From: an uncultured Bacteroidia bacterium | GTDB taxonomy: Bacteria > Bacteroidota > Bacteroidia > NS11-12g > UBA9320 | DNA length: 55,299 nt | Direction of reading: 5' to 3' | NCBI GenBank assembly: GCA_943787465.1 | Contig: CALSMN010000010.1 | Span: 1-55,299, forward strand | Part shown: positions 1 to 55,299 of the stretch, piece after piece | Numbering within the stretch: position 1 is the first letter of the stretch | How the letters are laid out: each line of letters starts with the position of its first letter | Program-made: the position numbers and the translations under genes | Notes under the pieces: model-generated | Told to the model about the DNA's origin: nothing | Seen by the model: the letters and a program-made list of their open reading frames with translations, nothing else | Databases searched by the model: none

Positions 1-851
1 GTTTTAGATCGGATAAAGGATTGCTTGCTATTACGACTGGAATTCCAAGCGGTGCTCGTCAAACCCTTACTAATTTTCCAGATAAATTAGCGAAGAAACC
101 TTCTATCTTCAATCTGTTCAATTCTCCATATTTCAGTTCTTTCTACTACGGGGGTAATATGGATTTTGCGAATATTAAAGTTCTTTTTCAAGAGGCCAAT
201 GCTGTAAAATCAGAAGATGATTTTAATACATCGATTAAAAATACGTGGGGCGCGCATGATGAAGTAGTTTTCAAAACCTTTGCAGATGATTTTATTCGTA
301 GAAAACAGCCTCAATTTTCCATGCTTTTTTCATTGAGTAGTCATGAGCCTTTCGATGTGCCAAATTTTCATCGTTATGAAGACCCATATCGCAATAGTAT
401 TGCCTACACCGATAGCTGTTTAGGTGTATTGATACAACGCTTAAAAAACAGTGATAAATGGGATAATACGCTCATTATCATTACAGCAGATCATGGAGTG
501 AAACGTCCTGACAATGCTCCTATTTATAGTGAAAGAAATTTTATAATACCTCTAGTTTTAACGGGTGGTGTTGTAAAGAAGGATACGATGATCTCTGAAA
601 TTGTAAGTCAGGCAGATATTCCATCTACCCTTGCAAATTATATAAATCAGCCTTCAGTTTTTTTACAAAATTCGATTCTAAAACCGAGTAATTATGCCTT
701 CTATTCCTATCATAATGGGCTGGTATCTGTCACTCCAGAGGGTATCCAATATTTTGACATTACGCAGCATAAATACCTCACGGGCAGCGTAAATCCACCC
801 ATTGAAAAGGCTTATTATCAGTGGATGAATGCCTATTTTTTTAACCGTTAG
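1..851 (+). CDS. LTA synthase-like sulfatase-fold phosphotransferase, C-terminal part
   Basis: Open from the first bases of the window in the frame of position 3, so the 5' part lies outside. The visible part is the catalytic domain of the alkaline phosphatase superfamily, LtaS/MdoB branch, whose members transfer phosphoglycerol or phosphoethanolamine at the outer face of the cytoplasmic membrane. It starts just after the expected nucleophile Thr (RSDKGLLAITTG, the usual segment after GTFR), then shows FYYGG, the SHEPF histidine and the metal-binding ADHG. The N-terminal membrane segments must be upstream. Tail-to-tail with the next gene, with a 4-bp overlap of stops. Substrate cannot be told from sequence. 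Confidence 0.85.
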   Translation, partial: FRSDKGLLAITTGIPSGARQTLTNFPDKLAKKPSIFNLFNSPYFSSFYYGGNMDFANIKVLFQEANAVKSEDDFNTSIKNTWGAHDEVVFKTFADDFIRRKQPQFSMLFSLSSHEPFDVPNFHRYEDPYRNSIAYTDSCLGVLIQRLKNSDKWDNTLIIITADHGVKRPDNAPIYSERNFIIPLVLTGGVVKKDTMISEIVSQADIPSTLANYINQPSVFLQNSILKPSNYAFYSYHNGLVSVTPEGIQYFDITQHKYLTGSVNPPIEKAYYQWMNAYFFNR

Positions 852-2854
852 TAGCGGATAAATTTTTGTCTGAGGCCTTCAACAATCATATAATATACTC
901 CTGCTTGTAAGAATTGAATATCAATGACTGTTTTTGAATCGGTTAATGTGCCTTGACCAACTACTGATCCTGTTGAGTTATAAACGGTATAGGATGAAGT
1001 ATTTCCGTGAGTTCGCTCCACGTATATTTTTTCATGAGCAAGAGTGGGATATAGCTTTATCACAGGTGGTATCGTAGCGGATATAGCGGATGTAGATCCG
1101 TTAATATTTGCAATTGAGTCCATAATTCCAAGGCTCATATTTCTGTAGCTACCGCTCCCGGTTGTTGTCTGAGTTACCGCCTTAACCAAGTAGTAGTTGG
1201 TGCCCTGAAAGGGTGATTGATCAATATATTGTAAATCAGTGATGAGCTCAGCATGGATGGGTGTTCCAAAACTTCCCTCTTTTTTTCTACTGCGATATAC
1301 CTGATACCCCAATACATTAGGGTCAGCACTTCCTTGCCATTGCAGGGTTACTTCATTACGATTAGCGTTGGTAGACGCTTGAACCTCAGATGGTGGTGGT
1401 ATCATGTGAAGTCGAAGTGAAGGATCTCCAAGAAGTGCCATGGATGCCGTGTTTTGGTAATAGTTGGCATCGTAATCTCCCCAGTTGTTTTGTGAAATTA
1501 GGGCAATATTCCCCAGGGTTTCTCCTAGTGCTAAGGGATGGGTAACCCATTTGGGTCTACCTGACCAGAAAGTGGCAAATCCTAATTTTGGACTGGCTAA
1601 TGATCCTTTTAATAGGTTATTCTTACTGTCAAAATCGCCAAAGAAACTGCCAAATAATTGATTAAAAGCCGCCATATGTTGGGTGTTGAATACTTGGGTG
1701 TTTCCAAAACCAGAACACGTAGAGTATGAGCCAGCTCCGCAGGCATAGGACAGGAGATAATCATTGGACGTATTGGCAGTGAGCACGTCCTCAAATAGCA
1801 CACGATCCTTACCACAAATCGCAGAAAAGTCACGAATGGCAGCAGAGCTGAACCCTTCGGCATAGGGGCTAAAATTGTCTTCAATGATTCCTTTTTCGAT
1901 CAAGTTTTCTTGTCCCATTTTAAATTGGTGAATTTTCCGTAAGTATTGCCGAGTTAAAGCAACTTCAGACTGCTCAAGGATGGGAAGCTGACTAAAATCA
2001 ACCCGACCGACACCGATGGTGACCTTGCCTGGAATACGGATATTATCAAATTTTCCATCACCAATTCGGTTTTTATTTTCTTCACGTTTGGCCAGTGTAG
2101 TTGAGTCGTTATCGGTCCATGCACCGTAAATGGTGCCGTAAAATACATCGGCTGGCCAGGCTCCACAATGGGAGTTTGGATCGGTCTTTCCGTGTCCGTC
2201 AGGTGGAGATTGATACACTGGGTCAGCACAATAGAGTCCGGAATAGGGTACTGGGATATTGCCTAATAAATAGAGGGCATTGCAACCGGATAATCGAATG
2301 TTGTAATCGATAATGGCTTCTACATCCGCTACGTTTTGGCCTGGGGCGATGATGGATTTGAAAACAGTCCATCCGTCAGCAGTCAGGTCTTGGGTCAATT
2401 GACGGACATCCTCCGGCATAGAATCCTGAATCAGTGTACTGACCAATACGCCCATTACTCCACGGTTGTGCACCTCTGGTTTATGGATTGCCCAGGTGAT
2501 ATATCCATATCCTCGAATGGAATTGTTGGTATTGAGTGGATCCTGAACGGAGGTTTGTTTGACCACGACATATTCATATACTGCTGTAGTGTCAATATCT
2601 GAATCACGAAACAAACGATCGGTTGCTGGCAGCGAAGCGATGGCATTTCCCCAATTCCTTTCGCCCCAGTCTCTGCGGTATAGGATGTACGATTGTACTT
2701 GTTCGTCTGCGTCCCATTCGATGACTACCGAAAGGTCATTTGGATCCCAATATGCCCTCGCCTGAACAGCACGATGTTCGGCATAGGTTTGAGCAAAATT
2801 TTGGTAAAAGCTAAAAAGAGCAAAGAGTGTGATGGTTAGCCTAATCATTTTCAT
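848..2854 (-). CDS. Secreted FN3 protein with gingipain-like (C25-type) fold and T9SS sorting tail
   Basis: 668 aa. A signal peptide (hydrophobic stretch ending FAQ near residue 22) is followed by a fibronectin III-like domain (about 25-115). The long central domain has the layout of C25/gingipain peptidases: YLLGNIPVPY, DVFYG, GVGRVDF, then near its end LLGDPSLRL. A second FN3 domain (about 485-570) and a C-terminal T9SS type A sorting domain (about 600-668, starting KLYPT) follow. The positions where C25 enzymes carry the catalytic HG and C-G pairs read YACGAGS and FFGDFDS here, so catalysis is doubtful. It should be exported by T9SS and held on or released from the cell surface. Only 27 bp separate it from the divergent M1 peptidase gene. 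Confidence 0.7.
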   Translation of the reverse strand: MKMIRLTITLFALFSFYQNFAQTYAEHRAVQARAYWDPNDLSVVIEWDADEQVQSYILYRRDWGERNWGNAIASLPATDRLFRDSDIDTTAVYEYVVVKQTSVQDPLNTNNSIRGYGYITWAIHKPEVHNRGVMGVLVSTLIQDSMPEDVRQLTQDLTADGWTVFKSIIAPGQNVADVEAIIDYNIRLSGCNALYLLGNIPVPYSGLYCADPVYQSPPDGHGKTDPNSHCGAWPADVFYGTIYGAWTDNDSTTLAKREENKNRIGDGKFDNIRIPGKVTIGVGRVDFSQLPILEQSEVALTRQYLRKIHQFKMGQENLIEKGIIEDNFSPYAEGFSSAAIRDFSAICGKDRVLFEDVLTANTSNDYLLSYACGAGSYSTCSGFGNTQVFNTQHMAAFNQLFGSFFGDFDSKNNLLKGSLASPKLGFATFWSGRPKWVTHPLALGETLGNIALISQNNWGDYDANYYQNTASMALLGDPSLRLHMIPPPSEVQASTNANRNEVTLQWQGSADPNVLGYQVYRSRKKEGSFGTPIHAELITDLQYIDQSPFQGTNYYLVKAVTQTTTGSGSYRNMSLGIMDSIANINGSTSAISATIPPVIKLYPTLAHEKIYVERTHGNTSSYTVYNSTGSVVGQGTLTDSKTVIDIQFLQAGVYYMIVEGLRQKFIRY

Positions 2855-2869
2855 CGTTAAAAATAGGTT

Positions 2870-2877
2870 TATTTTCG
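2870..2877 (+). promoter_or_regulatory. Candidate -7 element (TATTTTCG)
   Basis: One mismatch to the Bacteroidota -7 consensus TAnnTTTG. It lies 4 nt before the ATG at 2882, so transcription would begin at or just inside the first codons of the M1 peptidase gene. That favours the in-frame ATG at 2894 or a leaderless message. Confidence 0.45.
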
Positions 2878-2881
2878 CACA

Positions 2882-5269
2882 ATGTTAATCGAAATGCATA
2901 AAAAAGGATTCCTCGTTTTAATTTTTTTGATGGGATTTACACCAATCTATGCCCAAAAATTTTGTTCGCATTATCAAATAGAACACCAGCTGGCTTCTCA
3001 AAATACAGTAGATACGCGAGCTGATACGTTTGATGTAACCCACTATGACATTCATGCCTCGTTTTTGTCTTACTCCTCGGCTAAAGCAATAGATGCAACA
3101 ACAACACTGACTGTAGTGATGAAAAAAGAAGCCTCAACCATGCGATTGGATTTATTGGATTTGTCTGTTTCTGGGGTAGTTGTGAACGGTTTAGATGCGA
3201 CCTTCTCGTATCAAAGTCCTGCTTTACAGATTTATCTTCCACCAGCGAACATCGGAGACACCTTATCCATTCTTGTCAATTATGCAGGCAATCCAGTAGA
3301 AGATCCGCAGTGGGGTGGGTTCTATTTTTCAGGTGAATACGCATACAATCTTGGCGTAGGTTTTGCGTCTGATCCTCATAATTTTGGCCGTGTCTGGTTT
3401 CCTTGTTTTGATAATTTTGTCGATCGAGCAACCTATACTTTTTCGATTACGGTCGAGGAGGGTTACAAGGCCTATGCCAACGGATTATTGCACGAAGTGA
3501 TCGATCAGGGTAACCAAACTCAAACTTTTGTTTGGAAAATGAACCACCCCATTCCAACCTATTTAGCTTCCGTGGCTATGGCTCCCTATGAGGAGGTTAC
3601 GTATACGGTGGACGGTATTCCGGTGATACTTACGGCACTGGCTGGCGATACCGCCAATCTTCGGTTGAGTTTTGAAAATTTAGCAACCTGTATTCAAACT
3701 TTTGAAACCGTATATGGAAAACATACGTTTGATCGTATCGGATTTAATACGGTTCCTTTCAATGCCGGGGCGATGGAACATGCGACCAATATAGCCTACC
3801 CCCGTTATGCCATTGCTAATGGGGATAAATCTTCCGAAACACTTTTTGCCCATGAATTGGCTCACCATTGGTGGGGCAACACCATTACCTGCAAAACACA
3901 AGAAGATATGTGGCTCAATGAAGGGTGGGCATCCTACTCCGAACGCCTTTTTTTAGAAGCCGTTTATGGGCGGTCTGCATACGATGACGATATCGAGACC
4001 AATCATCATGAAGTCTTGCAATTTGCCCATGTAAAAGATCAAGCGATTCTTCCTGTTAGTGGGATTGGTCATGCTCATACCTATGGTAGGCACGTGTACG
4101 ATAAAGGAGCAGATATGGTTCATACGCTTCGGGGATTGATGGGAGATGCCGCTTTTTTTGAGGCATGCAGCCGTTTTCAGCAGCACTATCAATTTCAGGA
4201 TGTAACCACTGCGATCATGCAAGACTTTTTTCAAGCCTACACCTCGCTTGATTTGAGCGGCTTCTTTGAACAGTGGATTCGGAAACCTGGATTTGCTCAT
4301 TTTGATATTCTTGCTGCTACAAAACAAGATCAAGGGTACGCCTTAACACTCAAACAAACACCCCGTTTCAATGAGGAAATCTATACAGGTGTAAAATTAT
4401 CCGTTTCTGGGTTTGCTGCAAATCAACGTTTTGATACGACGGTAGTTATCGATCAAAGTCAACAAACCTTCAATTTAGCCTGTCCCTTTGAGGTAGGATA
4501 TTGGGTACTGGATCCCCAAGATAAAATTAGTGATGCCACCACTACCGATCAAGTAGTATTGCAACCAGAGGTGACCGTTGACTTGCCTCACGGTATGATG
4601 AAGAAAGTGACCCTACACGCTTCAGACTCACTATCCATCTGGGTGACCCATCACTGGGCTCCGGCCGATGGCACGTGGGGGAAGCCTTTGGGAGCTCAAC
4701 TGAGCCGAGAACGCTATTGGGAGGTACAAGGACTGTGGAATGAAAATACGGAGGTTTCTGCTCAGCTCATCTACAGTGGATTGAAATCAACAGCTCCTGA
4801 TTATGGATTTTTGGATGCCGATTTGATTCGAACTACGGAAGATAGCCTGGTTTTACTATACAGACCTCATGCTAAAGCGGCATGGACCGTGGCTTCCGAC
4901 TATACCAAAAATATGGGTTCGTTGTTTGATAAACGCGGGACTATAACCATTGATCGGTTGAAGAAAGGGTACTATTGCTTGGCCATGTATGATGCGTCGT
5001 TGTTGCAGGTGACTCGTCCCAATCCATCCCATGCTTTTCAAATATTCCCCAATCCTGCGAGCAAAGAAATTTCCATTGTGTTTGAATCGCCTGAAAAGGG
5101 ATTATTAGAAATCACGTCTACTCAAGGGGAAGTGATTTTTACCTCCGATTTGAAAAAGTCAATGACTCACCACGTCATTGATATTTCGTCCCTCGCCAGT
5201 GGTATCTATGGAGTAGGCGTTTCGGTCCATAACAAGGCCTACGATATTCGCCGATTGGTGGTCGAATAG
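2882..5269 (+). CDS. Secreted M1-family metallopeptidase with T9SS sorting tail
   Basis: 795 aa. A signal peptide ends near PIYAQ (about residue 25); the second ATG at 2894 gives the same signal peptide four residues shorter and fits the promoter position better. The M1 aminopeptidase core carries the substrate motif NAGAMEH and the zinc site HELAHH (His324, Glu325, His328), with the third ligand Glu347 in WLNEGWAS. After a beta-rich middle part the C-terminus (about 715-795, IFPNPASK) is a T9SS type A sorting domain, so the enzyme works outside the cell, probably releasing N-terminal amino acids from peptides. GAMEH replaces the more usual GAMEN, as in many secreted Bacteroidota M1 enzymes. 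Confidence 0.88.
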   Translation: MLIEMHKKGFLVLIFLMGFTPIYAQKFCSHYQIEHQLASQNTVDTRADTFDVTHYDIHASFLSYSSAKAIDATTTLTVVMKKEASTMRLDLLDLSVSGVVVNGLDATFSYQSPALQIYLPPANIGDTLSILVNYAGNPVEDPQWGGFYFSGEYAYNLGVGFASDPHNFGRVWFPCFDNFVDRATYTFSITVEEGYKAYANGLLHEVIDQGNQTQTFVWKMNHPIPTYLASVAMAPYEEVTYTVDGIPVILTALAGDTANLRLSFENLATCIQTFETVYGKHTFDRIGFNTVPFNAGAMEHATNIAYPRYAIANGDKSSETLFAHELAHHWWGNTITCKTQEDMWLNEGWASYSERLFLEAVYGRSAYDDDIETNHHEVLQFAHVKDQAILPVSGIGHAHTYGRHVYDKGADMVHTLRGLMGDAAFFEACSRFQQHYQFQDVTTAIMQDFFQAYTSLDLSGFFEQWIRKPGFAHFDILAATKQDQGYALTLKQTPRFNEEIYTGVKLSVSGFAANQRFDTTVVIDQSQQTFNLACPFEVGYWVLDPQDKISDATTTDQVVLQPEVTVDLPHGMMKKVTLHASDSLSIWVTHHWAPADGTWGKPLGAQLSRERYWEVQGLWNENTEVSAQLIYSGLKSTAPDYGFLDADLIRTTEDSLVLLYRPHAKAAWTVASDYTKNMGSLFDKRGTITIDRLKKGYYCLAMYDASLLQVTRPNPSHAFQIFPNPASKEISIVFESPEKGLLEITSTQGEVIFTSDLKKSMTHHVIDISSLASGIYGVGVSVHNKAYDIRRLVVE

Positions 5270-5563
5270 CCTGTTTTCGGATTCTGTCGTTCCTTTTTTT
5301 TTATGATATTCGTCATATTTGGATATGATTTTTATACATGTTTCAAAAAATGATAGGGAGTCTATTTTGTTGTTAAAAAACTGAGTACCGAATAGTTTAT
5401 CCTGTTGGATGTTTAATCACGGACCAGTTTCGTTGTAATGCGGTAGATGCTCATCTATTTTAGTGTCAAACTGCGTGAAATCGTATTGGGGCCTTTCCCG
5501 ATAAAAGTAGGAATGGACTTGGCACCAGGCGTCTCGGTTTATTCTAAAGTCTAGGTTTTCTGA
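5270..5563. other. Intergenic DNA without an intact gene
   Basis: From 5270 to about 5416 the DNA is AT-rich and I see no gene or clear terminator. From 5417 it overlaps a minus-strand reading-frame remnant described separately. With the T9SS tail remnant that follows, about 700 bp hold only broken coding sequence. Confidence 0.5.
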
Positions 5564-5620
5564 AATGAAATACTCGCGAGCCCATCCATCGATTCCGGTC
5601 TGTTCAGGAAGTGCACGTAT
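5417..5620 (-). pseudogene. Minus-strand coding remnant, unknown family
   Basis: A 67-codon open stretch with protein-like composition (for example WAREYFISENLDF, then RERPQYDFTQFDTKIDEHL) ending in TGA at 5417-5419. It has no ATG and is closed upstream by an in-frame TAG at 5621-5623. The rich aromatic and charged pattern is unlike random translation of AT-rich DNA. I read it as the 3' end of a lost gene. I do not recognise the family. Confidence 0.35.
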
Positions 5621-5968
5621 CTAGTAATTTTCAATCGCGCACCCCCATTTGTTCTAGAACATGATTCTACCCTAGGCAATCACCGCCATTGTATTGATGC
5701 GGCTCATGCACTGAATTACCCTACCGGTGTAGCAGCGGTATCATCCGAAGCTCAGGTGACAGTCTATCCCAATCCGAGTTCTGGTATTGTGCATATCCAA
5801 ACAGCATGGCCCCTTGACGAAATAGCCGTATACAATGCGGTAGGTAAGCAGTTGCCAATACAACCCCATGGACGAGATCTAGACCTTTCGGGCGAAGCAT
5901 CTGGCTTGTATTTTGTAGTTCTAGAAACCCGGAAAGGCAGGTTGGTCAAAAAAGTAGTGAAAAGGTAG
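5564..5968 (+). pseudogene. C-terminal remnant of a T9SS-secreted protein
   Basis: The last ~75 codons are a complete T9SS type A sorting domain (VYPNPSSG at the start, SGLYFVVLE, ending KKVVKR). The reading frame stays open upstream to a TGA at 5561-5563 without a start codon, and about 35 residues before the tail (including HCIDAAHALNYPTG) look like the end of a larger protein. A sorting tail has no purpose without its cargo, so this is a truncated gene. The GTG at 5756 is the only formal start, giving 70 aa. Confidence 0.65.
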
Positions 5969-5973
5969 TGGTT

Positions 5974-6606
5974 TTAGGGATGTAAGATTCCATCAACCTG
6001 TTCTTTGATCCATTCGCCCAATGTTTCGATACCCAATCGGGTATTGGCACTGGTTTCGAGAATGACGGGAAGCGTGGCAAACAATTGGCTAAGTTCATGT
6101 TCAAAGGCCATCATATTGGCTTCTACGATTTTGGGTTTTTTCTTGTCGGTTTTTGTAAAAATAACACCCACTGGTACCCGATGTTCGCCACACCAAGCCA
6201 TAAACTCTAAATCTATTCGTTGTGGAGGAATGGACGCATCGATCAAGGTGAATACAACAAAAAGATTTTCACTACGAAGAAGGTATTCGGTGATAATTTC
6301 TTCAAAATTGGCCCGTATTTTTTTACTCACTTTTGCGTATCCATAACCCGGTAAATCTACCAGATTGAGGATATTTTCGACATCAAAGAAATTGATTAAT
6401 TGGGTTTTCCCAGGTTTTGCACTGGTTTTGGCCATGTCTTTTTTGCGTGTAAGTGCATTTATTAAAGAACTTTTCCCTACGTTACTGCGACCAATAAAGG
6501 CGAACTCAGGGTTCTTATTATCCGTTATTTGTTCTACCAGACTATAGCTTCTCAGGAATTGGGCTCGAGCAAAATTCACGGTACGAAGATAGAACACAAA
6601 GTTCAT
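5974..6606 (-). CDS. engB: Ribosome biogenesis GTP-binding protein EngB/YihA
   Basis: 210 aa from the ATG at 6606, the normal family length. An upstream in-frame start would add 58 residues of unrelated, hydrophobic sequence overlapping the divergent menG, so I reject it. GTPase motifs: G1 GRSNVGKSS, G3 DLPGYGYAKV, G4 TKTDK and a G5-like SANT near the end, all in the YihA arrangement. Essential in many bacteria for a late step of 50S subunit assembly. Divergent from menG with a 93-bp gap. Confidence 0.93.
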   Translation of the reverse strand: MNFVFYLRTVNFARAQFLRSYSLVEQITDNKNPEFAFIGRSNVGKSSLINALTRKKDMAKTSAKPGKTQLINFFDVENILNLVDLPGYGYAKVSKKIRANFEEIITEYLLRSENLFVVFTLIDASIPPQRIDLEFMAWCGEHRVPVGVIFTKTDKKKPKIVEANMMAFEHELSQLFATLPVILETSANTRLGIETLGEWIKEQVDGILHP

Positions 6607-6677
6607 ACTGCTTTGTTGTATTAGTTGTAACCCGATAAGATTCCCACGGATGTGGGTAAAAAACGTAATAATCAACC

Positions 6678-6685
6678 TAAATTTG
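6678..6685 (+). promoter_or_regulatory. -7 element TAAATTTG for menG
   Basis: Exact match to TAnnTTTG, 14 nt before the ATG at 6700. It lies inside the longer reading frame that could begin at GTG 6652, which argues for 6700 as the true start. Confidence 0.55.
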
Positions 6686-6699
6686 CACAACCTAAACCC

Positions 6700-7419
6700 A
6701 TGGGCACAAACGTAAAACCCTATCAATCTGATAGCACTAAAAAAGAGCAAGTCCAACAAATGTTTGACAATATTGCGCATAAGTACGATTTTTTAAATCG
6801 TTTTTTATCGCTCGGTATCGACATTGGATGGCGTAAAAAAGCCATCAAAATGCTGGCAAAACATCAACCAAAAAAAATATTGGATGTGGCCACTGGTACG
6901 GCAGATTTTGCTTTGGCAACACTTCCATTGCAACCCGATGAAGTGATTGGTGTAGATATTTCAGAAGGGATGCTAGACGTAGGTAGAAAAAAAATAGCCG
7001 ATAGAAGGATAACCAACGTCCGATTAGAATACGGTGATAGTGAGCAATTGCAATTTGATAATGATTCATTTGATGCGGTGATTGTAGCCTTTGGTGTTCG
7101 CAATTTTGAAAATTTGAGCCAAGGATTATCCGAAATCAATCGAGTACTCAAGCCCGGGGGTATTGCCATGATTTTAGAATTTTCAAAACCAACCGGCTTT
7201 TTTGGTCTTATATTTAATCTGTATAACAAAACGTTGCTTCCGCTTTGGGGAAAACTATTTTCGGGCGATTCTGCAGCCTACACATATTTGCCAGAATCTG
7301 TAGCAGCATTTCCGGAAGGCAATGAATTTAAACAAATTATGAGGAGTCTATCATACCGAAAAGTAGATGATAGACGTTTGACTTTTGGCGTATGTTCCAT
7401 TTACACAGGCACAAAATAA
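6700..7419 (+). CDS. menG: Demethylmenaquinone methyltransferase MenG/UbiE
   Basis: 239 aa. SAM-dependent methyltransferase catalysing the last step of menaquinone synthesis. Family signatures: MFDNIAHKYDFLNRFLSLG at the N-terminus, the SAM motif ILDVATGTAD, VDISEGML, and the second UbiE signature RVLKPGG followed by ILEFSKP. Start at 6700 chosen because upstream codons (from GTG 6652) lie over the promoter and add a lysine-rich, non-family extension. Menaquinone is the expected quinone for the NQR complex encoded further along. The last 28 nt overlap porT. Confidence 0.93.
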   Translation: MGTNVKPYQSDSTKKEQVQQMFDNIAHKYDFLNRFLSLGIDIGWRKKAIKMLAKHQPKKILDVATGTADFALATLPLQPDEVIGVDISEGMLDVGRKKIADRRITNVRLEYGDSEQLQFDNDSFDAVIVAFGVRNFENLSQGLSEINRVLKPGGIAMILEFSKPTGFFGLIFNLYNKTLLPLWGKLFSGDSAAYTYLPESVAAFPEGNEFKQIMRSLSYRKVDDRRLTFGVCSIYTGTK

Positions 7420-8087
7420 TTATTGGTTGTTTTTTTGGGTTGCTGGGTCTCGGTGTCCAAGCACAAGAATTAAACCCGTTGTACGACCGAAAACCCATTC
7501 GGTTTGGATTTGGTATTATGGGTAACTCAGCAAAAATGAAATTTGTGGCCAGTGATGTTACCCTCAATGATGATTCGCTTCAACGCATAGAATCCATAGC
7601 GTATCCTGGTTTTGGTTTGGGAGGGTTAGTTAATTTTAGATTAGCCGATCATTGGGATATGAAAACGATGCTCAACATTCAATTTGCTAGACGAGATTTG
7701 AATTATCATTTTAAAAGTGATGTTTTGAAAACAGCGCAAATGGAATCAACGTATATGGAAATTCCGCTTTCTTTTGAGTACAAAAGTGAACGTCATAAGA
7801 ATATACGGATGTATTTACTGGGCGGATTTACCTACCGATTTGATTTTACGAGTGATATCGACACCGATCGGAGCAACACTAAGCCGATTGTAGCGATGTA
7901 TCCCCATACATTTTCGTACGATGTAGGGGTGGGATTAGATTTGTATTACGATTATTTTAAATTCAGCCCCGAACTCAAATTAAGCAATGGTCTTGGGAAC
8001 CAATTGGTGCCCGATGAATTTATCTACTCGTCCAGTTTGAAACGAATTTCACCTAAATTAATCCAAATAAGCCTGATATTCCAATAG
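7392..8087 (+). CDS. porT: PorT-family outer-membrane protein of the type IX secretion system
   Basis: 231 aa with a signal peptide ending VQAQ near residue 25, then an outer-membrane beta-barrel-type sequence of alternating amphipathic strands ending in Phe (QISLIFQ). Position directly after menG, overlapping it by 28 nt, is the arrangement I know from Flavobacteriia, where PorT is required for T9SS secretion and gliding. The assignment rests on length, barrel character and this context. Confidence 0.8.
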   Translation: MFHLHRHKIIIGCFFGLLGLGVQAQELNPLYDRKPIRFGFGIMGNSAKMKFVASDVTLNDDSLQRIESIAYPGFGLGGLVNFRLADHWDMKTMLNIQFARRDLNYHFKSDVLKTAQMESTYMEIPLSFEYKSERHKNIRMYLLGGFTYRFDFTSDIDTDRSNTKPIVAMYPHTFSYDVGVGLDLYYDYFKFSPELKLSNGLGNQLVPDEFIYSSSLKRISPKLIQISLIFQ

Positions 8088-9205
8088 TGTTTTTTCAAGT
8101 CCAACATACCGATAAAAATACCCGTGCGCGAGCGGGAACGATCACCACCGATCACGGAGAAATTCCGACCCCTATATTTATGCCAGTAGGGACTCAAGGT
8201 ACCGTAAAAGCGGTAGATCAATCGATCTTGAAGCAAAAGGTAGATGCTAAAATCATTTTAGGCAACACGTATCACTTGTATTTGCGACCTGGATTAGATA
8301 TTATCAAACAAGCAGGTGGACTTCATCCATTTATAAATTGGGATAGACCCATGCTTACGGACAGTGGTGGTTTTCAGGTATACAGTATTTCCGATCAACG
8401 AAAGATTACCGAGGAAGGTGTCATTTTTAGAAGTCATATTGACGGACACAAATTACTCTTTACGCCTGAAAATGTGATGGATACTCAACGAATCATAGGA
8501 GCAGATATCATCATGGCCTTTGATGAATGTACGCCTTACCCAGCAACACGCGAATATGCTACCCATTCCATGCATACTACCCACCGGTGGCTGGATCGAT
8601 GTGTGAAGCGATTTGTTGAAACACAACCCGTGTATGGATATAAACAGCAGTTATTTCCCATCATTCAAGGCAGTGTGTTTGCCGATTTACGGGAACAAAG
8701 TACGGAATACTGTTTGAAGCATGATACCGACGGTATAGCCATTGGAGGTTTATCTGTTGGCGAACCCCATGAAGATATGTATGCCATTACGGATCAAATA
8801 TGTCAGATAATTCCGCCACACAAACCTCGCTATTTGATGGGAGTAGGAACACCAAGTAATTTATTAGAATGTATTCACTTGGGCGTAGATATGTTTGATT
8901 GTGTGATGCCTACGCGAAATGCGCGAAACGGAATGCTATTTACAAAGAACGGCACGATTAACATGAAGAATAAAAAGTGGGAAGACGATTTTTCTGCCAT
9001 AGATGAAGAATTGACGCCTCAATACAGCAAAGCCTACCTGAAGCATCTCTTCAAAGCCAAAGAATACCTCGGAGCCCAAATCGCAAGTGAACACAACCTT
9101 ACATTTTATCTTTGGTTAGTTAAAGAAGCAAGAAAACACATTTTGGACGATACCTTTGTGTCTTGGAAAAATAAGATGGTTAGAAAATTAGATCAACGCT
9201 TATGA
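8087..9205 (+). CDS. tgt: tRNA-guanine transglycosylase (queuine tRNA-ribosyltransferase)
   Basis: 372 aa from GTG at 8087, overlapping the porT stop by one base. Swaps guanine-34 for a 7-deazaguanine precursor in GUN-anticodon tRNAs. Key residues: Asp in TDSGGFQ, the GGLSVGEP loop, and the nucleophile Asp in DMFDCVMPTRNARNG. The usual CxCxxC zinc cysteines near the C-terminus are absent; the segment reads DEELTPQYSKAYL and is about four residues shorter, while the following His of EHNL remains. The same seems true of other Bacteroidota Tgt proteins I recall. queA, the next enzyme of the pathway, is at 35.3 kb. Confidence 0.93.
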   Translation: MFFQVQHTDKNTRARAGTITTDHGEIPTPIFMPVGTQGTVKAVDQSILKQKVDAKIILGNTYHLYLRPGLDIIKQAGGLHPFINWDRPMLTDSGGFQVYSISDQRKITEEGVIFRSHIDGHKLLFTPENVMDTQRIIGADIIMAFDECTPYPATREYATHSMHTTHRWLDRCVKRFVETQPVYGYKQQLFPIIQGSVFADLREQSTEYCLKHDTDGIAIGGLSVGEPHEDMYAITDQICQIIPPHKPRYLMGVGTPSNLLECIHLGVDMFDCVMPTRNARNGMLFTKNGTINMKNKKWEDDFSAIDEELTPQYSKAYLKHLFKAKEYLGAQIASEHNLTFYLWLVKEARKHILDDTFVSWKNKMVRKLDQRL

Positions 9206-9555
9206 TAGAAAATATCTATGAACGGACGAAATTCCTATCCAAAACATGTCTAAAAATAGCCATGGTCATACCTAAAGATATACCCCTGAGCTCCCTAGCC
9301 AAAGAAGAGCTAGTCAAACGATCTTCTCTACTTGCAATAAAATCGAAAGGATTGATGGTGACCCAAAATCCAGATTTCTTTCTTCAGAAATTAAATGATG
9401 CGAGAGAAGCTGTAGATGGATGCCATTTTTGGTTAGATATTATCCATGACGAAGGTTGGATCAAAAAAGACATATTGAAGCCTATTCTGGAAGAGTGTGA
9501 TGAAATATCACAATTATTTGGAATGGCTATCAAAAAAATAAAACCCAATGGTTAA
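9202..9555 (+). CDS. Four-helix-bundle protein (S23-like family)
   Basis: 117 aa, start ATG overlapping the tgt stop by 4 nt (ATGA), so probably translationally coupled. Predicted all-helical with the pattern of the S23 / 23S rRNA intervening-sequence protein family common in Bacteroidota (final helix EECDEISQLFGMAIKKIK). Members are small, form four-helix bundles and have no settled function. There is no rRNA gene nearby, so a link to rRNA intervening sequences is not supported here. Confidence 0.6.
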   Translation: MIENIYERTKFLSKTCLKIAMVIPKDIPLSSLAKEELVKRSSLLAIKSKGLMVTQNPDFFLQKLNDAREAVDGCHFWLDIIHDEGWIKKDILKPILEECDEISQLFGMAIKKIKPNG

Positions 9556-9581
9556 ATGGCATAGAAATTAGAAAAAAGCGA

Positions 9582-10661
9582 ATGCTAACGAAGCTTGATT
9601 ATTATATCATTAAACGATTCCTTGGTGCTTTTTTACTAGCATTAGGTCTTTTTACAGTAATTATAATCGTGTTTGACTTATCGGAGAAAATTGATGATTT
9701 CATAGAGAACAAGGCCCCTTTTTATGACGTAATATTCCATTATTATATTAATTGGGTCCCTTTTTTATTGAATTTATTCAGTCCGGTTTTTGTTTTTATA
9801 TCAGTCATTTTTTTTACATCTAAAATGGCACAAAAATCTGAGATTATAGCCATACTTGCCAGTGGTGTTTCATATCGGCGTTTGATGCGACCCTATGCCA
9901 TAACTGCTTTGTTCTTGGCTTTTCTTTCTTTTATCCTATCGGCATGGATTATCCCAGAAGCAGACAAAACGCGAGTTGATTTTGAAAATCAGTATATTAG
10001 AGAGCGGACCCATTATACCCAATCACAGATAAAAACACAACTTTCGCCTGGTGTTATACTGAGCATTGGGAATTTTAATTTCTCGGATAGTATAGGTTAT
10101 AAAGTGAGTTTAGAACGGATCGAAAACAACCAATTGAAGTCTAAATTATATGCTGATCAAATGAGTTGGAACGAAGAAACACAGCAATGGAAATTAACAA
10201 AATGGTGGATTCGTTCATTTGAAAATGGGCAAGAAAGACTAAAACGGGGACGATCTTTAGATACCATTATACCATTTAATCCAGAAGATTTTTTTCGAAA
10301 AAATGATGATGTGCAGATGTTTAATTTAGCAGAGTTGGACGAAATGATAGCTCTCGAAGAAATGAGAGGCACTGGGAATACTTTTTTTTATTCCACAGAA
10401 AAATATAAACGCTTTTTAATGCCTATTGCAATTATTATATTGACATTGATTGGGGTTTCGGTATCCACAAAAAAAACACGGGGAGGGATTGGCTTAAACT
10501 TAGGTGTAGGCTTGTTGATCAGTTTTACATTTCTTATCGTCTTTCAATTTTTTCTTGCTTATGGTTCTAGTGGTTCCATGCATCCATTTATCGCAGCTTT
10601 GATTCCCAATATTATTTTTGGTACAGTAGCTTTTGTCATGTACAGATTTGCACAGAAATAA
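9582..10661 (+). CDS. LptF/LptG-family permease (YjgP/YjgQ)
   Basis: 359 aa. N-terminal membrane segments (about 12-35, 55-80, 98-120), a periplasmic jellyroll domain (about 125-265), then three C-terminal membrane segments (about 275-355), the layout of the lipopolysaccharide export permeases LptF and LptG. It opens with the typical LDYYIIKRFLGAFL. Expected partner is the LptB ATPase, extracting LPS from the inner membrane. Family members cannot be split into F or G from this sequence alone. Sits after tgt, an order I know from other Bacteroidota. Confidence 0.85.
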   Translation: MLTKLDYYIIKRFLGAFLLALGLFTVIIIVFDLSEKIDDFIENKAPFYDVIFHYYINWVPFLLNLFSPVFVFISVIFFTSKMAQKSEIIAILASGVSYRRLMRPYAITALFLAFLSFILSAWIIPEADKTRVDFENQYIRERTHYTQSQIKTQLSPGVILSIGNFNFSDSIGYKVSLERIENNQLKSKLYADQMSWNEETQQWKLTKWWIRSFENGQERLKRGRSLDTIIPFNPEDFFRKNDDVQMFNLAELDEMIALEEMRGTGNTFFYSTEKYKRFLMPIAIIILTLIGVSVSTKKTRGGIGLNLGVGLLISFTFLIVFQFFLAYGSSGSMHPFIAALIPNIIFGTVAFVMYRFAQK

Positions 10662-10663
10662 CG

Positions 10664-11359
10664 ATGGAAAATTATAGTATACAAGAAGGTGGTTTTTTAT
10701 TGATTGATAAACCAATACGATGGACTAGTTTTGATGTTGTTAAAAAACTGAGGAATATTTCAGGAATCAAAAAGATAGGACATGCAGGGACCTTAGATCC
10801 CTTAGCTACTGGCCTATTGATTGTTTGTTATGGGAAGTATACCAAAAAAATTGAATCCATGCAGGCACAAGAAAAAGGATATGTAGGTACTTTCGAATTG
10901 GGTAAAACTACACCATCCTACGATTTAGAAACAGCGATTGACAGGGAATTTCCAATACATCATATTTCAAATGAGTTGATTGAAGCCACATTGGATCAAT
11001 TTAGAGGAGAAATAAAGCAAGTTCCCCCTCAATTTTCGGCAGTGAAAGTAAACGGTAAGAGAGCGTATGAACATGCTCGAAATGGGAATTCCATAGCGCT
11101 CAAAGTTCGCAATGCAACAGTTTCTAAATTTGACGTAGATTGTGAAAAATTTCCAACTATAGCATTCAACATAAAGTGCAGCAAAGGAACCTATATTCGC
11201 TCATTGGCCAGAGATTTTGGTGAGGCATTGCAAAGTGGGGCTTACATGTCTTCATTAATACGTACATCCATAGGCACTTATCATGTTAAAGATGCGGTGT
11301 CGATGACTAATATTCATGAAAAAGACGATTTTTTTAATCATGCAATGCAATTGATTTAA
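10664..11359 (+). CDS. truB: tRNA pseudouridine-55 synthase TruB
   Basis: 231 aa. Makes pseudouridine 55 in the T-loop of tRNAs. The catalytic Asp lies in [14 protein letters not shown], preceded by the family start [42 protein letters not shown] and [17 protein letters not shown] are family motifs. Shorter than the E. coli protein, lacking much of the PUA-like tail, as is usual in this phylum. Two bases separate it from the lptF/G stop and its stop overlaps the ribF start. Confidence 0.95.
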
Positions 11360-12288
11360 TGGAGGTTATATACGATATATCTGATTTTAATCCCCAAAAG
11401 AAAGTAATACTTACCCAAGGTACATTCGATGGTGTTCATTTTGGGCATCGACGTATTTTAAGTCATGTAGTATCTGAAGCAAAAAGATGCGATGGAGTGA
11501 GTGTACTGCTGACATTTTATCCTCATCCAAGATTGGTTTTACATCCCGATGATAATGATTTGAAACTATTGACTACGATTGAAGAAAAGGTATCTTTAGT
11601 GTCTTCATTGGGTATTGATTATCTTGTTATAATTCCATTCACTCAAGATTTGAGTCGATTAAGAGCGGCTGAATTTGTTCGCGATATTTTGGTAGGTCAA
11701 TTAAGACTATCAAAACTTATAATAGGATATGATCATCGATTTGGAAGAAATAGAGAGGGAGGTCTCCAAGAAATGATTCACTATTCAGATACCTACAATT
11801 TTGAACTAGAGGAGATACCACCGCAAGATATTGACGATAGTATTGTTAGTAGCACGAAAATAAGAAAGGCATTATTAGGTGGAGATGTTCATTTAGCTAA
11901 AGAATATTTAGGTGATTTTTACTCACTCACTGGCACAGTTGAAGAGGGTTTGCAACGAGGTACAACCATTGGGTACCCTACAGCAAATATTAGGGTGAGT
12001 AGTGGTTTTAAACTCATTCCAAAAAATGGTGTGTATGCCGTGTGGGTATATATTGATAAAATAAAGTTTAGCGGTATGTTAAATGTTGGTTTCAATCCTA
12101 CTTTTGTAGATAAGAAATGGAGTATGGAGGTTCATATTTTTGATTTTAATAAGAATATTTACCACCACAAGATTTTTGTTTCTTTTCAGGCTAGGATTCG
12201 TGATGAAATTAAGTTTGAAAATGAATCAGCTTTGGTAGACCAACTAAAACAAGATGAGAATAGGATTAGACAAGTACTGGCGATATAG
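11359..12288 (+). CDS. ribF: Bifunctional riboflavin kinase / FMN adenylyltransferase
   Basis: 309 aa. N-terminal FAD synthetase domain (nucleotidyltransferase signature TFDGVHFGHRRIL, later GYDHRFGRNREG and SSTKIRKAL), then a flavokinase domain from about residue 185 (GTTIGYPTANI, NGVYAVWV, MLNVGFNPTF). Converts riboflavin to FMN and FAD, the cofactors used by NqrB, NqrC, NqrF and ApbE in this window. Overlaps truB by one base and the next gene by 35 nt. Confidence 0.95.
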   Translation: MEVIYDISDFNPQKKVILTQGTFDGVHFGHRRILSHVVSEAKRCDGVSVLLTFYPHPRLVLHPDDNDLKLLTTIEEKVSLVSSLGIDYLVIIPFTQDLSRLRAAEFVRDILVGQLRLSKLIIGYDHRFGRNREGGLQEMIHYSDTYNFELEEIPPQDIDDSIVSSTKIRKALLGGDVHLAKEYLGDFYSLTGTVEEGLQRGTTIGYPTANIRVSSGFKLIPKNGVYAVWVYIDKIKFSGMLNVGFNPTFVDKKWSMEVHIFDFNKNIYHHKIFVSFQARIRDEIKFENESALVDQLKQDENRIRQVLAI

Positions 12289-13123
12289 TTTTTTTGTAGT
12301 TTTAACTAGTTTTTGTTCCTCTGTTTTTTCTCAAATTGATTCATCATCCTCAGATTCCGCTATGATCACTTCTGAATTATTTTCATTAGATATCCTTCCT
12401 GCCCAATCTATTTATGGGAGAAGTTGGGACCATGAAAATGTAGATTTACCCAAGTATGATCACGCACAGATGAAGTTAGGCTTCAAACTTTCACTTATTG
12501 ATTCAAATTGTGGTTATGTGCATCCTTTTTCGGGAGTGATTACAAGCAGCTATGGATGGAGAAGAAGTCGATGGCACAAAGGTATTGATATAGATTTAGA
12601 AGTAGGAGATCCAGTATATGCTGCTTTTGATGGGTTGGTTAGAATACAACGATATAACCCAGGAGGATATGGGAACTATGTAATGATCCGGCATTATAAT
12701 GGCCTTGAAACACTCTATGCTCATTTATCTAAATCTATAGTTGAGATAAACCAGACAGTGAGAGCAGGTGATGTAATAGGTTATGGAGGAAATACGGGAA
12801 GAAGTACAGGATCTCATCTCCATTTTGAAACCCGATTAATGGGGCAGGCTTTTGATCCATCTCGAATAATAGATTTTAATACTTTTCAAATCAAGGATCC
12901 AAATCCATTTATCAATCATACGTGGTTTCCTTATATAAAAAACGGGAATCCTAATATACAAGTTTATCCAGCAAGTGCTAAGCGATACCACAAAATTCGA
13001 TCCGGAGACACGTTGTATGGTCTGTCATTGAAATATGGTACTTCAGTAAATACAATCTGCAAATTAAATGGTATTCGAAGAACGACTGTTCTTCAAATTG
13101 GACGTTCATTACGTGTGAAATAG
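12254..13123 (+). CDS. Secreted M23 peptidase with C-terminal LysM domain
   Basis: 289 aa. Starts inside ribF; this start is preferred because it gives a signal peptide (hydrophobic stretch to VFSQ, about residue 27). The M23 lysostaphin-like domain (about 95-205) shows the zinc ligands HKGIDID and HLHFE and the LYAHLS motif. The C-terminal ~45 residues are a LysM peptidoglycan-binding domain (HKIRSGDTLYGLSLKYG). Probable periplasmic murein endopeptidase or a non-catalytic activator in cell-wall remodelling. Convergent with gldD, 3 bp apart. Confidence 0.9.
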   Translation: MRIGLDKYWRYSFFVVLTSFCSSVFSQIDSSSSDSAMITSELFSLDILPAQSIYGRSWDHENVDLPKYDHAQMKLGFKLSLIDSNCGYVHPFSGVITSSYGWRRSRWHKGIDIDLEVGDPVYAAFDGLVRIQRYNPGGYGNYVMIRHYNGLETLYAHLSKSIVEINQTVRAGDVIGYGGNTGRSTGSHLHFETRLMGQAFDPSRIIDFNTFQIKDPNPFINHTWFPYIKNGNPNIQVYPASAKRYHKIRSGDTLYGLSLKYGTSVNTICKLNGIRRTTVLQIGRSLRVK

Positions 13124-13126
13124 TGT

Positions 13127-13702
13127 TTAATTTTTGAATTGTATACTTTCAATGGTATGCATGATATCCTTGTTGATGAAATTATAGATGGGAAGGATGC
13201 TATCCCTGTTGGTCTTGGCATTGAAGTAAAATGAACCCCTCAGAAAATGCGATTTTCCATCTGAAATAAAAAAATTAAGCGGTGTGGCAGTTTTACCTTC
13301 TAAATCATAAATCATACCTGTTAAATTTTTAACAGGATCATTAATTTCGCGTTCTATGATTTCTTCTGCTATTTGAAGGTGGGGTTTGAAAACCATTCGG
13401 TATGCATCTTCTGTGAGACTATCCAAATCACCTGGACCTTCAATTGGAATATAGCTTAAATGAAGCGTTGCATTAAAGGGTGTATAATCGACATTGTACC
13501 AACATGAGTTGTCTGGATCATCTATGTTTTTAAATGTACTATAAATTGGGATATCTAGAGAAAATGGACAAGCCGGTGTTTGTGTTTCATTTCCTCGTTC
13601 TGGGAAAGTAATTTTGGGATAAGCCTTGGGCCTTGGCGTATATTCCGCACATCCATATAGAATGATAATAAACAACAAGCAGATATTAGGTGATATCTTC
13701 AT
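13127..13702 (-). CDS. gldD: Gliding motility lipoprotein GldD
   Basis: 191 aa. Lipoprotein signal with lipobox LYGC (Cys at about residue 18), followed by the GldD hallmark YTPRPKAYPKI. The family is confined to Bacteroidota and is needed for gliding and T9SS function. It overlaps the end of gldE by 17 nt, matching the gldE-gldD pairing known in Flavobacterium. Confidence 0.9.
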   Translation of the reverse strand: MKISPNICLLFIIILYGCAEYTPRPKAYPKITFPERGNETQTPACPFSLDIPIYSTFKNIDDPDNSCWYNVDYTPFNATLHLSYIPIEGPGDLDSLTEDAYRMVFKPHLQIAEEIIEREINDPVKNLTGMIYDLEGKTATPLNFFISDGKSHFLRGSFYFNAKTNRDSILPIYNFINKDIMHTIESIQFKN

Positions 13703-15080
13703 TATTTTGCGGGCTGAGTTCCAACTTTATTCGTTTGATTTTTCGATTATCCGCACTTTCTATGGTAAATGTCATGATATCAAAATGGATGGTGTCTCCA
13801 ATAGAGGGTATCTTTTTATGAATCTCAAGAATAAGTCCTCCTATGGTGTCTGCATCCTCTCTGGCTGAGTCAAAATAATCTTGAGATAAGTGTAAGATTT
13901 TTACAATATCATGAAGGGATGTTTTCCCTTCAAAAATATAGGTATGATTGTCCAATTTTGAGAAAGCTAAATCTTCTTCATCAAACTCATCTTTTATCTC
14001 ACCAAAAACTTCCTCCAATATGTCTTCCATGGTCACAATCCCGCTGGTTCCGCCATATTCATCCACTACGATGGCCATATGGACTCTTTTTTCTTGAAAC
14101 TCTTCTAATAACGCATCTATTTTTTTGTGTTCAGGGACAAATAAAGTTGGACGGATTAGGTGGTGCCAATTAAATTCTTTTTGTTCATGGATGTGAGGTA
14201 AAAGGTCTTTTATGTATAGTATGCCTTTTACATTATCGAAATTTTCTTCATATATCGGAATTCGACTATACGTCCATTCAATTGCTGTTTTAAGTAATTC
14301 CAACGATGGCGTTTCAAGGTCCAGACAATTTACTTCAGTACGTGGTTTCATAATTTGCTTGACACTAGTAGTGCCAAAATTAATAAGACCTTTAAGGATG
14401 TGTTTCTCTTCTATTTCTTTATTTTGATCAGCAATATCAATCGCTTGACTAATTTCTTCTACAGAAATATTGTGCTGTCTACTTTTTAAATGTTTGTCAA
14501 AAATAGAAGAACTTTGAACCAGTAAAATAATGATTGGTTTTAGTGTAAGATAGCATAGTTGTAAAGGTTTTGCCATTAAACGCACAATCTGTGTGTTATT
14601 TCTAGTGGCATAAATTTTAGGGATTATCTCGCCAAATAATACAATAATAAAAGTGATGAATACAACCTGAATCATAAAGTTGATATCAATTATTCCAATA
14701 GGTGAAATGATATGTTGAAAATCAAATAATTGGTTAAAAAGGTAACTAGCATATATCACAATGAAAATATTGACGAGGTTATTCATTAACAATATGGTAG
14801 CCAAAAGACGACGTGTAGCAGTTTGTCTATCCGGATCATTGATTAATTTTAGCGCAGTATGACTTTGAGGTGAATCTTCATCATTAAGTTCCGCTAAATT
14901 TTCAGGGCTTAAACTGAAAAAAGCATTTTCTGAGCTAGAAAATAGAGCAGATAATCCAAGAAACAAAAGAATTAAAAATACACCTATCCACAAAGAAGGT
15001 GAAGCCCAATTAAATTCGGTTAATAGCAGAGAATTTAATTGAATTTTAAAATGATAATAAGGCTCTGGGTCTATCTTCAA
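13686..15080 (-). CDS. gldE: GldE: CNNM/CorC-type membrane protein with CBS domains
   Basis: 464 aa. N-terminal DUF21/CNNM membrane domain (segments about 30-50, 90-115, 130-160), then two CBS domains (from about 240, including IMKPRTEV and the [19 protein letters not shown] motif, about 345-365), then a CorC_HlyC C-terminal domain. Related proteins handle divalent cations; in Flavobacterium GldE supports GldD and gliding. Lies 15 bp after ssb in a mutY-ssb-gldE-gldD operon, an order conserved in the group. Confidence 0.9.
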
Positions 15081-15095
15081 GGTTTGGTATAGAAA

Positions 15096-15545
15096 TTAAA
15101 ATGGCAAGTCGTCGTCTCCACTATCCATAATACTATCAATAGCACCTTCGTTTTGTTTTGCAATTTCTTGACTGTTTTCATGATTGGATGGAGGAGGTGT
15201 GTTATGGTCACTTGTATTGCTATTGTTCCTATCCATCATGTTCATAGTAGTAACTCTAATTCGTGTAGTGTAGCGTTTAATGCCGTCTTTCTCCCACTCT
15301 TCAGTTTTGAGTTTACCTTCTACATATACCAATGAACCTTTTTTAAGATATTTTTCGGCCACCTTAGCTAAACCATCCCACATTTCAAGATTATGCCATT
15401 CGGTAGTTTCTACACGATTGCCATTTCTATCATTGTAGCGTTCATTAGTGGCAAGAGTTAAATTAGCAACAGCTCTATCCTTATCTAGGTAACGTACTTC
15501 TGGATCTTTTCCAAGATGTCCAATTAGGGTGACTTTATTAATCAT
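15096..15545 (-). CDS. ssb: Single-stranded DNA-binding protein
   Basis: 149 aa. N-terminal OB fold (INKVTLIGHLGKDPEVRYL, ATNERYNDRNGN, WHNLEMWDGLAKVAEKYLKKGSL), a low-complexity Asn/Gln/Pro linker and the conserved acidic tip ending DDDLPF, used to recruit replication and repair partners. Overlaps the end of mutY by 8 nt, so the two are cotranscribed. Confidence 0.95.
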   Translation of the reverse strand: MINKVTLIGHLGKDPEVRYLDKDRAVANLTLATNERYNDRNGNRVETTEWHNLEMWDGLAKVAEKYLKKGSLVYVEGKLKTEEWEKDGIKRYTTRIRVTTMNMMDRNNSNTSDHNTPPPSNHENSQEIAKQNEGAIDSIMDSGDDDLPF

Positions 15546-16581
15546 GGGTGTTTCGTTTCATAAAATTTTGTATCAAAATACTCAATGGATATTTTGTACC
15601 CATTGCTTTCATTGTTATTTCAAATATATTGTTTTTTAAAAAAAGTGGTCGTTTATTAAGATTTATTGTGTAAAAAGTAGCATAAATTTTACGATGAGAT
15701 AATAGATGTTTAGTAGTATAAGAGTCAATGATTTTAATTTTGGGATTATTGGTAAAATATTCACTGAGTTCACAAATTGTATCTTCCGATGATTTTAAAC
15801 TTTCCACCATAGGAAACTGATATAAGTTTTTCCATATCCCTTCTGTTCGTTGTTCTATGTATGTATTTTCCTTATATCGAATAAAAAAGTAGGTATGAAA
15901 TGTATTGACGACTTTAGTCCTTCCTCTTTTATAAGGCAGTTGGTCTACTTTACGGTTCTTGTATGCAATACATTGATGGCTAAATGCACACCGATCACAC
16001 GCAGGTTTTTTGGGGACACATTGTAAAGCTCCAAATTCCATGATAGCTTGGTTGAAGATATCCGGTTGAGATTGATCAAATATGATTCCCAAAGCATGTT
16101 GAATTTTCTTTTTTCCTTGATTAGTATCAATAGGTTCTTCAATGCCAAACAAACGACTAATAAAACGGTACACATTGCCATCTAACACAGGGTGAGGAAG
16201 TTTAAAAGCAAAACTTGCAATAGCAGCAGCAGTATATTCGCCAATACCTTTTAAAGATAGTATAGTTGAGTAATCTGATGGGAAGATGCCATGATAATAT
16301 AGATGTATATTTTTTGCAGCTTCATGAAGGTTACGTGCTCTAGAATAATATCCTAAACCTTGCCAAAGAATTAGAATGTCTTTTTCGGAGGCCATAGCCA
16401 GATCGCTAATCGTAGGATATTGGGTAATAAATGCATGATAATAAGGGAGGCCTTGGCTTACTCTTGTTTGTTGGAGAATTATCTCAGAGATCCATATTTT
16501 ATAAGGGTCAGTGGTGTCTCTCCAAGGTAAATTTCTTTTGTTTTTTTGATACCAATCGATTAATACTGTACTGAATTCCAA
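15538..16581 (-). CDS. mutY: A/G-specific adenine glycosylase MutY
   Basis: 347 aa. Removes adenine mispaired with 8-oxoguanine. Catalytic Glu in EIILQQTRV, helix-hairpin-helix around LKGIGEYTAAAIAS, catalytic Asp in VLDGNVYRF, and an iron-sulfur loop C-x6-C-x2-C-x5-C at about 195-211. The C-terminal part matches the NUDIX-like 8-oxoG-sensing domain. First gene of the mutY-ssb-gldE-gldD run and divergent from the HU gene. Confidence 0.95.
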   Translation of the reverse strand: MEFSTVLIDWYQKNKRNLPWRDTTDPYKIWISEIILQQTRVSQGLPYYHAFITQYPTISDLAMASEKDILILWQGLGYYSRARNLHEAAKNIHLYYHGIFPSDYSTILSLKGIGEYTAAAIASFAFKLPHPVLDGNVYRFISRLFGIEEPIDTNQGKKKIQHALGIIFDQSQPDIFNQAIMEFGALQCVPKKPACDRCAFSHQCIAYKNRKVDQLPYKRGRTKVVNTFHTYFFIRYKENTYIEQRTEGIWKNLYQFPMVESLKSSEDTICELSEYFTNNPKIKIIDSYTTKHLLSHRKIYATFYTINLNKRPLFLKNNIFEITMKAMGTKYPLSILIQNFMKRNTHD

Positions 16582-16630
16582 AACTTCTTCAAAAAAACAA
16601 TGTAGAGGTCAATAATTGTTAAAAAAAATA

Positions 16631-16638
16631 TACTTTTG
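16631..16638 (+). promoter_or_regulatory. -7 element TACTTTTG for the HU gene
   Basis: Exact TAnnTTTG match 28 nt before the ATG at 16667. It shows that an earlier TTG at 16616 in the same frame is not the start. Confidence 0.55.
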
Positions 16639-16666
16639 TGTGCTTAACCAAAATTACCACTATAAA

Positions 16667-16945
16667 ATGACCAAAGCAGAAGTAGTTGAAGAAATTTCAG
16701 AACGAACAGGTATAGAAAAACTTGTAGTACAAGAAGCAGTTGAAAGTTTTTTCAAGGTCGTTAAAGGTTCATTAGTAAAAAATGAAAATGTTTACTTCAG
16801 GGGTTTTGGTAGTTTTATTGTTCAAAGAAGAGCGGAAAAAGTAGCTCGTAATATCTCCAAGAATACTCAGATTACGATACCTGCTCATAACATACCCAAA
16901 TTCAAACCTGCAAAATCTTTTGTTACAAAAGTGAAAAACGGGTAA
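16667..16945 (+). CDS. HU-family DNA-binding protein
   Basis: 92 aa from ATG 16667. Histone-like fold: N-terminal helices (MTKAEVVEEISERTGI), beta arm with FRGFGSFIVQRRAEKVARN and a C-terminal helix (IPKFKPAKSF). Binds and bends DNA as a dimer. Divergence from mutY is the usual arrangement in this phylum. Confidence 0.93.
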   Translation: MTKAEVVEEISERTGIEKLVVQEAVESFFKVVKGSLVKNENVYFRGFGSFIVQRRAEKVARNISKNTQITIPAHNIPKFKPAKSFVTKVKNG

Positions 16946-17038
16946 GATTCATATGATTTTGAAAATACTTTTTTTCTTATTATTAATTGTTCCATTGACA
17001 AAAAAATACATAAGGTAACCCCAAAAAATTAGTATTCA

Positions 17039-17488
17039 TTGAAACAAAAAACGTCAACTATAAATGCATTAATCATAGCAACAGGTGTCTTGATCATTAT
17101 TTTTTTGTGCTTACAAGGATATCATTCAAGGACCAAACTAATGGATTCAGGTCATTCTCATTCTGAAACTAGTGTATCTCAAAATAAAGGCAATCAAATA
17201 CCAGCGGAGGATATTGAATCTACTATCGATATTGCTTTAGAAAACATAAAAAAAGGGAAAGAAACAGGTGATATGGGACTGGTCATGAATGAAGGTATTT
17301 TAAAGTTAAGAGCAGTAAACGAGTCTTCTCCAGATAATTTAAGAGCCATATATCATTTAGGGATGTTGTCAATAGAATCAGGGCAACTGGAAAAAGCTAA
17401 AAAAAGATTTGAAAAATTAGTATCTTTGCAGCCCGAAAATGAAGAGTATTTGAAAATACTTAATCAAATAAGGTCACAAACAGAATAA
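17039..17488 (+). CDS. Membrane-anchored TPR protein
   Basis: 149 aa from a TTG start, the only start-like codon after the in-frame TAG at 17030. One N-terminal membrane segment (about 10-27), a polar linker, then helical TPR-like repeats (LRAIYHLGMLSIESGQLEKAKKRFEKLV). It lies between HU and rng, a position where Bacteroidota often have a small TPR protein. Probably periplasmic-facing; function unknown. Confidence 0.65.
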   Translation: MKQKTSTINALIIATGVLIIIFLCLQGYHSRTKLMDSGHSHSETSVSQNKGNQIPAEDIESTIDIALENIKKGKETGDMGLVMNEGILKLRAVNESSPDNLRAIYHLGMLSIESGQLEKAKKRFEKLVSLQPENEEYLKILNQIRSQTE

Positions 17489-17509
17489 AAAGATTAGAAA
17501 ATATATATT

Positions 17510-17602
17510 ATGCCAAGCGGTAAAAAACGAAAAAGACATAAAATTGCTACTCACAAACGAAAAAAACGTTTGAGAAAAAACAGACACAAGAAAAAGAAAT
17601 AA
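17510..17602 (+). CDS. 30-aa highly basic protein (AURKAIP1/COX24-type)
   Basis: A 30-residue reading frame beginning MPSGKKRKRHKIATHKRKKR and ending HKKKK, about two thirds Lys/Arg/His. It matches in pattern the AURKAIP1/COX24 C-terminal domain proteins annotated in many Bacteroidota; the mitochondrial relative (mS38) is a ribosomal small-subunit protein. A ribosome-bound role is inferred from this and from its place 17 bp before rng. Easily missed because of its size. Confidence 0.75.
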   Translation: MPSGKKRKRHKIATHKRKKRLRKNRHKKKK

Positions 17603-17619
17603 TTTAATTCTTAAGAAAT

Positions 17620-19182
17620 ATGACCTACGAAATGATTATTGATGTAGGACGTGAAGGAGAAAGAATTGCTCTTCTTAAGGATAAGAAACTTGTTGAATTA
17701 CACCAGGAAAATACTAGTTCCAAAAAATTTCTAGTTGGTGAATTATATTTAGGTACAGTTAAGAAAATTATGCCAGGCCTCAATGCTGCTTTTGTAGACA
17801 TAGGTCATGAAAAGGATGCTTTTCTTCACTACCACGATTTAGGTCCTTATATCAAATCTTGGTTGAAAATAACCAATGAAACGATGAACGGCCAAAGAAC
17901 AGATGGTGATTTATCACAATTTGTTTTGGAGCCAGAAACAGTTAAAACTGGTAAAATAAATCAAATACTAAAGCGTAACCAACAAATTCTTGTTCAGATT
18001 GCAAAAGAACCAATTTCTTCTAAAGGTCCGCGACTAACCACTGAAATCTCCATTGCTGGGAGATATTTTATTCTAGTGCCCTTCTATGATACAGTCAATG
18101 TTTCAAAAAAAGTAAGCACCTTTGATGAAAGAAAACGTCTAAAAAACCTTGGGAATAGTCTCAAAACTCCAAAGCTTGGGCTGATTTGTAGAACTGCAGC
18201 TGAGGAAAAAGGAGGTCAAGATTTACATCAAGATATCCTTGAATTGCAAAATAAGTGGAATGATATTTTTTTGAAACTACCCGCGGCATCACCTCGAGAT
18301 AGAGTATTAGGAGAGTCTCAAAAAAGCTTTACCATTCTCAGAGATTTATTAAGCTATGACTTTTCTAACATCACAGTAAATCAAAAATTACTGTTCGAGG
18401 ATATGAAATCGCATTTAAGCTCGATTGATAAAAAATTAGTCAAAGTATTAAAGTACTATTCAGGTAAAGAAGACATATTCAGCACCTATGGCATAGATAA
18501 ACAAATCAAATCCTCATTTGGAAAAACTGTTTCATGTGCAGGAGGAGCCTACCTGATTATTGAACACACAGAAGCACTGCATTCTATTGATGTAAACAGT
18601 GGCAGCAAACACGCAAAATCAGCTAATCAGGAAGAAAACGCCCTAGCAACTAATTTAGATGCTGCCAGAGAAATTGCCCGACAGCTTCGATTACGAGATA
18701 TGGGAGGTATCGTGGTAATTGATTTTATAGACCTGAGGACACCTAGTTTTAAAAGGCAACTATTTAACACACTTCGTGATGCGATGGAGGATGACAAAGC
18801 CAAACATACTATTTTGCCTATGAGTAAGTTCGGATTAATTCAGATTACACGGCAACGTGTTCGTCCTGAAATGTCAATTAAAACTGCAGAACAATGTCCT
18901 ACTTGTGCTGGAACAGGGTCTATAGTTTCTAGTGTAATGATTATTGATAATATCGAAAATCATTTAAATCACTTAATGACTACCGCCACTTACAAAAAAA
19001 TAACCATAGTTACTAACCCATATTTGGCGGCGTACCTCACTCAAGGATTACCCTCTATGCGAACAAAATGGTATTTAAAATATAAAAAATGGATTAACAT
19101 CAAATCTGATATTAAGTATGGTATGCTTGCATATAGTTTTTTTGATATAAATAATGAACCCATAGATATGGAAATACCATAA
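17620..19182 (+). CDS. rng: Rne/Rng family ribonuclease G
   Basis: 520 aa, the short RNase G type without an RNase E scaffold tail. N-terminal S1 domain (GTVKKIMPGLNAAFVDIGHEKDAFLHY), catalytic Asp residues in HSIDVNSG and GGIVVIDFIDL, and the zinc-link CPTCAGTGS. Endonuclease for rRNA 5' maturation and mRNA turnover. Its stop overlaps the rlmH ATG by one base. Confidence 0.95.
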   Translation: MTYEMIIDVGREGERIALLKDKKLVELHQENTSSKKFLVGELYLGTVKKIMPGLNAAFVDIGHEKDAFLHYHDLGPYIKSWLKITNETMNGQRTDGDLSQFVLEPETVKTGKINQILKRNQQILVQIAKEPISSKGPRLTTEISIAGRYFILVPFYDTVNVSKKVSTFDERKRLKNLGNSLKTPKLGLICRTAAEEKGGQDLHQDILELQNKWNDIFLKLPAASPRDRVLGESQKSFTILRDLLSYDFSNITVNQKLLFEDMKSHLSSIDKKLVKVLKYYSGKEDIFSTYGIDKQIKSSFGKTVSCAGGAYLIIEHTEALHSIDVNSGSKHAKSANQEENALATNLDAAREIARQLRLRDMGGIVVIDFIDLRTPSFKRQLFNTLRDAMEDDKAKHTILPMSKFGLIQITRQRVRPEMSIKTAEQCPTCAGTGSIVSSVMIIDNIENHLNHLMTTATYKKITIVTNPYLAAYLTQGLPSMRTKWYLKYKKWINIKSDIKYGMLAYSFFDINNEPIDMEIP

Positions 19183-19646
19183 TGGGAATAAAACTTATCG
19201 TTGTTGGGAAAACAAAGCCATTTTATTTTCTAGAAAGCGAACAAGAATATTTAAAGCGTATTCAAAAATACTGTAGCTTCAGCTACTTAACGATACCTTC
19301 CTCTAAAAAATCTAAAGTAAAATCTGAATGTCTAATGGTAGAAGAAGAACAAATCTTAAAGAACACGAATGATCAGGATTTTATTATTTTGCTAGATGAG
19401 CATGGATTACAATATTCTAGTAGAAAATTTGCTAATCAACTTAATGAAAAATTAATTCGATATGCCAACATCACTTTTATTATTGGGGGAGCATTTGGTT
19501 TTTCAGATAAGATATATGCAATTTCCAATGCAAAATGGAGCTTATCATCATTGACTTTTCCTCATCACATGGTTCGGACTATATTCTTAGAGCAATTGTA
19601 TAGATCATTTACAATTTTGAATGGAGAGAGTTATCACAATGATTAA
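19182..19646 (+). CDS. rlmH: 23S rRNA pseudouridine-1915 N3-methyltransferase RlmH
   Basis: 154 aa SPOUT methyltransferase. Ends with the knot region GGAFGFSDKIY, the SLSSLTFPHHMVR loop and a terminal ESYHND in place of the usual YH-K ending. Methylates the pseudouridine in helix 69 of 23S rRNA. Coupled to rng. Confidence 0.95.
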   Translation: MGIKLIVVGKTKPFYFLESEQEYLKRIQKYCSFSYLTIPSSKKSKVKSECLMVEEEQILKNTNDQDFIILLDEHGLQYSSRKFANQLNEKLIRYANITFIIGGAFGFSDKIYAISNAKWSLSSLTFPHHMVRTIFLEQLYRSFTILNGESYHND

Positions 19647-19702
19647 ATTGACATATAAAAATCATAATATTAAAGAAACATTTTATTTATCCTAAACTTT
19701 GA

Positions 19703-19710
19703 TATGTTTG
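19703..19710 (+). promoter_or_regulatory. -7 element TATGTTTG
   Basis: Exact TAnnTTTG match 64 nt upstream of the small basic gene at 19775, giving it its own promoter apart from rlmH. Confidence 0.5.
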
Positions 19711-19774
19711 TAGCGTTTTCATATTAAAATTAAACAAAAGTTTTTGGTGATACCAACTACACACCTGTAAAATT

Positions 19775-20056
19775 ATGGCAAAAAAAACAAAAGAAAATCC
19801 TGAAGAAAAGAGAAAAATGGGTAGGCCTCCTACTAAACCTGTAACCAAAAGGCCTGCATATTATGTAAATGTGAAAGTGAGTAATTCCATGAATTATCAA
19901 ACAACTAATGTGTTGATAAGTAAGGATACTATCCCAGAAATAAAACAGCTAATAGCAAGGTCACCACAAAAAGTGGAGTTGTTAGGCTATTGGAACGGGA
20001 AATCATACGATAGTGTTCCGGAGCTTGAAAAATTTATTAAAGACAGGCAATCATAA
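19775..20056 (+). CDS. Small basic protein with AT-hook-like N-terminus, unknown function
   Basis: 93 aa. The first 30 residues are Lys/Arg-rich with MGRPPTKP, resembling an AT-hook (GRP core). The rest is a compact mixed alpha/beta sequence ending in a charged helix. Own promoter and own terminator (20074-20099) show a monocistronic, probably well-expressed gene. I do not recognise the family; DNA binding is an inference from the motif only. Confidence 0.6.
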   Translation: MAKKTKENPEEKRKMGRPPTKPVTKRPAYYVNVKVSNSMNYQTTNVLISKDTIPEIKQLIARSPQKVELLGYWNGKSYDSVPELEKFIKDRQS

Positions 20057-20073
20057 CCAAATTAATCTAATCA

Positions 20074-20099
20074 AGGGAGTGCTTGCACTCCCTTTTTTT
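20074..20099 (+). terminator. Intrinsic terminator
   Basis: Stem AGGGAGTGC / GCACTCCCT followed at once by seven T. Ends the 19775 gene and insulates the MFS gene 15 bp further on. Confidence 0.9.
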
Positions 20100-20113
20100 A
20101 TACCCTAACATGG

Positions 20114-21286
20114 ATGTTTAAGCGTTATTCTTTACAGTTTTGGTTATTGTGTCTGAGCACGCTTCTTTTTTTCTTTAGTTTTACCTTAATCATACCAGAA
20201 CTACCCGATTATATTTCTTCTCTAGGGGGTAAAGATTACAAGGGATTTACCATAGGATTATTTACAATTTCTGCAGGATTATCTCGTCCTGTAAGTGGAA
20301 AATTAGCAGATTTAATTGGGAGAAAACCAGTGATGCTATTTGGTGGATTAGTATGTGTTATTGTTTCATTGATGTATCCTCTCTTTACCTCAATATTTGG
20401 CTTTTTACTGCTTCGTTTCATTCATGGCATGAGTACCGGATTTATGCCTACAGGAACGGTAGCATATATTGCAGATATTATTCCAAGTGATAGAAGAGGG
20501 CAAGCAATGGGACTAGTTGGTGTGATGAACAATGTTGGTCTAATGTCTGGAAATGCTGTAAGCACCTATATTGTTGAAAGTATTGGTATTCAAAATTTAT
20601 TTCTTTTATCAGGGGGTATTGCTGTTTTATCCGTGTTTATTGTTTTATGGATGAAAGAATCTTTGCCATCTACTCAACCCTTAAAATTAAAATCATTTGC
20701 TATTAAATGGAGTGATTTTTATGATTCAAGAGCTAAAGATCCAGCCGTAATAATGTTACTTAGTGTTACAGTTTTTGGAACAATTATAACTTTGATGCCC
20801 GATTATTCCATGGGTTTAGGGGTCTCTAATAAGGGGCTTTTTATTTCCATCATGACCATTTCAACTGTCCTTGTTAGGTTGTTTACGAGCACCTTATCTG
20901 ACAAGTATGGGCGTCTTGTTAGTTGTCAAATTGGTACATTTTTGTATCTTATAGCTTGCCTTTTACTCACGACAAAGCAATTGCCATTATTTTATTTGTC
21001 TGCAGTGGTCTGTGGTTTTGCTTCAGGTATAAATTCGCCAGCATTATTTGCTTGGACAGTAGATCTGGCTCACGGAAAGCAAGTGGGCAGATTAATTGCA
21101 ACTTTGTTTATATCGCTTGAGGCAGGAATTACTATTGGTGCTTTTGCTAGTGCATTTATTTATGATAATGTATTTTCTAATTTCACCTATGTGTTTATTT
21201 TCCTTGCTTTTATTATAGTTATTTCAATTGGATATCTATTTGGTATAGCTAAGCCAAAGTACACTAAAAAAACTATTAATATCTAA
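20114..21286 (+). CDS. MFS transporter, probable drug or metabolite exporter
   Basis: 390 aa with about 12 hydrophobic segments. Loop 2-3 carries the MFS signature GKLADLIGRKPVM and the second half repeats it as STLSDKYGRLVS. Size and motif fit the 12-segment drug:H+ antiporter group, but the substrate cannot be read from sequence. The ATG at 20110 is out of frame, so 20114 is used. Confidence 0.85.
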   Translation: MFKRYSLQFWLLCLSTLLFFFSFTLIIPELPDYISSLGGKDYKGFTIGLFTISAGLSRPVSGKLADLIGRKPVMLFGGLVCVIVSLMYPLFTSIFGFLLLRFIHGMSTGFMPTGTVAYIADIIPSDRRGQAMGLVGVMNNVGLMSGNAVSTYIVESIGIQNLFLLSGGIAVLSVFIVLWMKESLPSTQPLKLKSFAIKWSDFYDSRAKDPAVIMLLSVTVFGTIITLMPDYSMGLGVSNKGLFISIMTISTVLVRLFTSTLSDKYGRLVSCQIGTFLYLIACLLLTTKQLPLFYLSAVVCGFASGINSPALFAWTVDLAHGKQVGRLIATLFISLEAGITIGAFASAFIYDNVFSNFTYVFIFLAFIIVISIGYLFGIAKPKYTKKTINI

Positions 21287-21402
21287 TTTTTTTTTGATCT
21301 AAAATAGTGTGATGATTCATCCTTTTTGGGTATCACAAATTGGGTCTGTCAATACAGGTTATTTTTTTTTAAATAGTGCTATATATTCTTTATTCAAAAG
21401 AA

Positions 21403-21410
21403 TACATTTG
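21403..21410 (+). promoter_or_regulatory. -7 element TACATTTG of the nqr operon
   Basis: Exact TAnnTTTG match 22 nt before the nqrA ATG at 21433. The longer in-frame extension from 21376 would overlap it, so 21433 is taken as the start. Confidence 0.6.
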
Positions 21411-21432
21411 CACCAAAATTTATAAATTTTTC

Positions 21433-22779
21433 ATGGGAAAAAGCGTAAAAATTAGACGAGGATTGGATATATCGCTAGAAGGCAAACCTTCTACACATAT
21501 TCACACGCTATCCTCACCAACAACATTTGCTGTTAAACCCACCAATTTTAAAGGACTAGTTCCAAAATTAAAAGTAAAACAAGGGGATGAAGTGAAGGCA
21601 GGTGATTGTTTGTTCTCGGACAAAAAAAATGATAAAATTTGTTTTACATCTCCAGTAAGTGGAGAGGTGATTGAGATTGTTCGAGGGAATAGAAGAGCAA
21701 TTATTGAAGTAAAAATACTTGCTGATAGCCAAATTAGCTATAAGACTTTTGACACCACAAATTTTGCATCAAAGTCGCCAGATGATATCAAAGCTATTTT
21801 GTTAGAATCGGGATTGTGGCCATTCATTGTTCAAAGACCATTTGGCACTTTAGCAGATCCTACCATCACTCCAAAATCTATCCATGTATCTGGTTTTGAT
21901 TCATCACCTCTTGCTCCTGATTTAGGAGTTTCTCTTCGTGGGCAAGAATTGTTTATAGAGAAAGGTTTTAAAATACTGGATGCGCTCTGTGAAGGGAATG
22001 TTCATCTAAACCTAAATCCCAAAAAAGACAATACTGTTTTTAAAAATATCACCAACACTACAGTGAATCATTTTCAGGGTCCTCACCCTAGTGGATTAGT
22101 TGGTGTTCAAATTAATAAAGTAGATCCCATCAATAAAGGAGATGTCGTCTGGACCATCAAACCACAGCATGTAGCATTTATAGGTAAACTTTTTGAAACG
22201 GGTCAGCTGGATTTAGAACAAAACATTGTACTTGCTGGCTCCGAAATTAAAGAACCAGCCTATTATACTAGTCGTGTAGGTGCTTGTATTGATAATTTAT
22301 TGGAGAATAATTGCTCGAATGATAATGTACGAGTCATCAGTGGAAATGTTCTAACGGGAGACAAAATCAGTACATCAGGATATCTTGGATTTTATGACAA
22401 TCAAGTAACTGTTATTCCTGAAGGAGATGAATATGAATTGCTTGGTTGGCTTTTGCCTTCATATCCAAGACCGACCATCAGTTCCTCTTTACCTATATCT
22501 AAGTTTTTAAAGAAAAAATTTAAGGTTAATACAAATCCTCATGGTGAACCAAGAGCTTATGTAGTTACAGGACAATATGAAAAAGTAATGCCCATGGACA
22601 TTATGCCTCAACAACTTATAAAAGCCATTATGGCGAAGGATTTGGAGCTTATGGAGAATTTAGGTATCTATGAAGTGATTGAAGAGGATATGGCGCTATG
22701 TGAGTTTGTTTGTACTTCTAAAATAAATGTACAACAAGTGCTATCAGAAGGGTTACAATTAATGGCAGAAGAAAGTTAA
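21433..22779 (+). CDS. nqrA: Na+-translocating NADH:quinone reductase subunit A
   Basis: 448 aa, typical for NqrA. Cytoplasmic-side subunit linked to quinone binding. Starts MGKSVKIRRGLDISLEGKP, contains FVQRPFGTLADP, HFQGPHPSGLVGVQI and LPSYPRP motifs. First gene of nqrABCDEF-apbE. Confidence 0.95.
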   Translation: MGKSVKIRRGLDISLEGKPSTHIHTLSSPTTFAVKPTNFKGLVPKLKVKQGDEVKAGDCLFSDKKNDKICFTSPVSGEVIEIVRGNRRAIIEVKILADSQISYKTFDTTNFASKSPDDIKAILLESGLWPFIVQRPFGTLADPTITPKSIHVSGFDSSPLAPDLGVSLRGQELFIEKGFKILDALCEGNVHLNLNPKKDNTVFKNITNTTVNHFQGPHPSGLVGVQINKVDPINKGDVVWTIKPQHVAFIGKLFETGQLDLEQNIVLAGSEIKEPAYYTSRVGACIDNLLENNCSNDNVRVISGNVLTGDKISTSGYLGFYDNQVTVIPEGDEYELLGWLLPSYPRPTISSSLPISKFLKKKFKVNTNPHGEPRAYVVTGQYEKVMPMDIMPQQLIKAIMAKDLELMENLGIYEVIEEDMALCEFVCTSKINVQQVLSEGLQLMAEES

Positions 22780-22780
22780 T

Positions 22781-23962
22781 ATGAAATTTTTAAGAAATCA
22801 AATTGATAAATTAAAACCTACTTTTTCAGAAGGGGGTAAGTTGAGCTTTTTGCACTCAACTTTTGATGCATTTGAAACTTTTTTATTTGTTCCTAACCAC
22901 ACTACAAAAAATGGTGCTCATATTCGAGATGGAATAGACTTGAAGCGAACCATGTTTACTGTAATTGTTGCAATGCTTCCTGTGTTATTGTTTGGATTAT
23001 GGAACGTGGGTCATCAACAGTCTTTGGCACTTACGGGCACAGATGGAAGTTTATTCAATAACTTTATGATAGGATTAATTCAAACATTACCTATCATTAT
23101 TGTTTCCTATGGTGTAGGTCTGGGTATTGAAATGGCTTTTGCTCAATTTAGAGGACATCCTGTAAATGAGGGCTTCTTGGTGACAGGAATGCTAATACCA
23201 TTGTGTATGCCGCCAGATGTTCCTTTGTGGATGGTAGGGTTAGCGACAGCTTTTTCTGTAGTCATTGGAAAAGAAGTTTTTGGAGGTACAGGAATGAACT
23301 TATTGAACCCAGCGTTGACTGCTCGTATGTTCTTATATATTGGCTATCCAACAAGCATGAGTGGTGATGCGGTATGGACTTATCTTCCTGAGGGTTCTAA
23401 AACGGTAGACGGTTATTCTGGGGCTACCAATCTTGGTGAATTAGCTGCTGCGACTGCAGAGGGTAAATCTTGGAGTGATGATATATTGTCTGCTAGTATT
23501 ATGGATAGTTTTTGGGGTAATATTCAAGGTTCTATTGGCGAAACGTCAGTGGTCGCCTGTTTGATAGGAGCATTTATTTTGATTGCTTCCGGTATTGGTA
23601 GTTGGAAAATTATGCTAAGTACGTTGTTAGGAGGCCTATTTATGGGTTGGATCTTTAATATTTCAGGAGCCACGGGTGCTTATATGGATATGCCTGCTTA
23701 TTATCATTTAATTATTGGTGGATTTATGTTTGGAGCAGTATTTATGGCCACAGATCCAGTTTCTGCGGCCCAAACAGAGAGTGGAAAATGGATATATGGA
23801 TTTCTTATAGGTTTGTTGACTGTTCTCATTCGAGTATTTAACCCAGGATATCCAGAAGGAATTATGATGGCTATACTTCTGATGAATGTGTTTGCCCCAC
23901 TTATAGATTACTATGTAGTTCAGTCTAACATTAATAAAAGATTAAAACGTGTCAATGCTTAA
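22781..23962 (+). CDS. nqrB: Na+-translocating NADH:quinone reductase subunit B
   Basis: 393 aa membrane protein with about ten hydrophobic segments. The covalent FMN attachment motif SGAT is at 213-216 (VDGYSGATNLG), a target of ApbE. Carries riboflavin and one FMN on the Na+ path. One base separates it from nqrA. Confidence 0.95.
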   Translation: MKFLRNQIDKLKPTFSEGGKLSFLHSTFDAFETFLFVPNHTTKNGAHIRDGIDLKRTMFTVIVAMLPVLLFGLWNVGHQQSLALTGTDGSLFNNFMIGLIQTLPIIIVSYGVGLGIEMAFAQFRGHPVNEGFLVTGMLIPLCMPPDVPLWMVGLATAFSVVIGKEVFGGTGMNLLNPALTARMFLYIGYPTSMSGDAVWTYLPEGSKTVDGYSGATNLGELAAATAEGKSWSDDILSASIMDSFWGNIQGSIGETSVVACLIGAFILIASGIGSWKIMLSTLLGGLFMGWIFNISGATGAYMDMPAYYHLIIGGFMFGAVFMATDPVSAAQTESGKWIYGFLIGLLTVLIRVFNPGYPEGIMMAILLMNVFAPLIDYYVVQSNINKRLKRVNA

Positions 23963-24695
23963 TAAAAATAGTAACAATTACATTATTACCTATGCGGTAA
24001 TCATGACCTTGGTTTTTGGCTCTGTACTTGCTGTGGTAGCGATGGTTCTAAAACCAAAGCAGGATATGGAAGTTTTACTAGAAAAACAAAACTTTATATT
24101 AAAAGCGGCTTTGGGAGAGAAAGCAATAGGATCGATGTCTGATAAAGAAATTACAACACTTTATGATGAAACTGTTGTAGCTCAAGTTATTAAGTCAACG
24201 GGTAAAGTGCTTGAAACGGAAGAAGCAAGCGTAAATGTTTTCAAAGAGTATAAAAAACCTAAAGATACCCGTGAATTACCTGTTTATATCATTTATGAAA
24301 ATAAAGACAAATCCAAAATAATTTCCTATGTTTTTCCTGTTTATGGAAAAGGATTATGGGATTTTATTTGGGGATATGTAGCTCTTGAATCAGATTTAGA
24401 AACGATTTCAGGTGTGGTATTTGATCACAAAGGGGAAACCCCTGGATTGGGAGCACGGATTACTGATGCAGAAGTTCAAGGACGTTTCAAGGGAAAGAAA
24501 ATTGTTGATACATTGTCCGGTGAAATGAGCATACCGTACTTTGAAAAAGGGGAAGGAAATGATTATTCAAACAACCCACAACAAGTGGATGGATTGAGTG
24601 GGGCTACCATCACTGCAAAAGGAGTGAGTAGTATGCTAGATAGCTATTTAACTTTGTATAAACCATTTATTTTAGCACAAAAAAATGAGTACTGA
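23955..24695 (+). CDS. nqrC: Na+-translocating NADH:quinone reductase subunit C
   Basis: 246 aa from ATG 23955 (an in-frame GTG at 23949 is possible). One N-terminal membrane segment and a periplasmic FMN-binding domain with the flavinylation motif SGAT near residue 216 (VDGLSGATITAKG). Overlaps nqrB and nqrD by a few bases, so expression is coupled. Confidence 0.94.
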   Translation: MLNKNSNNYIITYAVIMTLVFGSVLAVVAMVLKPKQDMEVLLEKQNFILKAALGEKAIGSMSDKEITTLYDETVVAQVIKSTGKVLETEEASVNVFKEYKKPKDTRELPVYIIYENKDKSKIISYVFPVYGKGLWDFIWGYVALESDLETISGVVFDHKGETPGLGARITDAEVQGRFKGKKIVDTLSGEMSIPYFEKGEGNDYSNNPQQVDGLSGATITAKGVSSMLDSYLTLYKPFILAQKNEY

Positions 24696-25347
24696 AACAT
24701 TAGAAAAAGAAGTTCAAGAGGTTAAGAAACCTGCAGAACCACTTTTTAGTAAAAAAAGAAGAAAGCTTCTTTCCAATCCTTTGGATGAAGATAATCCTAT
24801 AACTATTCAGGTATTAGGAATTTGTTCGGCACTCGCCGTTACAGTTGCAATGAAGCCAACACTAGTTATGGCAATTGCTGTAACAGCAGTACTAGTTTTG
24901 GCCAATGTTGTAATTTCTGCATTGCGAAATACGATACCCAATCGAATTAGAATAATTGTTCAGTTAGTAGTTGTAGCCTCATTAGTCGCTATTGTAGATC
25001 AAGTATTGAAAGCGTATAGCTATGATGTTTGGAAAGAATTGTCGGTATTTATCGGTTTGATTATAACGAATTGTATCGTGATGGGAAGACTAGAAGCATT
25101 TGCTCTAGGAAATAAACCTTGGGATGCTATGTTAGATGGTTTAGGAAATTCATTTGGATATGCTTGGATCATCTTAGCGATTGCTTTTTTTCGAGAACTG
25201 ACTGGTAGTGGAAAATTATTTGGGGTAAAGGTTCTCCCTGATGAATATATGGGAAATGGGGTGATGATGTCACCAGCAGGAGCATGTATTTTATTGGGGG
25301 TGTTGATATGGATAATTAGAAGTAGAAACGGATACGTAGAAGAATAA
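24685..25347 (+). CDS. nqrD: Na+-translocating NADH:quinone reductase subunit D
   Basis: 220 aa, six membrane segments. The two conserved cysteines of the membrane-embedded Fe/FeS site are visible: Cys47 in GICSAL and Cys130 in TNCIVMGRLEAFA. The first ~35 residues form a charged cytoplasmic extension before the core. Confidence 0.94.
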   Translation: MSTETLEKEVQEVKKPAEPLFSKKRRKLLSNPLDEDNPITIQVLGICSALAVTVAMKPTLVMAIAVTAVLVLANVVISALRNTIPNRIRIIVQLVVVASLVAIVDQVLKAYSYDVWKELSVFIGLIITNCIVMGRLEAFALGNKPWDAMLDGLGNSFGYAWIILAIAFFRELTGSGKLFGVKVLPDEYMGNGVMMSPAGACILLGVLIWIIRSRNGYVEE

Positions 25348-25350
25348 ATA

Positions 25351-26064
25351 ATGGAAAATTTACTAAACATATTTGTCAAATCGATTTTTATCGATAACAT
25401 GATTTTTGCTTACTTCTTAGGAATGTGTTCCTATTTGGCAGTTTCTAAAAAATATAAGACAGCTGCAGGACTTGGTATGGCTGTAATTTTTGTATTAGGA
25501 ATTACAATACCTTTAAACTGGTTGGCATACAATTATCTTTTAAAGGAAGGAGCTCTGACATGGATAAGTGAAGATTTTGCTTCCATAGATTTAGAAGTAT
25601 TAAAGTTCATCGTATTCATTGCAATTGTAGCTGCATTTGTTCAACTTACAGAAATGGCTGTAGAAAAATTTTCTCCGTCATTGTACAATTCATTGGGGAT
25701 ATTTTTACCCTTGATAGCTGTAAATTGCTCAATTCTAGGTGGGGCTTTATTTTTACCTACTCGAGATTATGAATTTGTTGAAGCCGTTACCTTTGGTTTA
25801 GGATCGGGTATTGGATGGTTTTTAGCTGTTGTTTCATTAGCGGCAATTCGAGAAAAAATGGCCTATGCTGACGTGCCTAAGCCACTAAGAGGTCTTGGAA
25901 TTACATTCATTATTGTAGGTCTAATGGCTTTTGGATTTATGAGTTTTGGTGGATTTGAACTCCCTTTTAAAAATAAAGAACAACAAGAACAAGCTGAAGC
26001 AGAAAAAGTAGCTCAATCAGAAGAACAAAATCTACCAATTTCAGCCGTAAATAACTCAAAATAA
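25351..26064 (+). CDS. nqrE: Na+-translocating NADH:quinone reductase subunit E
   Basis: 237 aa. Core membrane subunit related to NqrD in inverted topology; cysteines Cys26 (GMCSYLAV) and Cys126 (VNCSILGG) complete the metal site. A C-terminal extension of about 30 residues rich in Glu, Gln and Lys goes beyond the ~200-aa proteobacterial protein. Confidence 0.94.
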
Positions 26065-26066
26065 AA

Positions 26067-27389
26067 ATGATTTTAGCGATTAACACAACAGTCATAATTT
26101 TAGCTGCGGCTGTATTTACATCCATTATTATACTTTTGGTATCCATGCTAATGGTTGCTGCAAAAAGACTTGTAAATTCTGGTGCAGTTAAGTTAACTAT
26201 AAATGGAGAACGAGAAGTTGAGGTAGCAGCAGGTGGTACTCTCCTTAATGTTTTACAAGATCAAAAACTATTTTTACCTTCAGCATGTGGAGGAGGAGGT
26301 ACTTGTGCCATGTGTAAATGTCAAGTACATGAAGGTGGTGGGGACATCTTACCTACAGAAACGGGTCACATTAAACGTCGAGAACAAAAAGATAATTGGA
26401 GACTTGCATGTCAAGTTAAAGTAAAAGAGGATATGGTAGTTGAGGTTCCAGAAGAAGTTTTTGGAATCAAAAAATGGGAATGTGAGGTGGTCTCTAATTA
26501 CAATGTCGCTTCATTTATTAAAGAGTTTGTAGTTAAATTACCTGAAGGTGAAAACTTGGATTTTGAAGCAGGCGGGTACATCCAAGTAGATGTTCCAAAA
26601 ACGACAGTTCACTTTAAAGATATTGATATCACAGCACATCCGGAGTTAGTAGAATTGGGCAGAGATCCAATGGATTTTAAATCGGAGTGGGATAAATACG
26701 GTTTGTGGGATTTAAAAATGGAAAATGATGAACCCATTTTTAGAGCTTATTCTATGGCAAATCATCCAGCTGAAGGGAATATTGTTATGCTGAACATCCG
26801 TATAGCAACTCCACCATGGGATCGTAAAAATAACAAATGGATGGATGTTAATCCTGGTATCTGTTCTTCTTTTGTATTTGGTTGCAAACCAGGGGATAAA
26901 GTGACTATTTCTGGACCTTATGGTGAATTTTTTATTAAAGAAACAGATGCGGAAATGCTATACATTGGGGGTGGTGCAGGTATGGCTCCTATGCGATCTC
27001 ATTTATTTCACTTATTCCATACTTTGAAAACGGGTCGTAAGGTTACGTATTGGTATGGAGGTCGTTCGAAAAGAGAATTATTCTATTTAGATCATTTTAA
27101 TAAAATAGCTTCAGAATTTCCCAATTTCAAATTTTTTATTGTGTTATCCGACGCCATGCCAGAAGATAATTGGACTCCCAAAACGGATATCAATGATGAA
27201 AATGGTGATGGTTTCTCAGGATTTGTTCATCAAGCAGTGATTGACCAATATTTGAGCAAACATGAAGCTCCTGAAGATATAGAATTTTATTTCTGTGGTC
27301 CTCCTTTAATGAACCAAGCTGTTCTTAAAATGTGTGATGATTGGGGTGTTCCGCCAGAAAATGTTGCTTTTGACGATTTTGGAGGATAA
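26067..27389 (+). CDS. nqrF: Na+-translocating NADH:quinone reductase subunit F
   Basis: 440 aa. Membrane anchor (about 5-30), 2Fe-2S ferredoxin domain with Cys74, Cys80, Cys83 ([11 protein letters not shown]) and Cys115, an FAD domain (RAYSMANHP) and an NADH-binding domain ([22 protein letters not shown]), ending in the conserved DDFGG. Electron entry point of the complex. Confidence 0.95.
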
Positions 27390-27398
27390 TTTTACCCG

Positions 27399-28430
27399 AT
27401 GAATTGTATGCAAATACTCAAAAAAGGCAGAATATTCTGCCTTTTTTTTGTTTTGATAGGTGTATCAAGTTGTACCAAAGATCAGGAAATAATCCCACAA
27501 CAAATAAGTGGTAATGCACTAGGTACGACCTACCATATTTCATATATTGGAAATGAAATTAAACACATCGAGGTAGCTATTGATTCCATTATAGATGCTA
27601 TTAATCATGGTCTATCTACCTACCAGCATAACTCATTGATTTCTTGTTTTAATTCCAATAATACATCACTGTGGGAAGACTCCAATGAGTATCGTTATTA
27701 TGAAAGTGATTTGAAACACTTCACATTCATGGTGAATCTATCAAAACAGATTTCGGTGAGCACAGATGGTGCTTTTGATCCAAGCTCGGCCTGTTTGTTT
27801 GAGGAATATAACCGTGCTAAAAAAAATCAAATAAAAATGGATGATCAAATTATTCAATCGTGCCTCGGTCATCAAGGGTTAGATAAAATAAGATACGATT
27901 CCGTGGGATATCCTATCAAATCTGATTCATTAATGCAACTCAATTTTAATGCCATAGCTAAAGGGTATTTAGTTGATGTGCTGGGTGTCTATTTTGATCA
28001 TAAAAAGATAGAAAATTATTTAATTGAGGTAGGTGGGGAGATGATAGCAAAGGGAGAAAACGGTTCAGGTTTACCTTGGACTGTGGGCATTACAACCCCT
28101 ATTCCAAATGCTGATCCTACTCAATTTTTTCATGTTCTACCTCTAAAGAATAAAGCAATAGCTACCAGTGGGAATTATCAAAATTTCTATAAAATAGACG
28201 GTTTGGTAGTTGGACATACTATGGACCCCAGATCTGGCCGTCCGGTAATGACCAATTTAAGAAGTGCAAGTATTTTTCATAAAAGCTGTGCAGTTGCAGA
28301 TGCTTATGCTACAGCATGTATGACTCTAGGTTTGGAAGAATCAATCGCTTTAATCAAACAGGATACGTCATTATCTGCTTATTTTATTTTTGAAAAAGAG
28401 CATGAACTCATGGGGCAATTTGTGGAGTAG
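27399..28430 (+). CDS. apbE: ApbE-family FAD:protein FMN transferase (lipoprotein)
   Basis: 343 aa. Attaches FMN to the Thr of the SGAT motifs in NqrB and NqrC; its place right after nqrF fits. N-terminal lipoprotein signal with lipobox GVSSC (Cys25), so it acts at the periplasmic face. Family motifs: FDPSSACLF, NFNAIAKGYLVD, EVGGEM, HTMDPRSGRP, and SCAVADAYATACMTLG. The codons of the signal peptide contain a terminator-like hairpin listed separately. An in-frame ATG at 27408 is an alternative start. Confidence 0.93.
   Translation: MNCMQILKKGRIFCLFFVLIGVSSCTKDQEIIPQQISGNALGTTYHISYIGNEIKHIEVAIDSIIDAINHGLSTYQHNSLISCFNSNNTSLWEDSNEYRYYESDLKHFTFMVNLSKQISVSTDGAFDPSSACLFEEYNRAKKNQIKMDDQIIQSCLGHQGLDKIRYDSVGYPIKSDSLMQLNFNAIAKGYLVDVLGVYFDHKKIENYLIEVGGEMIAKGENGSGLPWTVGITTPIPNADPTQFFHVLPLKNKAIATSGNYQNFYKIDGLVVGHTMDPRSGRPVMTNLRSASIFHKSCAVADAYATACMTLGLEESIALIKQDTSLSAYFIFEKEHELMGQFVE
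27420..27449 (+). terminator. Terminator-like hairpin inside the apbE signal-peptide codons
   Basis: Perfect inverted repeat AAGGCAGAATATTCTGCCTT flanked by A6 before and eight T after. By sequence it is a standard intrinsic terminator or attenuator, 31 bp after the nqrF stop, yet it is read as KKGRIFCLFF in apbE. Probably lowers transcription from nqr into apbE unless apbE translation or another factor prevents folding. Confidence 0.75.
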
Positions 28431-28470
28431 TATCCTATAATTCCAAGGATTATTTTTACTTTGTATACGG

Positions 28471-29718
28471 ATGAATGATAGAACACAACGTGTAGCTGGC
28501 AAATTGATGCGCTACGTTCAGGTAGATACACAAAGTGACCCTGAAAGCAACACATTTCCAAGTACTGAAAAACAAAAAAACTTAAGTAGGCTATTGGTGG
28601 AAGAACTTTTAGCTATGGGTATTCAGGATGCGATGATGGATGAGTGGGGGTATGTATTTGCAACCATACCTAGCAATTCATCCAAGGATAATATTCCCAC
28701 GGTTTGTTTCTGTTCGCATGTTGATACAGCGCCAGATTGTAGTGGAGCTCACGTGAAACCCATTTTACATCGAAAATATCAAGGTCAGGATCTGGTTTTG
28801 CCCGATGATAGGACACAAGTAATTCGTCTGAAAGATCATCCGTACTTAAAAGAGCGGATTGGTGATGATATCATCACCGCCAGCGGTAAAACATTACTTG
28901 GGGCTGATGATAAAGCCGGTGTAGCTATTATCATGCAACTCGCTGAAGAATTAATTCATCATTCAAACGTATTGCATGGCAATGTCCGGATATTATTTAC
29001 ACCGGATGAAGAAGTAGGGAGAGGAGTAGATCACCTGGATATGAAAAAATTAAATGCAGATGTAGGATATACCTTGGATGGTGGACCAAGAGGATCGTTA
29101 GAGGGCGATACGTTTTCTGCTAATTCCATGACCATTCGGTTTAAGGGGGTTAGTGCTCATCCAGGATATGCAAAAGGAAAAATGGTAAATGCTGTAAAAG
29201 TGATGAGTCATTTTTTGGAGCAATTACCCAAGGACCATTTTTCGCCCGAGACTACTCAAGGTAACGAGGGATTTGTCCATCCATACAATTTAAAAGGTCA
29301 ATTAGAGGAATCGAGTGTCGATTTTTTAATACGGGATTTTACAACAGAGCAGTTGATTCAACACCAAGAGCGTCTAATTACCCTATGTGAGCAGACCTGT
29401 AGTCAGTATCCAGGGGCAAGTTATACTACAGAAATACACGAACAGTACCGCAACATGCGCGAGGTACTGGATCAGCACCCCTACATAGAAGCAAATGCTC
29501 TATTGGCCATGAAAAGAATTGGAATAGAGCCAAGAAGAGATTGGGTACGAGGAGGAACCGATGGTTCTCGCTTGTCATTCATGGGACTTCCATGTCCCAA
29601 TTTATTTACAGGGGAAATGGCCATTCATAGCAAGCACGAGTATGTGAGTGTGCAAGATATGGAGGCAGCAGTTAAAACCTGTATAGAAATACTTAAAGTG
29701 TATGAGGAGGGTAGCTAG
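28471..29718 (+). CDS. pepT: Peptidase T (tripeptide aminopeptidase)
   Basis: 415 aa M20-family zinc aminopeptidase. Metal and catalytic residues in SHVDTAPD (His, Asp), LLGADDKAG (bridging Asp), FTPDEEVGRGVD (catalytic Glu pair) and the late SKHEY His. A dimerisation domain (from about 205) begins SANSMTIRFKGVSAHPG. Cytoplasmic; releases N-terminal residues from tripeptides. Confidence 0.94.
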   Translation: MNDRTQRVAGKLMRYVQVDTQSDPESNTFPSTEKQKNLSRLLVEELLAMGIQDAMMDEWGYVFATIPSNSSKDNIPTVCFCSHVDTAPDCSGAHVKPILHRKYQGQDLVLPDDRTQVIRLKDHPYLKERIGDDIITASGKTLLGADDKAGVAIIMQLAEELIHHSNVLHGNVRILFTPDEEVGRGVDHLDMKKLNADVGYTLDGGPRGSLEGDTFSANSMTIRFKGVSAHPGYAKGKMVNAVKVMSHFLEQLPKDHFSPETTQGNEGFVHPYNLKGQLEESSVDFLIRDFTTEQLIQHQERLITLCEQTCSQYPGASYTTEIHEQYRNMREVLDQHPYIEANALLAMKRIGIEPRRDWVRGGTDGSRLSFMGLPCPNLFTGEMAIHSKHEYVSVQDMEAAVKTCIEILKVYEEGS

Positions 29719-29781
29719 TAGCTAATTAAATTCGTGGTTTCAGCTTATAAAAGTAACATTTAGATTATGATATACTCCGTT

Positions 29782-30369
29782 ATGAAGAATTCATTTTTTA
29801 TACTTTTAATTATAATGATTGGATGCAATGATAATAGTATCTCTGGGTTTACCGCTAGTGAAATTAAAGAGCCAGATCAAAGAATATTGATCAAATTCGA
29901 GCATTTCAAATCAGACTTTGATGTCTATTGGCATGATGAAGAAAAAATGGCTTCACTAGCACTTTCTAAATCAAAATTTAGTGAAGAACAAAAACAAAAT
30001 TTATTCAATTCGCTTGGTAAGGATTTGTACAGTGAGGATATTGTCTCTGTTTCTGTATACAGTAAAAGCATAGGGGATTCCATGAGTCTGAGTTCTCCTT
30101 CAACGATGGGGCTATTAATTTTTTCTTTAGACAACGGTTATCTGACGGCTAGGTTGTTTTCTTATGAACAGAATGAATTAAAAAAAGTAGTTGAATCTAA
30201 AGTATCTTTTATTTCTACAAATGATATTGTAAATGCAGGTGAATTGATTTCAGGTATTCATCGTAGCAGTACTTTGTATTCTTTTGCATTTATAGATTAT
30301 GTTCGGGTTCCCAAACCCATGCTTAATCAACCTATCTTATCGGAATTATTGGAGGGGATAAAGCGTTGA
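29782..30369 (+). CDS. Hypothetical lipoprotein
   Basis: 195 aa from ATG 29782; the ATG at 29767 would put five residues before a normal signal peptide. Lipobox MIGC (Cys at about residue 15). The rest is a soluble mixed domain without motifs I recognise. Same strand as pepT with a 63-bp gap. Confidence 0.6.
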   Translation: MKNSFFILLIIMIGCNDNSISGFTASEIKEPDQRILIKFEHFKSDFDVYWHDEEKMASLALSKSKFSEEQKQNLFNSLGKDLYSEDIVSVSVYSKSIGDSMSLSSPSTMGLLIFSLDNGYLTARLFSYEQNELKKVVESKVSFISTNDIVNAGELISGIHRSSTLYSFAFIDYVRVPKPMLNQPILSELLEGIKR

Positions 30370-30390
30370 AGAAGATTCAGAATAATCTAT

Positions 30391-30597
30391 CTATACAACT
30401 TTTTCACTTTTGCACTCTTCCGTTGGCATGGCTCCACACAGGGTACAGGCTGTTCCTTCTTCCTGCATCATGGGGTTTTTGCCAGCACAACCTCCTCTAA
30501 CTTCTCCATCTTTTACTAAGAATACACGAATAGCCATGCCAATAATAGCGATAGACATTACGGCTAGTATGATTCCTAAAAGGGGTAAAAATGACAT
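30391..30597 (-). CDS. Small Cys-rich membrane protein, NqrM-like
   Basis: 68 aa. One N-terminal membrane helix (about 5-27) followed by a short polar tail with four cysteines (GGCAGKNP, GTACTLCGAMPTEEC). This is the design of NqrM (DUF539), which helps install the Fe site between NqrD and NqrE. Similar proteins of about 70 aa are common in Bacteroidota. Assignment is by architecture and by nearness (2 kb) to the nqr operon, not by strict motif match. Own promoter at 30616-30623. Confidence 0.5.
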   Translation of the reverse strand: MSFLPLLGIILAVMSIAIIGMAIRVFLVKDGEVRGGCAGKNPMMQEEGTACTLCGAMPTEECKSEKVV

Positions 30598-30615
30598 ATA
30601 TTAAATTAAAGATTA

Positions 30616-30623
30616 CAAAGATA
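30616..30623 (-). promoter_or_regulatory. -7 element TATCTTTG (minus strand)
   Basis: Exact TAnnTTTG on the minus strand (CAAAGATA on plus), 18 nt upstream of the small Cys-rich gene's ATG. Confidence 0.5.
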
Positions 30624-30729
30624 TACTACATTAATGGGTATTTATCACACTAGAATTGAAACTAGGGTATAATTCAATCATTTTTGAGTCATATTGAGAT
30701 TTTAAGTTCTTTTTTTAGCCATGTAATTG

Positions 30730-30737
30730 TATTTTCG
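30730..30737 (+). promoter_or_regulatory. Candidate -7 element TATTTTCG
   Basis: One mismatch to TAnnTTTG, 19 nt before the ATG at 30757. Rules out the longer reading frame from TTG 30727. Confidence 0.4.
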
Positions 30738-30756
30738 TATTGACTTTTTACAGCCT

Positions 30757-30984
30757 ATGGAATCATCAACTCAAAAAATAAATCAGTTCATCACCCCATT
30801 AAAATTGATTTTAATACTTGTTTCATTGAATTTCATTTCTATCTATATTGTGTACTCTAATACTAAATCGTCAGATACAGTGATATATACTAACCAAGAA
30901 GAAATCATAGAAAATAAGTATATCCATGCTGGAGCACTCGTTTTAGACTGGAGTTATTCCATGCTCCGTTACTTTAAAAAATAA
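30757..30984 (+). CDS. Small single-pass membrane protein, unknown
   Basis: 75 aa from ATG 30757. One membrane segment (about 17-34), then a mostly polar part ending in Lys. No recognised family. Lies 70 bp ahead of the lytS-type gene on the same strand, which has its own promoter. Confidence 0.45.
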   Translation: MESSTQKINQFITPLKLILILVSLNFISIYIVYSNTKSSDTVIYTNQEEIIENKYIHAGALVLDWSYSMLRYFKK

Positions 30985-31034
30985 ATTTCACTCTTTTATT
31001 CCAATTTGATCGGGTAATTCGCATGAAGTTCAAT

Positions 31035-31042
31035 TAAATTTG
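31035..31042 (+). promoter_or_regulatory. -7 element TAAATTTG for the LytS/LytTR operon
   Basis: Exact TAnnTTTG match, 12 nt before ATG 31055. The TTG start at 31040 would lie inside it. Confidence 0.55.
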
Positions 31043-31054
31043 GACTATTATACC

Positions 31055-32125
31055 ATGACTTATTCATCCAATTCCTTAGTCAATTCTAAATTGTATTTAT
31101 GGATTACGCGTTACAATATTCACCATATTGTACTTTGGATACTATACTTCTTTTTTTGGGTATTGGTTCTTAGCCCAGGTATTACGCCATTAGATTTCTA
31201 TATCAACTCGTTGGTAATCGTTTCGATACATGCAGTGATTAGCTATTTTAATATGTATGTACTGCTGCCGTTGTTTCTTCAGAAAAGAGCTTATTTTTTG
31301 TATTTGTTGGCGATTACACTTGCCCTATTACTGGGTGCTTTTACAGAATCGGCAGTATTCTCAATGATATCTACTCTTGGTCCTGAAGATAAGCGTGCAT
31401 TATTATCCATTCGGTTTATTCTGAATGCAATCATGGGAGTTACGTATACCGTTGCGGTTACGATGAGTTTAAAATTGGTAAAACATTGGTATGAAAAAGA
31501 GAAATTAACCAAGGAGTTAGAAATCATTAATACAGAAACCGAGTTAAAATATTTAAAGTCACAAATTAATCCTCATTTTTTGTTCAATAGCTTAAACAGT
31601 ATTTATGCCCTTGCACTCAAAAAATCAGATCTCACACCTACATTAATTTTAAAGTTAAGCGATATACTTCGCTATATTTTGTATGAAGGGAGTGAACGTA
31701 AAGTGAGTCTAGATCAAGAATTGAAATATCTTCAAAGTTATATAGACCTTGAAAAGGTAAGACATGGTAATCGAATGAAACTAAATATTTCAATCAGCGG
31801 AGATACAGGTAGACACGAAATTGCCCCCATGCTATTAATTCCATTTGTAGAAAATAGTTTTAAACATGGTTTGGGAAAAGATATGGCAGATGGTTTTGTA
31901 ACGATTAAAATTGAAATGGAGAACAGTGATTGTTTGTTTGAAATTACAAATAGTAAACCTGTAGCCGGTTCTGAGATTAAAAATAAGGATGACTACCTGG
32001 GCGGTATTGGATTGAAAAATGTTCAAAAACGATTGAAATTACTATATCCGAGCAAACATAAAATTGACTTTTCTGAGTCTCAAACAGAATATAAAGTAAA
32101 CTTAAAAATAAATTTAGTACGATGA
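31055..32125 (+). CDS. LytS-type sensor histidine kinase
   Basis: 356 aa. Four N-terminal membrane segments (about 22-45, 52-75, 82-108, 118-140), then a His_kinase domain with phospho-acceptor His in QINPHFLFNSLNSIYAL, and an ATPase domain with N box VPFVENSFKHGL and G box GGIGLKNVQKRL. Phosphorylates the regulator encoded next; the ATGA overlap makes them one operon. Signal unknown. Confidence 0.88.
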   Translation: MTYSSNSLVNSKLYLWITRYNIHHIVLWILYFFFWVLVLSPGITPLDFYINSLVIVSIHAVISYFNMYVLLPLFLQKRAYFLYLLAITLALLLGAFTESAVFSMISTLGPEDKRALLSIRFILNAIMGVTYTVAVTMSLKLVKHWYEKEKLTKELEIINTETELKYLKSQINPHFLFNSLNSIYALALKKSDLTPTLILKLSDILRYILYEGSERKVSLDQELKYLQSYIDLEKVRHGNRMKLNISISGDTGRHEIAPMLLIPFVENSFKHGLGKDMADGFVTIKIEMENSDCLFEITNSKPVAGSEIKNKDDYLGGIGLKNVQKRLKLLYPSKHKIDFSESQTEYKVNLKINLVR

Positions 32126-32832
32126 ATTGCATAGCATTAGATGATGAACCACTCGCTCTTGATATTATAGAAGCGTATGTACATAAACACCCAGAACTCA
32201 CCCTTGTAGCACGCTGTAACACAGCCCAAGAAGCTTTCGATGCACTAAGTGCCATGTCGGTTGATTTGCTTTTTCTAGATATAGAAATGCCAGGAGTAAC
32301 GGGTCTTAATTTTATTCGGTCACTGAAAGACAAACCGTTGTTTATTTTCACTACAGCTTACTCTGAATACGCAGTTGATGGGTTTGAATTGGATGCTATA
32401 GATTATTTATTGAAACCCATTGCATACGATCGTTTTGAGAAAGCAGTAGATAAAGCTAAAGAATATTACATGATTAAGCAAAATGCAGACGTTTCTGAAT
32501 CTGACCTAGAAAACGATTTTATTTTTGTAAAAGCCAATCAACAACTGATAAAAGTAGCATACAGTGAAATTATGTATGTGGAAGCTTTTGCAGATTATGT
32601 AAAAATATTTTTTAGTGATCGTAAAATTATTACCCTTCAAACCATGAAAAAAATGGAATCCAAATTACCTTCTTCCATGTTTAGTCGCGTACATCGATCG
32701 TTCATTGTTAATCGTAATTTTGTCGATTCATTTTCAACATCCCTGTGTGAGGTAAATGGAGTAAAAATACCCATGGGGAAAAACTATAAAAATGATTTTT
32801 TAACTGTTATGAATACAAACCCACAACTCTAA
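32122..32832 (+). CDS. LytTR-family response regulator
   Basis: 236 aa. Receiver domain (1-120) with acidic pocket DDEP, phospho-acceptor Asp in FLDIEMPG, Thr in FTTAYSEYA and Lys in LLKPI. LytTR DNA-binding domain at about 132-232 (FVKANQQLIKV, YVEAFADYVKIFF, RVHRSFIVN). Overlaps its kinase by 4 nt and mazG by one. Confidence 0.93.
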   Translation: MNCIALDDEPLALDIIEAYVHKHPELTLVARCNTAQEAFDALSAMSVDLLFLDIEMPGVTGLNFIRSLKDKPLFIFTTAYSEYAVDGFELDAIDYLLKPIAYDRFEKAVDKAKEYYMIKQNADVSESDLENDFIFVKANQQLIKVAYSEIMYVEAFADYVKIFFSDRKIITLQTMKKMESKLPSSMFSRVHRSFIVNRNFVDSFSTSLCEVNGVKIPMGKNYKNDFLTVMNTNPQL

Positions 32833-33587
32833 TGGATCCTCGACTTAAAGCATTTGAACGATTACTTACCATCATGGATGAACTTCGGGAACAATGTCCT
32901 TGGGATAAAAAACAAACCAATGAAACGTTACGTCACTTGACTTTGGAGGAGGCCTATGAACTCAGCGATGCTCTGTTGGATGGGAATAATGAAGAGATAA
33001 AAAAGGAACTGGGTGATTTATTTTTACATCTGGTCTTTTATTCAAAAATAGGTTCTGAGAAGCAGGCCTTTGATATTACCGATGTATTGAATTCGATTTG
33101 TGAAAAACTGATTTATCGTCATCCTCATATTTATAGTGATGTGAAGGTGAAAAATGAAGAAGAAGTCAAACAAAATTGGGAACAATTAAAATTAAAAGAA
33201 GGGAATAAATCGGTTTTAGGGGGAGTGCCTCAAAGTTTGCCAAGTATTATTAAGGCTTCAAGAATGCAGGATAAGGCTGCTCAAGTTGGGTTTGACTGGC
33301 CTTCCAAAGCTCAGGTATGGGATAAGGTAGAGGAAGAATTACAAGAATTTAAAGATGCAACGGAGGCGTATAAACAAGAAGAGTTTGGTGATTTATTATT
33401 CAGTTTAATTAACTACGCTCGTTGGCTCAATATTAATCCAGATGATGCCCTAGAATCTACCAACAGAAAATTCAAATTTAGATTTGAGGCAATAGAAAAA
33501 TATGCACTTGAAAGTAACTTAAACTTAGAAGAAATGACGCTTCAAGAGATGGATAAAGTATGGGATCAAGCCAAAAAAATAAGATAA
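32832..33587 (+). CDS. mazG: Nucleoside triphosphate pyrophosphohydrolase MazG
   Basis: 251 aa with two MazG domains. N-terminal CPWDKKQTNETLRHLTLEEAYEL, first metal site KKELGDLFLHLVFYS, second EEFGDLLFSLINYARWLN. Hydrolyses NTPs to NMPs, clearing abnormal nucleotides. Joined to the two-component operon by a one-base overlap. Confidence 0.94.
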   Translation: MDPRLKAFERLLTIMDELREQCPWDKKQTNETLRHLTLEEAYELSDALLDGNNEEIKKELGDLFLHLVFYSKIGSEKQAFDITDVLNSICEKLIYRHPHIYSDVKVKNEEEVKQNWEQLKLKEGNKSVLGGVPQSLPSIIKASRMQDKAAQVGFDWPSKAQVWDKVEEELQEFKDATEAYKQEEFGDLLFSLINYARWLNINPDDALESTNRKFKFRFEAIEKYALESNLNLEEMTLQEMDKVWDQAKKIR

Positions 33588-33645
33588 TTGATATATCACC
33601 CATCAATCCAATATGCTTACATACGATTTAGTTCAAGTCTAAAGT

Positions 33646-33653
33646 TATATTTG
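33646..33653 (+). promoter_or_regulatory. -7 element TATATTTG for the T9SS plug gene
   Basis: Exact TAnnTTTG match, 17 nt before ATG 33671. Confidence 0.55.
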
Positions 33654-33670
33654 AATATAATTAATTTTTA

Positions 33671-34936
33671 ATGAAGTTTTCTCTTTCATTTTTGAGTATG
33701 TTGAGTTGGTTTACAATGGTTGGGCAAACTCAGGTGTATGATAATACCAATTATGACGATAAGATAGCAACAGTAATTCTACAAAAGAATATTACTATTT
33801 ATGATCCATTGCCTATACTGACATTGAATAGTAGTGAAACCTTAAAGCTTTCTTTTGATATGTTAGAAGCTCAGAATGAATTTTTAAATTATTCATTTGT
33901 TCATTGTGATAGAAACTGGCAGCCAAGTAATCTTCAAGCTATGGATTATGTCAACGGGAACACGATGGGTGAGATAACCAATTATAAATTTTCTACGAAT
34001 ACGTATCAAACGTATACCCATTATTCATTGAATTTTCCAACTACGGATATGGAGATTACAAAAAGTGGCAATTATATCCTTAAAATTTATCGCAATTTTG
34101 ATGAGGAAGATGTTTTATTAACTAGACGATTCATGGTGGTTGATCCGCAAACTAAAGTGACAGCTACCATCAAAAGTGCAACTAATCCAGAATATCGATT
34201 TACCCATCAGGAAGTAGATTTTACCGTAAATTATCAAGGTTTTACTATTCCTAATCCATTTAATGATGTGAGTGTAACTATCCTTCAAAATAATAGTTGG
34301 AATAATAGCATACAACATCTCAAACCTTTGTTTGTAAACGGTAACGAGCTCAGTTTTAATTATGAAAATGAAAATATCTTACCTGGAACCAATGAATTTC
34401 GATTTTTTGATATCCGGTCACTTCGATTTTATAGTAATAATGTAGTAAAAAAATATACAGATTCTCTTCAAAATGCTGTATTAAGACCAGAAGAATCCAA
34501 GGCGCATCTCAATTATGTGCGTTGGTTAGATTACAATGGTAAACGCGATATTTTTAATTCAGATGGAATGAATTTAGTTGAAGACGGTGACTATGCAAAA
34601 ATTCATTTTTATTTTAAATCCAATGATTTGTCAGATTTAGGGGAAGTTTATTTGTACGGCGAGTTTACAGATTGGCAGCTTCAAGAGCAGTACAAAATGG
34701 ATTATTTTCCTGATTATTCAATGTATGGCTGTTCCGTTTTATTAAAACAGAGTTATTACAACTATCATATTGTTTTGAAGGATAAAAATGGGGATATAGA
34801 CTACACATTTACAGAGGGTAATCATCAAGAAACAGAAAATGATTACACCATTTTAGTATATCACAAAAATGTATTTTATGGTTACGATGAGATCATTGGG
34901 GTTTTACATCGAAATTCAAATACGTTAAATAAATAG
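33671..34936 (+). CDS. DUF5103 protein, type IX secretion system plug
   Basis: 421 aa. Signal peptide to about VGQT (residue 20), then the beta-sandwich DUF5103 sequence (SFVHCDRNWQPSNL, GNYILKIYRN, LPGTNEFRFFDIRSLRFYSNNV, and a late LYGEFTDWQ). In Flavobacterium johnsoniae the plug closes the periplasmic end of the SprA translocon when PorV is not bound. A T9SS role follows from family membership. Confidence 0.87.
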   Translation: MKFSLSFLSMLSWFTMVGQTQVYDNTNYDDKIATVILQKNITIYDPLPILTLNSSETLKLSFDMLEAQNEFLNYSFVHCDRNWQPSNLQAMDYVNGNTMGEITNYKFSTNTYQTYTHYSLNFPTTDMEITKSGNYILKIYRNFDEEDVLLTRRFMVVDPQTKVTATIKSATNPEYRFTHQEVDFTVNYQGFTIPNPFNDVSVTILQNNSWNNSIQHLKPLFVNGNELSFNYENENILPGTNEFRFFDIRSLRFYSNNVVKKYTDSLQNAVLRPEESKAHLNYVRWLDYNGKRDIFNSDGMNLVEDGDYAKIHFYFKSNDLSDLGEVYLYGEFTDWQLQEQYKMDYFPDYSMYGCSVLLKQSYYNYHIVLKDKNGDIDYTFTEGNHQETENDYTILVYHKNVFYGYDEIIGVLHRNSNTLNK

Positions 34937-34957
34937 TAAATTTTCAGGCAGGATTTC

Positions 34958-34965
34958 TATTTTCG
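34958..34965 (+). promoter_or_regulatory. Candidate -7 element TATTTTCG
   Basis: One mismatch to TAnnTTTG, 10 nt before the dprA-remnant ATG at 34976. Likely drives the dprA remnant and queA. Confidence 0.45.
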
Positions 34966-34975
34966 CTATTCTGAC

Positions 34976-35270
34976 ATGGATAACGATATAGTCTATAAAA
35001 TGGCATTGACACAAATTCCACTTGTGGGTGCTAAAACAGCGAAAAATTTGATAGGGTATTGTGGGGGAGTCAAAGAAATATATAATAAATCTGTTGCGTT
35101 ATTAAAAAAAGGTCTGGACTATAATTCAAAACAGTGGAGGTATCGGTATTGATGAATTAGTACATAAATCGGGTTTTGAATCTAGCTTGTTAGCTATAAC
35201 TTTGCTGGAGTTAGAAATGAAAAACTGCATCCTCAGTTTGCCCGGAAAGAGATATAAATCCATAGCGTGA
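34976..35270 (+). pseudogene. dprA: dprA remnant with large internal deletion
   Basis: The first 58 codons read as the DprA N-terminus (YKMALTQIPLVGAKTAKNLI) and stop at 35150-35152. In another frame, from about 35130 to the TGA at 35268, the DNA encodes the DprA C-terminal winged helix (GIDELVHKSG, LLELEMKNCILSLPGKRYK). Full-length DprA has about 370 aa; the whole Rossmann domain that loads RecA on incoming DNA is gone. A true deletion, far too large for a sequencing slip. The remnant stop overlaps the queA GTG. Confidence 0.88.
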
Positions 35271-36454
35271 ATTCCATAAAAAAATCAGATTTTTCTTTTG
35301 AATTAGCCGAAGAACAGATAGCTAAATATCCACTAGAGCAACGCGATCAATCTAAACTGCTATGTTATAAAAATGGCGTAATATCTCATCATGTTTTTAC
35401 CGATGTTGCATCTTTAATTCAGCCCAACACCTTACTGGTGATGAATAATGCTAAAGTCATACCTGCTCGATTATATTTTAAACGAAGCACAGGAGCACAG
35501 ATTGAGGTCTTACTCTTGGAACCTTTTTTGCCTAGCAGTTATGAAGAGGCATTCATAGCCAATTCATCGTGCCAATGGAAATGCATGGTTGGAAATAGTA
35601 AAAAGTGGAAAAATGAGGAATCTATTGACTTACTGAATCAACCAGAACTTTTACAAGCAAAATGGATCCATAGAGAAGAGGGTATTGTTGAATTTACGTG
35701 GTCCAATGGTCTACCCTTTACTTCTCTTTTGCATAATATTGGGGAATTACCTTTGCCACCTTATCTAAATCGCAAAACAGAACAGCAAGATAATCAAACC
35801 TATCAAACGGTATTTGCAAAAAATGAAGGTTCAGTTGCGGCACCTACTGCAGGTCTTCATTTTACACATGAAGTATTAGGAAATTTATCAGCACGTGGAG
35901 CTGTGATACAGGAAGTGACTCTACATGTGGGTGCAGGTACATTTTTGCCTGTAAAAACGGATGATGTTTTAGATCACGCCATGCATCGAGAATTTTTTGA
36001 GGTGACTCTGGATGCAATCGATGGATTGATTAATCATACGCATAGAATTGCAGTAGGAACAACTAGCTTGCGAGTATTGGAAAGTTTATATTGGATTGGG
36101 GTGCAATTAATTGAGGGGAATCATTCCTTATTTGTTCCCAAATTATATCCCTATGAGTCTGAATCAATATATCCATTTATCGATGCCTGCAAGGAGATCA
36201 AGAACTATATGTTAACCCAGAATTTATCCATCCTTTCAGCAGCTACTGAAATTCTTATTTTACCGCATTACACCATTCGAAGTATAGATGCTATGATTAC
36301 TAATTTTCACTTGCCAGAGAGCACCTTATTGATGCTAATTGCAAGCATAGTTGGGGAGGATTGGAAAATGATATATGAGACTGCCAAATGGAATCGTTAC
36401 CGATTTTTAAGTTACGGTGACAGTAGTATTTTGTTTATGCCAAAGAAGCAATAG
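35267..36454 (+). CDS. queA: S-adenosylmethionine:tRNA ribosyltransferase-isomerase
   Basis: 395 aa from GTG 35267. Makes epoxyqueuosine on tRNA after Tgt. Motifs: YPLEQRDQSKLL, VMNNAKVIPARL, GSVAAPTAGLHFT, LHVGAGTFLPVKTDD, HAMHREFFEV, VGTTSLRVLES and TNFHLPESTLLML. Somewhat longer than the ~355-aa proteobacterial enzyme. Overlaps the dprA remnant and, tail to tail, the decarboxylase by 20 bp. Confidence 0.93.
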   Translation: MNSIKKSDFSFELAEEQIAKYPLEQRDQSKLLCYKNGVISHHVFTDVASLIQPNTLLVMNNAKVIPARLYFKRSTGAQIEVLLLEPFLPSSYEEAFIANSSCQWKCMVGNSKKWKNEESIDLLNQPELLQAKWIHREEGIVEFTWSNGLPFTSLLHNIGELPLPPYLNRKTEQQDNQTYQTVFAKNEGSVAAPTAGLHFTHEVLGNLSARGAVIQEVTLHVGAGTFLPVKTDDVLDHAMHREFFEVTLDAIDGLINHTHRIAVGTTSLRVLESLYWIGVQLIEGNHSLFVPKLYPYESESIYPFIDACKEIKNYMLTQNLSILSAATEILILPHYTIRSIDAMITNFHLPESTLLMLIASIVGEDWKMIYETAKWNRYRFLSYGDSSILFMPKKQ

Positions 36455-37832
36455 TTTGGTTATTTTCTATTTTTTTGGCTCCTCTTTCTAGTACCTGAAA
36501 AAAGTGTAAAATATCTTTCTCCGTGTTATTGGCATTAATTGTTATCAATCGAACAAACTCATCTTCTTGAAATTTGCCATATCCAACCATAGCAGAGGCA
36601 TCTTCATACAACAAAGTGCATAATTTATCAGCAGGAACTGCTTTATAATTAAAACAAATAGAAATGGAATTAGGGTGGCTATATAAGGTGTAGTCGGGGT
36701 GATTGGTAATATAATTTCTAGCCACATCAGCGAGATAAAATTGGTGGTCTATTATTTTTTCGAGACCATTATTGCCTACAGATTTCCACAAAGTCCAAAA
36801 TTTAAGCGCATCGTTCCTTCGTCCACATTGAATACTTGTTTTTCCTAAATCGAATTCATCAGTATTGGTTTGGTAAAGGTAATCCGCATCATTGCTGAAC
36901 GATTTGGATAAATGTGCCTTGTCTTTTGCTATAATAATCGAACAACTTAGGGGGGTGCCTAACATTTTGTGAGCGTTAAAACTGAAACTATCACTAAGTT
37001 CAATTCCTTGGACTAGTGATCGGTATTTTTGGCTAAAAATAACACCACCACAGTATGCGCCATCAACGTGAAGCCAAAGATTATATTTTTTACATATTTC
37101 ACTGATGGCACCAATAGTGTCAAATGCCCCCAGTACGGTTGTTCCTGCCGTCGCATTAACGAAAAAAGGAAAATGGCCTGCATTCAAGTCCTTTTCAATT
37201 GTTAGTTCTAATTCCTGAGTATCCATTTGTCCCAATGGATTTGCTTTGATATAACGAACTTGTTTTCGGCCTATGCCAGCAAAAGCAGCATTTTTAGGGA
37301 TAGAATAATGCGATTCGGCTGAGGTATATACGATCATTTTGGTGGTTACACCCTCATTTCGAGTAGAATCAATAGCAGCATCTCTAGCCATGACTAACCC
37401 CATGAAATTACACATACTTCCACCTGGAGCTATCGTTCCATCGGCAGTTTCTGGATAATTAATAAGTTGGATCACTTTGTGCATGATCGCTTTTTCAATT
37501 CCAGCTTGAGGGCCTGCTACTTTGTAGGTATACATACTATTATTGAGCATGACAGCCAATAAATCACCCACAACGGCTTTGGGTTGTCTGCCTCCAAACA
37601 GTTGATTAAAAAATAATTTAGAAGCAGTTTTTGGAGTAAAATCCATCAATTGTTCGATGAGCCTTTGCCAGGCATCATCGTCCATGCCCTGATCTTTAAA
37701 ATTCAGATCAAGATGATCAATTACATGATCTGTTGAGATGGGTTTTACAACGGGATTTTTTTCTTCATCGATTAATAATTTTTCGACAATTTGATTGAAA
37801 AAATGAAGTTCTTTTTGCATAAATGAGTTCAA
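36435..37832 (-). CDS. PLP-dependent decarboxylase of the GAD/CSAD group, probable cysteine sulfinate decarboxylase
   Basis: 465 aa. Group II PLP decarboxylase: AGTTVLGAFD, LWLHVDGAYCGG, PLP lysine in SFSFNAHKMLGTPLSCS, and the GAD/CSAD-type TSIQCGRRNDALKFWTLWKS. These stretches resemble animal CSAD and GAD more than the bacterial GadB type. Glutamate, aspartate or cysteine sulfinate are all possible, but the divergent neighbour is a cysteine dioxygenase, whose product is cysteine sulfinate; together they would make hypotaurine. The family is sure; the substrate is inferred from context. Confidence 0.8.
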   Translation of the reverse strand: MNSFMQKELHFFNQIVEKLLIDEEKNPVVKPISTDHVIDHLDLNFKDQGMDDDAWQRLIEQLMDFTPKTASKLFFNQLFGGRQPKAVVGDLLAVMLNNSMYTYKVAGPQAGIEKAIMHKVIQLINYPETADGTIAPGGSMCNFMGLVMARDAAIDSTRNEGVTTKMIVYTSAESHYSIPKNAAFAGIGRKQVRYIKANPLGQMDTQELELTIEKDLNAGHFPFFVNATAGTTVLGAFDTIGAISEICKKYNLWLHVDGAYCGGVIFSQKYRSLVQGIELSDSFSFNAHKMLGTPLSCSIIIAKDKAHLSKSFSNDADYLYQTNTDEFDLGKTSIQCGRRNDALKFWTLWKSVGNNGLEKIIDHQFYLADVARNYITNHPDYTLYSHPNSISICFNYKAVPADKLCTLLYEDASAMVGYGKFQEDEFVRLITINANNTEKDILHFFQVLERGAKKIENNQTIASLA

Positions 37833-37899
37833 TATTTACTCGAATAAATGGCATAACCAAGTTTTTCCGATTTTTAATAAAAAATGCTCAAAAAATGCA

Positions 37900-37917
37900 A
37901 AAAAAGGTACCTTTTTT
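37900..37917. repeat. Perfect palindrome in the decarboxylase/dioxygenase divergent region
   Basis: AAAAAAGGTACCTTTTTT, perfectly self-complementary, centred 23 bp upstream of the cysteine dioxygenase -7 box. Position suits an operator or a bent-DNA element controlling one or both divergent genes. It is upstream of both, so it is not their terminator. Confidence 0.5.
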
Positions 37918-37931
37918 GGCTAAAAATTACT

Positions 37932-37939
37932 TAATTTTG
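37932..37939 (+). promoter_or_regulatory. -7 element TAATTTTG for cysteine dioxygenase
   Basis: Exact TAnnTTTG match, 10 nt before ATG 37950. Confidence 0.55.
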
Positions 37940-37949
37940 ATCAATTTAT

Positions 37950-38489
37950 ATGATTTTAGATAAAAGTGCTATAGGAAAAATATCGAGTTTAGCACATCTA
38001 ATTTCTGCATTAAAGTACGGCTATTATCATGAGGTGCTTACCCAATCAGACGACTTAGTTTTATCGGTTGAAGAATTACAACCGTATATCAGTTGGAACG
38101 ATAAACGTTACACCCGGAATTGTATTGCAAGAGATGATTATTTCGAATTGATTTTATTGTGTTGGGAAAAAGGCCAAAGGACGCCCATTCATAATCATGA
38201 TGAACAAGAATGTTGGGTAAAAGTCATACAAGGTGACTTTGCAGAATCATTCTATGCGTATGAACCTTTAACTGATTCTATGAAATATGTAGGCACAGAT
38301 ATAGTTGCTCAGCATGAGGTGACATCCATTGAAGATCAAGCCCTTTATCATAGTTTAGAGAATATCAATAGGGGGCGAAGTATGAGTCTCCATTTGTATA
38401 TGAAGCCAATTGCAGAATGTTTGGTTTATAATAAGTCTAATCAAAAATTAGAATTAAGATCACTCCAGTACGATACCTGTCATTCATAG
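37950..38489 (+). CDS. cdo: Cysteine dioxygenase type I
   Basis: 179 aa cupin. Oxidises cysteine to cysteine sulfinate with O2 at a 3-His Fe site: HNH in TPIHNHDEQECW and the third His in ALYHSLEN. The Cys five residues after the second His lines up with mammalian Cys93, and SLHLY carries the Tyr157 equivalent, so the Cys-Tyr cross-linked cofactor could form; as I recall, most bacterial enzymes have Gly at the Cys position. Divergent from the CSAD-like decarboxylase across 117 bp. Confidence 0.9.
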   Translation: MILDKSAIGKISSLAHLISALKYGYYHEVLTQSDDLVLSVEELQPYISWNDKRYTRNCIARDDYFELILLCWEKGQRTPIHNHDEQECWVKVIQGDFAESFYAYEPLTDSMKYVGTDIVAQHEVTSIEDQALYHSLENINRGRSMSLHLYMKPIAECLVYNKSNQKLELRSLQYDTCHS

Positions 38490-38580
38490 ATTCCTTATAA
38501 ATTTTAATATTTAATCCCCTTTATGGATAAGTTGAGCATTATCATTTCTACCTTGTAAAGGTTCATGATGATGGTGTTTA

Positions 38581-38588
38581 TACTTTTG
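38581..38588 (+). promoter_or_regulatory. -7 element TACTTTTG
   Basis: Exact TAnnTTTG match, 15 nt before the HAD-type gene's ATG. Confidence 0.55.
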
Positions 38589-38603
38589 TAGCTACCATTT
38601 ATC

Positions 38604-39029
38604 ATGAAAAAAATAGATCTACAGCCCGTTAAAGATGAAAAAGGATTTTCTGCTAGTCCACAATTAGGTCCTGATGTAAAAAACTATCTTATAGACATAG
38701 ATGGTACCATTACCGATGATGTTCCTAATGAAGATCCAGAACGTATGAAACATGTTTTACCCTATGATGGTGCTGTAGAGACCCTTAATAAATGGTATGA
38801 CGATGGACATATCATTACATTTTTCACATCCCGTACTGAGGAAACTCGAAGTATAACGGAGGATTGGTTAAATCAACATGGATTTAATTATCATGGTTTA
38901 CTCATGAATAAACCTCGGGGTGGAAACTATCATTGGGTTGATAATCATATCGTTAAAGGTACAAGATATCAGGGTGTATGGGCAGACTTAATTGAAGTAG
39001 AGAAAAAAATTCAAGTTTTTCCTACCTAA
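38604..39029 (+). CDS. HAD-superfamily phosphatase-like protein
   Basis: 141 aa, a minimal HAD fold: motif I YLIDIDGTIT, motif II FFTSRTEE, motif III Lys in LMNKPRGG, motif IV WVDNH. Similar Bacteroidota proteins are sometimes named phosphoheptose isomerase, which the sequence does not support. A small-molecule phosphatase is most likely; substrate unknown. Confidence 0.75.
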   Translation: MKKIDLQPVKDEKGFSASPQLGPDVKNYLIDIDGTITDDVPNEDPERMKHVLPYDGAVETLNKWYDDGHIITFFTSRTEETRSITEDWLNQHGFNYHGLLMNKPRGGNYHWVDNHIVKGTRYQGVWADLIEVEKKIQVFPT

Positions 39030-39079
39030 AATTCTATTTCTTTCAATCTAAATGGTAGTCTTTTTGTTGTTAAATTACA

Positions 39080-39847
39080 ATGAAAAGCGTTAACGAAATT
39101 GAAAGTCACATTGCTGGATTAAGAATACAGCTAAAAAATCATCCCCTATATAGATCGCTTCAAGATTTAAATGATGTTCAGGTATTTATGGAGCTTCATG
39201 CATTTGCAGTGTGGGACTTTATGTCATTATTGAAATCGCTACAGCAAAACTTAACTCATATAGCACTGCCTTGGATGCCTAGTAATAATCCAAAACTAAC
39301 ACGATTTATCAATGAAATTGTGGTTGCTGAAGAAAGTGATTTGAATGAAGAAGGAAATCCCATGAGCCATTTTCAAATGTATAGGGATGCCATGGTTCAA
39401 ACAGGAGCCAACACGTCACCTTTGGATGTTTTCATTCAATGTATTCATGATAATTTTTCGGTTCAAGATGCTCTAATTCATACTCAAGTAGATAAGGGAG
39501 TAGCAGCTTTTGTAAACTATACCTTTTCAGTGATTGATTCTAATAAACCACATCAAGTTGCTGCTGCATTTACTTTTGGCAGGGAAGATGTTATCCCTGA
39601 TATGTTTATTAAAATTTTGGATCAATCGGATAAATCCAATACAAAATATACAAAGCTTCGCTATTACTTAGAACGTCATATTGAATTAGATGGGGATGAA
39701 CACGGTCCACTTGCTCTTTTGATGATTGAAGAATTATGTGGGAATGATACCCAAAAATGGGATGAAGTCGCTCGTATATCCTATGAATCGTTAGAGCATC
39801 GTATTGCTCTCTGGAATGCCATACTTGCACGCATTCAAGTTAAATAG
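39080..39847 (+). CDS. DUF3050 protein, heme-oxygenase-like fold
   Basis: 255 aa, all-helical. Conserved DUF3050 stretches: FMELHAFAVWDFMSL (Glu38, His40), INEIVVAEESD, and YYLERHIELDGDEHGP (His200, Asp204, His208). The His and carboxylate pattern recalls heme-oxygenase-like diiron oxidases, but metal binding here is inference. Same strand as the HAD gene with 50 bp between. Confidence 0.7.
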   Translation: MKSVNEIESHIAGLRIQLKNHPLYRSLQDLNDVQVFMELHAFAVWDFMSLLKSLQQNLTHIALPWMPSNNPKLTRFINEIVVAEESDLNEEGNPMSHFQMYRDAMVQTGANTSPLDVFIQCIHDNFSVQDALIHTQVDKGVAAFVNYTFSVIDSNKPHQVAAAFTFGREDVIPDMFIKILDQSDKSNTKYTKLRYYLERHIELDGDEHGPLALLMIEELCGNDTQKWDEVARISYESLEHRIALWNAILARIQVK

Positions 39848-39891
39848 AATCCTACAATTATTTCTACTTTATTGAGCTAAAAAAGGATAGC

Positions 39892-40425
39892 TCAGTAGGT
39901 TGGATTTTGAGGTCCCAGTGATGATGATAGAGGTGTACTTATTTTTGTTTTGTGATGCTTTTCAATATATGCTTTCAATTCTGATTCTTTTTGAGTACCA
40001 ATTAAAAATTTCTTGCCACTTTTTAGGGTAATGAATAATCCAACTTGACCTCGGGTGTTGTAAACTGTTCCATATTTTGTCCAAAGCCGAATTCCCCAAC
40101 CTCCTACAAATCCATAGCGAATTACACGTAGATGTTCTATGTCTTTCCACAAAGTATGGCGTTTTACTAAAGGAAAGAAATGCATATAAATTCCTTCTGA
40201 ATTTATGGTGGTCTTAAGTTTTAAAGTATAAAAGAAAAGGAGTGAAGCAAGAGAGATTACAATAGGAAGTAGGAGTGTTGATTGGGATAGGCGATGCAAA
40301 TTAATGGTATAATTTGTAGACATTGTATCGAAGATCTGCCAAAGCTGAAATACAGTCATTCCGATTAAAATAAGCCACAACCACCAAAAACTAAACTTTT
40401 GCTCTTCTTTAAATTGGAGGTTCAT
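39892..40425 (-). CDS. Membrane protein with PH-like C-terminal domain
   Basis: 177 aa. Two N-terminal membrane helices (about 13-32 and 50-68), then a ~75-residue beta-rich part (TTINSEGIYMHFFPLVKRHTLWKDIEHLRV, then FITLKSGKKFLIGTQKE) of the bacterial PH-domain style, and a Ser/Pro-rich tail. Function unknown. Confidence 0.6.
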   Translation of the reverse strand: MNLQFKEEQKFSFWWLWLILIGMTVFQLWQIFDTMSTNYTINLHRLSQSTLLLPIVISLASLLFFYTLKLKTTINSEGIYMHFFPLVKRHTLWKDIEHLRVIRYGFVGGWGIRLWTKYGTVYNTRGQVGLFITLKSGKKFLIGTQKESELKAYIEKHHKTKISTPLSSSLGPQNPTY

Positions 40426-40527
40426 TTAGCGAATATATAACGCTTTTTTGTGTTTGTAGAAATGTAGCTTGAAACTTTTTGAAATCCATCCAAAGAATAT
40501 TTGAGTTGTGAAAAAGTCTAATTTCCA

Positions 40528-40535
40528 TATATTTG
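40528..40535 (+). promoter_or_regulatory. -7 element TATATTTG giving a near-leaderless start
   Basis: Exact TAnnTTTG match only 4 nt before ATG 40540, the only possible start for this gene's signal peptide. Transcription should begin at or within a base or two of the ATG. Confidence 0.6.
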
Positions 40536-40539
40536 GATA

Positions 40540-43500
40540 ATGTATCTTAGGCGTGTTTTTTTTGCAATTCAGTTTCTATTTTCTGTTAGTTTTCTTTTTG
40601 CCCAACGTACTAACCCTACAAAGGATGTAGATGGAGTAACCGAGAGCTGGTATGCACATATTCAAGAAAATCTCCTCAAACAAGAATATAATTTACATCT
40701 CAAAAAAGACAAACACTATCGAGCTTTCAATCGCTCCAATAATATCATCGGTCAATTAAAGCCTGGTGTGATGAGCTTAACCCCCAATCTTGACAATGGG
40801 CAAACCACAGTTTCTTGGCAAGCAGAACTACAAACTGCATCTATTGTCTTTGATGGTGATGTGGTATACATTCCAACACAAACAGCACTGATTACATCCG
40901 ATGAAAACACTGTAGAATTTCATCATGATATATTCACAGAGCAATACATCAACAATGAGCAAGGTCTTCGACAAAACTTCATCATTCATGAAGGACCCGA
41001 CAGTGATGAGATACAAATTAATTTAAATATAAATGGTTTAAAGGTGGTAAAACGACATGACACCGAACTTGCTTTTTATGAGGAAACTCGCCGAAATGGA
41101 ATTCAAATCCATACTTTATACAAAGACCTTAAATCGTGGGATGCAAATGGAATACCCCTTGCAAGTCATTTTGAGGTAATGGGTAATCAAGTATCCATAG
41201 TGGTCAATCCAAAAAACGCAACTTATCCCATAACCATTGATCCGATTTCCACAACTGTTAGTAGTACTCTTGAGGAAAACAAAGCAAGTGCTTTATATGG
41301 TTATTCCGTTTCATCAGCAGGCGATGTAAATGGGGATGGATATGACGACGTTATTGTTGGGGCACCATACTATGACAATGGGCAAAATAAAGGAGCAGCA
41401 TTCGTGTATTTTGGTTCTAAAAATGGAATTTCAACTACATCTCGAATATTGTTAAAGATTTCAAATAATGGACTCTTTGGCTATTCTGTTTCATCAGCAG
41501 GCGATGTAAATGGTGATGGATATGATGACATAATTGTTGGGGCTAGTGAATTTGAAAATGGACAAACAAGGGAGGGTGCAGCATTTATATTTCATGGAAC
41601 ATCTTCAGGAATTTCAACAACTCCATCTATTCAGTTAGAAATTAATCAAGCTTATGCATTGACCGGTTCGTCAGTGAGTAATGCTGGTGATGTCAATGGT
41701 GATGGATATGATGATGTAGTTATTGGAGCACCCTTTTACAATATAAGTTCCCCATATTATGAGGGCGCAACCGCTGTATTTTTGGGCTCGAGTAACGGTA
41801 TCTTAAGTTCAAGTTTGCAACTTTTAAAAGGTAATCAGTCGTATGCATATTTTGGAACCTCAGTATCCACTGCAGGAGATATTAATTCTGATGGGTATGA
41901 TGATTTGATAGTGGGAGCTCCGAGCTATGACAATGGGCAAACTAACGAAGGAGTTGCTTTTGTTTTTTATGGTACAAAAAACGGAATTTCAGCTAATTCA
42001 AAATCACAGTTAGAAATTAATAAATCTACTTCTTTCTTTGGATGTTCAGTTTCTTCAGCAGGAGATGTAAATGGTGACAGTTTTGATGATGTGATAATCG
42101 GAGCAGATTATTACGAAAATGGACAAACTCAAGAGGGCGCTATTTTTCTTTTTCATGGAAGTGGTAGTGGTATTAATTTAAGTCCTTCTATTAAAATTGA
42201 ATCAAATGGAAATTATATAAATTACGGTAGATATGTATCAAATGTAAAAGATTTGAATAATGATGGATATGATGAAATTCTAACAACAGGGAGAAATTCA
42301 AATATTGATATTTTTTATGGTTCAAAATCAGGGATAACAACCTCTAATTATGAGTCATTGAAATTTAATTTTAACTCATATGGATTAAATGGTGAAAGAC
42401 CCGTTTCAAGTGCTGGAGATGTTAATAATGATGGCTTAAATGATATTGTTGTAGGTCACTCTGAGGGAAGTAACGGTCAAAGTAGAGAGGGGATGGCTTT
42501 CATGTTTTATGGAGTTAAAGATACATCTTGTACCACCACGTCCTCCACAGACACCATCACCTCCTGCGGACCTTACACGTGGACCGATGGAAAAACATAT
42601 ACCACCAGCAACAATACAGCAAAAGATACTTTTATAAATGCAGCAGGTTGTGATAGTATGGTTTCGTTGAATCTCACTATTCTACAACTTCCAACCATTA
42701 CTGGTAGCAGTTCAGTTTGTATCAGTGATACAATTATACTAACGGCTACATCTCCTATCGGAACAGTTGATATTTTTCCTCCTTGGGTATCGAGCAATGT
42801 AAATGTCGCAACTGTTGTGGATGGAGTCGTTAAAGGTATCTCAGAAGGGTCAACTGTACTTACTTTTTACGCTCCCAATGGCTGCTCTGTCTCTCAGATT
42901 ATCACCGTTTTACCCAGCTCATATGATACCCTTACATTCTTAGAGTGCGACAGCGTCATTTCTCCAACGGGAAAAGTGTACACCAGCACTGGAAGCTACA
43001 ACGACACCCTTGTAAATAGCTTTGGATGTGATAGTGTTATTACTTCACTGGTAACCATTGGAGATACGATATCCCCAACTGCACTCACTCAAAACCTTAC
43101 CTTATACTTAAATCAATTGGGACAAGTGTCTACTTCTTCGTCAGATGTAAACAATGGCTCATCGGATAACTGTGGAATAACATTCTACAGACTTTCAGAT
43201 TCCATTTTCGATTGTACGGATTTAGGTACCAATACCATTTATTTAATCGTCACCGACAGATACGGTAATATCGACTCTGCCAGTGCAGTAGTAACGGTGC
43301 AAGATACGATTAAGCCAACGGTGCTTACTCAGAACGTTACCGTTAGCCTAGATGCCAGTGGAGCAGGTTCAGTAACCGTTGCAGACATCGACAACGGATC
43401 CACCGACAACTGCTCGATTGCAAGTAGAACCTTGAGTAAAACAAGCTTTGACTGCTCAGAGGTCGGAGCCAATACGATTTACCTTATTCGTCACCGATGT

Positions 43501-45446
43501 AAACGGCAACATCGACTCTGCCAGTGCAGTAGTTACCGTACAAGATACGATCAAGCCAACGGTACTCACTCAGAACGTTACCGTTAGCTCTAGATGCCAG
43601 TGGAGCAGGTTCAGTAACCGTAGCGGATATCGATAATGGATCAACCGATAACTGCTCGATAGCAAGTAGAACGTTGAGTAAAACAAGCTTTGACTGTAGT
43701 AATGTCGGAGCCAATACGATTTACCTAATCGTCACCGATGTAAATGGTAACATCGACTCTGCTAGTGCAGTGGTTACCGTACAAGACATCATCAAGCCAA
43801 CCGTACTCACTCAAAACGTTACCGTTAGCTTAGATGCTAGTGGAGCAGGTTCAGTAACCGTAGCTGACATCGATAATGGATCAACCGACAACTGCTCGAT
43901 TGCAAGTAGAACGTTGAGTAAATCAAGCTTTGACTGTAGTAATGTCGGAGCCAATACGATTTACCTAATCGTCACCGATGTAAATGGTAACATCGACTCT
44001 GCTAGTGCAGTAGTTACCGTACAAGACACGATCAAGCCAACCGTACTCACTCAAAACGTTACCGTTAGCTTAGATGCCAGTGGAGCAGGTTCAGTAACCG
44101 TAGCGGACATCGATAACGGATCAACCGACAACTGCTCGATTGCAAGTAGAACCTTGAGTAAATCAAGCTTTGATTGTAGTAATGTCGGAGCCAATACGAT
44201 TTACCTAATCGTCACCGATGTAAACGGTAACATCGACTCTGCCAGTGCAGTGGTTACCGTACAAGATACGATCAAGCCCACCGTACTCACTCAGAACGTT
44301 ACGGTTAGCCTTGATGCCAGTGGAGCAGGTTCAGTAACCGTAGCGGACATCGATAACGGATCAACCGACAACTGCTCGATTGCAAGTAGAACGTTGAGTA
44401 AATCAAGCTTCGACTGCTCAGTAGTGTCGGAGCCAATACGATTTACCTTATTGTCACCGATGTAAACGGCAACATCGACTCAGCCAGTGCAGTGGTTACC
44501 GTACAAGACACATCAAGCCCACGGTAGTTACTACCCCAAGTGATATAGCACTTGGGATATTGTGATGCAACCTACACGTATGCAATACCAACGGGTGATG
44601 ATAACTGTGGAGTAACCGTTACTCAAATTGCAGGACTACCACCCGGATCTACCTTCCCAGTAGGATTAACCGTAAATACCTTTGAGATTAGTGACCCATC
44701 TGGTAATACAGTAACTACAAGTTTCACGGTAGATATCCGAGCAAGGTACATGCCGTTTGCTATCTCAGATACATCCATTTGTAACAACAACAATAAGATT
44801 GATTTATCCAAAGGGCTTTGATAACATCATCTTTATCGGAAGTGGAGTAGAAGCCAATGAAAAGTTCTTTAATCCCAATTCTTTAGAGCCAGGGAGTTAC
44901 ACAATTACCGCAGAGTTTACCGATAGCATGGGATGTGTATCAATGGATACATTAGAAGTAACGCTAAGAATAATACCCATAGTACCTGTCATAGAACGAG
45001 TGGCATCCGATCAGATTGTAACAGCAGACACCTATAGTTCATACCAATGGTACAGAAATGGGGAGGAGTTGAATGGTAAGAATGGATATCATTTGCGTGT
45101 TCATGAATTAGGGTTATATTCAGTTTTAGTAGGGAATACCGAAAATTGTTTTGTTGGAAGTGAGGGTTATGGATTTGGTATTCCAGTTAATGAAGAGAAC
45201 GTCACCAATCAAGAAAATGTAAAAGTATATCCCAATCCGACCGCAGGTTTTTTATTCGTGGAGATGAGTGATGGTGACACCCTACATACGTTAAGTTTAA
45301 CTAATAATTTGGGAGACGTTGTCCTTTCAAAGGAGACCAATACGGCGATAGCGAGAATTGATATGAATAGTTTATTACCAGGGACTTATTATTTGCAGGT
45401 TAATAGTTTTTCTACAAATGTTTCCGTTAAGATAGTAAAACTATAG
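40540..45446 (+). pseudogene. Giant secreted FG-GAP / tandem-repeat protein with T9SS tail, frame broken six times
   Basis: If the frames are joined, about 1630 aa: signal peptide (to LFAQ), an N-terminal beta domain (about 25-235), six to seven FG-GAP integrin-like repeats (GYSVSSAGDVNGDGYDDVIVGAP type, about 250-660), a TDTITSCGPYTWTDGKTY domain, an Ig-like domain, one diverged and five near-identical 80-aa repeats, a HYR-like unit (YCDATYTYAIPTGDDNCG), a linker and a T9SS type A domain (VYPNPTAG to KIVKL). Apparent frameshifts lie near 43488 (+1), 43586 (+1), 44425 (+2), 44511 (-1), 44545 (+1) and 44814 (+1). The first 1000 codons are clean. Likely a surface adhesin; whether it is truly broken depends on sequence quality in the repeats. 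Confidence 0.75.
43315..44517 (+). repeat. Five near-identical 240-bp tandem repeats
   Basis: Units begin at 43315, 43556, 43797, 44037 and 44277 and encode an 80-aa module starting PTVLTQNVTVSLDASG with two cysteines (DNCS, FDCS). A sixth, diverged copy precedes them from about 43063. Unit lengths of 241, 241, 240, 240 and 241 come from the indels described for the gene. Confidence 0.92.
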
Positions 45447-45467
45447 TGACATGAACTGTTATCATTT

Positions 45468-46025
45468 TCAGATAGTTTTAGTAAATACTTGTACACCATA
45501 TATTTTATAGAGAATATGTTCTTCTCCACTACGAAAGGTGTCTTTACTTATGATACAATCGAAACCAAAATAGGTGTATCCATTTGAAAGCATATTGTTA
45601 TTGTGTCCAGGTGATGATTTCCATTGATTAAACAAAGTTTGAGCAATTTTTTTGGAGGTGTAACTGGCATCAATCCAATTATATAAAATGTTTTCACCAG
45701 CGGATAAGCCCACGCGTTGGGTTGGAGTTTTTCCTTTATAAAAAGGGTTGGATGTGTTAGTCTGACTGTGGGATAGCTTCTTTTCATACTCCATGTATTC
45801 CCCATGAAGATTAGCTGCAGAATTCAGTTTATGATGAATTATAAGTTTCTCTCTTTTGTGGTTCAAACGGTGTACATTGATATATTCAAGCATATAATAT
45901 TGAATAGAATCATGATCCAATTGAGGCTGCTTCACTTGTCCATGGGCTTGAAAGGAGAGGGTGATAGTTAAGCACAACAAGCATTGCTTTATGATTTTAG
46001 TTTTTGGTTTGTTTTTGATTGTCAC
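45468..46025 (-). CDS. Secreted CAP-domain protein (SCP/PR1-like)
   Basis: 185 aa. Signal peptide ending AHGQ (about residue 30), then a CAP domain: INVHRLNHKREKLIIH, NLHGEYM, LSHSQTN, GENILYNW and WKSSPGHNNNML with the CAP histidines. No sorting tail, so periplasmic or secreted by another route. Function in bacteria is poorly known. Confidence 0.85.
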   Translation of the reverse strand: MTIKNKPKTKIIKQCLLCLTITLSFQAHGQVKQPQLDHDSIQYYMLEYINVHRLNHKREKLIIHHKLNSAANLHGEYMEYEKKLSHSQTNTSNPFYKGKTPTQRVGLSAGENILYNWIDASYTSKKIAQTLFNQWKSSPGHNNNMLSNGYTYFGFDCIISKDTFRSGEEHILYKIYGVQVFTKTI

Positions 46026-46115
46026 AGATAGCTTAACTTACAAGTGATATTCTTTCGTATAAAAATTTCAGTGAATTACACATAAAAAAACCAGTAGAGC
46101 CCGTTTTAAATAAAA

Positions 46116-48050
46116 TTATCGGATGATGGTAATGACATTACTTCGTCGTAGTGTCTGATTATTTTGAGGATTTCTCATTAAAAATAATCCATAGTATTCT
46201 CCATCAGGAGATGGTAAACCCGTTCTAACATCATTGCCATCCCAACAATCATTTACACTTTTTCCTTCAAATACAATTTCGCCATAACGATTATAGATAG
46301 TATAACGAACATCTAGACATTTCATCGAATCAATATTTACACAATACAAATTGTTGTAGACATCGGCATTGGGCGTAAAAACATTGTATAGTTCTACAAT
46401 TTCAAGTGTCATAAGAAATGGATCGATGGTGAAATTAATGTTCATCGTGTCGTTGATGACACAATAAGAAGTATCCGTGGTGATTAGCTGAATGGATTTG
46501 TCTCCGGCAGAAGTGAATGTATACGATGCAGGGGATGTATTGATTGCCGTTGCTTGATTGTCAAATGACCATATAAAAAGGGGTGAACTTATGGTATCGA
46601 TGGTTATGGCTACAAGACCATCCGACTCACAATCTACCTTATAATCAATATTGAAGCGGGATTGGTGTTGGTAGGGTTTAATAATAATGATGGAATCTTT
46701 TAGCGGCACATAAAATTGACAGGTATTGGGGTCAGAGAACTGAAGGGTAATGGGGTAAATTCCAGGTTTTGAATAGTAATAGGTTGTTAATGGATTATTT
46801 TTAGGTTGAATAACACCATCGCCAAAGTTCCATTGAAAGGTGTCGGCCAGTGTATTTTTTTGAAGGAATATTGTAAGGGAATCGCAACCTAATCTAGGTT
46901 CAATACTAAAATTTGAATAAATCGTATCTGGCTTTTCTAATGTAATAGTTTGATAAAAAGTATCGGTACAATTTTTGGGTCCTTTAGCAATCAATTGAAC
47001 TTCATATACGTCATGTGAGCTGTAATCCCACATGGGTTCTGAAAGATTAGAAGTATCATTGCTTAGATTTATTTCGCCAAAATTCCAAGAAAAAATAAGA
47101 TTATCTCCGGTACTATAATTATTAAATTGAACTTCCGTTAAACAGGGTGATAGTTTAGCGTCAAAATTAGCTTTTACGGAAAATTGACATTCAACAACGT
47201 TAAGTTGATAATCCTGAAACATTTCACCAATTTTAGTGCCATTCCTATATTCCTCAACTTTAACGCCAATTACAAATTGTCCAGTCTCTGCAGGTGTCAC
47301 AGTCAGTAAACCGGTGGAAGAATTAATTTTTAGTTTTTCATACCCATTCATGACATTGGACAAGGAGTATGGGCTTTTCATTATCACATTCGTATAAGGT
47401 GGAGATCCAGGAGGTGCTGGTCGAGTGCTTGAACTTGCCACATCAAAGGTGTAGGGGATGATAAGCGAATATACCAGAGAATCGTTATCATCATCCGTTG
47501 CGCTGTAGTCAAATGTTAAGGGTACATTATTACACAAAAAGTTGGGGGGTAAATTTTTGAATCTTGGGGAGCTGTTTTGTTTCACATCACTAGTAGCGGG
47601 TATTTTTACAAAATAGGTAGCCCCTGTTCCTACTGGTTCAATAATATTATTGATTGTCCGGTTTCTACAACAGCGTTGAAAAACAACATATATGCCATTG
47701 GATCCTGGATTAAGTTCTTTCGTATAGGAAAAATGGTATGCGCGAATACAGGAATTAGGCACGTACTCCAAACAATTGTAATCTATTTTAGAGATAGTAT
47801 TGATATCATTAACTTTAAGAAGGTCATAATTAATCAGTTTATCGGTTACAGCATCATAATAGGCTACATAAATTTCTTTGTCTTCTTCCAGTGCAGCAGG
47901 AATTCCATTCCAGCAATCAACAAACAAATCAACGGATATTTCATAAGTGTTGGTTTTAATTAGCTTATATCCAATATTTCCTCCAATAACATGTGTTGCA
48001 TGAGCAAGATGGCTCAATAACATTACAAATAGAATTAGGAATGATCGCAT
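46116..48050 (-). CDS. Secreted PKD-domain protein with T9SS type B (CHU_C) tail
   Basis: 644 aa. Signal peptide (to AHAT, residue 19), a Cys-containing N-terminal region (GGNIGYKL, FQRCCRNRT), cadherin-like segment (SATDDDNDSLVYSL), at least two PKD-like domains (FSWNFGEINL, FQWNFGDGV) and a gliding-motility-associated C-terminal domain (FTPNADVYNN, YTIYNRYGEIVFEG, CWDGND, DGEYYG). Type B tails send proteins through T9SS, often needing a PorP/SprF-type partner; none is next to it. Confidence 0.85.
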   Translation of the reverse strand: MRSFLILFVMLLSHLAHATHVIGGNIGYKLIKTNTYEISVDLFVDCWNGIPAALEEDKEIYVAYYDAVTDKLINYDLLKVNDINTISKIDYNCLEYVPNSCIRAYHFSYTKELNPGSNGIYVVFQRCCRNRTINNIIEPVGTGATYFVKIPATSDVKQNSSPRFKNLPPNFLCNNVPLTFDYSATDDDNDSLVYSLIIPYTFDVASSSTRPAPPGSPPYTNVIMKSPYSLSNVMNGYEKLKINSSTGLLTVTPAETGQFVIGVKVEEYRNGTKIGEMFQDYQLNVVECQFSVKANFDAKLSPCLTEVQFNNYSTGDNLIFSWNFGEINLSNDTSNLSEPMWDYSSHDVYEVQLIAKGPKNCTDTFYQTITLEKPDTIYSNFSIEPRLGCDSLTIFLQKNTLADTFQWNFGDGVIQPKNNPLTTYYYSKPGIYPITLQFSDPNTCQFYVPLKDSIIIIKPYQHQSRFNIDYKVDCESDGLVAITIDTISSPLFIWSFDNQATAINTSPASYTFTSAGDKSIQLITTDTSYCVINDTMNINFTIDPFLMTLEIVELYNVFTPNADVYNNLYCVNIDSMKCLDVRYTIYNRYGEIVFEGKSVNDCWDGNDVRTGLPSPDGEYYGLFLMRNPQNNQTLRRSNVITIIR

Positions 48051-48173
48051 ACGTCTAAGATTGGAATATGCAATTTAGGATAATAATGATGATTCAAAAC
48101 ATCTTATGTCTAAAATTGACTTGAAAAATGGGAAAAAACGACATTAGGGTCTAAAATGTTATACCTTGCAGAT

Positions 48174-49319
48174 ATGAAACAGTTTATTCTAATCATCTTT
48201 TGCCTTCTACTTGGAGCTATCTCCTCCTATGCACAAGAAGAATCTTCTATAAGAGATAGCACTGAAAAGGAATTTTATTTAATCAAAAAAAATGACGGAT
48301 CAGAGTACATTGGTGAAGTAATGAGCGACGATGGTCGTGAAGTTCTTATTATCACAAAAAATATTGGAAAAATTTATATCCCAAAGGCAGACATAGCCTC
48401 TATGACAGTCTTAGATGAGAAAAAAATCACTATTACCTCCGATGGAGCCTATCAAGATTACAGACTAGAAGGACCTTACACCACACGATACTTCTTCACT
48501 ACAAATGCTTTACCTATAAAAAAGAAGGAGAATTATATGATGATAGGGCTACAAGGACCTGAAGTGCATTTTGCCGTATCTGATAATCTATCCCTAGGTA
48601 TGATGGCTACTTGGATAGGGAGTCCTCTAGCTCTAGCTGCAAAATACTCGTTTGATGGAGCGCAGGATGCTAAAATTCACTATGCTCTCGGAACAATCGT
48701 AGCTACTTCTGGGTACCTCATGCAGGGTCAAGGAGTTGGTGGTATACATTGGCTTACAGCTACAAAAGGTGACCGTAACTCTAATATAAGCCTATCCTTT
48801 GGATATGCTTTCGCTTACACTTCTGATTGGTTTTCGGACTATAACGAAAAGTACGAAATCACCTCTGCTACAAATAATCGCTATAATGCAGCAAAAGAAC
48901 TCAGAACGAGCTATGGGCTGGATATTTATCAACGTCTAGATGACAACAAAACAAGAGGGTCTTACGTGATCGGGTTGGCTGGAATTACACCTGTAGGTAA
49001 AAAGTCTAGTTTCATCTTTGATATTTTAGGGTTTTTAGGAAACAAATACGAAGCAGTATTTGATAAAAATATAATATACCCTAGTGTAACTTATCAAGGC
49101 TATAACAACCAAGTTGTAACAGAAGATATTACAGTAACGCAATACAAAATGGAGAAAACAGGGCTTCGACCTCACTTCATTATTATGCCAGCCATGCGAT
49201 TTAATCGGTCTTACGATAAAGCTTTCCAAGTTGCTCTAGCAGGCGTTATCACCACCCAAAATAATGGCGATGTAATAGTATTTCCTGTACCTACGGTGAG
49301 TTGGCTAAGGCAGTTTTAA
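48174..49319 (+). CDS. Predicted outer-membrane/secreted protein, unknown
   Basis: 381 aa from ATG 48174, which opens directly with a signal peptide (to SYAQ); the ATG at 48156 adds six residues. Early part has a small beta domain (YIGEVMSDDGREVLIITKNIGKIYIPKADI), the rest alternates in barrel-like strands and ends WLRQF, with a terminal Phe. Codon choice (more CTA, CTC and TCC) seems unlike its neighbours. Its stop lies 13 bp before the first cassette repeat, so it may belong to an older inserted segment. Confidence 0.65.
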   Translation: MKQFILIIFCLLLGAISSYAQEESSIRDSTEKEFYLIKKNDGSEYIGEVMSDDGREVLIITKNIGKIYIPKADIASMTVLDEKKITITSDGAYQDYRLEGPYTTRYFFTTNALPIKKKENYMMIGLQGPEVHFAVSDNLSLGMMATWIGSPLALAAKYSFDGAQDAKIHYALGTIVATSGYLMQGQGVGGIHWLTATKGDRNSNISLSFGYAFAYTSDWFSDYNEKYEITSATNNRYNAAKELRTSYGLDIYQRLDDNKTRGSYVIGLAGITPVGKKSSFIFDILGFLGNKYEAVFDKNIIYPSVTYQGYNNQVVTEDITVTQYKMEKTGLRPHFIIMPAMRFNRSYDKAFQVALAGVITTQNNGDVIVFPVPTVSWLRQF

Positions 49320-49332
49320 AACGATAAAAAAA

Positions 49333-49468
49333 TGGTGGAGAATACCGGTCGCCTTCATTACTTTATAACTATCTAATTATCAGTTAATTATTGACTAACT
49401 AAAAATACAGGTGAAACATTTTTTGATGGACTCCAAGCTAGTCTCCGGTGTGGAAAAGTTTGACTGCT
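49333..49468 (+). repeat. Cassette repeat R1
   Basis: About 136 bp. Starts with the core GGTGGAGAATACCGG, then TCGCCTTCATTACTTTATAA and so on, ending GTTTGACTGCT. Inside are the imperfect hairpin AGTTAATTATTGACT (49382-49396) and the conserved GGACTCCAAGCTAGTC segment (from 49428). Confidence 0.88.
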
Positions 49469-49481
49469 AAAAGAGATTACT

Positions 49482-49920
49482 TTAGTTGTAGTTAATGAAA
49501 TTTAATTTATTGCCTTTTTCCAACCATATATAGTTTAAAACTGCCTGAGCCATTAAAAGAACACCAATGAACGGCGGCGGCCCACCTCCTTGGAAAAAGT
49601 GATTGTATAGGGCTACTAGTAAAACGGAGCCTTGGAAGGCAGCGAAGGCAGCGAACACCTTCTTATTTACATGGTTTTCAAGTCGAAATGAACGTAAAAC
49701 TAGGAGTAATAGGTCCAATTCCAATCATATGCATGGCAGTGACATCAATAATTCCTTGCGTCCAAAAAATCAATAGGTCAGCTACTGGTTCGCTATTCAA
49801 GTCAATTTCAAATTGAGGTTGCATAAGGCCTATGGGGTCTAAAAAAATACCGATTAAAAGTCCGAATCCGGAGATAAATTGTATTAAGATACAGATGAGG
49901 TAGATCAATGATGATTTCAT
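49482..49920 (-). pseudogene. Small multi-pass membrane protein, one frameshift
   Basis: Two overlapping frames form one protein of about 145 aa with four hydrophobic segments. The N-terminal frame starts at 49920 (MKSSLIYLICILIQFISG) and breaks after TAMHMIGIG; the C-terminal frame continues LDLLLLVLRSFRLENHV to 49482. Removing one A in GGAATTGG (about 49712) restores MIGLDLLLL. No named function. First cargo of the array, on the strand opposite to the repeats. Confidence 0.65.
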
Positions 49921-49943
49921 GTTTATTATTTATAAATTTTTAA

Positions 49944-49951
49944 CAAACTTA
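49944..49951 (-). promoter_or_regulatory. -7 element TAAGTTTG (minus strand)
   Basis: Exact TAnnTTTG (CAAACTTA on plus), 23 nt upstream of the membrane protein gene's ATG at 49920. Confidence 0.45.
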
Positions 49952-49985
49952 AAATCTATTTGATTCTAATAATTGTATCAATCTC

Positions 49986-50769
49986 TCATTTTAATATAAT
50001 AAATTCTGGGATTTGTCCTTTATTAGAACTCCTGTATTCACTGGGGCTTACCCCGGCAAATTTTTTAAATGTTCGTGTGAAATGAGCTTGATCATAATAT
50101 TTAAGGTCATATGCAATTTGAGTCAAGGATTGATTTTTGTTATTAATGGCATACATGGCCTTGCGAAACTTTTTATGTAGCTGGTATTCTCTATATGTTA
50201 CACCAAGCCCAGTCTCTGCAAACTCTATTAAAGTGGGATTTGGAATAGTAGAGGTGATCAAAATTTAATTCAGTTTCATTTAAGATGGAGTTTTTTTTCC
50301 CAAGTAGCATTTGCATACCACGAATTTTTTGTTGCGTCTGATTTAAATACCTTGATTTTATAAGCTGCTGAAATAAATATTTTTCAAGATATTTTGCTCG
50401 TTGTTGAAAGGTAGGAAGAGTATTCAATGCATCTTGTATGCCATTAAGATGGGGCAAAGTATTGGGTTCAAAATGCAAGTCTTTGATTTCCCATGCTGGA
50501 ATACCTAAAATGGCTATAGCAGCTATCGGATTCATTACTACTGTCATGACATTCAGATTTTTAAATTCTGCTTCAACTGGTCTTGTTTGGCTGGAAAACA
50601 CCATTACTGACTTATTGGTATCATTAGGTAGAAATTTACTTTTATTTTTATCTATATGAAATTGTTCAAATTGGCTGCCTTCAAGAATAAACATGATTTC
50701 TACTTTGGAATTTGGTAAAGCCAGCATGTGAGAGGGATAATGAGATATGTGCTGACCCAATAACGTCAA
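49986..50769 (-). pseudogene. AraC-family regulator, one frameshift
   Basis: The N-terminal frame (50769 to about 50225) holds a ligand-type domain (MTLLGQHISHYPSHML, MVFSSQTRPVEAEF) and the first helix-turn-helix (LNETELNFDHLYYSKSHFNRV). The second frame continues with AETGLGVTYREYQLHKKFRKAM and the second HTH signature LTQIAYDLKYYDQAHFTRTF, then FAGVSPSEYR. The break sits at AGAGTTTGCAGAG near 50223. Whole protein about 260 aa. May have regulated the membrane gene beside it. Confidence 0.8.
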
Positions 50770-50971
50770 CCAAGCCTTTCAAAGACTGTGGAATGTATAT
50801 CTCAATTTTAGAATTTAATTCAGACACGGGTTAGAAGAATAGGCGACAAAGAAACATAAGTGAAACATTTTATAATAAGATTAGGAACAAAATAAAAGTT
50901 ATTGCAAGTTCAAAAGATGTAACTTATTGACAATGAAAGGCTTTGAAAGTTGAGTCACTATGAAAGAAAAT

Positions 50972-51108
50972 TAGTGGAGAATACCGGTCGCCTTCATTTC
51001 TTTGTAACTATCTAATTGTCAGTTAATAATTGACTAACCAAAAATACAGGTGAAACATTTTTTGACGGACTCCAAGCTAGTCCGACGGTGTGGAGAAGTT
51101 TGACTGCT
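50972..51108 (+). repeat. Cassette repeat R2
   Basis: About 137 bp, core TAGTGGAGAATACCGG at 50972-50987. Differs from R1 by a few substitutions (TTTCTTTGTAAC, AATTGTCAG). Hairpin AGTTAATAATTGACT at 51021-51035 and CGGACT/AGTCCG stem at 51066-51084. Confidence 0.88.
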
Positions 51109-51118
51109 GAATAGTCAC

Positions 51119-51126
51119 TATATTTG
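51119..51126 (+). promoter_or_regulatory. -7 element TATATTTG for the cassette esterase
   Basis: Exact TAnnTTTG match 10 bp after R2 and 26 nt before ATG 51153. The cassette brings its own promoter. Confidence 0.5.
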
Positions 51127-51152
51127 AATTGCTTTATGATTTGTATTTAATA

Positions 51153-52264
51153 ATGAAAAAAAATCACTTTAATTTTATTCCTAGTTTTTAATGTTTATTC
51201 ATTACAAGCTCAATTAGATAGCATAATTGACCAAGGAGGATTTAGAACATATATTATTCACTTACCGTCTGGATATAATACTAACAATAAATACCCACTT
51301 ATATTTAATCTTCATGGTTTGAGGGCAAACGCTCTGCAACAAAAAACGATTACTCAATTTGATAAAATTGCCGACCAAAAAGGATTTATTGTTGTTTATC
51401 CAAACGGTACAGATAAATCTTGGACTACAGTTGGTAACAAAGATTTAGACTTCCTTTCTAATCTGGTTGACTCCATTAGATCTAATTATTCAACAAATGA
51501 CTGTCTATTTATGATGGGATTTTCTCAAGGGGGATTTATGACTTATAAATTTGCTCTCAATAGCTCTCATTCTTTAAAAGCTATTGCAGTAGGCTCTGGA
51601 AATATATCTAAGGCCACTCAAACAGCTTCCGAAAATGCTACTCAAATTCCCGTTCTTCATTTTCATGGTAACGCCGATAACATAGTTCCTTTTAATGGTA
51701 CTCCACCATTTATTCCTCCTGTTGAAAATACTATCGAATGGTTGGTATCCCATAATGGATGTAATAGAATCCCTGTTGTGTCAACGCTACCTGATATCGA
51801 TTTAACAGATAATTCTACGGTTGAAAAATACTACTATGGAAATGGTGATAATGACTCTGAAGTGACCTATTATAAAATTACTGGTGGTGGTCATACTTGG
51901 TGTGGTTCTATTCCAATTCCGATTTTTGGTGAAACTAATCAAGATATTAATCAGAGTGCTATAATTGGAGACTATTTCGAAAAATTTTGTTCAGAAACTA
52001 ATGGAATTCCTAATGAAAAAGGTGAAGTCTTTTTTAGTCTTTATCCAAATCCATTTAATAATCAACTAACCATCCAATCTTATGCCAACGAGGAACTCAC
52101 ATTTATTTTGTATGACAATCTCTCACGTAAAATCCTAAATGAGAGGTGCTACACACAATTTAACTATAAATACAGATTTCCTATCTAACGGAATTTATTA
52201 TTATAAAATACAAAATTCTAATGAAAAAATTAAAATTGGGTACAGTCATCAAAAATTAAATTAG
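51153..52264 (+). pseudogene. T9SS-tailed PHB-depolymerase/feruloyl-type esterase, two frameshifts
   Basis: Begins ATG 51153, but the signal peptide (MKKITLILFL... to SLQAQ) needs one A removed from the A8 run at 51156-51163. The middle is a clear alpha/beta hydrolase of the LpqC/PHB depolymerase type: LPSGYNTNNKYPLIFNLHG, nucleophile GFSQGG, Asp in NADNIVPF, His in GGGHTWCG. A sorting domain begins SLYPNPFNN; a second +1 shift near 52160 leads to NTDFLSNGIYYYKI and a TAG at 52262-52264 that lies in the next repeat core. Repaired length 369 aa. Confidence 0.8.
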
Positions 52265-52397
52265 TGGAGAATACCGGTCGCCTTCATTACTTTATAACTA
52301 TCTAATTATCAGTCGATTATTGACTTATTAAAAACTTAAGTGAAACATTTTTTGATGGACTCCAAGCTAGTCGCCGTTGTGGAGAAGTTTGACTGCT
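52262..52397 (+). repeat. Cassette repeat R3
   Basis: About 136 bp with core TAGTGGAGAATACCGG at 52262-52277. The hairpin here reads AGTCGATTATTGACT (52311-52325): two changes against R1, both keeping the pairing. Confidence 0.88.
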
Positions 52398-52411
52398 GGT
52401 CATCTTATTTC

Positions 52412-52746
52412 TCAGTACATCAATTGTTTTTTTGATTTATTTCTCCAGCCAGCCTGATTTCTGTATTTCACAAAATATATTTTTAAATCACTTTGATTCT
52501 GATAATCAACAAAGTATATCTTTTTATCAGATTGATTTAGGTAATCAGTAAAAAACCACAATCCTTGGTTACCATTTACTTGGTTAGGATATTTAACTTT
52601 AAACACCTTTCAAATCACACTGGTTCTCGTATTTTACTACATAAACTTTAAGGTCAGATTGGTTGGAATAATCAACTGAATGACACTTTTTGTGAGTAAG
52701 AAATAGTTGAAATAAGTATGAAGATAATGAGTAAATATTTTTTCAT
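52412..52746 (-). pseudogene. DUF6150-like secreted repeat protein, two frameshifts
   Basis: Starts ATG at 52746 with a signal peptide (MKKYLLIIFILISTISYSQ), then tandem ~14-15-residue units of the form (V/T)DY-NQSDLKVYVVKY and YFVDYQNQSDLKIYFVKY, ending NQAGWRNKSKK. One extra A in the AAAAA run near 52705 and one extra G near 52617 break the frame; removing both gives about 110 aa in one piece. The unit pattern matches proteins annotated as DUF6150. Function unknown. Confidence 0.65.
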
Positions 52747-52774
52747 TAATTATAAATTTTAATGACTTTTTATG

Positions 52775-53358
52775 CTAAAAAGCACGAACAGCTCTTACCC
52801 AGTAACCAGAAGATTTAGCTCTAGAACGTTGATTACCAGTAAAGAAATTTTGCATCCATGCATTTTCGCTATTATCCTCAGTCGAACTCCAATAGGTGTA
52901 AGGAGCAAAACCACCAATGTTATTTGAATCAGCTAAATTTTGCCACATCAGATCTAATTCATCTTTTGAAGGTAGAAACCAATCGCTATAACCACCCAGA
53001 TTGAGATTTGCACATACATCTGCTGCTGTTCCAGCTGATATACATCCTAGCTCAATATCAATTGTGTTCTGATAGCCTGATCCGACTGCAGAAGAATCAG
53101 CTCCATTAATATTATTACCTGTACATCCCCAATTTGAACCATTGGTATTAGCAGAAACGGTAGATTGATCTGAAGTTGCAGCAATTAATCCTCCTCCATT
53201 TCCATCTAGGTAAAATATGATACCACCCTGGAAAGTATCTCCAACTGATTTTTGGATTGTAGGTGACTGTATTGGATTTATTGATTCATCATTTTTATCA
53301 CAAGAAATTGTAATAAAACAAACTAATAATATATAAAGCTTATAGTTTTATTATTCAT
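52775..53358 (-). pseudogene. DUF1566/FISUMP-like lipoprotein, one frameshift at the start
   Basis: A long open frame without internal start encodes a lipoprotein signal (ILLVCFITISC), then VGDTFQGGIIFYLDGNGGGLIAA, WGCTG, LNLGGYSDWFLPSKDELDLM and YTYWSSTE with a final GYWVRAVRAF, all typical of DUF1566/Lcl-type C-terminal domains in Bacteroidota. The ATG at 53358 is one base out of frame; adding one A to the AAAA run near 53346 would join them and give 194 aa. Second gene of the third cassette, upstream of the DUF6150-like one. Confidence 0.75.
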
Positions 53359-53362
53359 AATC

Positions 53363-53370
53363 CAAATATA
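53363..53370 (-). promoter_or_regulatory. -7 element TATATTTG, near-leaderless (minus strand)
   Basis: Exact TAnnTTTG (CAAATATA on plus), 4 nt before the ATG at 53358, the same spacing as at 40528-40540. Confidence 0.5.
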
Positions 53371-53459
53371 TTGATTTAACTCAAGTTTCTTTTCAGATTA
53401 AAAAATTAATATTCGACTATAGGCTTTGTAGGTGGTAAAATAAAGAGAGATGAAAATAG

Positions 53460-53533
53460 TGGAGAATACCGGATTCGAACCGGTGGCCTTTTGACTGCCA
53501 GTCAAACGCTCTAGCCATCTGAGCTAATCCCCC
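53460..53533 (-). tRNA. tRNA-Ala (anticodon GGC)
   Basis: 74 nt, no encoded CCA. Acceptor GGGGGAT/ATTCTCC with the alanine identity pair G3-U70, D arm GCTC/GAGC, anticodon arm TTTGA-CTGGCAG-TCAAA, T arm ACCGG-TTCGAAT-CCGGT, discriminator A. All four stems pair. Its 3' end supplies the core copied in the three upstream cassette repeats. Confidence 0.95.
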
Positions 53534-53626
53534 AAGATAAAGTCAAAAATACATTGACTTTTTACATTGCAAAGATAAAGAATACCTGAAATAAAACCCT
53601 TTTCTTTTCCTTTATTTGCAGAACGA

Positions 53627-54482
53627 ATGCCAGACACTTATACCATACACAACGATTTTATTCAAGTATGTATCAAGCGGAAAGGAGCTGAGTTGTGCTC
53701 AGTAAAGAACAATACATATACTGAATTTATATGGCAGGCATCTTCAATCTGGAATCGCCATGCACCAAATTTATTTCCAATAGTAGGTAGTTTGTTGGAT
53801 CACGAATACAGATATAATGATAAAAATATAGCTCTTACTCATCATGGTTTTGCTCGAGATATGGATTTTGATATGTTGCATCAAAGTGAACATTCCATCT
53901 GCTTTATTCTTCAAAATGATGAATTTACATGGAGGAGTTTATCCATTTAAGTTTACATTATTAATCACCTTTACTTTAAAGAATAATTCATTGATACAGT
54001 CCTACAGAGTATTAAACACGGATACGAAAACTATTCCTGTTTCTTTTGGTGGACATCCAGCATTTAATGCAAACCCTATTGGTGATTTTGAAATTTATTT
54101 TGAATCGAATGAATCCATTTATTCTAACATACTTGATGGTCCATATATAAGTAATCAATTAAAACCAATAATTGTAGACAACAAAATAAGTTTAGATTTA
54201 TTTACCTTTAATGAGGACGCTCTAATCTTTCAACACCTTCAATCCAAGTGGGTTAAGCTGGTACATACAAAATCCTCTTACGCTGTAAAAGTTGATATCA
54301 CTGATTTTCCCTATCTGGGAATATGGTCAAAACCAGGTGCTCCTTTTGTTTGTATCGAACCATGGCAGGGGCTGGCGGATTTTACTTCACACAATAAGGA
54401 TATTTTTTCAAAAAAAGGAATTATCGCTTTGGGGCAAAATCAGGAAATCAATCGTCAATTTAGTATGGAGTTTACGGGATAG
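53627..54482 (+). pseudogene. Aldose 1-epimerase family protein, one frameshift
   Basis: Galactose mutarotase-like fold, about 285 aa. The first frame covers KRKGAELCSVKNN, WNRHAPNLFPIVG, LTHHGFARDM to FTWRS; the second resumes GVYPFKFTLLITFTL, with SFGGHPAFN, FVCIEPWQGLAD to the end. The break is at ACATGGAGGAGTT near 53930. Substrate sugar unknown. Its close fit to the family on both sides suggests a base error as much as true decay. Confidence 0.8.
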
Positions 54483-54483
54483 T

Positions 54484-55299
54484 TTATCCTTTGATGCGAT
54501 CGTAGTTAGTTGCATTAGATGGGTCTAATTTCCCAAGGATATCAATAGCTCTATTTTTAAGTCCAGGATCAGCTTTGGAAAAAATTTGAATTAACTCATC
54601 CCTTTTGGCATTAAAAAAAATTTTAAATGTAACAGAATTAGGAACCCGTTCTTGGATGGATCGAATTTTTTCCAATGATGCATATATTTCTTTTCTAACC
54701 CTCATCATTGTCATCTTTGAATTTATCTAAGCCTACCATGTGATATTGGTAAAAACCAGCTCTGTAAACTTTGAATCGATCATCTAATAATTGATCAATG
54801 ATGTAATATTTATTTCTATTTCCTCGACCATCGCTTGGATTCCACCCAGGAACATTTTGGGACATATTCCGTATTTGAAGTGCTTTATTAAAGTATGCTT
54901 GCCCTCCTTCAGGGGCGTAGGAGTCAAAATCAATTCCAATAATTACGTTGGCATAGAAAGCTAGTAGTGTGGTTAGTGCCATAAGATTGGCATTTTCTTG
55001 ATAGTCTAGGCTTTGAAATTGAGCATATTTAAAGAACCATTCTTGATCAAAATGGCTAAAGAGTGTAGTATTATATGTGGTACCATATACGGGACGTGTA
55101 CTCGTTATATTGACTTCTGCTTTGAATTGATCAATGTTAAATTCAGTAATATTGATGACAAAATTGCAATTGATTTTTTCTTGTGGTTGTACCTTATTGC
55201 TAATCCAGTTACGTTGATTCATGAACTGATTGATAGCATTTTGTAAATCATCAAAAATATCCTTATTGGTTGCCTGAATCTGGTCTGTTCTAATTTGGA
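54484..55299 (-). CDS. porD: DUF4835 protein PorD (T9SS), partial, one apparent frameshift
   Basis: Runs off the window at its 5' end. N-terminal part: TDQIQATNK, INQRNW-type segment, INCNFVINITEF, TSTRPVYGTTYNTTLF, LLAFYANVIIGIDFDSY, GNRNKYYIIDQLL and YQYHMVGLDKF, all DUF4835. At about 54705 the frame ends in DDNDEG and the C-terminal piece continues VRKEIYASLEKIRSIQERVPNS, FFNAKRDELIQIFSKA to 54484. One missing base at GAGGGTTAG would join them. PorD is linked to T9SS function in Bacteroidota, so a true knock-out would be surprising. Confidence 0.75.

Follow-up and report, generated by a model that had tools for sequence, protein, structure and literature searches.

The window analysed here is a whole stretch of 55,299 nucleotides, corresponding to contig 10 (G000:C10) of a 1.97 Mb Bacteroidia genome. 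Its forward strand carries a Na+-NQR gene cluster, in which five upstream genes (21376–26064, with ORFs at 21376–22779, 22781–23962, 23949–24695, 24685–25347, and 25351–26064), which we take from gene order to be nqrA to nqrE, are followed by the last structural gene, nqrF (26067–27389; Pfam domains Fer2, FAD_binding_6, and NAD_binding_1), with the 3ʹ end GGA GGA TAA. On the same strand, separated from nqrF by 9 nt, lies apbE (27399–28430), which encodes a lipoprotein FAD:protein FMN transferase of 343 aa, with the ApbE domain at residues 41–329 (Pfam PF02424, E 2.1e-63), and which has one significant copy in this genome. The final two Gly codons of nqrF form a Shine–Dalgarno-like GGAGGA (27381–27386, forward strand) before the apbE start, where it would presumably act as such. 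GGAGG or GGCGG is also retained at the nqrF end in many relatives, because of the DFGG terminus of the protein. The start codons of apbE, in the window and in its relatives, are predicted ones.

The codons of the lipoprotein signal peptide MNCMQILKKGRIFCLFFVLIGVSSC occupy 27399–27473 (forward strand), including the lipobox Cys25 at 27471, which was recognized by inspection. Within these codons, the sequence AAAAAAGGCAGAATATTCTGCCTTTTTT (27420–27447) is a perfect 28-nt palindrome, and as RNA it can form a 12-bp stem with a 4-nt loop. Hairpin scanning, folding, and conservation mark it as a putative terminator hairpin on the forward strand, AAAAAAGGCAGA-ATAT-TCTGCCTTTTTT, that begins 30 nt past the nqrF stop and 21 nt past the apbE start and occupies apbE codons 8–17 (KKGRIFCLFF), between the start codon and the lipobox Cys. 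A U-tract of eight T's (27442–27449, forward strand), coded as (C)TT TTT TTT for Leu-Phe-Phe, overlaps the end of the palindrome, and six of these T's are able to pair with the A run. An earlier note, made from the sequence of this window, had described a perfect 20-bp inverted repeat followed by T8 in the signal codons of apbE. The repeat is real, but its size is that of a 28-nt palindrome rather than 20 bp; the T run is exactly T8, and the terminator anatomy does double as signal peptide codons, with the 12-bp stem and T8 both in codons 8–17.

The 81-nt RNA from 27390 to 27470 folded at −21.2 kcal/mol, compared to −11.2 kcal/mol (sd 2.66) for shuffled sequences (z = −3.76), and none of the 200 shuffles matched it; the 16-nt hairpin core had an energy of −8.2 kcal/mol. 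This single fold contained the terminator stem and a weak outer helix only, with no competing antiterminator. The first common start codon past the U-tract is a TTG at 27453, which leaves six residues before the lipobox Cys, and no start codon downstream of the stem that would leave a usable signal peptide was found in apbE of the window. With about 7 residues between the U-tract and the Cys, the signal peptide must therefore be read through the stem.

Rarity of the hairpin in the window and the genome

When Watson–Crick stems of at least 9 bp followed by at least 6 T in 8 positions were searched for, two sites were found in the window, at 20073 and 27420, and no other hairpin there that runs into a T-tract is as long as the latter. 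In 200 dinucleotide shuffles, stems followed by seven or eight T's in 8 positions were never longer than 10 bp, and a stem of 12 bp appeared in none. The second strongest terminator of the window (20073–20094) is an ordinary intergenic one, with a 9-bp perfect stem and a T-rich tail between an ORF ending at 20056 and another starting at 20114. A loose terminator scan returned 8 sites against 8.1 in shuffles, which is no overall excess, and so the weak sites are meaningless and the significance lies in the length of the stem at 27420. An Rfam scan of 26900–28600 on both strands gave six matches, all below the gathering scores (E 0.019–0.75); these were set aside as generic hairpin-plus-T matches, several of them on the other strand.

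The pattern AAGGCAGN(4–8)CTGCCTTTTTT was unique in the source genome, with one forward and one reverse match that are the same palindrome. We surveyed a 455 kb sample of this genome, consisting of the window and 20 stretches of 20 kb. As a loose search gave 269 sites, mostly long imperfect hairpins in genes or antisense to them, a strict search was used instead, which yielded 20 canonical terminators, two of them within an ATG ORF on the same strand. After inspection, the apbE hairpin was the only one of the 20 inside a gene start. The other candidate, L203:8384, was rejected, as a TTG start past its stem, at L203:8438, gives a normal N terminus. At that site (L203:8384–8413; G000:C1, about 48384), 4 nt past a superoxide-dismutase-like gene, a perfect hairpin runs into a T-tract, and the frame of the next gene, which we take to be SPOR-domain-like, is open through the stem. 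We regard it as a terminator of the usual kind that leaves the frame open; it may represent a state preceding the apbE type of overlap.

Relatives in the genus and family

A scan of genome contigs with the single protein matched one relative, Bacteroidia bacterium JADHMR010000023.1. In a search of 19 genomes of the genus, 17 had an ApbE match, and the hairpin was embedded in apbE in 14 of the 15 genomes with a visible nqrF–apbE junction or apbE 5ʹ end. In these 14 genomes the stems are in frame as KGxxxCLFF or QGxxxCLFF, and the full-length ApbE proteins of genus members with the hairpin are only 51%–59% identical to that of the window. In G003, where the contig (L012) starts just before the stem, the tract is T7 rather than T8, with TTC for the last Phe. 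The sole exception in the genus was G007 (L015/L027), in which apbE lies about 240 nt downstream of nqrF and has an unrelated signal peptide; a different terminator is still present after nqrF.

In the family, nqrF had a full-length match in 23 of the 31 genomes searched. None of the six genomes of genus g3 (G020–G025) had such a match, suggesting that Na+-NQR was lost there. Outside the genus of the window, 9 of the 10 family members with nqrF had an embedded hairpin; in the tenth, G027, apbE is adjacent to nqrF and no acceptable embedded hairpin was found.

Selection on the stem

The codons of the stem were compared in an alignment of 16 species, which took in all genus g1 and g6 members with an nqrF locus and 900 nt downstream except G007 (not embedded) and L028 (apbE incomplete); G003 lies outside this set. 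Of the 106 columns with near-invariant, degenerate ApbE residues, six lie within the stem (K, G, C, L, F, and F). Each of these used a single codon, compared to 0 of the 100 columns elsewhere in ApbE, where Gly columns, for example, typically used three or four codons. The T7 and TTC of G003 mean that this codon invariance is not absolute.

We also randomized synonymous codons according to each gene's own usage, with 300 trials per gene and L118 left out. For apbE of the window, the observed terminator score was reached in 0 of 300 recodings. Of the 20 genes tested in family f1, 19 gave no more than 3 such recodings in 300, the other being L038 (22 of 300). The 8 genes of f6 gave 0–9 of 300, and the 10 genes of f10, which is GC-rich, gave 3–86 of 300, so the test is weak there; the tails of high-GC f10 sequences are weaker as well, such as TTTTCG and TATTCG.

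Pairing was analyzed in 20 alignable stems of the family, 18 of them distinct, with one arm slid and with 500 shuffles as controls. Of the pairing cells, 94.4% were paired, compared to 39%–72% with one arm slid, and changes on both sides occurred at 3 of the 10 stem pairs, a number reached in 4 of the 500 shuffles. One paired change, GGCAG/CTGCC to GGCGG/CCGCC, turns the peptide from KGRxxC to KGGVNR, and the GGGCAG/CTGCCC version of the stem gives the peptides GSVYCPF and GSLFCPF. In f10, CCCCGC/GCGGGG is exchanged for CCCTGC/GCAGGG, with the peptide changing from KPRVVRG to KPCLVQG. Whole hairpins have been replaced, too: genus g8 of f1 has an unrelated one at the same place (EVVSLWVATF), and f6 and f10 have other unrelated ones there (KPFGLLLRAF, NPFDLVQRDF, KLHHWSFSF, and GKSRRARGF).

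The T8 was present in all 17 listed genus g1 and g6 sequences (G003 being outside this set), while the opposite A run varied, which argues for a forward-strand terminator and not a palindrome in DNA. A DNA-binding palindrome was rejected for this reason and because whole stems are replaced. As read from these comparisons, selection maintains both the codons and the pairs of the stem, at the expense of the signal residues. The earlier note had asked whether the stem is conserved beyond the need of the protein, and the single-codon columns (6/6 vs. 0/100), the paired changes, and the recoding test speak in favor of this. Relatives with the peptide kept and the stem lost, which would have spoken against it, were not seen; it is the signal residues that change and the stem that stays, and the non-overlapped genus-mate G007 retains a terminator after nqrF.

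Survey of the class

Searches with nqrF gave matches in 120 of 296 genomes of the class Bacteroidia, 21 of 65 of the order, 12 of 38 of f10, and 31 of 33 of f6. Among the junction regions read, the set analyzed comprised 74 distinct nqrF loci with apbE detected within 900 nt downstream; outside it were six duplicates and L028, whose contig ends in apbE and which has the stem. A junction was called embedded when it had a hairpin of −7 kcal/mol or lower, with at least 5 T of 9, and any ATG, GTG, or TTG past the hairpin was fewer than 15 codons away from the lipobox Cys. On this basis, 38 junctions were embedded (20 in f1, 10 in f10, and 8 in f6), 23 had a terminator before the apbE start, and none was detected in 13, with two rows reassigned by hand: L118 from embedded to none, for its 13-nt loop and poor tail, and L137 from an undecided call to before the start. 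The 13 junctions with an adjacent apbE and no detected terminator, that of G027 in the same family among them, indicate that the device is dispensable.

Mapped onto an ApbE tree, the embedded label must change 8 times, and well-supported branches force at least 6 of these changes. By this tree, the junction has seen repeated gains or losses of the embedded state, at least 6–8 in number. In genus g67 of f6, for example, the hairpin lies mostly before the start, and L196–L198 carry a similar TCCCT(T/C)TG-type hairpin inside the gene. A terminator-like site was also found within 100 nt in 68 of the 90 nqrF loci without a nearby apbE. A terminator after nqrF is thus usual, and the moving part is the apbE start. 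The earliest in-frame start lies between −11 and +23 nt of the nqrF stop in 36 of the 38 embedded junctions, and in some lineages the stem begins 15–25 nt past that stop. Among the embedded junctions, L035, L190, L191, L197, and L198 have a non-ATG start overlapping nqrF, and no common start was found upstream of the stem in L110, so these starts are less sure. At L066, L070, L074, and L175, the terminator lies upstream of apbE without overlapping it, yet the apbE frame extends across it into nqrF with no stop codon, and a few changes could be enough to turn them into embedded junctions.

Discussion

We propose, with a probability of about 0.72, that the apbE hairpin is a constitutive, partial intrinsic (Rho-independent) terminator that holds apbE expression far below that of nqrA–F. 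The gene would be written over the intrinsic terminator at the end of nqrA–F, with the hairpin and U-tract serving as codons for the n- and h-regions of the signal peptide. As RNA polymerase passes nqrF, the hairpin would form and transcription would mostly stop on the U-tract, giving abundant nqrA–F mRNA, and the minority that reads through would be the only mRNAs with the whole of apbE. Since the start codon of apbE comes before the stem, polymerase has to pass the stem to make any full-length apbE mRNA, and a promoter located after the stem could not supply one. The flavin transferase, a catalyst, would then be scarce beside the pump subunits that it modifies. NqrB and NqrC receive their FMN from ApbE, which NQR maturation requires (PMC12052999). 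Its catalytic role is our ground for expecting that little of it is needed. Both termination and its efficiency are predictions from sequence, as is the low apbE:nqr ratio, which would follow most naturally from the hairpin.

Work on E. coli offers a similar geometry. According to PMC4824070, a terminator can function within the first 100 bp of an ORF; at distances above 27 nt past a stop codon, efficiency is maximal and the terminating ribosome does not repress it; and for a terminator placed 30 bp into an ORF, translation costs only about 10% of efficiency. The apbE case, with distances of 30 nt from the stop and 21 nt from the start, resembles this arrangement, in another phylum.

These distances bear on an alternative in which the hairpin is a translation-controlled attenuator, so that ribosomes finishing nqrF would re-initiate at apbE, open the stem, and let polymerase through, making apbE output dependent on translation or coupling conditions. 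The closeness of the apbE start to the nqrF stop in 36 of the 38 embedded junctions fits this idea, as does the apbE ORF running through the stem, and pil1 of Streptococcus gallolyticus works in this way with a leader ORF (PMC3894217). Against it, a stem that far past the nqrF stop would escape repression by the E. coli measure, the loss to translation within an ORF was small there (PMC4824070), and the one 81-nt fold held no competing antiterminator. We consider such an attenuator unlikely, with some chance of being right. The relief by ribosomes covering the stem that the earlier note suggested thus finds no support in the E. coli geometry of PMC4824070 (more than 27 nt past the stop; about 10% loss); it is possible, considering the lineages with the stem 15–25 nt past the stop and that Bacteroidota may differ from E. 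coli.

It is quite improbable that the stem instead protects or processes the 3ʹ end of the nqrA–F mRNA with little termination. A stable stem after nqrF is indeed widespread, including at loci without a nearby apbE (68 of 90), but stability alone would not need a T8 that is strict in 17 sequences while the A run varies. We give still less credit to a plain operon end, with apbE not usefully expressed from the nqr promoter, a promoter inside nqrF, and the stem as an insulator. Promoter scans were uninformative in the window (47 sites vs. 62.4 expected), which leaves room for such a promoter, but its transcript must also read through the stem, as the start codon is upstream. That KGRxxCLFF arose by chance in complementary codons, as a by-product of codon preference in signal peptides, is hardly credible given the codon invariance, the paired residue changes, the replaced stems, and the 0 of 300 recodings for the window apbE, even though the abundance of F and L (TTT and CTT) in signal peptides makes T-tracts easy to obtain, and f10 recodings often give similar scores.

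Under the partial terminator that we favor, terminated nqr mRNAs entered by ribosomes at the apbE start would be non-stop messages, as the analogy with E. coli suggests. There, the terminator 30 bp into an ORF, a short one, halved upstream expression, for which the authors invoke non-stop mRNA decay (PMC4824070). A further, rather doubtful extension is that, beside a terminator dictating the signal residues through repeated overprinting of the nqr operon end by the apbE start in Bacteroidia, entry into apbE on non-stop nqr mRNAs would feed back via trans-translation on nqr mRNA lifetime and tie Na+-NQR output to flavin transferase synthesis; the support for this feedback is that upstream halving in PMC4824070, by analogy only.

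An internal terminator sets operon stoichiometry in the E. coli rpsU-dnaG-rpoD operon. Internal intrinsic terminators likewise set operon ratios in the ABC importers of cellulolytic Clostridia (PMC9045158), where, as in nqr–apbE, the terminator stands between genes of one operon with the bulk gene upstream. The importer terminators described there are intergenic, whereas the apbE hairpin is inside signal peptide codons and constrains their residues. In brfA/arfA, too, the terminator is in an ORF and terminated transcripts lack a stop codon, but there it sits close to the 3ʹ end and the shortened protein is functional, brfA being made from non-stop mRNA (PMC6881298). Unlike this, the apbE hairpin is about 20–30 nt past the start and before the ApbE domain, so that the terminated product would be a signal fragment only. 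The leader attenuators of S. gallolyticus pil1 (PMC3894217) and E. coli pyrBI (mentioned in PMC4824070) share with apbE a translated ORF that runs into a terminator. At apbE, in contrast, there is no separate leader ORF, the overlapping ORF being the structural gene itself, and no sign of a stalled ribosome or, in the one 81-nt fold, of an antiterminator. We found no earlier description of an nqrF–apbE terminator in signal codons in the open-licence literature.

A terminator found in coding sequence is usually put down to chance, or to noise that ribosomes suppress, whereas the apbE hairpin is under selection and alters the residues of its host protein. The nqrF–apbE junction offers a natural, testable example of an RNA structure that dictates protein sequence. 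It would also be a case of one operon making much pump and little maturase, and of cells tolerating a built-in source of non-stop mRNA. The conservation of the ApbE signal peptide in these bacteria need not, as a warning, reflect protein function.

Follow-up and report, generated by a model that had tools for sequence, protein, structure and literature searches.

Among the compounds dissolved in seawater, taurine is an important one, and its production is generally credited to animals and algae. A prokaryotic taurine pathway consisting of cysteine dioxygenase (CDO) and cysteine sulfinate decarboxylase (CSAD) was reportedly described in 2013 by Agnello et al. in Synechococcus sp. PCC 7335. Later papers cite CDO–CSAD taurine synthesis, published in 2013, for marine cyanobacteria and marine flavobacteria (PMC12585060, PMC8153620), and the prokaryotic pathway of Agnello et al. 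is also cited in PMC10356861. In marine archaea, CDO has been named as a taurine-synthesis gene (PMC10703444).

Here we analyzed a 55,299-nucleotide stretch of DNA (the window) from an uncultured Bacteroidia bacterium. Compared through its published description, the prokaryotic pathway shares with the window a CDO gene beside a CSAD gene with an F/S/Y substrate motif, and it occurs in marine bacteria that include flavobacteria; the window pair differs in being divergent and in that no CDO-linked symporter is present in its genome. Mammalian CDO1 and CSAD are similar in all ten CDO active-site residues, including Cys93 and Tyr157, and in the F/S/Y decarboxylase motif, but identity is only about 26% for CDO and 30% for the decarboxylase (structural alignment), the proteins fall in separate clades, and no FMO was found in the window genome. 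Some marine bacteria are already known to have the pathway, of which the window pair is a well-supported new example, not a new type of system. Being conserved in uncultured, probably marine Bacteroidota, the pair points to further likely producers among bacteria.

A divergent gene pair

The sequence-only reading had proposed a divergent CDO/decarboxylase pair at 36435-38489, and both open reading frames and their Pfam matches bear this out. On the minus strand, 36435..37832 (465 aa) encodes a CSAD/GAD-family PLP decarboxylase, predicted to act on cysteine sulfinate and identified by Pfam Pyridoxal_deC and PDB matches; on the plus strand, 37950..38489 (179 aa) encodes an Arg-type CDO, identified by Pfam CDO_I and an AlphaFold model. 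The genes are transcribed in opposite directions, away from each other, and lie on contig C10; the genome, 1.97 Mb and 99.5% complete, has no other member of either family (the decarboxylase is the single PF00282 gene). The probable start codon of the decarboxylase is the ATG at 37820, not the TTG at 37832, since that methionine is conserved in relatives; the two starts are then separated by 129 bp. This intervening A+T-rich sequence (37821..37949) presumably holds the promoters of both genes, and a promoter scan scored no sigma-70-type consensus in it. In named records, the nearest copies of the CDO come from Flavobacteriales and other Bacteroidota metagenome assemblies, whose sample names point to a probably marine origin of the host. 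Elsewhere in the window, the frame of an FG-GAP protein (40540-44465) is apparently lost within a repeat near 43500, and an open reading frame belonging to that repeat family picks up at 43674; the frameshift is either real or assembly-derived.

The dioxygenase keeps the mammalian active site

The CDO matches Pfam CDO_I with an E-value of 3.5e-19 and 69.4 bits, against a curated cut-off of 23. All ten active-site residues checked against human CDO (Y58, R60, H86, H88, C93, H140, S153, H155, Y157 and C164) are kept in the alignment, as Y54, R56, H81, H83, C88, H134, S146, H148, Y150 and C157. The set includes the three-His iron site (H81, H83 and H134, 38190..38351, plus strand), the Ser-His-Tyr network and the equivalents of Tyr58 and Arg60, and it is retained by all complete relatives, except that some have Thr for Ser153. 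On these residues, the protein is assigned as an Arg-type CDO and not a 3-mercaptopropionate dioxygenase. Its AlphaFold model (pLDDT 90) finds mammalian CDO as the best fold match (TM 0.84-0.87), with lower values (TM 0.67-0.75) for bacterial thiol dioxygenases. The enzyme would oxidize L-cysteine to cysteine sulfinate with Fe(II) and O2, with Arg56 and Tyr54 holding the substrate carboxylate.

As the sequence-only reading had noticed, the CDO also keeps the cysteine and tyrosine of the mammalian cross-linked cofactor: Cys88 (38211..38213, plus strand) aligns with human Cys93 and Tyr150 (38397..38399, plus strand) with human Tyr157, and both are present in every complete Bacteroidota relative checked. 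A thioether cross-link between Cys88 and Tyr150 is thus possible. The same reading gave position 93 as mostly Gly in bacteria, which is true in part. The Arg-type CDO of Bacillus subtilis (YubC, 4qm8/4qm9) is similar in fold, three-His site, Arg and Tyr, but it is 23% identical to the window CDO and has Gly at the human Cys93 position, as does a Priestia CDO; a Vibrio CDO has Cys in the alignment. A review states that many, not all, bacterial CDOs are without Cys93 (PMC4019311), whereas another paper flatly describes the Tyr used by bacterial forms as unmodified (PMC8050391). The Vibrio gene (L102:3818-4444) lies on a 1.85-Mb replicon, with no decarboxylase recognized among the flanking genes scanned. 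With their intact Cys-Tyr pair, bacterial CDOs of this kind could be used to ask why the cofactor evolved.

Substrate preference of the decarboxylase

The partner protein exceeds the threshold for Pfam Pyridoxal_deC (E 4.1e-79) and is a group II PLP decarboxylase whose catalytic, PLP-binding Lys289 (NAHK; 36966..36968, minus strand) is invariant in the alignment. Its nearest solved structures are GADL1 and CSAD (~1e-76), followed by GAD (~1e-70) and by bacterial decarboxylases at 1e-53 or weaker, in agreement with its earlier description as CSAD/GAD-type. The structural model matches each of GAD, CSAD and GADL1 and offers no choice among them. In the substrate motif, F79, S99 and Y101 (F79-x19-S99-x-Y101; 37530..37598, minus strand) exactly match Faa19SaaY, the motif of human CSAD that is tied to cysteine sulfinate specificity (PMC4754659), and three positions have been reported to set CSAD versus GAD selectivity (PMC8153620). 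In printed alignments, these positions read S/N/F in GAD1 and Y/S/Y in GADL1. All orthologues that cover the motif site have F/S/Y or Y/S/Y, the first position being Tyr in three of them (G007, G014 and G175); among distant Bacteroidota decarboxylases covering all three positions, F/S/Y or Y/S/Y occurs in L080 only. The motif would select cysteine sulfinate over glutamate, and the enzyme would remove CO2 from cysteine sulfinate to give hypotaurine, the taurine precursor.

An alternative is that the decarboxylase acts mainly on aspartate, yielding beta-alanine, or on glutamate, yielding GABA, like GADL1, insect aspartate decarboxylase (ADC) or GAD, and that its proximity to CDO is incidental or its substrates mixed. 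GADL1 and insect ADC belong to the same PLP decarboxylase family as the window protein, GADL1 scores as close to it as CSAD does, and GADL1 prefers aspartate (PMC5947694); the Tyr of the three orthologues is also that of GADL1, and two genomes carry the decarboxylase gene without CDO. However, the window protein itself has Phe at the first motif position, where GADL1 has Tyr, and its F/S/Y motif is intact, whereas GAD has S/N/F. With PanD present in the genome, beta-alanine does not depend on the decarboxylase and the need for aspartate decarboxylation is lower. The protein also falls far short of the NCBIfam cut-offs set for PanP and for diaminobutyrate decarboxylase. Given these observations and the perfect co-occurrence and adjacency with CDO described below, we consider a primary role on aspartate or glutamate unlikely. 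The more specific idea that the protein replaces PanD as a PanP-type aspartate decarboxylase was rejected, both because PanD is present and because the match to the PanP equivalog reaches 127 bits against a cut-off of 606.

Co-occurrence and linkage of the two genes

Orthologues of CDO and of the decarboxylase were found in the same 22 of 58 related genomes, although these genomes are mutually related and chance statistics would overstate the co-occurrence. Leaving out weak, unrelated matches in G024 and G022, neither orthologue was found singly in any of the 58. In 19 of the 22 genomes, the genes lie next to each other, in either of two arrangements, divergent or co-directional (operon), the latter with about 30-45 bp between matched ends. 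The neighbors of the window pair (QueA, HAD and DUF3050 genes) persist in the closest relatives only, and elsewhere the flanks are unrelated. The pair is not a chance neighborhood. More broadly, CDOs of the window clade occur in 6 of 392 Bacteroidota genomes, the window genome included, and the decarboxylase orthologue adjoins in all six; no close CDO or CSAD was found in the plasmid collection. In one relative (G053; L023, L047, L051), several stops interrupt the decarboxylase, through decay or sequencing error, next to a CDO that looks intact.

Two class-level relatives among the 392 genomes, G283 and G175, carry a decarboxylase orthologue without any CDO, and the enzyme can thus serve another purpose at least there. 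The lone gene (L076 and L079, respectively) has a T9SS plug-like gene and an ApaG-domain gene as neighbors in both genomes.

Linkage also bears on what the dioxygenase is for. Transamination can convert cysteine sulfinate to sulfinylpyruvate, which yields pyruvate and sulfite (PMC4019311), and CDO might accordingly serve cysteine breakdown or detoxification by this route, with hypotaurine a minor product. However, whichever of the two gene arrangements is present, CDO is constantly partnered by a decarboxylase that carries the sulfinate motif, and we regard a mainly catabolic role as very improbable. Instead, the active-site residues and the substrate motif, together with the perfect co-occurrence and the conserved adjacency of the genes, make it very likely that CDO and the decarboxylase form a two-step route from cysteine through cysteine sulfinate to hypotaurine. 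The compact hypotaurine pathway proposed in the sequence-only reading is strongly supported on the same grounds, all of them drawn from sequence comparison.

Fate of hypotaurine

What becomes of the predicted product may be judged from the rest of the gene content. No FMO-like (PF00743) match, and hence no FMO-type hypotaurine oxidase, was found in the genome, so taurine itself may not come from a known enzyme. TauD is absent from the genome, and Xsc gave only weak matches below the cut-off, a background seen in all control genomes; no taurine breakdown is therefore evident, and this possibility was rejected. Together, the lack of an FMO-type oxidase, of TauD and of an Xsc match above the cut-off fits storage better than breakdown. 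Hypotaurine would be made and then kept or exported, or oxidized by something unrecognized. A role in seawater as a compatible solute or antioxidant is plausible for hypotaurine, or for taurine formed from it by an unrecognized enzyme or by chemical oxidants.

Bacterial clades outside the mammalian proteins

Both genes had been described as eukaryote-like, which is true of their active-site residues and of the CDO model, which fits mammalian CDO best, but not of their placement in trees. The eukaryote references in these trees were mammalian only, so they bear on mammalian donors and say little of protist or algal ones; each reference was represented by the portion printed in the HMMER alignments instead of its full length. 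A tree built from 40 decarboxylases places the window-type proteins in a single bacterial clade (100/100) on a long branch, outside the animal GAD/CSAD/GADL1 clade (100/99); the window protein thus lies outside all three animal types and does not group with CSAD as opposed to GAD or GADL1. We predict the same function for it as for animal CSAD and do not claim orthology. Resolution in the CDO tree is weak, and the tree was consulted only on whether the clade nests with mammals, with row L070 disregarded because of a wrong frame; the window clade is apart from the mammalian sequences (99/94), with about 26% identity to human CDO.

Recent acquisition of both genes from a eukaryote might have been suspected from the Cys-Tyr pair of the CDO and from the fact that the closest solved relatives of both proteins are mammalian. 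The separate clades, the long decarboxylase branch, the low CDO identity and the wide spread of the pair in the genus and family make it quite improbable. A recent animal-to-bacterium transfer was rejected, as both proteins fall in bacterial clades outside the mammalian ones. The phylogeny that the sequence-only reading proposed as a check thus places both proteins in Bacteroidota clades and, against mammalian references, does not bear out a eukaryotic origin.

A symporter linked to the pair

Fifteen of the 22 genomes with the pair also encode a sodium:solute symporter that is a relative of PutP but scores under the PutP equivalog cut-off; the 36 genomes without the pair all lack it. In 10 of the 15, it adjoins the pair. 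The window genome lacks this symporter, and the nearest of its own symporters are about 22% identical to it. It is a reasonable guess that the linked protein is a (hypo)taurine carrier, for which it is a concrete candidate; alternatively, it may carry another osmolyte. A wider reading, which we offer tentatively and think somewhat doubtful as a whole, is that Bacteroidota possess a module that both makes and imports (hypo)taurine by means of CDO, CSAD and a PutP-like sodium symporter dedicated to it, that its CDO forms the Cys-Tyr cofactor usually called eukaryotic, and that the window lineage kept the synthesis, without the transporter or a known oxidase, and stores hypotaurine. The linked symporter is represented by L060:3086-4630 (minus strand), which is confined among the relatives to pair genomes and has orthologues in G002, G005, G006, G009, G013, G016, G020, G028, G031 and G033. 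In six genomes of the same genus, the symporter gene lies directly downstream of the decarboxylase, with 0-45 bp between matched ends; in four other relatives, it is divergent beside CDO, and it is also found in operon-type named loci.
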